DNA of 35,838 nucleotides, taken from the IMG/VR virus record IMGVR_UViG_3300046780_000399, positions 1 through 35,838 of that record. The stretch is one strand, 5' to 3'. The notes under the pieces were generated by a model. That model was not told where the DNA came from. It worked only from the letters and a program-made list of their open reading frames with translations, and searched no databases. The position numbers and the translations under genes are program-made. Shown here one piece after another: positions 1 to 35,838 of the stretch (its first letter is position 1; each line of letters begins with the position of its first letter). This stretch comes from a virus.

Positions 1-1
1 G

Positions 2-457
2 CACGACTACACGGCGTTGTGCCGCCCGGACGCGGATGGCGAATGGGTACGGTACGATGAGGCTCACGCCGAAATCGAGCGCCTCACGCGCGAGCGGGAT
101 GGGCTGCGGGCGGCGCTGGAACGGGCCGCAGGAATAATCTGGAACTGCCGCAAACTTAAGCTGGCGGGCCTCGAGCGTTCCTTCGTATATGAAGCAAAGC
201 GCATGTACGAAGCACTCGGCAACGTGCCCGATGAGGTCATGGTCGCCACGCTCGACGATGAAGATCCGCGCTATGCAGTGCTAGAAGCGCGGGTATCTCA
301 ACAAGTCGAACCGGCAGGTGAGCAGCTCATAGCGACTGCACAGCGTAGGATTGCCGAGTACATGGCGCTGGACGTACGCAACGGAAAGCTCACAGTTGAG
401 CAGCTCGAACAGGGCTACTGCTGGCCGCTCAATCCTCCACCTGAGAGTCGATCTTAA
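2..457 (+). CDS. Partial coiled-coil phage hypothetical protein (5' end outside window)
   Basis: The frame is open to the left edge, so the true start is probably outside the window; the first in-frame start inside it is a TTG at 17. Visible residues include the segment DGEWVRYDEAHAEIERL followed by a charged heptad-like helix (TRERDGLRAALERA). This 'G-WV-Y-(D/E)-(D/H)...' entry into a coiled coil is common in small phage hypothetical proteins. No catalytic motif is visible in the rest. It ends with TAA, 21 bases before the -35 box of the Y RNA/Ro60 promoter, and shares that strand. Function is unknown; the coding call rests on the long open frame and phage-like composition. Confidence 0.6.
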   Translation, partial: HDYTALCRPDADGEWVRYDEAHAEIERLTRERDGLRAALERAAGIIWNCRKLKLAGLERSFVYEAKRMYEALGNVPDEVMVATLDDEDPRYAVLEARVSQQVEPAGEQLIATAQRRIAEYMALDVRNGKLTVEQLEQGYCWPLNPPPESRS

Positions 458-478
458 TCAGATACCGAGAGTCACAAT

Positions 479-508
479 TTGACATGCACACACTGTGTGC
501 CTTACGAT
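479..508 (+). promoter_or_regulatory. Sigma70-type promoter for the Y RNA-Ro60 unit
   Basis: A perfect -35 box TTGACA (479-484), an 18-bp spacer and a -10 box TACGAT (503-508, 4 of 6 consensus). The predicted start point, 6-8 bases downstream, is about 514-516. That is exactly where the outer pairing of the first Y RNA element begins (UGC at 516-518 with GCA at 639-641). Agreement between promoter and RNA fold supports both calls. Confidence 0.65.
486..500. promoter_or_regulatory. Palindromic operator candidate in the promoter spacer
   Basis: GCACACA (486-492), one central base (493), then TGTGTGC (494-500): a perfect 7-bp inverted repeat lying wholly between the -35 and -10 boxes. A dimeric repressor bound here would occlude RNA polymerase. 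The Xre-type gene at the end of the same unit (2144-2332) is an obvious candidate ligand; that link is inference. Confidence 0.5.
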
Positions 509-514
509 TCGAAT

Positions 515-641
515 GTGCTTGGCGTAGATTACGGTTACTTCACTCTTAATGACGAGGTCGGGGGTTCGAATCCCTCTCGGTCGCAAGGCCGGTAGCTCAG
601 TGGTTAGAGCGCGAAAATTTCCGTAGTCGCTTGTTCCGGCA
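515..641 (+). ncRNA. Y RNA element 1: YrlA-like RNA with permuted tRNA-like module
   Basis: Ends pair as UGC 516-518/GCA 639-641, GCG 522-524/CGC 628-630 and ACGG 531-534/CCGU 621-624, with an asymmetric internal loop between helices as expected for a Ro-binding Y RNA stem. Inside is a tRNA-like module in permuted order. The T arm is 560-564/572-576 with loop TTCGAAT (565-571). An acceptor-like 6-bp helix (577-582/587-592) is closed by a GCAA tetraloop (583-586). U593 and A594 match tRNA positions 8 and 9. The D arm is GCUC 595-598/GAGC 607-610 with loop AGUGGUUA. Bacterial YrlA RNAs are known to use this layout so that the Ro stem replaces the anticodon arm. It lies upstream of the Ro60 gene on the same strand. 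Exact ends are estimated from the promoter and the pairing. Confidence 0.85.
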
Positions 642-648
642 AAGTTTT

Positions 649-709
649 GTGGGTGGCGTAGGTTACGGATACATCATGCTAGATACATTCCGTATCCGTT
701 TGTTCCCCC
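649..709 (+). ncRNA. Y RNA element 2: minimal Ro-stem RNA without tRNA-like module
   Basis: Repeats the 5' block of element 1 (654-675; 19 of 22 bases identical) and the 3' TTGTTCC block (700-706). A perfect 8-bp helix, ACGGAUAC 665-672 with GUAUCCGU 692-699, encloses a 19-nt loop. An outer GGG (651-653) can pair with the C run at 705-709. The T arm, capped acceptor helix and D arm of element 1 are absent, leaving little more than the putative Ro60-binding stem. No separate promoter is obvious, so it may be processed from a common transcript. It could be a stripped decoy or gate RNA, or a decaying copy; the compensated perfect helix argues against decay. Confidence 0.7.
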
Positions 710-720
710 GCGATTTCTTG

Positions 721-809
721 TGCGTGGCGTAGGTTTCAGCTACTTCTTGGGGAAGCGGAAGCGGGTCGCAAGACAGCGCACGTAAAAACTGAAGCCGTTT
801 GTTCCCGCA
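721..809 (+). ncRNA. Y RNA element 3: Ro-stem RNA with degenerate capped helix
   Basis: Third copy of the 5' block (725-746; 18 of 22 identical to each of the others) and of TTGTTCC (799-805). Outer helix UGCG 721-724/CGCA 806-809; inner helix 732-739 with 789-796 (8 bp, one G-U). The interior holds a hairpin CUUC 743-746/GAAG 752-755 and a second hairpin (GCG 761-763/CGC 777-779, GUC 765-767/GAC 772-774) capped by GCAA. The nonamer GGTCGCAAG (764-772) is identical to 579-587 of element 1, so this looks like a reduced relative of the tRNA-like module without recognisable T and D arms. It ends 37 bases before the Ro60 ATG. Confidence 0.7.
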
Positions 810-835
810 ACTGGACTGCCAAGCCTTCGATTACA

Positions 836-842
836 ACGGAGG
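836..842 (+). promoter_or_regulatory. Ribosome binding site deciding the Ro60 start
   Basis: The sequence ACGGAGG lies 4 bases before ATG 847. An in-frame TTG at 799 would add 16 residues, but it falls inside the conserved 3' block of Y RNA element 3 and has no Shine-Dalgarno sequence, so 847 is preferred. Confidence 0.7.
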
Positions 843-846
843 CTTT

Positions 847-2169
847 ATGCGAACGAACCTGAAGATTCCCGTCAACGCTCCTCGTACTCACGAGGGTGCC
901 CTTTCCATCGACGTCTCTGCGGCCAAAGAACTGCGCCGGACTGTCATGGCCAACATGCTGTTCGAGGATACGTTCTATGAGTCGGGCATCGATGCTGCGA
1001 CTCGCATGGCGGATCTGATCAAGCGCGTCTCCTTCGCGGACGCTGCACAGACCGCCGTTGATGCGCGTGAGAAGTTCAAGCTCCGGCATGCTCCGCTCTT
1101 CCTATTGCGCGAGATTCTGCGCGTCCACAAGGGGCGCCAGGTCGGCGATCTCATCGCCCGCGTCATCCAGCGGCCGGACGAGTGCGGCGAGCTTCTCGCG
1201 CTCTATTGGAAGGACAAGAAGGATGCTCCCCTCACCGCGCAGATGAAGGTGGGATTGGCGCGCGCACTCAAGAAGTTCAACGAGTACCAGCTCGCCAAGT
1301 GGAACAAGGACGGCGCGGTGAAGCTGCGTGACGTGCTGTTCCTGTCCCACGCGCGCCCGAAGGATGAGGCGCAGAAGGCGATCTTCGATAAGCTGGCGGC
1401 GAACCAATTGGAGACGCCGGATACGTGGGAGGTCGCGCTCTCGGAAGGTGCCGACAAAAAGGCGACCTTTGAGCGGCTGATGGCTGAAAAAAAGCTTGGC
1501 GCGCTAGCGTTGCTGCGGAATCTGCGCGGCATGATCGAGGCGGGAGTGTCCGAGGATGCGATCCGCAATGCGCTGGGCGTGATGAACGCCGAACGGGTAT
1601 TACCGTTCCGGTTCATCACGGCGGCTCGATACGCGCCGCGTCTGGAGGATGCGCTGGAACAAGCCATGTTCCGGTGTCTGGCGGAAGTGCCGAAGCTTGC
1701 CGGCAAGACAGCGCTGCTGATCGACCATTCCGGCTCTATGAGCGCACCGGTCTCTGCCAAGTCCGAAATCACGCGGTTCGATGCAGCGGCGGCGCTCGCC
1801 ATGATCCTTCGGGAGACAGCAGAACGTTGCCGCGTGTTCACCTTCTCCGACCGGATGGTTGAGGTTCCACCCCGGCGCGGGTTCGCGCTCGTGCAGGCGG
1901 TCAAGGAAGTGGTCAATCCGACGAGCACCTATCTCGGGTCGGCGGTGCGAAAGGTCTATGAAATATTCCCGGAGTGTGACCGCATACTTGTGATCACTGA
2001 CGAGCAGTCGGCCGACCGACCGCCGCACCCGCAGGGGCACGGGTACATCATCAACGTGGGTGGCTACAAGAACGGAATCGCCTACGGACCGTGGGTATCG
2101 ATCGATGGATGGTCGGAAGCCGTTCTGGAGTATGTGAGGGCGAGTGAAGCCGAAGAAGCCGCGGCCTGA
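847..2169 (+). CDS. rsr: Ro60/Rsr-type TROVE-domain RNA-binding protein
   Basis: 440 residues, close to a compact bacterial Rsr. Ro60 proteins form a ring of HEAT-like helices closed by a von Willebrand A domain. The ring binds 3' ends of misfolded RNAs and its outer face binds Y RNA. Residues about 20-280 are the helical TROVE region, including the characteristic 'RD-LFLSHARP' segment (161-171). Residues about 285-430 are the vWA domain with an intact MIDAS site: DHSGSMS gives D293, S295 and S297, with a threonine in PTSTYLG (358-364) and D385 in VITDEQ. No inactivating change is visible. It starts 37 bases after three Y RNA elements and overlaps the next gene by 26 bases. No RtcB, RtcA or PNPase gene is nearby, unlike some bacterial rsr loci. 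Family assignment is secure; the role in phage infection is unknown. Confidence 0.95.
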   Translation: MRTNLKIPVNAPRTHEGALSIDVSAAKELRRTVMANMLFEDTFYESGIDAATRMADLIKRVSFADAAQTAVDAREKFKLRHAPLFLLREILRVHKGRQVGDLIARVIQRPDECGELLALYWKDKKDAPLTAQMKVGLARALKKFNEYQLAKWNKDGAVKLRDVLFLSHARPKDEAQKAIFDKLAANQLETPDTWEVALSEGADKKATFERLMAEKKLGALALLRNLRGMIEAGVSEDAIRNALGVMNAERVLPFRFITAARYAPRLEDALEQAMFRCLAEVPKLAGKTALLIDHSGSMSAPVSAKSEITRFDAAAALAMILRETAERCRVFTFSDRMVEVPPRRGFALVQAVKEVVNPTSTYLGSAVRKVYEIFPECDRILVITDEQSADRPPHPQGHGYIINVGGYKNGIAYGPWVSIDGWSEAVLEYVRASEAEEAAA

Positions 2170-2332
2170 AGATATCAGGGCCGCTCGCGAGAAAGCTGGT
2201 CTAACCCAGCAAGAAGCAGCGGCCCTGATCGGGTACACCTATCGGGCGTGGCAGGCGTGGGAGGCTGGCGAACGAGGAATGCGACGAGCGTTATTCGATT
2301 TGTTCGTGCAACGTTGCGCTGGTCACAAGTAG
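2144..2332 (+). CDS. Small Xre/Cro-type helix-turn-helix protein
   Basis: 62 residues from a GTG inside the 3' end of the Ro60 gene, implying translational coupling. After a basic N-terminus, the segment around RAAREKAGLTQQEAAALIG followed by YRAWQAWEAGERGM has the pattern of a Cro/C1-type helix-turn-helix: helix 2 starts at 'LTQQEAA', and the recognition helix is 'TYRAWQAWE'. It has no oligomerisation or protease domain, so it resembles Cro-like regulators or HigA-like antitoxins more than a CI repressor. No toxin partner is evident. A plausible role is binding the palindrome in the promoter of its own unit (486-500), giving autoregulation of the Y RNA-Ro60 operon; that is inference. Confidence 0.8.
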   Translation: MKPKKPRPEDIRAAREKAGLTQQEAAALIGYTYRAWQAWEAGERGMRRALFDLFVQRCAGHK

Positions 2333-2351
2333 CGGAAGAAGGTAAGTCTTA

Positions 2352-2546
2352 ATGGAATACGAGATTCTAGGCGCCGATGACATCAAGAACTTGGAGACCG
2401 TCGTGCGCGATGCAATTGCCGATGGCTGGGAGCCGCTCGGTGGAGTATCCGTCTCGTCCCACTACCGATCCTACGTTGATCGCGATGGTTTCACAGAAGG
2501 CGAGTCGAACTACACCTTTGTGCAAGCGATGGTGAAGCGGAAGTGA
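2352..2546 (+). CDS. DUF1737 family protein
   Basis: 64 residues, with a purine-rich ribosome binding region (GGAAGAAGG) before ATG 2352. The N-terminal MEYEIL, the central GWEPLGGVSV and the C-terminal YTFVQAMVKR match the layout of the DUF1737 family: a short alpha-beta domain ending in a 'Q-A-M' strand, widespread in bacteria and phages without known activity. It is the last gene of the plus-strand Ro60 unit, 19 bases after the Xre gene, so co-expression with Ro60 is likely. Nothing in the sequence shows what it does there. Confidence 0.75.
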   Translation: MEYEILGADDIKNLETVVRDAIADGWEPLGGVSVSSHYRSYVDRDGFTEGESNYTFVQAMVKRK

Positions 2547-2613
2547 TTGCCATCGCACCGCAGCAGCGGGCAGATTAGAGGCGCGCCGAGCGTACGACTC
2601 ACACGGGAGGCGT

Positions 2614-2651
2614 CGCGCGGGAAAGTGCCACCCCCTGGAACTTCCCGCGCG
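2614..2651. terminator. Convergent intergenic hairpin
   Basis: CGCGCGGGAA (2614-2623) is perfectly complementary to TTCCCGCGCG (2642-2651), and the helix extends inward with one bulged base. The hairpin sits in the 105-bp gap between the convergent DUF1737 gene and the lysis operon. No T run follows on either strand, so it is at best a factor-assisted or bidirectional terminator. The rest of the gap holds nothing recognisable. Confidence 0.4.
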
Positions 2652-3179
2652 TCATTTCACAGCTTGGCGCTCTTGAAACTCCCTGATCACTGCGCTGTCG
2701 TCGTCAGATAGGGCTGCAATCGCTGCAAGCAGTCGTCGTCGATCGTCGGCGATCCCGTTATCTGGCGAAGGCACTTCCCGAACCACTGGGGCGGAGGCGG
2801 TTCCCGCAGCATTTCCGACGTCGGATCGGCCGGCTTGGGGCAATCCGCTACTGCTACCGTGTGCGGAGGTCGGCTTGCACAACTGGCTAGTATCGACAGG
2901 CTGAGTAGCAGCAGCAGTATTCTGAGCGTGATCGGAATCATATTTTGCCTTCGCGGCTCGCGCGAGCACGAGATTTTGGGCGGTGAGAGCGTCAACCTGT
3001 TTCTGTAAATCCGCCTTGGCGAGATCATCGGCTACCTGCTGCCTCTGCATTCCTTGAGCCACGGCGGCGTCAATACGGCGGTCGTAGGCAAGCCACAGTG
3101 CGGCTACCACGCCCACGGCCAGGAGAACCTCGAGAAGCCCACGGCGGGCGTGCAGAAACGCCAGAGCGGCCGTAATCAT
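2652..3179 (-). CDS. Rz: Rz-like inner-membrane spanin
   Basis: 175 residues. An N-terminal signal anchor spans about 14-32 (LLEVLLAVGVVAALWLAY), followed by a long periplasmic coiled coil rich in A, Q and K, and a proline/serine-rich tail. This is the plan of an i-spanin, which pairs with an outer-membrane lipoprotein to fuse the two membranes at the last step of lysis. The diagnostic feature is a lipoprotein gene embedded in another frame (2687-2941). The start ATG overlaps the stop of the upstream holin-like gene (ATGA). It is the last gene of the leftward late transcript. Confidence 0.85.
   Translation of the reverse strand: MITAALAFLHARRGLLEVLLAVGVVAALWLAYDRRIDAAVAQGMQRQQVADDLAKADLQKQVDALTAQNLVLARAAKAKYDSDHAQNTAAATQPVDTSQLCKPTSAHGSSSGLPQAGRSDVGNAAGTASAPVVREVPSPDNGIADDRRRLLAAIAALSDDDSAVIREFQERQAVK
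2687..2941 (-). CDS. Rz1: Rz1-like outer-membrane spanin lipoprotein, nested in Rz
   Basis: 84 residues from ATG 2941, preceded by GAAGG at 7-8 bases; an earlier in-frame ATG at 3028 gives an unlikely basic leader. The product begins MIPITLRILLLLLSLSILAS and then C, a signal peptide with lipobox L-A-S-C; the mature protein would start at C21. It is short and proline-rich (RPP, EPPPPQ), as expected of o-spanins. The whole gene lies inside Rz in another frame, the classic nested Rz/Rz1 arrangement. It indicates a host with an outer membrane. Confidence 0.85.
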   Translation of the reverse strand: MIPITLRILLLLLSLSILASCASRPPHTVAVADCPKPADPTSEMLREPPPPQWFGKCLRQITGSPTIDDDCLQRLQPYLTTTAQ

Positions 3180-3565
3180 GGCTTGGTCGCCTGGGCTGGC
3201 GGATCGTCATCGCGCTTGGCCCAGACGCTCCCGACTGCCGGGAAGTACCGAGTGACGACGCGCGCAATCGCCGGATAGAAGAAGCAGCCCAGGGTCGCAG
3301 CGCAGAAGCTGATAGCGAGGCGCAAATCGAGCGGCGTCGTGTGCGCCCAGATGGTCGCCGATAGGAGCGTCCCGGAAACCAGCGTCGCCAGCATGCTCAC
3401 CGCCTGTTGCGAGCGGTGGGGCAGCGTGACGGGCACGAAGTAACATTCGACCAGCACACCGACGGCATAGCCGGAAAGGGAGCCTCCAATGACTGAGGCG
3501 ACGTCGGGGTAATGATACCCAAACTCGATAAGTTCAGTTCCCCATTTCAAAATTTGGTCGATCAT
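3176..3565 (-). CDS. Holin-like membrane protein with about three membrane segments
   Basis: 129 residues from ATG 3565; the open frame continues upstream, but this start overlaps the endolysin stop (ATGA) as elsewhere in the operon. Hydrophobic segments lie at about 20-42 (starting SVIGGSLSGY), 53-75 (AVSMLATLVSGTLLSATIW) and 84-106 (LAISFCAATLGCFFYP). The C-terminus is charged (KRDDDPPAQATKP). Size, topology and position between endolysin and spanins fit a class I-like holin, which forms membrane lesions that time lysis. No family-specific motif is recognised, and two other membrane proteins in the cassette are alternative holins. Confidence 0.6.
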   Translation of the reverse strand: MIDQILKWGTELIEFGYHYPDVASVIGGSLSGYAVGVLVECYFVPVTLPHRSQQAVSMLATLVSGTLLSATIWAHTTPLDLRLAISFCAATLGCFFYPAIARVVTRYFPAVGSVWAKRDDDPPAQATKP

Positions 3566-4017
3566 GCCATTACGCCCCCGGCGTCGGTGAATGCCTGCCG
3601 CAGGTCGGCGAGCTTGTTCTGATGTTGTCCGTAGCCGTTCCCAGGCAAACTGGCCCAAATGTTCGCGCATTTCGTGACGGCTTCGTCGAAGTGCCCGCTC
3701 GCCACGTCCGCAAAGGCGTGCTGCTCGCGGATCATCTGCAGCGCAATCGTGTCCTGGGATTCCGGGCTGAAGTCCGTAAGGCCCAACCGCGCCTTGTAGG
3801 CGTCGTAGTAGCGCTCCAGGATTTGGTACCGGCCGGCCGCAGTGCTGGTTAGCGTGTCTGAGAGTCGTACCCGGATCCGCGGATGATCGGCGTAGCTCGA
3901 GAATAGAACCGGTTTCTGCGGAGTGCTGCCGACAAGACAGTTGTAGCCCCGGTCGCCGATAAGTTCGGTGCCCTCACTCGTCGCGATCATCGACAGAAAC
4001 GCGTCGAGATTGCTCAT
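3562..4017 (-). CDS. Lambda R-type endolysin (lytic transglycosylase)
   Basis: 151 residues. The N-terminus NLDAFLSMIATSEGTE carries the likely catalytic glutamate E15. It is followed by GYNCLVG, FSSYADHPR and the family signature STAAGRYQI, all typical of lambda endolysin-like murein transglycosylases that cleave the glycan strand. The length matches lambda R (158 residues). No signal peptide is seen, so release should depend on a holin. ATGA-type overlaps join it to the genes on both sides. Confidence 0.9.
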   Translation of the reverse strand: MSNLDAFLSMIATSEGTELIGDRGYNCLVGSTPQKPVLFSSYADHPRIRVRLSDTLTSTAAGRYQILERYYDAYKARLGLTDFSPESQDTIALQMIREQHAFADVASGHFDEAVTKCANIWASLPGNGYGQHQNKLADLRQAFTDAGGVMA

Positions 4018-4367
4018 TTATCCAGCGCCTTGTCCAAGCGCTCGCGGATATACTGAATGTCGTCATCGGTCTTGCGATGACGCTCCCCGTTTTCATCATG
4101 CCGCTTGTCGATCTTTTCCTCTGCCCGGTCGAACCCGTGGGTAATAGCGGCCGTGAGGGATGATCGCAGTTCGTCGAAATCCTTCCGAGTCACGCGATCC
4201 CGCTGCAGTTCACCGATCTCCATGGTATGGGCCTCCAATGCTTTGTCGAACCGGTTGACATCCCGTTTCACGAACCAGGCAAAGACGGCTCCCAGGGCCA
4301 GACCGAGCGCCTCAACGGCTTTCCAGACGAGCTCGGTGAGCCAAGACGGGGCGTCAGGATTGCTCAT
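4014..4367 (-). CDS. Single-pass membrane protein with coiled coil, lysis module
   Basis: 117 residues from ATG 4367, chosen because it overlaps the preceding stop. One hydrophobic helix at about 14-33 (VEALGLALGAVFAWFV) is followed by a charged segment and a long coiled coil (EIGELQRDRVTRKDFDEL onwards). Small proteins of this plan occur beside endolysins in many phages and are often annotated as holin-associated. Activity is not demonstrable from sequence; a holin, antiholin or chaperone-like role is possible. Confidence 0.65.
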   Translation of the reverse strand: MSNPDAPSWLTELVWKAVEALGLALGAVFAWFVKRDVNRFDKALEAHTMEIGELQRDRVTRKDFDELRSSLTAAITHGFDRAEEKIDKRHDENGERHRKTDDDIQYIRERLDKALDK

Positions 4368-4846
4368 AACACGGGCACCTTGATCCCGCTCTCTTCGTGC
4401 CATCCGAGTTTGAACGCGCCCACTTTCGTGTATGGACCGCCCTTCCAGGCAAATACATACTTGAGCCCGTCGCATGAATTGCGAAGCGCGCTCCAGCGGT
4501 AGGCGCGCCGGCGCACGCCAGCGCCGGGAAGATAAGGACCTGCATCGACAGGATTGATCATGATCAGCGCCGTTTGGCCGCTTACGCCATCTTCCGGGTT
4601 ACCATAGATCGCATTGGGGACTGGGAAGCGCCAGCGATCGATCGGGCGACCGTCCTTGATCGACTTCGCGTCCAATGTCCACCAGCGCGCCGCACATGCA
4701 ACCGCGAGCACAAAGAGCCCGAATAGCGCCGCCACACCCATCACGAGCTGCACGAATGAGAACCAGACCCATCCGCCCGCATATCGGCTGGCGCGATCAG
4801 CTACCCCGGCGACTAGCCATACCGTGAAGACGATAAGTAAAGTCAC
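4364..4846 (-). CDS. Phage membrane protein with two N-terminal membrane segments
   Basis: 160 residues from GTG 4846, which overlaps the stop of the DUF5675 gene (GTGA) and has a GAGGAG ribosome binding site; an upstream in-frame ATG at 4939 would bury it in that gene. Hydrophobic segments lie at about 3-17 and 28-56 (FVQLVMGVAALFGLFVLAVA). The soluble C-terminus contains a WR-RNAYR-like conserved patch (AYRWSALRNSCDGLKYVF). The plan resembles DUF7338-type phage membrane proteins found near lysis genes, but that assignment is from memory and unverified. Function is unknown. Confidence 0.65.
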   Translation of the reverse strand: MTLLIVFTVWLVAGVADRASRYAGGWVWFSFVQLVMGVAALFGLFVLAVACAARWWTLDAKSIKDGRPIDRWRFPVPNAIYGNPEDGVSGQTALIMINPVDAGPYLPGAGVRRRAYRWSALRNSCDGLKYVFAWKGGPYTKVGAFKLGWHEESGIKVPVL

Positions 4847-5313
4847 GCCGACTCCTCGATCTTCAATCGCACATCGAAGCTGCCGTTGATGAGCGTTCGT
4901 AGCTGATTCATCGCATCGAGCGATCGTTCCAACTTCCAACCGGCCCGATCCTTGGTCCGACTGAGACCCACACCTATGGCGTCAACCGCGTCGTAGGCGT
5001 AATGTGCGGCTCGGATGGTGACCAGCGAGCGGAAAGATTCGCGCCGCCCTTGAATTTCCCACGGCAGACGGAATACCCCGAGCTCGGGAGCAGACAGGAT
5101 CCATGTCCGCTCCCCACACGGGCGTTTATAGGGCTCTACCCGGTACAGACCCGGGGGGACGCAGGAGACGAAGGGGGCGCCGGCCTTGCCGCCGGCCGGA
5201 TTAGGGATCCAAGGAGGTTCAATCGTATGCAGCTTGTGATCGCCGAGCGCCAGAATGCCCATGATGCAATCGGGGGCAACTTGGTCGCGCCTCAATTCCA
5301 GCAGCGTCGTCAT
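4843..5313 (-). CDS. DUF5675 family phage protein
   Basis: 156 residues. The segments LLELRRDQVAPDCIMGILAL, LHTIEPPW and FVSCVPPGLYRV match the DUF5675 family, a common neighbour of phage lysis genes thought to be a small beta-rich domain of unknown activity. The C-terminal part (SLDAMNQLRTLINGSFDVRL) is helical. It overlaps the next gene by GTGA. The start ATG has GGGAGG about 14 bases upstream, a rather long spacing. Confidence 0.8.
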   Translation of the reverse strand: MTTLLELRRDQVAPDCIMGILALGDHKLHTIEPPWIPNPAGGKAGAPFVSCVPPGLYRVEPYKRPCGERTWILSAPELGVFRLPWEIQGRRESFRSLVTIRAAHYAYDAVDAIGVGLSRTKDRAGWKLERSLDAMNQLRTLINGSFDVRLKIEESA

Positions 5314-5352
5314 CGGGCAGGCATGTGCCTCCCGCAGCGTGCGTATGGCTCC

Positions 5353-5580
5353 ATGCGATGGATTGTGGCTTTGGCTGCAATCTTTGGGAACTTGCTTTTA
5401 ACGGGCTGCGCGGTCTGTACCGAGCATCCGACCGCTTGTAAGGTCGCCATCACCGGCATGGCATCCGCAGCACTTATTACCGTCACAGCGGGGCAGCATG
5501 ACCATACAGCCATTGGCTGCCCGTCACCCCAATCGGGCGGCGTGTCTGGCGCAGTCCTTCGTCGTCCGTGCGCGCCATGA
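5353..5580 (+). CDS. Small lipoprotein on the opposite strand
   Basis: 75 residues. MRWIVALAAIFGNLLLTG followed by C19 is a textbook lipoprotein signal peptide (lipobox LLTGC), and the mature part has further cysteines. It exactly fills the only sizeable gap in the leftward late operon (5314-5602). Its ribosome binding site is weak. A minus-strand frame over the same bases (5310-5588) would encode 92 residues without recognisable features and is not preferred. Phage lipoproteins of this kind are usually morons that alter the host surface or block superinfection; that role is inference. Confidence 0.5.
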   Translation: MRWIVALAAIFGNLLLTGCAVCTEHPTACKVAITGMASAALITVTAGQHDHTAIGCPSPQSGGVSGAVLRRPCAP

Positions 5581-5602
5581 TCGGGCATTCGTTGGATCAG
5601 GA

Positions 5603-8320
5603 TTAGCGTTTAATGACTTCGAGCTTCTGGGTGAGGTTATTGATCTTCAGCGTCACGCCCGGTGCGAGCGTCCCGCCGATGATGCCCCAAGCCGTATTAG
5701 ATTGACTCATCGGCAGCGTCACGATCGCTTCGCGTGTGAAGGCTCCCACGAGATCTATACTCGAAATGCTCGCACGGTTCAGCACGAGTTGCGCCGCCTG
5801 ATTGCCATCGCGAGTGCCGGAAAAGAAGTCCGCTTTGACCGTCAACGCGAGAAAACTGGCTGGCGTCGTCACCGCAACATCGTAATCGCCGGTAACCGTG
5901 TTGATGACCTTCGTATCATAGGGGTACGGGCCAACTTGATAACTCGAAATCGTGAGCGCTCCGCCCGGAATGCTCGTCACTGAGGTCAGACTTACAACCT
6001 GCGTGATAATCTCGGTTGCGGCGTTGCCTGCAAGTTGCGCGGTGTCCCAATAGCTGGCCACGGCACCCATGCCGTAGGTGTTGGGGGAATACGGCCCTAC
6101 ATAGCTATCCGCATAGCACTGCGCCCAATAGAAGTTCTGGATGCCCAGCGGTGCGGGCAGATCAATCTGTTGTGTGACGCCATCATAGATGGCAGATCCC
6201 ACGGCCGCGTTGCCGCAGTTAATGCTGGTGATAATCCGGTACCGCGTATCGCGCGGCTTCGTGATCGGGCCACTCATCGTGAAGCGCAACGAACCGTTGA
6301 TCACGCTGGCAATCGTGAGCGTCGCTTCGCTCGGCGTTGTCGGGTTGTTCGGAGGAAGTACAGCCGCACTCTGTGTGCCGTACTCCGAGGCTGCCAGGTC
6401 CGTCCAATCGGTCGATTGCTCCTCCGCAATGCCCACTTGAATGGAACTGTCCGGTAGGAGCGAGGCCGTCAGGATGCGCAGGTTCTTGGAGAACCACCCG
6501 ATCTCTGGAAACGTGAAGGCCCCCACATCGCCCGCGCAGACGAATCGAAAGCGCGGCGGAAGGATGCCAACCAGGGCTACCTGGTTGCGCGAACGCCGAT
6601 TCATGAACTCGCCCTTGCGCTGGGCTTCAAACTCGCTCGTGCAGGCGGGCTGCTCCAATGATAGAGGAATCTGTTCGGAACCGTCGACCCCCTCATAGGT
6701 TGGATTAGTGCGCGGCGCGCATTGCTCGCGCTGCCAGTTGCGCATCGGATCCAGGTACCAGACGTGCACGGCGTTCCAACGCGTGCCGCCATCCCTCGAC
6801 TGAGACGACTTGATGGATTGAATCTGCGTCCAGTCAGTGCGGCCTACGGCGAAGCTGGCTGCGGTCCAAGCGCCCGCATAGATGTAATACGTTGATCCGC
6901 GCTTCACCATGCGGCCGATCATGGCATCGACGAACAGCTTCGAATTCTGTCGCCAGTCGGTTTGCGAGACTTGGAAGCGGCCGTTGAAGGTATAGCGGTG
7001 CTCAGTGCCGAGCGCCATTGTGGCGCCGACGTGGAAAAACGATGTATCAAGACCGAGCGTACCGCCCTGCACCGTGGCGAACTTAGTGCGCACGCAACGT
7101 CCGTCAATGTAGTAGCGCACGAAGATGCCGTCATACATTATCTTGAGCTGCGTGGTAGTGTCATATACTCCATAGGTTCCGATGTTGACGCCGCTCTCGT
7201 AGATCAGCAGGTTGCCTGCCGCATCGGAGAAGAACCACGCATAGTCAATGGTGTTGTAATTGTCATCGGTCGCAGGGTTTAGACTGAGCCCGAACATTCG
7301 CGCCGTGGTGACGTCACCATTGCAGTGCGCGGTGACGACAATCCCGCTCGTATATTCATCCGTGCTACGTACCGACTCGTTCCAACCCGTCGTTCCACCC
7401 GTCTTCGTGACCACATACTCAGACGTCGATCCGGCTGCAATCGAAGCATTCGTGCTATGCACGAACGTCGTAAATCCTGAAGGGGCGGCCACAAAGCCAG
7501 CGCTTGTATTGGCGGCGGCGGCGACAGACGGCCAGTTTATGTTTGCTGAGATGACCCGACCGCCGAACGGCGCCATGGCATGAGCGGCCCAGCCGAGCGC
7601 TGGGTTGTAGGTCCATTCCCAGGTCGTGGCGTCCGCGAGCCGATGCGAACCCGATCCGCCATTGGTGGAGTCCTTGCGCGGGTCGTAGCACTTGTATCCC
7701 CAGACCTCTCGCAGCGGCAACGGTAGCCCGTTCCAGTTAGATCCGTCGCCCCAGTCGTATGTGTAGGCCGTATACGAATTGCCGCGGCCCCGGAAGTCGG
7801 ATGTAAAGACCGTGGAGTAGCGATTGTTGAGAATCCAATCAACCGCCTGTGTCGCAGTACCAAGATACCCGCGCGCCCAGATCTTGCCCGAGAGCCGAGT
7901 GGTGAGAGCCTGCCCATCAGTCGCGGCGCCGGTCACGGCATGCAAATCCCCGTCTGCACTCAACACTATATCGTCGATGTATGCCTCGCCCAGACCATAA
8001 ATCTCGTGGATCGTATGGGCAACGATCTGCTCGAGGTACTGCCCGCTCCCGCCGCCCGTAATGGGCTCAATGACGTTGACGCCTGCGCAGCGCACGGCGC
8101 CGAAGATGGCATATCCGTCAGTGCTCGTATCCGTCCCGGTTATCTCAAGTCCCCGCGAGCTGGCCGAAGAAGCATTTTTGGACTGCTGGGCTTCGCTGAT
8201 CTTCGATAGCAGGAACGCTTCAGCCCCGTAGACCAGAACTGTCAACAGAAGGGACCCAGCCACGTAGGAGGCCGCGGCTTCAGCGGCGATCACCACGATT
8301 GCGGCGACTACCGGGGGCAC
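5603..8320 (-). CDS. Tail tip / host-specificity (central fibre-type) protein
   Basis: 905 residues from GTG 8320, overlapping the upstream gene by 13 bases. A hydrophobic N-terminus (about 5-35) leads into a tail-tip-like domain: SSRGLEITGTDTSTDGYAIF, then GAVRCAG and EQIVAHTIHEIYGLGEAYID. The middle (about 270-480) reads as a beta-sandwich insertion of LamG/concanavalin type. A second structural part follows, and the C-terminus ends in beta-rich modules. Position at the end of the tail operon, after the C40-like gene, fits the receptor-contacting tip protein equivalent to lambda J. Receptor and domain limits cannot be read from sequence. Confidence 0.75.
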   Translation of the reverse strand: MPPVVAAIVVIAAEAAASYVAGSLLLTVLVYGAEAFLLSKISEAQQSKNASSASSRGLEITGTDTSTDGYAIFGAVRCAGVNVIEPITGGGSGQYLEQIVAHTIHEIYGLGEAYIDDIVLSADGDLHAVTGAATDGQALTTRLSGKIWARGYLGTATQAVDWILNNRYSTVFTSDFRGRGNSYTAYTYDWGDGSNWNGLPLPLREVWGYKCYDPRKDSTNGGSGSHRLADATTWEWTYNPALGWAAHAMAPFGGRVISANINWPSVAAAANTSAGFVAAPSGFTTFVHSTNASIAAGSTSEYVVTKTGGTTGWNESVRSTDEYTSGIVVTAHCNGDVTTARMFGLSLNPATDDNYNTIDYAWFFSDAAGNLLIYESGVNIGTYGVYDTTTQLKIMYDGIFVRYYIDGRCVRTKFATVQGGTLGLDTSFFHVGATMALGTEHRYTFNGRFQVSQTDWRQNSKLFVDAMIGRMVKRGSTYYIYAGAWTAASFAVGRTDWTQIQSIKSSQSRDGGTRWNAVHVWYLDPMRNWQREQCAPRTNPTYEGVDGSEQIPLSLEQPACTSEFEAQRKGEFMNRRSRNQVALVGILPPRFRFVCAGDVGAFTFPEIGWFSKNLRILTASLLPDSSIQVGIAEEQSTDWTDLAASEYGTQSAAVLPPNNPTTPSEATLTIASVINGSLRFTMSGPITKPRDTRYRIITSINCGNAAVGSAIYDGVTQQIDLPAPLGIQNFYWAQCYADSYVGPYSPNTYGMGAVASYWDTAQLAGNAATEIITQVVSLTSVTSIPGGALTISSYQVGPYPYDTKVINTVTGDYDVAVTTPASFLALTVKADFFSGTRDGNQAAQLVLNRASISSIDLVGAFTREAIVTLPMSQSNTAWGIIGGTLAPGVTLKINNLTQKLEVIKR

Positions 8321-8715
8321 GGCCAGCCCTCCACCACGAGGTCCATGGGAACCGCCAGAACACTACCTGCGGATGTGAGCCCCAACGCTTGACTGGGCGC
8401 CAACAAACCGAGCCCGTTATGCCGACGGCCGCGAAGCACCACGACACTCCCAGCCGGCAGGATGAGCGGCGGCTGCGGGTCGCCGAGAAATGGCGACACG
8501 AGCGCGCGATATCGGTGGCCCACGTCGCGCAACATCCTGACGGCGGACCGACGGTCGCGATACATCGCCCGCAGTGCTTCGCTATAGCTCGTCCCGCCGA
8601 TGCGCCGATCAAGCCAGCCCGCACACCAGAGTCCGCAGTCATGCTCGCCGTATGTGAACGCCCTTTCAGATGTCTCGCGGCAGTAGGCCGCGAGGTCGAT
8701 GACGATATCCGTCAT
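8308..8715 (-). CDS. DUF6950-like tail assembly protein (NlpC/P60-type)
   Basis: 135 residues from ATG 8715 (overlaps the upstream stop). The motif YGEHDCGLWCAGWLD at about 22-36 has the 'HDC' cysteine of NlpC/P60-like phage proteins of the DUF6950 group; a histidine follows in RRRHNGLGLL. Such proteins sit between the distal tail hub and tip genes and may cleave peptidoglycan peptides or aid tail-tip assembly. Position here is exactly that. Catalytic competence is uncertain because the family is divergent. Confidence 0.75.
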   Translation of the reverse strand: MTDIVIDLAAYCRETSERAFTYGEHDCGLWCAGWLDRRIGGTSYSEALRAMYRDRRSAVRMLRDVGHRYRALVSPFLGDPQPPLILPAGSVVVLRGRRHNGLGLLAPSQALGLTSAGSVLAVPMDLVVEGWPCPR

Positions 8716-9377
8716 GGCATTCCGTATCGGTTGCCGGGCGAGCCTCGGTAGGGCGACGGGTAGAATGAAGGACCCCCAGGAACAACGCCCGGGAACTGCG
8801 TCGGCTGCTTTCCCCATTGCGCTTTCGTCGTGGCGATTAGGTGCTGACGCGAGAAGAAGGTATCGCCGGAGTACGTCTTCCAGAGTGTGGCCTGATCGAA
8901 ATAGGCGACGGGCGGCTCACGGCGCAGCTCCGTCTGAAGGGACAGTTCGTAATAGGTCCCGCGCTTCTTGTCGTTGAAATAAAGGGTGACCTCGTCAATC
9001 TTCCCCTTGTAGACCGATTGCGGGGTATGCACGACCGTGAAGGCGTTCGGATCAAGCCACGAATCGAAAACCTCCACGTCCTTGTTGAAGAGTTGTTCAT
9101 TCACCCCGTCATACATGGACGCCGAGTCAACAGCAGTGATCCAAAGTTTCAGGGACTGAGGGAATGGATCGGTGTCCTCCCGGATTACATCCACACCCGC
9201 CAATTGATTGACTGTGACAGGCGAATAGGTCGTAGCGTTTGCGATGTTGTAGAGGTAGCGATATCCCGAACACAAATGCAGCGTCTGGGAAGTGACCTGG
9301 ACATCCGCCAGATAGCGATGCGCCACCAAGTCAAGAGACGACAGTGCTTGATGCGATGACGAGTCGTAGCGGCTCAC
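8712..9377 (-). CDS. Distal tail hub-type protein (DUF2163-like position)
   Basis: 221 residues from GTG 9377 (GTGA overlap). The opening LVAHRYLADVQVTS, the middle YKGKIDEVTLYFNDKKRGTY and the C-terminal tryptophan/proline-rich stretch suggest a beta-rich virion protein. In many siphoviruses and gene transfer agents a DUF2163 protein occupies this place, between the minor tail protein and the NlpC/P60 protein. Assignment to that family is by context and partial resemblance only. Confidence 0.55.
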   Translation of the reverse strand: MSRYDSSSHQALSSLDLVAHRYLADVQVTSQTLHLCSGYRYLYNIANATTYSPVTVNQLAGVDVIREDTDPFPQSLKLWITAVDSASMYDGVNEQLFNKDVEVFDSWLDPNAFTVVHTPQSVYKGKIDEVTLYFNDKKRGTYYELSLQTELRREPPVAYFDQATLWKTYSGDTFFSRQHLIATTKAQWGKQPTQFPGVVPGGPSFYPSPYRGSPGNRYGMP

Positions 9378-10960
9378 CCGAAGGTCTCCGTCAGTTCCAC
9401 TGTGGCGTCCATATAGAGGCCGAATTCGTTGTCGTATTCGTACGAGTTCATCAGCTTGAAGCGACCCAGGGGCTGGTTCACGATTACCGGATCGTTATCG
9501 GCCGGCGATCCGGCCAACAGGGGCCTGAATTGCAGATAGCCCAGGCCCGCCGCGTCCGAATCGAGCGCCGCCGTCAATTGTTTGAGTTCCCCGTTCCAAT
9601 CGATCCAATCATCTGCCTTGAGCAGTTCCGACGTGCTTGCCGTCAGTCCCTTCACATATAGGCCCGCACCGCTCTGCCCCGTACCTGTGGCATTCGCTGT
9701 CGTCGTAGTGCTGGAGAGCCGCGAGGGCACTGAGGATTGGCTGAGTGTGGCGCGCCAGAGGCTCACGGCCGATTGTGTTCCGGTACCGGCGTAGGAATTC
9801 GTACCGTTGCCACTGGCCGCCTGCACGACCGCGCTAATGGTCGTTGCGGCGTTAGTCTTGCGCGCAACAATCGTGAAGACATACCAGCCGTTGCCCAGAG
9901 ACTTGACGAAAGTTCGCAGCCGCGCCCAATTCGCTCCGACGGCGCCCGTGCCGACAGCGCCCGTGCTCGAATTGAAATAACAGCCGGCGGTAGTGCTCCC
10001 TGAACCTTCTGATAGGAGGACCTGCACCCAGGATCGATTCGAGGGAACGACGGCGACCGAGAAAGCGTAGTCCAACCCAGTGCTGGCGACAGTCACAGAC
10101 TGCTGTATTTGATGCAGCCCGTTGGTGGTGTTTTCGTTGAGCGCATCACCTGTACCAGTTCCATCAGGGGATGTCACGGCGTCTGCTGTTACTGTCGAAT
10201 TCGTCTTGCTCCATGACGAATCATCGAATTGCTCGGAGTGCGTGAGCATGTTGGGCGCATTGTCTGCCAACATACACTGAGAAAAGCTGACGAAAGGAAC
10301 TAGGAAATAATCATTCGCAACTACGGCTCCCAGCGCAGTGACATCCTGAAGGACTGGCGTCGCAGTCGTTCCGTTGAGCACATATGCAAACGTAGAAAGC
10401 CCATCTGTAGAAATGGTAGAACCGAGTGCAGCTCCATCTACTGCATCCACAATCCCGGCGCGAAATTGCGCGGACGAGCCGCGACCTGTCCGAGCGAAGA
10501 CCCGACAGGCATAGGGCGCATATTGCGTAAGCCCCGTGAGCGCCGGTCCTGACACGGATGCGGCAGCGACGACCTGCGCGCGCTTCACCCGCAGCACGCG
10601 GTCTGAAACGCTCAGGGAATGTTCTGCGGTGGCCGTGAAGCCCGTCGTGCCGCTGGCGAAAGTCCCGTTGGTGACGAGCTCGGTACCGGGGAAGCCGCCA
10701 CGCTGCGGGTCATAGACGGTCGCGCGGACGCTGCGCCCGCGTCCACGCGCCTCGGCGAGTGCTGCTCGGAGTGCTGCGCGTTCATCGCCCCGCACCGATT
10801 TGAATTCCCGCTTGATCTGCCAGCGCGGGTCTGCCCATGACTGGACCTGTCCCGGTGCACGCCCAAGGGCTGCCTCAAAACTCGTTGTCTGATCGTCCTG
10901 GGGCGCGACGTGTTCGGGCGATACCGGCCTGACCCAAGGCGGAAGCAGCGTCTCGCTCAT
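9374..10960 (-). CDS. Minor tail protein with carbohydrate-binding-like insertions
   Basis: 528 residues. The N-terminal 90 residues (SWADPRWQIKREFKSVRGDE...) and the C-terminal 85 (GRFKLMNSYEYDNEFGLYMD to the end) look like the two halves of a distal tail protein. Between them are two beta-sandwich-like stretches: about 95-230 beginning ELVTNGTFASGTTGF (CBM4/9-like opening) and about 240-420 beginning NMLTHSEQFDDSSWSKTNS, an opening often seen in phage carbohydrate-binding modules. It lies directly after the tape measure gene. A role in docking to cell-surface glycan is plausible but inferred. Confidence 0.65.
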   Translation of the reverse strand: MSETLLPPWVRPVSPEHVAPQDDQTTSFEAALGRAPGQVQSWADPRWQIKREFKSVRGDERAALRAALAEARGRGRSVRATVYDPQRGGFPGTELVTNGTFASGTTGFTATAEHSLSVSDRVLRVKRAQVVAAASVSGPALTGLTQYAPYACRVFARTGRGSSAQFRAGIVDAVDGAALGSTISTDGLSTFAYVLNGTTATPVLQDVTALGAVVANDYFLVPFVSFSQCMLADNAPNMLTHSEQFDDSSWSKTNSTVTADAVTSPDGTGTGDALNENTTNGLHQIQQSVTVASTGLDYAFSVAVVPSNRSWVQVLLSEGSGSTTAGCYFNSSTGAVGTGAVGANWARLRTFVKSLGNGWYVFTIVARKTNAATTISAVVQAASGNGTNSYAGTGTQSAVSLWRATLSQSSVPSRLSSTTTTANATGTGQSGAGLYVKGLTASTSELLKADDWIDWNGELKQLTAALDSDAAGLGYLQFRPLLAGSPADNDPVIVNQPLGRFKLMNSYEYDNEFGLYMDATVELTETFG

Positions 10961-12909
10961 ACCCTGAGTTTCCCGAAGCCGTTATTCCACATGAGCGTCT
11001 GCCAGGCGTTGAACTGCTGGCGATTGTTGTCAGCCATTTCCGCGCGCAGGCTGGCAATCAATTTCTTCTGATCGCTTGAGGAGCCGCTCACGGGCGCGTT
11101 GAAGTTGATTTCCGTATGTGGCGCGAACGCGGGAGCACCTCCCGATGCGCCCATAAATGCGAGCTGCTGTTGGTTATAGACGTGTCCAGAACCCTCCACG
11201 AGTTCCGGGCCGTTCTCACCCACGATCCGTAATCCCGAGTAGTCGCCGCCGCCCGCTTTGCCGAAGATCGCTGCGGCAATCGCTCCAATTCCTGAAGAGA
11301 CCGCCGAGCCGCTGGTCGATGCGCCACCCGCGTTGGCGGAGAATGCATTCAAAATCGATGTCTTGATGAAATCGACCAGCGAGTTCATCGCGTTCACGAT
11401 GGCCTTATCCTCAAAGGCTTTCACGAATACCTGCGTGATACTGCGTGCCGTCACGCCACCCTGTTCAAACAGGTTCGTGAGCCCCTTCGAGACGGTATCA
11501 ATAACCTCAAAGAGCTGCTTTTCTTCATCCGCTACCGGCACGAGTTCTTTTTTCTGCAGCCCGACCAGATCCACGAGCGGCACACGCTGTCCTCCAGCCA
11601 ACACACGAGCATTGTTCGCGGCCTGCGCGTTGGGCGTGTTGAACTCCGGAAGTATATTGTCGAGCAACTCCTGGCGCTTCTTATCGGCTTCGTCGGGCGT
11701 GATGAGGCCAGGGCCGCCCTTCGTGTTTTCGGCTATCAATATCTTGGCGAGCTGCTCATAGTAATCATCGACCGTTTTCTCTGTCGCCGTGTCGATGGAC
11801 TTCAGCAGCTTCTCGTTGAAGTCCTTGATCTTATCGCTGACGACGGAGGTGTTCGTGATATGGAACTCGGGGAATGCCTTGCGCGCTGCATCCGCCGCCG
11901 CCGCAGCATCCGCATTTGCCTGCTCGAGGATTTTTAAGAACGTGTCGTAACCGTAGCCGGATGCACCCGAGCTATTCGAAGATGACGTCGGGGTAAACGG
12001 CGTAAAGGGGATACCTCCAATATTGGGCTGCCCCAGAGCGGACCCAAAGAAAGATCCAGCATTGCCTAAGCCGACAGCCCCCTTCTGAATCAGATCGGCG
12101 CCGGGCAGGAAAAGCGTCGCCAGACGCGATAGCGGCGATTCTCCATTCTTCTTCGAGGCGTCGTTGAGATTATTGACGGCAGTCGCCAGATCGTTGATGG
12201 CACTCGCCGCAACCTTGGGATCGTCCGATTTCGCAAAGTCGGCAATCGAATTGCTGAGTCTCTTAAAGGCACCTCCCAGCGTCTCTGAAATAGCATCGCC
12301 AGCACCTTTCGTTGCATCCTCTACCGCCGCCAGGATGATCTGCTGCGCCTTTAGGGACTGGCCTGTGCGATCCAGCTCCGTGATCATCGCTCGCTGCTGC
12401 GTCGTGAAGGTCACGCCCTCCGCAGCGAGAGCGCGCATCCCGAACGTGGGCGATTCTAGAGCGCGTCCAAGGGACGTTGCGGCTGAAGTGACATCGCCGC
12501 CGACGGCCGCCGCGAGGTTGATTGCATCCACGCGCGCACGGTCAAATACATCCCCGTAGACGCGGTCAAACCTTAGCAACGCGGCCTGCGCGTTATCCAA
12601 GTCCGAAGATGAAAAGATGCTCGATTTACCAAAGGTACTGGAGAATTCCTCCAGCGCCTTGGCGCCCGCAATCGCACCTTCAATCGAATTGTTGACCGCG
12701 ATTTGCAGGCGCGCCTGAGCCTGCTCGGCCTCCAATGTATTCTCGATGAACTTGTGGAACGCCTCGACGACGACGGCGCCGCCAATACCTTCCTTAACCG
12801 CCGCACCGATTGATTCGAAGCCCTTGACGATATCGCGCGCCGGGGCTGTCGCCTCATCGATTGTCCGGACGACAACTTCTATGACGTTGTTTGGCACGCC
12901 AGCCGACAC
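10957..12909 (-). CDS. Tail tape measure protein
   Basis: 650 residues from GTG 12909. The start IEVVVRTIDEATAPARDIVK is typical of tape measure N-termini. It is followed by long alanine-rich helices, central low-complexity G/S/P sequence, and a C-terminal GGGDYSGLRIVGENGPELVEG-like signature common in these proteins (quoted in part: VGENGPELVEG). It sets tail length and is ejected during infection. At about 1.5 angstrom per residue it would imply a tail near 100 nm. The start overlaps the tail assembly chaperone downstream frame by 31 bases. Confidence 0.9.
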   Translation of the reverse strand: MSAGVPNNVIEVVVRTIDEATAPARDIVKGFESIGAAVKEGIGGAVVVEAFHKFIENTLEAEQAQARLQIAVNNSIEGAIAGAKALEEFSSTFGKSSIFSSSDLDNAQAALLRFDRVYGDVFDRARVDAINLAAAVGGDVTSAATSLGRALESPTFGMRALAAEGVTFTTQQRAMITELDRTGQSLKAQQIILAAVEDATKGAGDAISETLGGAFKRLSNSIADFAKSDDPKVAASAINDLATAVNNLNDASKKNGESPLSRLATLFLPGADLIQKGAVGLGNAGSFFGSALGQPNIGGIPFTPFTPTSSSNSSGASGYGYDTFLKILEQANADAAAAADAARKAFPEFHITNTSVVSDKIKDFNEKLLKSIDTATEKTVDDYYEQLAKILIAENTKGGPGLITPDEADKKRQELLDNILPEFNTPNAQAANNARVLAGGQRVPLVDLVGLQKKELVPVADEEKQLFEVIDTVSKGLTNLFEQGGVTARSITQVFVKAFEDKAIVNAMNSLVDFIKTSILNAFSANAGGASTSGSAVSSGIGAIAAAIFGKAGGGDYSGLRIVGENGPELVEGSGHVYNQQQLAFMGASGGAPAFAPHTEINFNAPVSGSSSDQKKLIASLRAEMADNNRQQFNAWQTLMWNNGFGKLRV

Positions 12910-13163
12910 TCCTCGATGAGATCGAACATTTCCACGGTTACGGCCGGCTGCTCAACTAACGAACGCCCATCGGGCCATGCCGTGCGCATAAGCCCGAACC
13001 CTGTCGCCTGCATGCAATTGCGCCATAGGACCGCCCACGCATCCAGACTCAGCCCGCCGATGCACTCTTCAGACTCTCCGACGGTGAGAGCGCTATTGCT
13101 GAAGCGTCGGCGGTAATACCGGCGGGCACCGTGGGGTCCTTGGGCGCCCTCTGCGCGAACCAC
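12879..13163 (-). CDS. Tail assembly chaperone downstream frame (T-like, via -1 frameshift)
   Basis: Open frame of 94 residues overlapping the end of the upstream chaperone gene (13049-13163) and the start of the tape measure gene. Its nominal GTG has no ribosome binding site, and its frame is -1 relative to the upstream gene, as for lambda G/GT. The likely product is an extension of the upstream protein through sequences such as GLSLDAWAVLWRNCMQATG. A possible slip point is CCCC at 13136-13133 (read GAC CCC ACG), where a proline tRNA could re-pair after a -1 shift; no canonical heptamer was found. Confidence 0.6.
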   Translation of the reverse strand: MVRAEGAQGPHGARRYYRRRFSNSALTVGESEECIGGLSLDAWAVLWRNCMQATGFGLMRTAWPDGRSLVEQPAVTVEMFDLIEECRLACQTTS

Positions 13164-13480
13164 TCCTGATAAATCACGCCCACGAGCCCAGTGAAATATC
13201 CGTCGAGCAGAACGGCTTCCTTAGCAATCGGTGCGCCCTCGGCATCCTTGAGGCCATCGACGGAAACCAGATAGCCGCCGAGAATCTGTGGGATCTCTTT
13301 GGTTAGCCATTCGCTCGCTGACTTTCGCTTCTGCTCTTGGATCTCCTTGGAATCATCCCGCGAGGGCAATTTATCCTCAATCCGGACGCGATCCAGAAAG
13401 CTGATCGGCTTTAGGACAGCGGTGACAGAGTCGCCGTCGAATACGGTTTTGACCGTGACGTTCTTGAGATAACCACTCAC
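13049..13480 (-). CDS. Tail assembly chaperone (G-like)
   Basis: 143 residues from GTG 13480, which has AGGAGGA six to seven bases upstream; the longer open frame upstream overlaps the tail tube gene and is not used. The protein is acidic to mixed, helical, starts with a short beta segment (NVTVKTVFDGDSVTAVLKP), and ends in a flexible S/A-rich tail. Such proteins coat the tape measure protein during assembly and are absent from the virion. Position between tail tube and tape measure genes, plus the overlapping -1 frame, supports the call. Confidence 0.8.
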   Translation of the reverse strand: MSGYLKNVTVKTVFDGDSVTAVLKPISFLDRVRIEDKLPSRDDSKEIQEQKRKSASEWLTKEIPQILGGYLVSVDGLKDAEGAPIAKEAVLLDGYFTGLVGVIYQEWFAQRAPKDPTVPAGITADASAIALSPSESLKSASAG

Positions 13481-13490
13481 GAAGTTCCTC

Positions 13491-14486
13491 CTAGAAGGTA
13501 GCTTGATAGGTGTTTTGGAGAAGGACCTGGAATGCATAGTTGCTCGTTGGATCGAGCACACCACGGCCCGTGAACTTGACGGCGACCTCACCGGGTCCGG
13601 AATTGCCGGGCTTGCATGCCGTAATCTTGAGCTGCGGGATATCGATGACGAACGTGTCGTAGTAACCCGACTGAATCGCGGCCTTCGTGTTGATCGAGGT
13701 GATCAGCAACTGCTGCTGAGTCTCGGCCACGAAGTTGTTGAGCATGGAACGATCGTTCATGTAGAACGTACCGTTCACAGTGACCTCGCGGAATCCGGTA
13801 CGCGAGAACTTGAAGGGAGCGAGCGTCCCGTTCACCGTGTACAACGCGTCCACGTTCTCATTCAGCGAGACCGTGAAGTCCGAAAACTGGGACAACCCTG
13901 CGCCGCCGTAGGAAATCGACGTCACGTTCCAGGGAAACAGACGACCGACATCGGATGCCAGTGCCGAAACGGCCATGGAGCCAATACCAGTCGGCAGGCG
14001 TGTGCCACCGGCAATCGTCAATGTGCCCTTGAGGAACTGCCCCTGACCAAAGGCGAGATCGAGCTGCCCCGCTTGGCAGTCGTAGAACAGCTCCGCCGAG
14101 GTCGAGTCCGACCACTGCTTATAAATGCTGATGGGCGGCTTAACGAAGGTGCTACTGAAGTCCTGCGTATTCGGCACCCACGTCCAATTACGCAACGATC
14201 CCGAATCCACAGTCGTGGCGGAATTCGCCAGCACCATTCCGCAGGCAGCGAGCAGCGAGCGCGGCGTGAGCTCCATCTGCAAGGTACCGCGCACCGTACT
14301 GATGCCGGAATAGACGGCGCCCTGTTCGAAGCGACCGGACAGGTTCTGGCTGATGAGTTCCTGCTTTTCGAGCCCGATGTCATCGGACAGGAACCCGAGC
14401 CCGAAGTAGGACCCGGCGTTGACCTGCCAACTGTTGGCCGCAGCCTGTTTGGCAATGCCGATTTTCGCTTGTGCGCCGTAGCTCAA
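13491..14486 (-). CDS. Major tail (tube) protein
   Basis: 331 residues from a TTG at 14486, with AGGAGG 12 bases upstream. Begins SYGAQAKIGIAKQ, a typical opening of Phage_tube_2-like tail tube proteins. It has beta-rich repeats (LSGRFEQGAVYSGISTVRG, LELTPRSLL-like segment, VNGTFYMNDRSMLNNFV). Monomers would stack as hexamer rings around the tape measure protein. Its size suggests two tube-like domains or an added decoration domain. Flanked by terminator-type and chaperone genes, as expected. Confidence 0.85.
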   Translation of the reverse strand: MSYGAQAKIGIAKQAAANSWQVNAGSYFGLGFLSDDIGLEKQELISQNLSGRFEQGAVYSGISTVRGTLQMELTPRSLLAACGMVLANSATTVDSGSLRNWTWVPNTQDFSSTFVKPPISIYKQWSDSTSAELFYDCQAGQLDLAFGQGQFLKGTLTIAGGTRLPTGIGSMAVSALASDVGRLFPWNVTSISYGGAGLSQFSDFTVSLNENVDALYTVNGTLAPFKFSRTGFREVTVNGTFYMNDRSMLNNFVAETQQQLLITSINTKAAIQSGYYDTFVIDIPQLKITACKPGNSGPGEVAVKFTGRGVLDPTSNYAFQVLLQNTYQATF

Positions 14487-14494
14487 TGCGTTCT

Positions 14495-14953
14495 TTAGCC
14501 TCCTGAAACCTGAGTAATGCCGATGGCTTGAATGATGGCGGTCTGCATGAAGGCGTCCTGCACCTGTCCGTACTGTTGATAGGTGACTTCTACCTGATCG
14601 AGCACGTCGACGTTGCCCTTGAGCGATTCATCCGAGAGAAGAATGCTCAACGTCTGCTGAACGAGCGCTTCCAGAAGCTCCTCACATTCCGCGCCGGTCT
14701 CCGGATGGGTCTGCTGGGCGATGACCGCGAAGCCTACCCGTTGATACCGATAGCCGGATCCCATGCCGAGCGTGCGGCTGGGCAATTGAACGCCGGTCCG
14801 ATAGATGCCGAGCCAGGGACATCGGGACGGCTGCTCGTTGACGGGCTCTGCGCGCTCAATCATGCAGTTGAGCGACATGAGCACGGAATCGTCTTTGAAC
14901 ATCGCCTCGACGGCTTGAGTGACTTCCGATGCGTTGACGGGCGTGATCGTCAA
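14495..14953 (-). CDS. Tail terminator/completion-type protein
   Basis: 152 residues from TTG 14953, which forms a TTGA overlap with the upstream stop; the longer open frame reads through that gene in another frame. The protein has an alpha/beta pattern (VTQAVEAMFKDD..., SGYRYQRVGFAVIAQ, LEALVQQTLSIL). It resembles lambda U-like or gpU-type terminators, which cap the tail tube. The family is inferred from length, secondary-structure pattern and position beside the tail tube gene. Confidence 0.6.
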   Translation of the reverse strand: MTITPVNASEVTQAVEAMFKDDSVLMSLNCMIERAEPVNEQPSRCPWLGIYRTGVQLPSRTLGMGSGYRYQRVGFAVIAQQTHPETGAECEELLEALVQQTLSILLSDESLKGNVDVLDQVEVTYQQYGQVQDAFMQTAIIQAIGITQVSGG

Positions 14954-15408
14954 AGGCCCGCGGTTTGCCTCAGTTGCGCGATCTCGAGCCCGTAGATTTG
15001 CAAGGTCGTATCCAAAGCCAGTTTCTCGGTCGGCAGCATGGGCCGCGCCGGAATGGTCCGGCTGCCCTCCTCGTGAACTTCGGCATAATCCACGCCGGCC
15101 GAGGCTTTGGCACCCACGCCGGCATAGTCGGAGCTGCTGAAGGGCGCGAAGGACTGGCGCAAATGACCCGTCCGGATAAGCGGCAGTGGCGAATATCCCA
15201 ACCGCGCCTTCTGCTGGAGGGTGGAGGGTTTGAGCGGGAGCCACGGCGGGGTTTGCAGTGCACCTCCCTGCTGGAAATTGCGCAGCACGAAGCCGTAGAG
15301 TTGGATGGACACCTTGCGGTTAATCGTCGCACGATCCTTGAGTCCGTCGAAAAACGTCCCTAGGCTGTGCAGGACGGGCTGAGCGTTGACTTCTATCGAG
15401 ATGCCCAC
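14950..15408 (-). CDS. Phage virion morphogenesis (Mu G-like tail completion) protein
   Basis: 152 residues from GTG 15408. The features are an opening helix after ISIEVNAQPVLHSL, then FVLRNFQQGG, WLPLKPSTLQQKARLG, LIRTGHLRQSF, GVDYAEVHEEG and IPARPMLPT. These are the hallmarks of Mu gpG / HK97 gp10-type proteins, where 'R-G-LR-S', 'YA-VHE-G' and 'IPARP-L' are conserved. Such proteins join head and tail. It immediately follows the gp36-like connector gene. Confidence 0.85.
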   Translation of the reverse strand: MGISIEVNAQPVLHSLGTFFDGLKDRATINRKVSIQLYGFVLRNFQQGGALQTPPWLPLKPSTLQQKARLGYSPLPLIRTGHLRQSFAPFSSSDYAGVGAKASAGVDYAEVHEEGSRTIPARPMLPTEKLALDTTLQIYGLEIAQLRQTAGL

Positions 15409-15846
15409 TTAGCACCGCCTGTCGTCAAAGTCCTGCTGCCAAGCGCTAGAAACGGTCCAACGCTCGGCCGGATCTACGCCGAAGGATGACGGGAAATCCT
15501 GTGTGGTCGACCACGCGCGATCGGAGCTCCCGAGCGCGGTACCCGACAAAGTCAGCGTCATGGTCCCATCGTTCAGGTCGGTGAACCGCTGGTCGATGTA
15601 CTTTTTCAGTGGCTCTACACCTTTGGTGCCGATCTTCATCTTGTAATAGGTGAGGTCGATGCACAGCCCCGCGATAACCCCCGGAACGGGCGTGAACGGC
15701 ACGGTATAGCGATTGGCTAGCCGCGCGTCGACCTCGTCCTCGGCATCATTGATGAAACTGAGCTTCATTTCCTCGGCGCCGCCGCCGCTTTTGGCGCTGT
15801 CAGCGTACCGATTCGCCACGTCCTGCCAGTCGATATAGCGCGACAT
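15409..15846 (-). CDS. Head-tail connector, DUF1320/gp36-like
   Basis: 145 residues. The N-terminal YIDWQDVANRYAD is followed by INDAEDEVDARLANRYTVPF, the typical DUF1320 signature in which a helix ends in 'D-YL--RY--P'. Then comes GLCIDLTYYKM, the second helix of these small connectors. It would form the ring between portal and tail. The stop TAA abuts the next gene without a gap. Confidence 0.85.
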   Translation of the reverse strand: MSRYIDWQDVANRYADSAKSGGGAEEMKLSFINDAEDEVDARLANRYTVPFTPVPGVIAGLCIDLTYYKMKIGTKGVEPLKKYIDQRFTDLNDGTMTLTLSGTALGSSDRAWSTTQDFPSSFGVDPAERWTVSSAWQQDFDDRRC

Positions 15847-15847
15847 T

Positions 15848-16126
15848 TCAGTCGACCTCCGGCAGCACGGCCTTGATGAACTGGCGGTCTACGTACGTAT
15901 TGGCGTTGATCACCGCCGTCCATTGGTTGGCGTACCAGGAAGGCGTGTTCGGCAAGAGGTGTAGGGCATAGTAGAAGCCATTCTGCGAAGAGACGGCCGT
16001 CACGGAACTCACCAGGACCTCGTTGCCGTCGAACAGCGCCGAGATGATGGGACTGGCCGAAGCTCCCGAGCTGACCCAGGTTGCCTTGAGTGTCGTCCCC
16101 GCTACTTTTTCAAGGATATTGATCAA
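15848..16126 (-). CDS. Small virion-associated protein of unknown function
   Basis: 92 residues if it starts at TTG 16126, one base after the upstream stop and 10 bases after GGAGG; the open frame continues further but out of register with that gene. The content is mixed alpha/beta (INILEKVAGTTLKATWV, GNEVLVSSVTAVSSQNGFYY, VINANTYVDRQFIKAVLPEV). Its place between connector and structural genes suggests a minor virion or head-tail protein. No family recognised. Confidence 0.65.
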   Translation of the reverse strand: MINILEKVAGTTLKATWVSSGASASPIISALFDGNEVLVSSVTAVSSQNGFYYALHLLPNTPSWYANQWTAVINANTYVDRQFIKAVLPEVD

Positions 16127-16127
16127 C

Positions 16128-17612
16128 TCAGTAGCCTCCGAGGCGGATATTACGTTCCACGCCCAGCTTTGGCCCGCCCTCGATGCCCAACCGCGGGCCT
16201 TTTTCGGCACCGAGCCGGACGCGGACATCGAAGATGGACGGCGGGATATAGTTGGCGATCTTCTCATCCGTGATGACTTCGTTGTCTTCCATGATCCGGA
16301 CCCAGCGGGAAATTCGGATCAGGGCATCGGCAACCGTCACAGCGTCCGAGGCCACCACGCCGTGCAAGAGATTCTTAAGCAGCGCATCGGCGAGCGTGAT
16401 GCTGTCCGATAGCTGCGCTCGACGGTAAACCCAGCGCTGGCCGAGGTCATCCACGAGCACGAGCGCATCCGACATGACAATGACATTCGTGACGCCAGAG
16501 CCCGACAGAATCTTGATGAATCCGTCAATGACGTCCAGCGTATCGGTCAACTGCCGATTGAACCTGCGGATGATAATATCGCCGTCCGAAATCGTCAGAT
16601 CGTCTTCCAACTGGCGCCGACGCGTCAGGGCGTCGACGATGGCATCGGAAATAACGAGGTTGTCGCCTAGGCTTCGACCCCGGTATACCCAGTGCGTGCC
16701 GATGTCATCGATCGCGATGAGCGTATCGGACATCACTTTGACGGTCGTGACGGAACCGCCGATGACCGTCTTGATGAAGCCATCCGTGAGCGTGAGATCG
16801 TCTTCCATGACGCGAACACGCCGGCTCCAGCGCGTACCGATGTCATCGGGAATCGTTAGATCGTCTTCGCCCGTCTCCACGTAGGCCCGATCCAGCGTGG
16901 GCTCTGTGATGACAAGCGTGTCGGACATCACGACGGCGCCAATGGGTGCGAGTGCAATCATGGCGACGCCATGCCGACTCGCACCGGCCGTGCTCGTAAA
17001 CGTCGCCGCTACACTGCCTGCAGTCGTTTGGACCTTATCTTCGGATCGATAGGCATCGCCGGCCGAATACGTCGAGGAATTCCGACCCGTATATCCTGTG
17101 CCTGCACTTGGAAGCGTGGTCGATTGCTCGTTGTGCGCAAGGCCCCAGATCGTGCAGCCATTGGCGCTCGTTGTCGCCGCGCCCGAGGTTACCGCATCCG
17201 TGCTATTCGAAAAGGTCGCATCGTTCGCGCTCGCGTGATGCGCGTTCGGCTGGCCGCTCTGGGCGACACTGCCGTACTCATCGGCCTGGATGCGCCGAAA
17301 GGACGCGTTTGGCGAGAAGTGCCCGGTAACCGTCAGCTTGCTGGCGCCCTTGATATTCTGGGCGATGAACGTCGCCTGAAAAACATTGTCGACCGTACTG
17401 ACGGTCCAGGCATCGACGATGGCATACGTGTTACTACCGCCCGTCGCGTTGTCTGTAACCGATGTCAGGTCGCTCGAGGCCGTACCGACCCAGGAAACAT
17501 GACCGACAACACAGGCATGGGCTGTCGAATTAGAGCCTTGCGCGGCCGTGGCAACCGTGGCCGATGCTGCATCATTCGTATCCGCGCTCTGGCAAGACTG
17601 CAGGTAGCTCAT
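16128..17612 (-). CDS. Virion-type protein with about eleven short acidic repeats
   Basis: 494 residues. The first 230 look like a beta-sandwich domain rich in S, T, G and A (SCQSADTNDAASATVAT..., GYTGRNSSTYSAGDAYRS, ending in ASRHGVAMIALAPIG). Residues about 230-450 consist of about 11 units of 18-25 residues with core (S/E)D(D/T/A)L(T/V)(I/L)xD: SDTLVITE, EDDLTIPD, EDDLTLTD, SDTLIAID, GDNLVISD, EDDLTISD, TDTLDVID, SDALVLVD, SDSITLAD, SDAVTVAD, EDNEVITD. The C-terminus is LGAEKGPRLGIEGGPKLGVE. The repeats could form a solenoid or bind calcium via their aspartates; both are guesses. Position suggests a head or tail decoration or fibre. Confidence 0.65.
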   Translation of the reverse strand: MSYLQSCQSADTNDAASATVATAAQGSNSTAHACVVGHVSWVGTASSDLTSVTDNATGGSNTYAIVDAWTVSTVDNVFQATFIAQNIKGASKLTVTGHFSPNASFRRIQADEYGSVAQSGQPNAHHASANDATFSNSTDAVTSGAATTSANGCTIWGLAHNEQSTTLPSAGTGYTGRNSSTYSAGDAYRSEDKVQTTAGSVAATFTSTAGASRHGVAMIALAPIGAVVMSDTLVITEPTLDRAYVETGEDDLTIPDDIGTRWSRRVRVMEDDLTLTDGFIKTVIGGSVTTVKVMSDTLIAIDDIGTHWVYRGRSLGDNLVISDAIVDALTRRRQLEDDLTISDGDIIIRRFNRQLTDTLDVIDGFIKILSGSGVTNVIVMSDALVLVDDLGQRWVYRRAQLSDSITLADALLKNLLHGVVASDAVTVADALIRISRWVRIMEDNEVITDEKIANYIPPSIFDVRVRLGAEKGPRLGIEGGPKLGVERNIRLGGY

Positions 17613-18298
17613 GCGTTATTCACCGTGAGCGCCGAGCAGCAGTACTTCGACATATCCAGCGCGCCGTTGGGGCGACCGAAGAAGCCCGCACCTCCTCCCA
17701 AGCCGGACAGAATCTTGCCCGCCGTCGTATCGGTTCCAGTCCACGCCTGTACGAGACCTGATCCCGTATCCCGAGAGACCGTGAAGACCGGAGAGCTGCC
17801 CGTCCCGTCAGCGACTACGCGAACGCGGTCGGCATCATTCGGCGTGAAAACTGCGCCGGTCGAAGTCGTGACCGCAGTCGTGTTGAAATCACCGGAGCCA
17901 CCATTCCAGCGGATGGGCTGAAAATCGACGGAATAGCCGAAGTCGAATTCGTAGCCCTTCGCGACGCCGTTGCTGATCGTAAACAGCACGAGGATTTCCA
18001 CCTCGTGCGTGTCACCCGGCGTATAGCCCGCAGGCTTATAGAAGGTAAGATCGACCTGTATTTTGTTGGGGACGAGTACACGAGGACGGTATACCCCGAC
18101 GCAATCGTTGAACCCCGCAGACGACCCCACGCCCTGAAGTCGCCCGTTTAGGGTTTTTACGTCCTGCCAAGAGCCGCCGTCCTTACCGCCCAGCAACCAA
18201 TGGACGTTGTCGAGTGCGGGGTTTTCATCGACCGAAAGCGTGGGTGAGAACGGCGGGAATTCCTGCAGGAACCGCTTGTACTTGCGGACAATCGTCAA
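17609..18298 (-). CDS. Structural protein with lectin-like beta-sandwich
   Basis: 229 residues from TTG 18298; ATGA overlap downstream. Segments such as VHWLLGGKDGGSWQDVKTL, IQVDLTFYKPAGYTPGDTHE and WNGGSGDFNTTAVT suggest a concanavalin/LamG-like jelly roll, and a CC pair lies near the C-terminus. It is encoded between an unknown helical protein and the repeat protein. Glycan binding or virion decoration is possible; nothing diagnostic is visible. Confidence 0.55.
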   Translation of the reverse strand: MTIVRKYKRFLQEFPPFSPTLSVDENPALDNVHWLLGGKDGGSWQDVKTLNGRLQGVGSSAGFNDCVGVYRPRVLVPNKIQVDLTFYKPAGYTPGDTHEVEILVLFTISNGVAKGYEFDFGYSVDFQPIRWNGGSGDFNTTAVTTSTGAVFTPNDADRVRVVADGTGSSPVFTVSRDTGSGLVQAWTGTDTTAGKILSGLGGGAGFFGRPNGALDMSKYCCSALTVNNA

Positions 18299-18313
18299 CG
18301 ATGGCTAGGAGCC

Positions 18314-18610
18314 TCAGCCGAGCGATTTCAATTGTTCACGCAGTTCCGCATGCACTTGCTCGACAGTCTTGCCTTCGAGGTCAGATTTCAACACGGTGGC
18401 GAGTTGACCGTCATCCAATTGCAGAACGGTTTTCTCTACGAATGCTGATTCGATATGTTCGCGCGCACGCGCATGCAGAAGTGCTGCCTCGCGGAACTCA
18501 CCGGCCGCGAAATGCTCCGCCGCAAACTTGGAAAGATCGGCTACGCTCCCGAATTCGTAAGTCTTGGCAGCATCCCCGTGAATTGTGAATGTCATGAGTT
18601 CTTCGGCCAT
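18314..18610 (-). CDS. Small helical protein of unknown function
   Basis: 98 residues with a good ribosome binding site (AAGGGG) before ATG 18610. After a short beta opening (MTFTIHGDAAKTYEF), the rest is predicted helical and acidic (LSKFAAEHFAAGEFREAALL, TVEQVHAELREQLKSLG). No family recognised. Its position among virion genes suggests an assembly factor or minor component. Confidence 0.6.
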   Translation of the reverse strand: MAEELMTFTIHGDAAKTYEFGSVADLSKFAAEHFAAGEFREAALLHARAREHIESAFVEKTVLQLDDGQLATVLKSDLEGKTVEQVHAELREQLKSLG

Positions 18611-18622
18611 GGCATCCCCTTT

Positions 18623-19141
18623 CTATGTCGAATGCGAGAGATTGTGCGACCCGATCCGCGCCCGGTATGTCACATCCAGGAGGTCGGAGTTCTGCAGCGT
18701 CACGCCCATGCCGTTGACGGCTGAGCCGAGAATTCCTGATGCCGTCGAGCTGCTGGCGAAATCGGAAATGCCCACGGAATCCAGCGCCACGCCAGTCAGT
18801 GAGTCGGCCGATCCACCCCAGGTGTTCTGGATGAACGCCCACTCGCGCGAATTAGTCACGGTGGCGCCGATCTTGCGGCTTACCTCACCGAACCCACCCT
18901 GCGCCGAATCAAGAGAATGCGTCGCCGTCTGCGTGCCAACCAGGATGTATTGAAAGGCCGACGAGGCGTTCGTCGTGGCAAGGTTTGCGATCCGATTGAG
19001 GCCGGCCCGCGTGACGACGTTGCGCAGGGTCTTTCGTTCCGTGCGACCGTCGGCGCGAAAAACCGTGATGATGTACTCACCATAGACCGGGATCGCTTCG
19101 GGCTTGAGCGTATCCAGAACCCTAGAGGTATCGGTCTTCAT
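18623..19141 (-). CDS. Virion-type protein of unknown function
   Basis: 172 residues from ATG 19141, 20 bases inside the end of the glycosyltransferase gene; the longer open frame upstream is only antisense-like composition. It contains AIPVYGEYIITVFRADGRTE, NVVTRAGLNRIANL and AFQYILVGTQTATHS, a pattern seen in tail-fibre-associated or structural phage proteins. The C-terminus is beta-rich with a final YRARIGSHNLSH. Function unknown. Confidence 0.55.
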   Translation of the reverse strand: MKTDTSRVLDTLKPEAIPVYGEYIITVFRADGRTERKTLRNVVTRAGLNRIANLATTNASSAFQYILVGTQTATHSLDSAQGGFGEVSRKIGATVTNSREWAFIQNTWGGSADSLTGVALDSVGISDFASSSTASGILGSAVNGMGVTLQNSDLLDVTYRARIGSHNLSHST

Positions 19142-22100
19142 ACTGTTTGGTGCTCTCCTCGAGAAGGTGCGCGGCGACGCGCTGGTAGAATTGGCGGCTG
19201 TGGAATCGGCCGGCGAGTGAGAACTTCGCGGCCAGATCCGGAGCGGTAGGACACATCGTGTTGACTTCGATCTTGGCCTCGAAGCCCTTGCCGAGCGTCG
19301 CCACGCAGTGCGAGTAGTACGGCATGGCATCGGAGATCATGCGTGGTGGCGAGCCTTCGATCAGACTCTCGAAGGCATCGATTCCGCTTTGCGCTCGCGT
19401 CTGATGATCAGGAGCAATCCGGCCGCCCATCTGCTCCTGCTCGAAAATCATTCCCTGGGCGAGATCGCGCAGCCATAGGAACTTGTTGAGCTTGCGATCC
19501 GGATAGGCTTCGCGGTCGCGCAGGAGTAACGGCAGGTTGCGCTGGTAGCGGAGCCTGCGGGTCTCCTCATCCCGATAGCCGCCATGAAGAAACTTGACCT
19601 CGGGCCGCATGACGGAGCTCGGAATGGCCTGGCCCAGAATCTTCTCAGGGTGCTCGTGCACGAGGCCATAGAAGCGGATATCGCGATGGTTGCGATAGAA
19701 CCGACAGGGATAGTCCGTCGTCAGCACCTGGGCCGGATCAAGCGAATAATGAACCTGCGCACAGCCATAGCCCTCATGCAAGGACGGTCGGGCGAGTCGG
19801 TGTAGGTTCCACGCTTCGTGCAGTTCCTCATCCGCATCGCACCATAGGATCCAATCGCCGCTCGCGCCTTCCACGGATTCATTGCGCGCGGCGTCAAATC
19901 CGTCGACGGTCGCGCTCTTGCTGGCCGTCTGAATGTGGAAGGCCCGATTCGGGAAGTCCTCGCGCAGTCCGTGCGCAATCTTTATCGTGCGATCGGTCGT
20001 CTTGGGATCCACGAAGATGCGCACCTCGTCGACCCAATCCACGAAGGATTCGATGCAGCGACGCAGCGACTTCTCGCCGTCGCGCACGATGAGACAAGCA
20101 CTGAGGGTCTGCCGCGGTGCGTAGTACTTGAGCTTGCGCTCGAAGTTGATAGCGTTGAATGGCCTGTCGAGATGCGGCCGCACGGCCCAAATCCAGGATC
20201 CCAGCGGCTCGCCGGAACGATCCAGAGAGGCGGGCGCATAGGTCAGCGTGTACTGATGGCCCGCCAGAATCTCCTCGATATCCGCGCGCTCGTAATGCCG
20301 CAGATGCTCGCGGCCGGTGCGGAAGGCTTCCGTCCCGGAGTGCTCCCAGCGCCCGACTGGCGTCGTGATGAGCAGCAGCCCATCTTCATTCAGGAGGCCC
20401 TTGAGCCGTTCCAGCAGTGCGCCCGCGTCGCGGACGTGCTCCAGTACTTCCCCAGCCAGGATAACGTCAAACCGCTCCTCGCAGTCGACTAGATCCTTTT
20501 CCGAGCGCTGGAGGAATTGCGCGTTCTCGACCTTATCGCGCTTCGCCCACTTGCCTGCTGCAAAGACGGCCCGCGAACTGACGTCGAATCCCTTGAACTT
20601 ACCGAGCGGGAATAGCTTCGCGAGCGGCATGAGGTAATGACCGTGTGCACACCCGTAATCCAGCATCTTGGGTTCAATGTTCTGCGTGGCCTGGCAGAAC
20701 TGAATAAGCTGGTCACGCACGCCTCGAAAGCGCGTCGATTGCGTGACATCCTCGCCGATTACATGTTCTTCGTGATCGTCGTAGTAGATGCCCTGATGCT
20801 TGGCGTAGTGGTCAGCGTAAGAATCATCTGATTTGGTGAAAGCGTAGAGGTTTCTGATCTCTTCCGTCGCTGCGTAGAATATTTCGTTGGAAAACTTCGA
20901 CCGCGGGAAATGGAGCGCGTCCGCAGCGCTGTTAGGATCAAACCCCTCTGCATTCATTCTCAGAGCAATGAACCAGCGCGCGAAATCGATATCCGAATGT
21001 TCGATGGCGTGACGCAGCACTGCGCCCGTGTTGCCCGTATGACGCGCGAAACATTCCTCGATCACTTCGAGCAGGCGATCACAGGCCGCTGACCACGGGC
21101 AGGTCTGGGCGCTCGTTAGCTGCGTCTGTTTCAATACCCGCAGCTTCTCAGCGCCCTTGACAGAGAACAGGAAGCGCAATTCGTCAACGAAGACGTCCTC
21201 ATCGGCTTTGCCGTCCTTGAGCGGCACGAGTACCGCGCCTGCTGTTTTGCAGGTTTCGGGGAGTGCGCCGACATCGCTCGTGAGCATCGGCAATCCGGCG
21301 TGCATGGCTTCCATCGCCGTGATACACGAGACTTCCTCGAACTCCGTGGGATAGATGAGCAGGTCCGCCGTGCGCTGGAACTGTGCGAGTTGCGACTTGG
21401 TGAGCGCGCCGACCATCGTGATATTGGGAAGTCGCGCGGCTTCCTGGCGCAGCTTCTCGTAGAACGGGGCCATCTCGGCCGTCGTATTCTCGTACCCGCA
21501 GACCATGAGATGTACGGGCAAGTCTCGGCAGCGATCCATGATGCCGCCAGGGCGCACGAGGTGTTCCAGGCCGCGCTCGGGGCGCGACTGATAGAGCAGC
21601 GTGAACTTCCCCGCTGGCGGCTTCTTGGGCGGCTCCGTCGCATACAGCGCGGGGTCCACACCATTGGGTACGACGCGCAGAATGTCCTTGGTGAGCAGCC
21701 ACGTCTCTTCGACCTGCTTCGCGTGCCATGCTGATACGCATGTGACGGCGTCAACCTGCCACGTGCCGGCCAGCACCTTGGGCTGGTAGCGCTTGAGCGC
21801 GAGATCATGAAGCTGCCAGATGCAGACCTTCGCAGCGAAACGCTTATGGAAGGCGATGGGGTGACGCTGGATGATCAGTACGTCGTGCGGCGTATTGCGC
21901 GCGTACCACTCGAACTGCTCGCCCAGCGGATATTCGGCGGTGACGTGGCCGATCCAGATATAGGAAACGCCGTCTGTGGAATTCTCGGGCTGCTCTTTCG
22001 TCGTCCAGCAGCTCACGCGATGGCCACGGCGGCCGAGTTCGCGTGCGAGGTAGAAGGCGGCGGATTCAGACCCACCGAGCGATGATTTATTGACGGTCTC

Positions 22101-22142
22101 GCCGTCAAATGGCATGCCTGCCGCGTGAATGACGATATCTAT
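19122..22142 (-). CDS. Three-domain GT4 - methyltransferase - GT2 fusion protein
   Basis: About 1006 residues (positions below are from ATG 22115). Domain 1 (1-350) is a GT-B family 4 glycosyltransferase: GGSES (14-18), VVPNGVDPALY (148-158), and E261-x7-E269 (EEVSCITAMEAMHAGLP), the donor-binding motif. Domain 2 (about 425-650) is a class I SAM methyltransferase: motif I LDYGCAHGHY (485-494), then VILAGEVLEHV. Domain 3 (about 670-997) is a GT-A family 2 glycosyltransferase: LSACLIVRDGEKSLRRCIES, and DxD-type WCDADEE (D760/D762). The true start is probably ATA 22142: the in-frame residues IDIVIHAAG form the first Rossmann strand and a GAGGAGG site lies 12 bases before it. It follows the radical SAM gene in the virion operon. 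Substrates are unknown. Confidence 0.9.
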   Translation of the reverse strand: MDIVIHAAGMPFDGETVNKSSLGGSESAAFYLARELGRRGHRVSCWTTKEQPENSTDGVSYIWIGHVTAEYPLGEQFEWYARNTPHDVLIIQRHPIAFHKRFAAKVCIWQLHDLALKRYQPKVLAGTWQVDAVTCVSAWHAKQVEETWLLTKDILRVVPNGVDPALYATEPPKKPPAGKFTLLYQSRPERGLEHLVRPGGIMDRCRDLPVHLMVCGYENTTAEMAPFYEKLRQEAARLPNITMVGALTKSQLAQFQRTADLLIYPTEFEEVSCITAMEAMHAGLPMLTSDVGALPETCKTAGAVLVPLKDGKADEDVFVDELRFLFSVKGAEKLRVLKQTQLTSAQTCPWSAACDRLLEVIEECFARHTGNTGAVLRHAIEHSDIDFARWFIALRMNAEGFDPNSAADALHFPRSKFSNEIFYAATEEIRNLYAFTKSDDSYADHYAKHQGIYYDDHEEHVIGEDVTQSTRFRGVRDQLIQFCQATQNIEPKMLDYGCAHGHYLMPLAKLFPLGKFKGFDVSSRAVFAAGKWAKRDKVENAQFLQRSEKDLVDCEERFDVILAGEVLEHVRDAGALLERLKGLLNEDGLLLITTPVGRWEHSGTEAFRTGREHLRHYERADIEEILAGHQYTLTYAPASLDRSGEPLGSWIWAVRPHLDRPFNAINFERKLKYYAPRQTLSACLIVRDGEKSLRRCIESFVDWVDEVRIFVDPKTTDRTIKIAHGLREDFPNRAFHIQTASKSATVDGFDAARNESVEGASGDWILWCDADEELHEAWNLHRLARPSLHEGYGCAQVHYSLDPAQVLTTDYPCRFYRNHRDIRFYGLVHEHPEKILGQAIPSSVMRPEVKFLHGGYRDEETRRLRYQRNLPLLLRDREAYPDRKLNKFLWLRDLAQGMIFEQEQMGGRIAPDHQTRAQSGIDAFESLIEGSPPRMISDAMPYYSHCVATLGKGFEAKIEVNTMCPTAPDLAAKFSLAGRFHSRQFYQRVAAHLLEESTKQYEDRYL

Positions 22143-22154
22143 GGCTTGCTGAAG

Positions 22155-22161
22155 CCTCCTC
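22155..22161 (-). promoter_or_regulatory. Ribosome binding site implying an ATA start
   Basis: On the minus strand GAGGAGG is followed by 12 bases and ATA (22142-22140), then GAT ATC GTC ATT. No ATG, GTG or TTG occurs in this frame before ATG 22115, 39 bases from the site. The spacing equals that of the tail tube (12) and is close to that of the capsid (11) and decoration (10) genes. Confidence 0.5.
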
Positions 22162-22191
22162 GATTGTCAGTTCGATAGTTCACTTGAGCCT

Positions 22192-22917
22192 CTAATGAAG
22201 TGGATCCAGATGACAGGCCGCACACAGCGCATGGGGCGCCGTGGTGAGCCGAGAGAGATCGTCGTTGACGCTGCCAATGCAGGTATCGCCCGTGGAATCA
22301 AAGCTACAGCGCGCTACGCGACCATCCGACAGCGCAATGACCCAGCCGCCTTTGATCCACGGACACGGGCCGCGTTGGGCCGAGACGTGCCATTTGATTT
22401 GCCCCGCCCAGTCGGTGGCGGATATCGACGGATCAGCCGAAACACCTGCCAGGATGCCGGCCGAACGCAGCGCTTCCACGGCGGGCCCAGCTCTCTCAGG
22501 CCGATGCAAGGAAACGAACACGCGCGGAGATGCCGGCGCAATCGCTTGAGCCAATTCAGGCGTCATCAAAAGGCCGTTGGTCGCGAGTACCAGTTCGCAC
22601 TCGCCACCGACCGCCTCTCGAGCCAGGAATACGTTGCGCACGAATTCCGGATGCATCGTGGATTCGCCGATACCGGCGAGATTCAACGAACGCTGGCCCT
22701 CGTACTGCACGAAGTACTTGGCCCAGTGGAGAGCACGCGCATACGTCGCCTCGTCCATGTCCTGCTTCGTGCGCTTCATCGTGGGATGACAGCAGTATTT
22801 GCACCGTAAGTTGCACCGCGAAGTCATCTCGATTTGATGCAACGAACGCAGACGGAAAGAGACGGCCGGTCGAGTCCCGGCCGTCAAGGAGGGAGTCCTT
22901 TCAACAACTGCGTTCAA
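22192..22917 (-). CDS. Radical SAM protein with C-terminal SPASM-like cysteines
   Basis: 241 residues from TTG 22917, overlapping the capsid stop (TTGA). The radical SAM cluster motif CNLRCKYC gives C35-x3-C39-x2-C42. LNLAGIGESTMHPEF (79-92) is the GGE-type SAM-binding motif, and ELVLATNGLLMTPEL follows, as in SPASM-type enzymes. C-terminal cysteines C185, C204, C213, C232 and C235 could hold an auxiliary cluster (CPWIKGGWVIALSDGRVARC). The enzyme would cleave SAM to make a radical for modifying a peptide, sugar or nucleotide. It is encoded between the major capsid and the GT-MT-GT gene, so it is probably expressed with the virion. No precursor peptide is evident. Confidence 0.88.
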   Translation of the reverse strand: MNAVVERTPSLTAGTRPAVSFRLRSLHQIEMTSRCNLRCKYCCHPTMKRTKQDMDEATYARALHWAKYFVQYEGQRSLNLAGIGESTMHPEFVRNVFLAREAVGGECELVLATNGLLMTPELAQAIAPASPRVFVSLHRPERAGPAVEALRSAGILAGVSADPSISATDWAGQIKWHVSAQRGPCPWIKGGWVIALSDGRVARCSFDSTGDTCIGSVNDDLSRLTTAPHALCAACHLDPLH

Positions 22918-23897
22918 GTCAACCCGTTCGCCTGAGCCGAACCCACGCCCAGGAGCAGCGAGGCATAGTCGAAGCCCGTGATACGCTCGTCCTGGTAGTA
23001 CGAGACTTCCACGCCCTCGACCTTCTTGCGAGTGTCGTAGGGATGACGCAGCACCGCGAGCGGCGTACCGAGCTCCGGAGCCGTCCAGCGGAAGCTGTAC
23101 ATGAAGCTCGGCTCTTCACGCGAAGCCGCCAGCGGGGCGTAGTAGATCAGCACCGCATCGTGGATCGGATTCAGTGACAACGCCGCTGCCTGCGCCTCAT
23201 TGGTGGTGTTGTAGAACGCGCCCGCGACCAGCAACCGGTCGAGTTCGAACGCATCCCGCGCGCCCTGCTGCGTGAGCGCCCCGCCGCCATTGTTCAAGCC
23301 AAGCATGAAGTTCCGAACGTTGACGTTGCGACGGAAGTAGTTCCACGCACGCCAGCCGAACAGAAGGCTGTTCGGTTTTTGCGCGGTGAGCGCCTGATTC
23401 TGCTCCATGGCCTTCCAGATCATGGAAATCGGATCACCGGCACCCGAACCTGCCGCGACCCAGGAACTTCCACAGAGAAAGCCCGTCGCGACGTTGGACG
23501 CCGAACCGACCGCCGACAGTACGCGCTTGTCCCAATCCAGGAACAGCTTGTTCTGAAGGTACCGCTCAGTGCCGCCTTCGAGTTCCGCCTGCAGCGGCGC
23601 GTCCATATTCGCGTAGTCCTCAATCGGCACATCGTAGGCCAGCGCGTAGTTCTTGCACGCGTACGCTGCGGATGAGACCGACCGGGTAATGCGCTTGGCT
23701 TCCGTGCCCCGCGACCGAGTGGTGTCCTCGATTGCAAATGCCTCGCCCCGACTGAAAATCGGGTAGAGGTTCGTTTCCTTCGCGACCGATACCACGGGGG
23801 CGATCATGTCGGCGATCATGCCCGTGGGACGGTAATTGATTGCGACTTCCGTCAACAGTGCGTCGACGTGAAGATCGCGGCCTGTAGAAAGACCCAT
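22914..23897 (-). CDS. Major capsid protein (HK97 fold)
   Basis: 327 residues, ATG 23897 with AAGGAGG 11 bases upstream. The opening HVDALLTEVAINYRPTGMIADMIAPVV is a familiar one among phage major capsid proteins (shown here in part: VDALLTEVAINYRP). It continues with SRGEAFAIEDTTRSRG, a P-domain-like helical middle, and C-terminal VSYYQDERITGFDYASLLLG. No prodomain is visible, so scaffolding is supplied by the separate protease/scaffold gene. It follows the decoration protein, the standard order. Confidence 0.9.
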   Translation of the reverse strand: MGLSTGRDLHVDALLTEVAINYRPTGMIADMIAPVVSVAKETNLYPIFSRGEAFAIEDTTRSRGTEAKRITRSVSSAAYACKNYALAYDVPIEDYANMDAPLQAELEGGTERYLQNKLFLDWDKRVLSAVGSASNVATGFLCGSSWVAAGSGAGDPISMIWKAMEQNQALTAQKPNSLLFGWRAWNYFRRNVNVRNFMLGLNNGGGALTQQGARDAFELDRLLVAGAFYNTTNEAQAAALSLNPIHDAVLIYYAPLAASREEPSFMYSFRWTAPELGTPLAVLRHPYDTRKKVEGVEVSYYQDERITGFDYASLLLGVGSAQANGLT

Positions 23898-23914
23898 GCT
23901 GTTCTATGCCTCCT

Positions 23915-24289
23915 TCAGGTGCCGGGCCAGGCCGGAACGGTAGTGAAATCGACGAATGCCGGGATGAGATCCCCGCTCGCCGCCGCCGCCAGAGCACGCC
24001 CGCAATGCGAGCCGCCCGACGAAGCTGCAATGAAGAACCCCGACGTCGTGATCGTGAGCGGGTAGCCGAGCGTGGTCACCGTCGCCCCGGCAACGACCTT
24101 CGTGGCGCCTTCATAGACAGCGCTTGCGAATTCACCACTGCGGGTGCTGGTGATGAGCACGCCGGCCGCGCGGCTGGTGGATGCCGCGATGGCACCGCCC
24201 AACGTAACGGCCTTGTACCGGCAGGCCACGGGCGACAGATCGTCGGTGGCCGTGACCGTCAACTGTTTGTGAACGAGTTCAGTCGACAT
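23915..24289 (-). CDS. Capsid decoration protein (DUF2190-like)
   Basis: 124 residues, ATG 24289 with GGGAGG 10 bases upstream. It is small, beta-rich and rich in A, T and S: LTVTATDDLSPVACRYKAVT, LGGAIAAST, GEFASAVYEGATKVVAGATV, HCGRALAAAASGD. These patterns are typical of DUF2190-type head decoration proteins that trimerise on the capsid. The place immediately before the major capsid gene in transcription order supports it. Confidence 0.75.
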   Translation of the reverse strand: MSTELVHKQLTVTATDDLSPVACRYKAVTLGGAIAASTSRAAGVLITSTRSGEFASAVYEGATKVVAGATVTTLGYPLTITTSGFFIAASSGGSHCGRALAAAASGDLIPAFVDFTTVPAWPGT

Positions 24290-24292
24290 GGA

Positions 24293-25363
24293 TTACACGC
24301 CTCCCGCTTCGACGGTCTCAGGCAAGTGCTTGTAGCTCTTGCCCAACTCCGCATCGGCCGCCATGACCCGCTGCGCAGCGATAGACAACTGCTGCCAGCG
24401 CGGCAACTTCGAAAACTCCGGATCAGCCGCATTCTCGCGAATGTACTTCTTCGCGAAGTGCACCACGCGATCATCCGCACGCGTCTCGGATGAGACTTCG
24501 ATCTCACCCGACAGGCCCACGACCTTGCGCGGCGCTTCCGGGTTCGGGTTGTCCTTGATGAAGGACTCCACGTCCGGGAGCGTGACCTCAAGAATCGTAT
24601 CCTTCTCGAACTGATATGCGCGCTTGAACTTCTCGCGTACCGCTGGAACGATGCTCTTGGCCTTGATCGCGGCCTCGAACAACTCCGTGATCTTGTCGCG
24701 GTGCTGCTTCAACTTCTCGTTGTGCCGCTCCGTCTCGACATCCTTCAGCTTGCGCTCGAAACTCTCGCGCTCAGCCGCCTTCACTTCCAGCGCCTTCTTC
24801 TCGCTCTCGAGCTTGTCGAGACGAGCCATTAGCGCGGAAACGTCATTCCCCTTGTTGGGATCGTCTGCCATGTTGGGCTTGTCGCCTCCAGTGTGTTGAT
24901 CCCGCGTGAATGCCACGCGCACACGGCCCTGGAGTCCAGAACCTCGTGCCATCGTGAGCTGCTGTAGGTCTTTCAAATTACCGACCGCGGGGGGATCGGC
25001 ACCCAACAGAGCGACGGCATCCAAAACCCACGGGATCACCCGTGTGTCGGCTTGCACATCGCCCAGCAGCTCAACGGATACGAACTTGTAGAGGCCCGCC
25101 TTGATCGCCTCATAGACGGCGGCGGGCATGTTGGTGAAATCAGCGAGGAGCTTTCGGCCCTCGCGATAGACGCGGCTCACCCAGCCCAGTGCGGGCTGAC
25201 CATCGGTGAGCGGCTGCGTCTCGTTGTGACCGAACTTGAGCGGGATCTTCCCCGCGAGGTTCAGCAGGTCGAACGATTTGACGATGGCGTCAAGGTCGGC
25301 GGATGAGAACGGAATGCCGTTCCACGTGCCTTCGCTGAAGACCTCGGCCCCTCTCAGGTCGAT
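24293..25363 (-). CDS. Mu I-like head maturation protease with C-terminal scaffold
   Basis: About 356 residues if it starts at ATC 25363. The N-terminal half reads DLRGAEVFSEGTWNG, PLKFGHNETQPLTDG, ALGWVSRVYREG and FVSVELLGDV. These match the Mu gpI-type prohead protease family (conserved 'GH', 'GWV', 'VSVE'). The C-terminal half (about 165-356) is a charged coiled coil (LMARLDKLESEKKALEVKAA), the expected scaffold that the protease removes. The first canonical start in frame is GTG 25180, which would delete the conserved GH region, so an upstream non-canonical start is favoured. It overlaps the preceding gene by 10 bases. Flanked by portal-side genes and the decoration gene. Confidence 0.8.
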   Translation of the reverse strand: MDLRGAEVFSEGTWNGIPFSSADLDAIVKSFDLLNLAGKIPLKFGHNETQPLTDGQPALGWVSRVYREGRKLLADFTNMPAAVYEAIKAGLYKFVSVELLGDVQADTRVIPWVLDAVALLGADPPAVGNLKDLQQLTMARGSGLQGRVRVAFTRDQHTGGDKPNMADDPNKGNDVSALMARLDKLESEKKALEVKAAERESFERKLKDVETERHNEKLKQHRDKITELFEAAIKAKSIVPAVREKFKRAYQFEKDTILEVTLPDVESFIKDNPNPEAPRKVVGLSGEIEVSSETRADDRVVHFAKKYIRENAADPEFSKLPRWQQLSIAAQRVMAADAELGKSYKHLPETVEAGGV

Positions 25364-25545
25364 GGCGCGCTATCGCCTCCCGATTGAGCGATGGGAGCCG
25401 AGTGCACTTCCTGACCGTTGAGAAACCAGTGCCCAACGCCCTCAGCAGCCTGCAGGCCGAGCTTGTCGCCTTCCTTCATCACGGCGCGCACCTCATCCGG
25501 AACGATGATGCCCTTGACGAAGGTTTTGGGCGCTTCCCAGGTCAC
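25354..25545 (-). CDS. Small protein of unknown function upstream of the protease
   Basis: 63 residues from GTG 25545 (GTGA overlap with the preceding gene). It contains KTFVKGIIVPDEVRAVMKEG and GHWFLNGQEVHSAP, suggesting a small alpha/beta domain with a disordered tail. Its 3' end overlaps the start of the protease gene and carries its ribosome binding site, so translation is probably coupled. No family recognised. Confidence 0.6.
   Translation of the reverse strand: MTWEAPKTFVKGIIVPDEVRAVMKEGDKLGLQAAEGVGHWFLNGQEVHSAPIAQSGGDSAPST
25376..25381 (-). promoter_or_regulatory. Ribosome binding site implying an ATC start
   Basis: On the minus strand GGGAGG is followed by 12 bases and ATC (25363-25361), placing Met-Asp-Leu-Arg-Gly at the expected N-terminus of a Mu I-like protease. 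The frame opens only 9 bases earlier (TAG 25372-25370) and has no ATG, GTG or TTG before 25180. Confidence 0.5.
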
Positions 25546-25805
25546 GGCTTCGCGGCGGCTCCTGCGGGCTTGTCGACCTTCACGACCGCTTCGGCAGCAG
25601 CCGGTTTCGGAATCACTTCGCCAACGCGCTCCAGCTCACTGAGCCAGTGCTTGCACCGCGCGGGCGGCAGCTTCGCGGCGTTCTCCAGCACGCGGTTGAC
25701 CTGCACACGGTAGGTCTCCGGATGCGCACCTCGCGCAAAAGCGGCCTCGACGGCCTCGAATTCCTGCACGCACCGCAGGTCGGCAGTCTGTTGTTCGGGC
25801 GTCAT
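25542..25805 (-). CDS. Small helical protein of unknown function
   Basis: 87 residues from ATG 25805 (ATGA overlap). A helical core (LRCVQEFEAVEAAFARG, QVNRVLENAAKLP, CKHWLSELERVG) is followed by an A/K/P-rich flexible tail. Coupled on both sides within the head gene cluster. No family recognised; an assembly or regulatory role cannot be distinguished. Confidence 0.6.
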   Translation of the reverse strand: MTPEQQTADLRCVQEFEAVEAAFARGAHPETYRVQVNRVLENAAKLPPARCKHWLSELERVGEVIPKPAAAEAVVKVDKPAGAAAKP

Positions 25806-26014
25806 CCTACTCTCTCCTTCAGTCGCAGTTCATCGGACATGACGCGCAGATGCACGCGCGGATACGGCGTGAATGGCCCAGCGGCGGCCGCGGTGAGTTC
25901 GGTTTCAAACACGGTTGAAGCGGCATCAACCTCGCGCGTCACTCGCGCTCGTTCGGCCTCTTCCGCAGCCGTGAGCTGACTCGGATCCCGGAACCATTTC
26001 GCTATGTCGGTCAC
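25802..26014 (-). CDS. Small protein of unknown function after the portal gene
   Basis: 70 residues from GTG 26014, which forms a GTGA overlap with the portal-MuF stop; the open frame further upstream lies within the portal gene and is discounted. Content: TDIAKWFRDPSQLTAAEEAE, a helical segment, then a short beta region (YPRVHLRVMSDELRLK). The phrase 'WFRDPS-LT' suggests a short phage connector-type protein, but no family is claimed. Confidence 0.55.
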   Translation of the reverse strand: MTDIAKWFRDPSQLTAAEEAERARVTREVDAASTVFETELTAAAAGPFTPYPRVHLRVMSDELRLKERVG

Positions 26015-28518
26015 TGCACTGCGCCCGCCCCAAACCCCGCCTGCGGCTGCACGCTGGGTGGTGCCGACTCCTGACCGTCCCAGCCATCCGCCGTCGTGAT
26101 CGGGATCAGGATGCTCCTGCAATTGTAGTGATTCGGTGGCCGGTAATTGTCCCACTCGGGCGAGTCATCCGCGTAGATCGACCCGTCGAGCGCGGTACAA
26201 ATCTCCGTGGTGCGGTCGTCCATCACGGCCGAGTATTCGAGCGCCTGCACGAAACCACTGAGATTGGGGTCGGTGAACTCGGCATACCGCGCTTCGTTCA
26301 TCGCCTCGAACAGGTTGGTACGCGAAAGCGTGTCCAAATAGCTCGCGGTCTGTGCCGGATCCGCGCCCCACAAATCATTCAGCGCGGTCGTGACGGCCGC
26401 GTCATCCTCGGTCTCGCGCACCGATTCGCGATTCGTGAAGCCGCGCGAAACCAGTCGGTCCCAGATCGACTCCCGCGTCTGCGGGGGCGAGCGCCCGAAC
26501 TTGATGCTGTTTTGCAGTTCCTGCTGGATCAACGCGCGTACACCGTCCGACACATTTCCCGCCAGTCGAAAGCCGTTGGCCTCGAAAAACCCGGCGGCGT
26601 TGTCGCGCAAATCTGTCATGGCCACCATTCTTTGGCCACGGGCGCGTTCCAATTCAGCCCGCGCGAGTTGACCGCCGAGCCGCCAAGCACCCTGGAGCGC
26701 ACGGCGGAAAATCTCCTTGAGCTGGCCCTTCTGCGTACCCGAAAACTCCATCTGCTGGAGGGCGGCCGGATCATCGCTCGTGAAGCGCTTCAGGTCCGAG
26801 TCCGTGCCCAGCATCTTGCGCACGGCCTTGGCGACGAACGGCGCCACGTTGTCGGCGAGTTCATAGGCCAGTCTGTCTTGCCGACGCTCGATCACGGCAA
26901 AGGACACGCGCTGGACAGCCCGGTCGAACTGGGCGCGGGTGGCCGTCCTGAGCTTGCCGTGCGGCCGCAGTTCGATGACCGGCGCCTTATGCGGCGGCTT
27001 CTCAACCGCACGAGCGGCTTCGAGCGCCTGCGTCGTCAGGGCCTCGATTCGAGTGACGGCCGCTTTGAATTCCTCGCGTAGCGCCGTATAGGCGGCGTCA
27101 TTGGGACCCTGCTGCTTGCCTCTGATATCCGGCCCGACGTTGCCCTTGGGCGTGTCAGTCGGAGCCTGTCCCTGCGCCTGCGGGATGACGAGCGGCTTGG
27201 AGGTCGCCGTGCGCTTGGGCATATCCAGCAACCGACGGAAGAAGGCTTCGTCATCCTCGGTGGGCACCATTCCCTTCGCGCCCACGAGTTCCGCCCAGCT
27301 ATTGATGACCTGGAGGATGTGCTCACGAGAGGCGGGCTTGAACCCGAAATCCGGGTAATCGCCGTCCCCGAAGTTCTGATCGCCCAGTTCCTCGACCAAC
27401 TGCTCGTTGATGACGGCCTCGAGCCGGGCCGCATCCGCGTTCAGCGTCCAGAAGAACGCCTCCAGTTGCGTCTGAGCCTGCGAATACGCCCCGGTCTGGC
27501 CGGTGTGTGTGATCCCGAGCAGGTTGGGCACCAGGAGCGCCTTGGCGATGCACAAGTCCCAGAACACCATGGCCTTCTCGTAGGCGTCCGTGCTCGCCGG
27601 ATAGATGACCTGGATGCCAAAGCCCTTGGGCGGAATGATGCCGGTTGCGGCGTGCAGGTTCCGCAAGACCGCCTGCATCGACTGGTATTCTGGGGAGTTG
27701 TATTGGACGTCAGAGTCGGGCTGGCGATTGGCCACCACGAAGCCGCCCGCCATGCGCTCCAGATATAGCGTCCAATAGTTGCCGATTTGCTGCTTGATGT
27801 ACCAAGCCCGATAGGCTTCCCGCAGGTCCGAGCGGCCATAGTAGCGGTCGAATTCCGGCGAGTGGACGTAGTGGATGTACCGGCTCATGTCCACCGGCAC
27901 ACGCCGGCCTGCAGCAACCTGCCATGTCTCACGCAAGATCCCGTGCTCGTCCGTGTAGAACTGGAACGTGCCCGGTGCGCGGCCCATGAGCATGTTCACG
28001 CCGACATAGCTTTGGTCATCTACGGTGATCTGGCTCAACACCTTTTCGGTCATCGAGAAGCCGAAATCGCGGCCTGTCGCGATCACATTCAGGGCATCCA
28101 AGAACGAGCCCTTCATGCCGTCCAGGATCTTGCAGAACACGCGAATCCGGCGGTCCTGCTCGACTGGCGAGAGCTTCGATCCCTCGTCAAAGCTGAACAT
28201 CCAGCCGCGCGCTGTGATGGCGTCGCGCTTGAAGTTCATGACGGCCTTGACCTGCTCGTCCACGCGCATGCGATCGTAAATCTCGATGCCCTTTTGGGCG
28301 ACGAGCTTGTCCGGGTTGTAGCGCGGGCCGAGATTGAAGAAGCTGCGCTCGAAGCCTGCAACCTCATCTAGCGCTGGAACGCTCACCGCCTCCTCCAGCG
28401 GCGGCACGGGAGCTACGGTAGTCCCCGGCGCCATGCTGGACTGCATGGGACCTGCCCCAACGGGCGCATAACCTACCGATGCAAAACGAGCGCGGATACG
28501 CGTGAAGAGATTCGCCAA
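26011..28518 (-). CDS. Portal protein (DUF935, Mu gp29-like) fused to MuF minor head protein
   Basis: 835 residues from TTG 28518, immediately after the terminase stop, with GGGAGGG upstream. Residues about 55-440 are a DUF935-type portal: YDRMRVDEQVKAVMNFKRDA, then RYIHYVHSPEFDRYYGRSDL and WDLCIAKALLVPNLLG. A linker of about 60 residues follows. Residues about 640-815 are a MuF domain: LDTLSRTNLFEAMNEARYAE, then SAVMDDRTTEICTALDG and PPNHYNCRSILIPIT with its HxNCR signature. In Mu these are separate genes (gp29 and gp30); here they form one chain. The portal is the DNA gate of the head and MuF is an internal head protein. No toxin domain is appended. Confidence 0.9.
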   Translation of the reverse strand: MANLFTRIRARFASVGYAPVGAGPMQSSMAPGTTVAPVPPLEEAVSVPALDEVAGFERSFFNLGPRYNPDKLVAQKGIEIYDRMRVDEQVKAVMNFKRDAITARGWMFSFDEGSKLSPVEQDRRIRVFCKILDGMKGSFLDALNVIATGRDFGFSMTEKVLSQITVDDQSYVGVNMLMGRAPGTFQFYTDEHGILRETWQVAAGRRVPVDMSRYIHYVHSPEFDRYYGRSDLREAYRAWYIKQQIGNYWTLYLERMAGGFVVANRQPDSDVQYNSPEYQSMQAVLRNLHAATGIIPPKGFGIQVIYPASTDAYEKAMVFWDLCIAKALLVPNLLGITHTGQTGAYSQAQTQLEAFFWTLNADAARLEAVINEQLVEELGDQNFGDGDYPDFGFKPASREHILQVINSWAELVGAKGMVPTEDDEAFFRRLLDMPKRTATSKPLVIPQAQGQAPTDTPKGNVGPDIRGKQQGPNDAAYTALREEFKAAVTRIEALTTQALEAARAVEKPPHKAPVIELRPHGKLRTATRAQFDRAVQRVSFAVIERRQDRLAYELADNVAPFVAKAVRKMLGTDSDLKRFTSDDPAALQQMEFSGTQKGQLKEIFRRALQGAWRLGGQLARAELERARGQRMVAMTDLRDNAAGFFEANGFRLAGNVSDGVRALIQQELQNSIKFGRSPPQTRESIWDRLVSRGFTNRESVRETEDDAAVTTALNDLWGADPAQTASYLDTLSRTNLFEAMNEARYAEFTDPNLSGFVQALEYSAVMDDRTTEICTALDGSIYADDSPEWDNYRPPNHYNCRSILIPITTADGWDGQESAPPSVQPQAGFGAGAVQ

Positions 28519-30096
28519 CTATTGCGCGTAGCCCTCCCAAGAGCGCGATTCGATCACGATGGCCTCCTCCATTGGAATCTCGGCACGGGAAGCGAGCGTC
28601 GGCGATTGTGTCGCGTACTGCATGGCGTGAGAGTCTGACATATCGGGCGACTTCAAACCCTTTAGCCGCATCGCCTCCTTGGAGACGAGCTCCTCGAACC
28701 TCTCATCCCCTGGCCGCTTCTCGATCGTGCAGAGCTGATTCTGGTACTCGTCCGCGTCCTCGTTGGAATCGAAGCAATGCACCGAGAAGTCCACGAGTCC
28801 GTCCCGGTATTCATCCCGCAGATTGATGAAGCTCTGGGCGCGTCGGTTCTTCCACTTCTTCGTGTTGTCCGAGCCTGAGCCGCCCTTATAGGCAATGACG
28901 GCGTGGCCCTTCTGAATCAGATAGCCCGCCGTGCCGGCGCCGACGCCCAGGGAATCGACGACCAGATCGTCCTGACCTTTGACCCCTTCCCACGCCTCGA
29001 ACAGTTCGAGCGCGGCCTGGGCCACGAGGATGGGCGCCTCGGAGCTCGGAAACGAATAGCGCTTGACCTTCTCGACGCGGCGGAAGCTCTGAAAGTGTCG
29101 GCAGATCGTGACCACACTCTCATCGATTCCACCGTCGGCGACATCGATCGACACGCGCAGCTTGGGCAAGGAACCATCCGTTTCGCGGGGCGCCCGGCTC
29201 ATGGCCCGCTGAATCCAGGACAGCGCGATCAGTTGGTTTGGGCTGGAGTCGGCGAACTCCCCGAAGCACCGAATCCGAACCTGCGGGGAATGCTCGCCCC
29301 ACATGCGGATCATCTGCGCCACCCAGTCGCGGGAGACTCGATTCGCCTTCTCCAGTGTGATCGGCAGGCGGTAGTAGTCACCCGCCAGCCGACTCGAAAG
29401 CTGGCTCTGCGCAAACACTCCCGTCATGCGGGTAGCGTTGGAAATCATGACCAGGATCCCGACTTCCGAACTCGCGAGATTGCCGAGCAGCACCGGGAAG
29501 ATATTCTCGTCCATGCCGCTCGCTTCATCGACCAGCACCAATGTGAAACGCCGCCGAAGACCCTGCATATTCTCAGGCTGCGTGCCCGTCTCGGCGACCA
29601 GCAAATGGTTGTCCGGGTCGTGCGTGCGCCAGTAGACGCGCGTTGCTTGCACGTCTTGAAGCTCGCGGTACTCCGGAATCGCGCGGTTGCGGATCTTCGC
29701 GAACTCGCCGAAGAACCGCGTCTTGACGTGCTCGAGCTTCGGGGCCGTGACAGCCACAATCGACGGGTACCAGCAGAAGCCGAACCAGTGGGCGAGTTCG
29801 GCGATTCCGAAGGTCTTGCCCGGCCCCTGGGGGGCGACCACGGAAATGAGGTTCTTCCCGTCGTGGTTGACGACAGTCGGCAGCCCCTGGCGCTTGCGGA
29901 AGACGTCAGCGACGGCTTCGGCCAACTCAATCTGCCAGCCGTCCTTGATCCAGCTCGTGCGCCAGTCGAATCCCGGCGCGCCCACTTCGGGCTCGCCGCG
30001 GCGCGCCTTGAGTTCCAGGATCTCACGGGCGAACCAGTTCGGGTCAAGCCGAGCGCGCTCCCGCATCCGGCGAGTCGCTTCGAGAATCGCGCTCAA
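28519..30096 (-). CDS. terL: Terminase large subunit
   Basis: 525 residues from TTG 30096, five bases after AGGAAGG; an earlier in-frame TTG at 30114 lacks this spacing. The ATPase domain has GPGKT (91-95) as Walker A, with alanine where the first glycine is usual, and LVLVDEAS with D190-E191 as Walker B. The nuclease domain carries RVSIDVADGG (D318, D321), LVVDSLG (D381) and MSDSHAMQY (D488), giving the acidic residues for metal-dependent DNA cleavage. It cuts and pumps DNA into the prohead through the portal encoded next. It overlaps the small subunit gene by 53 bases. Confidence 0.92.
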   Translation of the reverse strand: MSAILEATRRMRERARLDPNWFAREILELKARRGEPEVGAPGFDWRTSWIKDGWQIELAEAVADVFRKRQGLPTVVNHDGKNLISVVAPQGPGKTFGIAELAHWFGFCWYPSIVAVTAPKLEHVKTRFFGEFAKIRNRAIPEYRELQDVQATRVYWRTHDPDNHLLVAETGTQPENMQGLRRRFTLVLVDEASGMDENIFPVLLGNLASSEVGILVMISNATRMTGVFAQSQLSSRLAGDYYRLPITLEKANRVSRDWVAQMIRMWGEHSPQVRIRCFGEFADSSPNQLIALSWIQRAMSRAPRETDGSLPKLRVSIDVADGGIDESVVTICRHFQSFRRVEKVKRYSFPSSEAPILVAQAALELFEAWEGVKGQDDLVVDSLGVGAGTAGYLIQKGHAVIAYKGGSGSDNTKKWKNRRAQSFINLRDEYRDGLVDFSVHCFDSNEDADEYQNQLCTIEKRPGDERFEELVSKEAMRLKGLKSPDMSDSHAMQYATQSPTLASRAEIPMEEAIVIESRSWEGYAQ

Positions 30097-30541
30097 CGCC
30101 ACCTTCCTCCGCAATCAGCCGGGCAAAGGCTCCCGAGAAGGAGCCGTCGGAATTTGTGAGATCGACCTTCTCGCCGTACTTCTTGGGTTGAAGCTTCGCC
30201 AGCCGCCACTTCAGGGTCGCGACCCTCAGTTCAGAGCGCTTTACATGCTCTCCATTGACCTGCCAGCCGATGACCGCATTCTCGCGGTCGCGCTTCTCCA
30301 TCCAGTCATTCGTGCCGTCGTCCGCAATCTCTTGTAATTCATCGAACTTCAGCTCGCTCTGAATCTCCCGCGCGCGCGCGTACTTGGTACGGAAAGCGTC
30401 GTGAAGGACGAGCCAGTCGAAGATTGTCCGCTTTCCCGGCATGGATTCGTCGCGGCAAATACTCCGTAGACTCTCACCCTCAATGAGCCGGTCACAGATG
30501 GTATCGACGAGTTCCTCGGAGTACAGGGATGGTCGACCCAT
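30044..30541 (-). CDS. terS: Terminase small subunit
   Basis: 165 residues. GRPSLYSEELVDTICDRLIEG followed by SLRSICRDESMPGKRTIFDWL (both shortened here to the key parts: GRPSLYSEEL, SLRSICRDESMP, TIFDWL) is the helix-turn-helix region of this widespread TerS family. KFDELQEIADDG and LRVATLKWRLAKLQPKKYG are its other conserved features. It recognises the packaging site and delivers DNA to TerL. The C-terminal tail overlaps TerL in another frame. TAATG overlap with the GIY-YIG gene. Confidence 0.9.
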   Translation of the reverse strand: MGRPSLYSEELVDTICDRLIEGESLRSICRDESMPGKRTIFDWLVLHDAFRTKYARAREIQSELKFDELQEIADDGTNDWMEKRDRENAVIGWQVNGEHVKRSELRVATLKWRLAKLQPKKYGEKVDLTNSDGSFSGAFARLIAEEGGVERDSRSDSPDAGARSA

Positions 30542-31020
30542 TAGATGCTTGCGTACTCCCCGAAGAGGTGCGGCGCCTTGGCGGCCGCGTATCGAAGCTT
30601 TTCCTTCGCCGCCTCAGAAACATGCCCACGCATCAGGGCCTGCCCCATTTCCCTCTTGAGTCGCCAGACCCGCTTATCCCTGCGAGCGGCGACGCGGCGC
30701 CCATTCTCAGCCCGCACATGCATGGGGCAAAAAGGCTCATCGCCACCGTCAGCAACGTTCAGAAGGCGCCCTGATTGGCGGTGAGCGGCTACTACTCGAC
30801 GCTCGGCCGCGCACCATTCGTGATCAGAAGTGACTTCCATCACGCTGGCAATTGGCGCAAGTCCGTGCTTTCGAAGGGATTTAATCCAATCGTAAACCGG
30901 GGTTCTGCGCGTCGCTCTCAAATGCCCCTTGAGTCTGGCGGCGACATCTTTTGCTTTGCCCACATATCTCAGTTCGCTGGTATGGGGGTCGTAAAGACCG
31001 TAGATGAAGACGGCTGCCAT
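30541..31020 (-). CDS. GIY-YIG nuclease domain protein
   Basis: 159 residues. The N-terminus FIYGLYDPHTSELRYVGKAK contains the two strands of the GIY-YIG fold (IYG...YVG), followed by the arginine helix DVAARLKGHLR. Further conserved positions include E73 (CAAERRVV). The C-terminal half is basic (ARRDKRVWRLKREMG) and could bind DNA. It lies immediately before the terminase genes, a site often used by free-standing homing endonucleases; a phage role at packaging is the alternative. No intron is evident. Confidence 0.8.
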   Translation of the reverse strand: MAAVFIYGLYDPHTSELRYVGKAKDVAARLKGHLRATRRTPVYDWIKSLRKHGLAPIASVMEVTSDHEWCAAERRVVAAHRQSGRLLNVADGGDEPFCPMHVRAENGRRVAARRDKRVWRLKREMGQALMRGHVSEAAKEKLRYAAAKAPHLFGEYASI

Positions 31021-31299
31021 CTACGCTGCTATAGCCTCCCCTGATATATCGACCGACCGGGAGCGGAACCACGCAAGCACGGCGGGGTGAATTCCGTAGG
31101 GTCGGCGTAGCAGATCGCGCCGGGCCCGCCCGCTATAATGCTTACGAAGGCAGTCCTTGCAGATGCACTGCCGGCCATCCGGGGATTTGCTCGAGAGATA
31201 GAAAAATGCCAATGACAAGGATTTCTCGCACTTACAGCACCGTTTGGCCGGTTCATTTATGAACGAAACGGCTGGCTTTGGGAATTCACGCGTGTCCAC
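31021..31299 (-). CDS. Small zinc-ribbon protein
   Basis: 92 residues if started at GTG 31299; the start is uncertain because the frame is open further upstream and no clear ribosome binding site exists. CCKCEKSLSLAFFYLSSKSP followed by DGRQCICKDCLRKH is the CxxC...CxxC module ('C-kC-k-k-l--F----s-DG----C--C') found in many phage proteins and in front of endonuclease VII-like domains. The C-terminus (DLLRRPYGIHPAVLAWF) is basic and helical but lacks a nuclease core. Stop TAG abuts the GIY-YIG gene. DNA binding is plausible. Confidence 0.65.
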   Translation of the reverse strand: MDTREFPKPAVSFINEPAKRCCKCEKSLSLAFFYLSSKSPDGRQCICKDCLRKHYSGRARRDLLRRPYGIHPAVLAWFRSRSVDISGEAIAA

Positions 31300-31428
31300 G
31301 TGAAGGCATCCGAGAAGGCGCGGCGCCGCTGGGCTTCCAATCCCCGTGCACCGCGAGTCGTGAAGAAGATCGGCCGCAAGGTGATCGCGGACGGCCAACC
31401 GCTTCCCCCTCCGAAAAGGAAATCGTGA
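31300..31428 (+). CDS. Possible small basic protein upstream of the lipoprotein
   Basis: 42 residues from GTG 31300, ending in TGA that overlaps the lipoprotein ATG (TGATG). The product is very basic (SEKARRRWASN, RVVKKIGRKV, PPPKRKS). The frame is open back to 31216 without a canonical start, and this extension is antisense to the zinc-ribbon gene. Coupling to the next gene is the only positive evidence. Confidence 0.3.
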   Translation: MKASEKARRRWASNPRAPRVVKKIGRKVIADGQPLPPPKRKS

Positions 31429-31859
31429 TGCGAGCGAACTTCCGGTTTTTGCCAGTGACTGCTGGCATACTTTTAGGTTTGACCTCCTGCGTGCTGCCAT
31501 TCGAGCAGCGAGCCCAGGACGCCGACCGTGAAGCGCGTCGCAAGCTCGTCAACACGCCGCAACCGCGCTGCACGCTCCACCGTCAATGCGAGGCCATGTG
31601 GGCGGCAGCGCGCGATTGGATTACCCAGGAATGCGGCTACAAGATCCAGACTGCGACGGACAGCCTGATTGAGACGTTCAATAGCTCTAGCATGGAACTC
31701 CAGTGCCGCGCGACGAAGACACCCGCCCCCGAAGGCGGCTACTCGTTCAACGCTGCTGCGGGATGCGACAACATGTTCGGTTGCCATCCGTCCGTCGCCT
31801 CGGCCCTCCAGGAGTTCGCCGACCGGCTCAACCAAGTCGGCGCGGCGTTCAAGGATTGA
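31428..31859 (+). CDS. Phage-encoded lipoprotein with conserved cysteines
   Basis: 143 residues from ATG 31428, with AAAAGGA eight bases before it. MRANFRFLPVTAGILLGLTS and then C21 form a signal peptide with lipobox L-T-S-C. The mature part has CTLHRQCEAMWAAARDWI, SLIETFNSS and CDNMFGCHPS. These resemble a family of small proteobacterial lipoproteins with 'C---M-AAR-WV', 'IET' and 'C-N-FGC' landmarks; four or more cysteines could form disulfides. It is transcribed against the surrounding genes and ends 14 bases from the KGG gene, convergently. A moron acting on the host envelope is likely. Confidence 0.75.
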   Translation: MRANFRFLPVTAGILLGLTSCVLPFEQRAQDADREARRKLVNTPQPRCTLHRQCEAMWAAARDWITQECGYKIQTATDSLIETFNSSSMELQCRATKTPAPEGGYSFNAAAGCDNMFGCHPSVASALQEFADRLNQVGAAFKD

Positions 31860-31873
31860 CGGCTTCCCCATTG

Positions 31874-32089
31874 CTATGCTCCACGTGAAACGCTGACGAT
31901 CAGTTCGTCAATCTCTGCCAGCGTCAGCGCTGAGCGCCCTCGCGCAGCCTTTCCCCCTTTGCGACCCGCCTCACGCGCTAGCTCCGGGTCGCGAGAGAAC
32001 GCGCGGTGTTCGCGCGGAACGGATTTGCCGCCGAGAGAGGCAATCTCACGGCGGCGCTCCGGCGAGACATTGGCGAGACCGCGTTGCAT
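31874..32089 (-). CDS. KGG-motif stress-type small protein
   Basis: 71 residues. Two repeats of the 'KGG' type are visible: IASLGGKSVPREHRAFSRDP and REAGRKGGKAARG, as in YciG-like stress-induced proteins. They are small, highly hydrophilic and often found in phages without known activity. Start ATG overlaps the previous stop by one base (TGATG). The final segment (LTLAEIDELIVSVSRG) is a short helix. Confidence 0.75.
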   Translation of the reverse strand: MQRGLANVSPERRREIASLGGKSVPREHRAFSRDPELAREAGRKGGKAARGRSALTLAEIDELIVSVSRGA

Positions 32090-32454
32090 CAGTTCCCCGG
32101 CGCATCCGCCGCAGCGGTGTCCGCGAGCGTCTGCGTAGCAGACTGAATACTCACAGTGGAGGCGGCAATCGCTGCGGCGTCACCTGGGTCTACCTGATTG
32201 GCCTTCGCAGTGGCGAGCTGGCCAGTGAGATCGGTGATCTGCCCGGCCTGGGTCTGCGTGGTAGCGAGGAGCTGGACGTTCTGCGCCTTCAGACTGTCCG
32301 CAACGGACTTGAGTGCGTTTGTCGCATTCGTATTCGCAGTGACAGCGGCGGCGAGGTCGGTAACGGCTTGTGACATGGCGGCAATACTCTCCTGGATCGG
32401 TTTGATGATGGCGGCGGAAATGGAGCCCAAAATCTCGGCAAAACTGACTTTCAT
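32089..32454 (-). CDS. Coiled-coil protein of unknown function
   Basis: 121 residues from ATG 32454 (ATGA overlap with the exported protein gene). An amphipathic start (VSFAEILGSISAAIIKPIQE) is followed by a long A/T/Q-rich heptad region (LKAQNVQLLATTQTQAGQIT). It has no cysteine and no signal peptide. Coupling to the exported protein suggests a joint role. It might be a virion or membrane-associated component; unknown. Confidence 0.6.
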   Translation of the reverse strand: MKVSFAEILGSISAAIIKPIQESIAAMSQAVTDLAAAVTANTNATNALKSVADSLKAQNVQLLATTQTQAGQITDLTGQLATAKANQVDPGDAAAIAASTVSIQSATQTLADTAAADAPGN

Positions 32455-33083
32455 TGGCAGTGCGCCCATGAAACCAGAGGGAACGTATCGAACTTGTTGG
32501 CGAGCGTGACGAAAGCGCGTGGGATGATCTGGTAGCCATCGTCCTGGTGCGTGGCATCGCAGACCGTCCCGACCGTGACCGTGCCGAAGACCACCCACGT
32601 ATAGCCGCCCAGGCTCTCCCGGCGCTTGTAGGCGTTCGTGTCCGTGGCTTTCACCATGAGCGCCGGTGGGGTCGCACAGACGGCCGTGGTGTGTACGCTC
32701 TCGACCCCTGCGGCAACTGCGGTGATCGTGATGCAGTGAGGGGCAGCGAGCGGGAAGGAATTCACCGCAGCACTCGTGAGCGTGAGCCCACCACCGATCA
32801 GCGTTTCAGCCGCACCGTTCAGCGATTCGTAGACGTTGTACGTGACGGCAACGGTGGACGGGATCGCGGTGTTGTCGTCGTAGACGGAGGTCTTCCCCCA
32901 CGTGAACAGCAGCGGGCCGGCGAGAATCCCCGGCATCAAGCCGCCCAGACCCGTGGTGCTCACGGGCGCGGCACCCTGCCCTGGCGCGCCCGGGGTTTTG
33001 GTCTGCGCATGCGCCAGGCCGACATACGATACCGCGAGAATCGCCAGTATCCCGAGTGAGATCCGCAGCCAGTTGATCTTCAT
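32451..33083 (-). CDS. Exported beta-rich protein
   Basis: 210 residues. MKINWLRISLGILAILAVSY followed by VGLAHAQ is a strong Sec signal peptide with an AxA cleavage site near residue 26. The mature chain starts with a P/G-rich linker, then a fibronectin III-like beta region (TVAVTYNVYESLNGAAETLI, then HCITITAVAAGVESVHTTAV), and four cysteines that could pair in the periplasm. An exported protein inside the replication/packaging side of a phage is unusual. It may be a moron or a structural protein; no family assigned. Confidence 0.65.
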   Translation of the reverse strand: MKINWLRISLGILAILAVSYVGLAHAQTKTPGAPGQGAAPVSTTGLGGLMPGILAGPLLFTWGKTSVYDDNTAIPSTVAVTYNVYESLNGAAETLIGGGLTLTSAAVNSFPLAAPHCITITAVAAGVESVHTTAVCATPPALMVKATDTNAYKRRESLGGYTWVVFGTVTVGTVCDATHQDDGYQIIPRAFVTLANKFDTFPLVSWAHCQ

Positions 33084-33400
33084 AGGTTCACCGCGAGTTG
33101 GTGATAGCGGTTGATGCCCTGGATGGCCTGACGCAGATCGCAGGCCACGGGCGTGTCCGTGAGCTCCAGAAAGTCCGTCTGCGCTTGTTGGTCCTTACGC
33201 AACTTCGGCTGGCCGTTGGACTTCGCGGGTTTCACCTCCAGCGGCTGCCAGCAAAAGGCTTGATGGCGGTTGCACCAGAAGCGCAACAGCAAGTCCACCG
33301 GTTGGCGGATCACCCAGACCTGCACGCGCAGTTCCTTGAGCGCTTTCACCAGATCCGCGCTCGTGGAATCGACCTTGGCGTTGAAGCGGTGGATGCTCAT
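33080..33400 (-). CDS. PD-(D/E)XK nuclease-like protein (VRR-NUC/resolvase type)
   Basis: 106 residues from ATG 33400 (ATGA overlap). NAKVDSTSADLVKALKELRV, then VWVIRQPVDLLL with the first acidic residue, and QPLEVKPAK with the ExK pair, give a minimal PD-(D/E)XK core. A glutamine (KDQQAQTDFL) follows, as in VRR-NUC-like and phage resolvase-like nucleases. It lies in the cluster with replication-type genes. DNA branch cleavage is a reasonable guess; activity is not proven. Confidence 0.65.
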   Translation of the reverse strand: MSIHRFNAKVDSTSADLVKALKELRVQVWVIRQPVDLLLRFWCNRHQAFCWQPLEVKPAKSNGQPKLRKDQQAQTDFLELTDTPVACDLRQAIQGINRYHQLAVNL

Positions 33401-33915
33401 CGCTTCTGCGCATGTTGCTGCGCCAACTCGCGCGCGGCTTCGGCCCGATCCGTCCCGCCCAGCACATACCGAAGTCCCGCGTCGAGGTGAAACGTGGTGT
33501 AGCGAAACGGCGGGAGTTTCGGCGTGCGCAGGACGGCATAGCGACCGTCCATCGTGACCGTGCTGGCGGAGCCATCGGCGTTGCGCTTCGGCGGCATCCA
33601 CTCAAGGCCCACAGGGCGCGGCTGTGGCGAGGGTGATGACCCGCCTACAGCATCCGAGGGTATATGTACGGGCGTAGAGGATACGGCCGTCCCGGATGTG
33701 GTCTCAGCGACTGCCATCGCCTGCCCTGTTGGAATCTGAATCTCACCCGTGCCGAGATCGATCCCCTCGCCCGGCTTCAACGCCCCGGCGTCCATGAGCT
33801 TGCGATCAATCGCGGACGCTGCGCGCTTGTCCGCCACGTCCGCACAGCGCTTATGGAGCTTCGCCATTGAAGCATCGAGGCCCGGAGCTTCAGGAAGCGG
33901 GCGAGCAGCTCTCAC
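33397..33915 (-). CDS. Protein of unknown function in the replication cluster
   Basis: 172 residues from GTG 33915 (GTGA overlap with the preceding gene); an internal ATG at 33867 is an alternative. The N-terminal half has a helix with KLHKRCADVADKRAASAIDR and a low-complexity linker. The C-terminal half (LEWMPPKRNADGSASTVTMD, YAVLRTPKLPPFRYTTFH) may form a small beta domain. No family recognised. Coupled to the nuclease gene downstream. Confidence 0.6.
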   Translation of the reverse strand: MRAARPLPEAPGLDASMAKLHKRCADVADKRAASAIDRKLMDAGALKPGEGIDLGTGEIQIPTGQAMAVAETTSGTAVSSTPVHIPSDAVGGSSPSPQPRPVGLEWMPPKRNADGSASTVTMDGRYAVLRTPKLPPFRYTTFHLDAGLRYVLGGTDRAEAARELAQQHAQKR

Positions 33916-34088
33916 TTCAGCGCTCCCGGCGGCGCGACGGGCCACAGCTTCGACTCGCGCTCCTGCTCAGCCGGCGAGGATGGGCGCAACCAGTAAGGCG
34001 GGTCGCACTTGCAGCCGAGGTTGTGCTGGCACCCGGGCGCGAGGCGGCGGGGAATCGCGTAGGCGTCGAGCGCTCGCGGGTCGGTCAT
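33912..34088 (-). CDS. Small protein with cysteine/proline motif
   Basis: 58 residues from ATG 34088 (ATGA overlap). PGCQHNLGCKCDPPYWLRP contains three cysteines and a histidine that could bind zinc. The remainder is charged and short. Coupled on both sides within the replication cluster. Function unknown. Confidence 0.55.
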   Translation of the reverse strand: MTDPRALDAYAIPRRLAPGCQHNLGCKCDPPYWLRPSSPAEQERESKLWPVAPPGALK

Positions 34089-34612
34089 GGTTTCCGCTCC
34101 CACGAGTCGGCGCTCACCATCAGCTTCTTGACGCCCTGCGGGCCGCTGAGCCTGTTCCTGTCCGAGAATGCGATCTCCGGGACCGCCTCACGCACCTCGT
34201 CCGAGTCCTGCATCTGCTCGAAGTGCTCGCAGAATCGACGCTCCAGGAACTGCGTCTTGTCCACGTCCGACATCATCACCGCACGCAGTCCCCCGATCGC
34301 GTTGACCGCGCGCGCGAGCAGCGGCTCACCTTGGGGCAACGCGCGCCCTCCCCGTGCGCACTCCAGCACCGTCGCCCACGCCTCCCCGGCCGTTTCTCGA
34401 CCGGCCTTGCGCAAATCCTCGAAGTCCTTCGGCAACGGCATGAACTCGCACGACCGCAAGAGCTGCTCTGCCGCGAGTTGGAAATCCTCCAGACTCCAGT
34501 GCTGCAGCGAGCGCCAGTACAGCTCCAGCGCGGGCGCGGACAGGGACTTGCCCTTGAGCTCAGCGAAGCCCACCACGACCTCCAGGAACTTCTTGCGGTC
34601 CGTGGGCTTCAC
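34085..34612 (-). CDS. Replication-associated protein (lambda P-like context, DUF6475-like)
   Basis: 175 residues. FLEVVVGFAELKGKSLSAPA, then LELYWRSLQHWSLEDFQLAA and FMPLPKDFEDLRKAG, match the helical N-terminal domain of phage proteins placed after the replication initiator ('S---L-LYW--L--w----f--A' and 'F-PLP-D'). In lambda-like systems the equivalent (P) loads host helicase. Here the assignment to DUF6475 or P-like function rests on this pattern and on the gene order. Confidence 0.6.
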   Translation of the reverse strand: MKPTDRKKFLEVVVGFAELKGKSLSAPALELYWRSLQHWSLEDFQLAAEQLLRSCEFMPLPKDFEDLRKAGRETAGEAWATVLECARGGRALPQGEPLLARAVNAIGGLRAVMMSDVDKTQFLERRFCEHFEQMQDSDEVREAVPEIAFSDRNRLSGPQGVKKLMVSADSWERKP

Positions 34613-35430
34613 GGTGCCTCCGTCCGGCGCATGAATTCATCGGCGGCCGAGAGATTGGACGCCAAGCGCACGTCGGCCTTCGTGGCCGGCAGGCGCCAGT
34701 CGGCGAGGAAGTGCTTGTCCGGACCGCAGAACGTGGCCGCCTGCATCGTGTGCTCGGTGTTCAGCTTTCCGGTGGCCACGACGAACTCGGCATAGCGTTC
34801 GGCGCCGTGGAGAATTTCAGCCCACGTGCTCCCTTCCGTGAGTCGGGCGTTGATCGCCTTCAGGGCTCGACTCCAGGGTTGGGACCCGGAGCGTGCGGGG
34901 AACGTGAGCTTGAAGCGGGCGAACTCGACCGGTGCGGGCCGCGCAGCGGCCGTAGTAATCTTCTCTGAGTCTGAGTCTGAGTCTGAGTCTGAGTCTGAGT
35001 CTGAGTCTGAGAGCGGGAGAACGCGGGACGGCGCGGGACGCGTCGGGACATCGCGGGACGCTTTCTTTCGTTCCGCATCCTTTCCGCTCGCGGTCCGTTC
35101 AGTGTCGAACTGCGCCTTGCGGGCCTTCTCCCGATAGAGCCCGTGATTCACGATCCGCCAGCCCCAGTCCCGGTGATCGTCGAGAAGCTCAAGCCGGGCA
35201 CCCCCGACTGCTTCGGATCGGCTGTGCGGGTCGGGTGCGCAGAACCGCTTCATGCACGCAGCGACCTCATCGACCGGCAGGCCCGTGACACTCGACAGGA
35301 AGGCCGGCGTGACATCGACCACGCCGTGACGATCCGACAGCGAGAGCACGATGGGCCACAGCCCGATATCAGGCCAGCGACCGCACAGCGTTCCCTTGGT
35401 GAGCGAATCGAACAACGGCGTGTAGCCCAT
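34609..35430 (-). CDS. Replication initiator-type protein with Ser-Asp repeat linker
   Basis: 273 residues from ATG 35430, which overlaps the stop of the small membrane gene (TGATG); a longer frame upstream reads through that gene in another register. MGYTPLFDSLTKGTLCGRWP, then IVLSLSDRHGVVDVTPAFLS, DPHSRSEAVGGARLELLDDH and WGWRIVNHGLYREKARKAQF, form a known phage replication/DNA-binding-type N-terminal domain with a winged-helix pattern. A Ser-Asp linker (about 141-155) encoded by a hexamer repeat separates it from a C-terminal domain (FARFKLTFPARSGSQPWSRA...). Similar proteins carry variable low-complexity linkers at this place. The exact biochemical role is inferred. Confidence 0.65.
   Translation of the reverse strand: MGYTPLFDSLTKGTLCGRWPDIGLWPIVLSLSDRHGVVDVTPAFLSSVTGLPVDEVAACMKRFCAPDPHSRSEAVGGARLELLDDHRDWGWRIVNHGLYREKARKAQFDTERTASGKDAERKKASRDVPTRPAPSRVLPLSDSDSDSDSDSDSDSEKITTAAARPAPVEFARFKLTFPARSGSQPWSRALKAINARLTEGSTWAEILHGAERYAEFVVATGKLNTEHTMQAATFCGPDKHFLADWRLPATKADVRLASNLSAADEFMRRTEAP
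34964..35011. repeat. Hexanucleotide tandem repeat (TCTGAG x 8)
   Basis: Eight perfect copies of TCTGAG on the plus strand, 48 bp, encoding Ser-Asp pairs in the replication-type gene on the minus strand. Because the unit is six bases, slippage would change linker length without breaking the frame. Confidence 0.95.
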
Positions 35431-35582
35431 CAGGCGAGCCGATGGGACAGCCATACGATGGCCGCGAGCGCCGCCCACATCGCAACGCCGGTGAGGATGC
35501 CGCGCCACACACCCCGAGCCTCGGGTACCAGCCCGCGCTGGTTCCCGGACCAATGCTCCTCGTCGTGCTCTGTCGAGCGCAT
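35430..35582 (-). CDS. Small single-pass membrane protein
   Basis: 50 residues from ATG 35582, with GGAGGG seven bases upstream, a good site. MRSTEHDEEHWSGNQRGLVP is hydrophilic. GILTGVAMWAALAAIVWLS is a membrane helix, and the chain ends HRLA. Its stop overlaps the replication gene start (TGATG), which fixes both calls. It is the first complete gene of the leftward early transcript. Function unknown. Confidence 0.7.
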   Translation of the reverse strand: MRSTEHDEEHWSGNQRGLVPEARGVWRGILTGVAMWAALAAIVWLSHRLA

Positions 35583-35741
35583 GTCAGACCCTCCGCAGCT
35601 CGCGTTATGTCGCGATACTGTATGTGTTAGGTAAAGCCGTTAACCCACTGTTAAGCCTTAGACTTTGTTGGCATGAAGTTAAGTCAAACCGAAAAGCCTA
35701 TAAAAACCCATGTCTGGCACGCTGTACCTAACATCTAACAA
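35583..35741. promoter_or_regulatory. Control region with inverted and direct repeats
   Basis: AT-richer than its surroundings. TGTTAGGTA (35625-35633) and TACCTAACA (35725-35733) form a perfect 9-bp inverted repeat 91 bp apart, and CTAACA recurs at 35735-35740. GTTAACCC (35639), GTTAAGCC (35650) and GTTAAGTC (35678) are direct repeats, the first two 11 bp apart. A TTGACT on the minus strand (35687-35682) could be a -35 box but lacks a good -10. Likely an early operator/promoter or replication-control region; no protein is encoded in it. Confidence 0.5.
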
Positions 35742-35838
35742 TTAAGCGGTTGCGTGGCGCCGATCAGTTCGGCGATCAGGAAGCGGCGGTAGTTCGTAGG
35801 CGCTCATGTCCACTCTGAGTGCTCCCTTGGTGAGAGCT
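35742..35838 (-). CDS. 3' end of a gene entering from the right edge, or a 21-residue ORF
   Basis: The minus-strand frame ending TAA at 35744-35742 is open to the right edge and reads ALTKGALRVDMSAYELPPLP then a basic tail (DRRTDRRHATA). An internal ATG would give only 21 residues. Too little is visible for any assignment. Confidence 0.4.
   Translation of the reverse strand, partial: ALTKGALRVDMSAYELPPLPDRRTDRRHATA

Follow-up and report, generated by a model that had tools for sequence, protein, structure and literature searches.

Results

A candidate modification module in the head operon

What might a phage modify with glycosyltransferase, methyltransferase, and radical SAM (rSAM) enzymes that are encoded directly behind its major capsid gene? 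The question is raised by a viral DNA of 35,838 nucleotides (IMG/VR record IMGVR_UViG_3300046780_000399), which was analysed over its whole length and is called the window here. Its minus strand, which carries all of the window features given below, reads from right to left as the head operon of a siphophage followed by tail genes. The operon encodes the small subunit of terminase (30044-30541), a fusion of a Mu-like portal with protein F (26011-28518), a protease/scaffold protein (24293-25180), a head decoration or head-fibre-like protein of small size (23915-24289), and the major capsid protein (22914-23897). The capsid assignment comes from phrog_1005 (E = 7e-50) and a gene-order survey. 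Directly 3' of the capsid gene are two open reading frames (ORFs), 22192-22917 and 19122-22115, for an rSAM protein and a GT4-methyltransferase-GT2 fusion. The fusion is directly followed by a conserved protein of unknown function (18623-19141, start approximate; phrog_5417), and a head-tail adaptor is encoded at 15409-15846. The region at 16128-18298, like the same region in relatives, encodes fast-changing Ser/Thr/Gly-rich proteins that bear fn3 domains or repeats and fill the interval from the GT4-methyltransferase-GT2 fusion to the head-tail adaptor; these are possibly head fibres.

An earlier, sequence-only reading of the window had described two large enzymes between the capsid and tail genes. 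The location is right, and the fusion has about 1,006 aa, but the rSAM protein is small (231 aa). Measured against the near relative L029, dN/dS is 0.056 for the rSAM gene, 0.094 for the fusion, and 0.063 for the capsid protein. This purifying selection indicates that the rSAM and fusion ORFs are real genes and did not arise by chance.

The fusion accompanies the capsid gene among relatives

An unbiased scan of viral contigs with the capsid protein gave 187 relatives. The best 80 were read and 69 were assessable; some of these contigs are near-identical, and the relatives reach down to about 42% capsid identity. In 69 of the 69, the fusion is found downstream of the capsid gene; it is usually the adjacent gene, and the gap is <500 bp in most of them. 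A search with the fusion gave 162 viral-contig relatives, of which the best 80 were read. No full fusion was found in cultured phages, and plasmids yielded single domains only. The more distant cultured relatives Ottawa, Jenst, and KPP23 have other genes at the site, with no glycosyltransferase annotated. Weak hits in two contigs (L080:7374-11415 and L097:4111-10795) suggest GT2, methyltransferase, and GT4 as unjoined pieces in a different sequence, with an rSAM gene and a distant capsid gene nearby. This arrangement is possibly an unfused form. Two contigs, one with an rSAM gene and one with the capsid gene and fusion, were binned in a Zixibacteria MAG, and binning alone is no proof of host.

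The neighbours of the fusion differ in how well they are kept. Nearly all relatives whose DNA spans the site have the decoration-type protein, with one to three copies each, and its positional counterpart in Arthrobacter phage Ottawa is annotated as a head fiber. The proteins further 3', namely the 18623-19141 protein and the repeat protein, are missing from many fusion-carrying phages, which is not true of the capsid and decoration proteins. By genomic linkage, the two neighbours kept throughout are candidate substrates: the capsid protein would most likely be the substrate or the substrate's neighbour, with the decoration protein as the alternative. No acceptor Ser, Thr, or Cys site stands out in the decoration protein. 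Up to three tandem decoration-type proteins occur in L085, L091, L093, L095, L099, and L218, a sub-lineage with divergent rSAM copies.

Domain structure of the fusion points to a protein acceptor

From its probable start (see below), the fusion (19122-22142) has 1006 aa. The GT4 domain (GT-B fold; 21018-22142, residues 1-375) carries the EX7E motif as E270...E278, the class I SAM methyltransferase domain (20178-20825, residues 440-655) carries LDYGCAHGHY, and the GT2 domain (GT-A, with a helical C terminus; 19125-20129, residues 672-1006) carries DADEE and VHEHP. Pfam finds Glyco_transf_4/Glycos_transf_1, Methyltransf_23 (E = 1e-18), and Glycos_transf_2 in this order, all above curated cut-offs. 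With EX7E and DXD present, these matches uphold the earlier description of intact motifs for two glycosyltransferases and a SAM methyltransferase. The EX7E and DXD patterns occur in 85 of 85 full-length homologues, as does the GT2 pattern W.D.DE, and the strict pattern of methyltransferase motif I (DYGCAHG) occurs in 69 of the 85. The full-length homologues found, of which 12 were aligned, have the three domains joined in the same order. Against L029, dN/dS is 0.036 for the methyltransferase, 0.063 for GT2, 0.144 for GT4, and 0.26 for the linker.

Foldseek searches with an AF2 model of the fusion (pLDDT 80) matched GT4 to PimA and GlgM, and GT2 to ThuS and SunS, the latter being YolJ of SPbeta. 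The best profile matches of GT2 among solved structures are GmaR (4e-24), SunS (1e-21), and ThuS (4e-16). The match to SunS is remote, scoring 48 bits against the SunS equivalog TIGR04195, whose cut-off is 350. GT2 enzymes of many specificities share this fold; the nearness to GmaR, SunS, and ThuS suggests a protein acceptor.

The sequence-only reading had named both a capsid or tail protein and the host surface as targets. GT4 and GT2 enzymes are common builders of surface polysaccharide, and the GT4 profile matches include LPS and exopolysaccharide enzymes, so the module might alter host LPS, capsule, or teichoic acid against superinfection or readsorption of progeny. However, the fusion is without exception part of the late head operon, where it follows the capsid gene, and the nearest matches of its GT2 domain are protein glycosyltransferases. 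No membrane segment was predicted in it, and no hydrophobic 19-mer scored above 1.0. The scanned ORFs, which take in part of the small ones, include no flippase or lipid-carrier gene and no gtr-like family of the kind found in O-antigen seroconversion cassettes, in which a glycosyltransferase embedded in the membrane is combined with a flippase and a bactoprenol GT. We consider a host-surface target improbable and a virion protein the best reading.

Phages also glycosylate DNA, and some base-modification pathways include rSAM enzymes, so the module could in principle make a glycosylated, methylated base against restriction. We give this explanation very little credence: the genes are in the head operon, not with the replication genes, no base-modification gene was found among the scanned ORFs, and the GT2 domain again is nearest to protein glycosyltransferases. 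Nor was a sugar-nucleotide pathway gene found among the window ORFs scanned.

A probable AUA start of the fusion, preceded by a spacer hairpin

The fusion ORF is present and intact as first read, but its start moves from ATG 22115 to a probable AUA at 22142. The nine codons upstream of ATG 22115 are kept as codons, and in the model they encode the β-strand with which the GT-B fold begins (residues 2 to 6); a start at ATG 22115 was therefore rejected. In 86 non-redundant homologues, the start column sits just before the strand (D/H/F)IVIH and holds ATG in 67, ATA in 8, GTG in 6, and TTG in 1. The window has ATA there (22142-22140), as do L002, L003/L029, L004, L010, L011, L012, L013, and L047, and none of them has an ATG, GTG, or TTG within reach. 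Initiation at AUA is rare but precedented, because Staphylococcus infC and ccpN have natural AUA starts, with reporter activity about 10 to 30% of that of AUG (PMC13009471).

The spacer that separates AUA from the Shine-Dalgarno sequence GGAGG holds a 5-bp hairpin (22143-22156). Two of the pairs vary, and in each both partners change in concert (UA to AU and UA to CG), which counts as one change per pair because the covariation rests on two sequence clades. The hairpin cells are paired in 100% of cases, versus 20 to 45% in slid controls. The stretch from the rSAM stop to the AUA has about one difference from L029, although the dS of the flanking genes is near 0.9. A 14-codon mini-ORF (GTG...CCA TAG; 22139-22183) ends here, its TAG overlapping the AUA start (ATAG); in L011, L012, and L013, the mini-ORF stop of the window clade is the rSAM gene's own stop. 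A -1 frameshift joining the rSAM protein to the fusion is unlikely, as the window-clade rSAM gene stops about 50 nt earlier and no slippery heptamer was seen.

The rSAM protein is a BtrN-like twitch enzyme by fold

The rSAM protein matches Pfam Radical_SAM (E = 2e-13, above the curated cut-off). Its start is probably TTG 22887 (22192-22887, 231 aa) and not the alternative TTG 22917. The similarity to L029 sets in only around TTG 22887, a Shine-Dalgarno sequence (GAAAGGA) lies 8 nt upstream of it, and most homologues start about 6 to 8 residues ahead of the conserved HQIE, whereas TTG 22917 is within a stretch lacking conservation. This casts doubt on the TTGA overlap with the stop of the capsid gene, through which the rSAM gene had been read as coupled to it.

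Counted from TTG 22887, the CX3CX2C motif is C25/C29/C32, the cluster first numbered C35/C39/C42, and it is invariant in an alignment of 26 sequences from viral-contig relatives. These relatives also keep GxGE, HxP, and WAGQ motifs. Outside CX3CX2C, the only conserved cysteines are C175, C194, C222, and C225, all invariant. The sequence-only reading had seen SPASM-like cysteines. SPASM proteins have a cysteine set for two auxiliary clusters; because the conserved cysteines after the core number only four here, the protein has a one-cluster twitch domain, the half-SPASM of BtrN-like enzymes of about 250 aa, and is not a SPASM protein.

The best PDB profile match is BtrN (E = 5e-12), near full length and with the auxiliary-cluster cysteines aligned. 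An AlphaFold2 model (mean pLDDT 90) has a partial TIM barrel that matches rSAM folds. Among the families listed by VIA-align or Foldseek, BtrN again comes first (Foldseek E = 4e-9; Z = 18.6 to PDB 4m7t, rmsd 3.1 over 214 residues). The seven cysteines of the clusters all match those of BtrN. The runner-up folds are anSME (Z = 15.2), ChlB (14.7), and SkfB (14.3). The protein falls below every NCBIfam cut-off, and its remote NCBIfam matches include peptide maturases.

The fusion is core and the rSAM gene is accessory

A search with the rSAM protein gave 99 viral-contig relatives, of which the best 80 were read. The rSAM and capsid genes are on the same DNA in 59 of 77 loci, and in these the rSAM gene is within 8 kb of the capsid gene. 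Its position varies among the 59: between portal and scaffold in 30, between capsid and fusion in 15, after the fusion in 13, and before the portal in 1. Two or more rSAM copies occur in 37 loci. Searching 50,697 deposited phage records by tblastn found no relative, and in the genomes of 84,980 bacterial and archaeal species a single contig matched, itself phage-like.

We then looked at fusion-carrying records that have no rSAM gene at its usual sites. In 27 of these 29 records (each ≤48 kb, some of them fragments), there is no rSAM gene anywhere. Explaining rSAM presence on the capsid tree needs 14 changes, at least 10 of which are forced by well-supported branches. The two genes had been read as a complete pathway; the survey and the tree rule out an obligatory pair. 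The related-phage survey proposed at the outset thus gave a split result, with the fusion constant at the capsid gene and the rSAM gene accessory.

Some relatives have extra genes in the head-gene region: methyltransferases in L022, L042, and L149, GT2 enzymes in L074 and L077, and other rSAM proteins in L074. Such additions are expected of glycan tailoring. At L074:2407-6852, the BtrN-like rSAM is preceded upstream by a GT2 enzyme and two other rSAM proteins, one HemN-like and one B12-binding. Proteins with a P-loop-like HTGxx/HSGTH motif occur near the rSAM gene or the fusion at L066:4785-5321, L068:4271-4816, and L169:6175-6846; they gave no Pfam match, and a guess that they are sulfotransferases was dropped.

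A gene that comes and goes independently of the fusion, at four positions of the head-gene block, might instead act directly on a virion protein. In this scenario, the rSAM enzyme would oxidise or crosslink a side chain or peptide in the manner of anSME or RiPP enzymes, and the closeness of the anSME, ChlB, and SkfB folds and the remote matches to peptide maturases fit this idea. However, BtrN ranks first by profile, by Foldseek, and by VIA, the protein has one auxiliary cluster where SPASM peptide enzymes have two, and no conserved small precursor-like gene lies beside it. We regard direct action on a protein as rather unlikely, though more probable than a host-surface or DNA target.

Discussion

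With modest confidence, we propose that the module glycosylates a virion head protein late in infection. An added glycan and methyl group on the capsid or another virion protein, as the sequence-only reading had it, best fits the unbroken linkage to the capsid gene, the protein and peptide glycosyltransferases nearest to GT2, and a module in which neither a membrane segment nor a sugar-nucleotide pathway was seen. The capsid gene and the fusion would presumably be transcribed late as one operon. The GT2 domain would most likely link a sugar from the host to a side chain on the capsid protein or the decoration protein; extension would fall to the GT4 domain and capping to the methyltransferase domain, so that the fusion builds a short methylated glycan from host sugar nucleotides. 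In a subset of the phages, including that of the window, the BtrN-like twitch rSAM would most likely turn a hydroxyl of the sugar into a ketone by two-electron oxidation. A weak AUA start may limit the amount of enzyme relative to the abundant capsid protein, and the benefit may be a changed particle surface. The substrate, the sugar, the sequence of the steps, the reaction of the rSAM, and the benefit are our inferences from the evidence above. The full combination, in which a fusion translated from a conserved AUA behind a spacer hairpin glycosylates protein, the capsid bears a methylated glycan, and a BtrN-like rSAM makes a keto sugar in some members, is offered tentatively, and we doubt that every part of it will hold.

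We know of no radical SAM enzyme that acts on protein-bound glycans, and sugar oxidation on a virus shell, if true, would be chemistry not seen so far there. A few cultured phages are known to have glycosylated virions; in the present case, an entire lineage of uncultured phages carries a single-gene candidate glycan builder. It becomes testable which head protein is modified, whether the rSAM enzyme tailors protein-bound glycans, and why the particles would be coated. The conserved AUA start with its covarying spacer hairpin is also a natural test case for non-canonical initiation.

Each enzyme resembles a characterised one in part. BtrN, a twitch rSAM dehydrogenase of butirosin biosynthesis, carries out a two-electron oxidation of an aminocyclitol hydroxyl (PMC9012708). 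The window protein has its size, fold, CX3CX2C motif, and four auxiliary-cluster cysteine positions in common with BtrN, but only about 15 to 19% identity, and it is encoded in a phage head operon. GmaR transfers GlcNAc to flagellin in Listeria (PMC9638930). It is a protein glycosyltransferase with further helical domains (PDB 22ao), as the fusion GT2 probably is too; however, GmaR has TPR and antirepressor parts, whereas the window GT2 is fused to GT4 and methyltransferase domains. The peptide S-glycosyltransferases SunS and ThuS (PDB 7msn and 7msk) are phage-borne or bacterial GT2 enzymes that act on a peptide side chain, but no glycocin precursor was seen beside the window fusion.

No paper was found on an rSAM gene and a GT4-methyltransferase-GT2 fusion at a capsid gene, and a single-gene builder of this kind, coupled to a twitch rSAM, appears new within what was searchable. 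Modification of virions by phage enzymes is of a kind already known, because virion glycosylation is established in the mycobacteriophages Che8, Corndog, and Myrna, in which the phage encodes a glycosyltransferase for its capsid protein or its tail tube protein (Freeman et al. 2023, as cited in PMC12363180). The putative module described here differs in its three-domain fusion, fixed beside the capsid gene across a lineage, and in its accessory rSAM.
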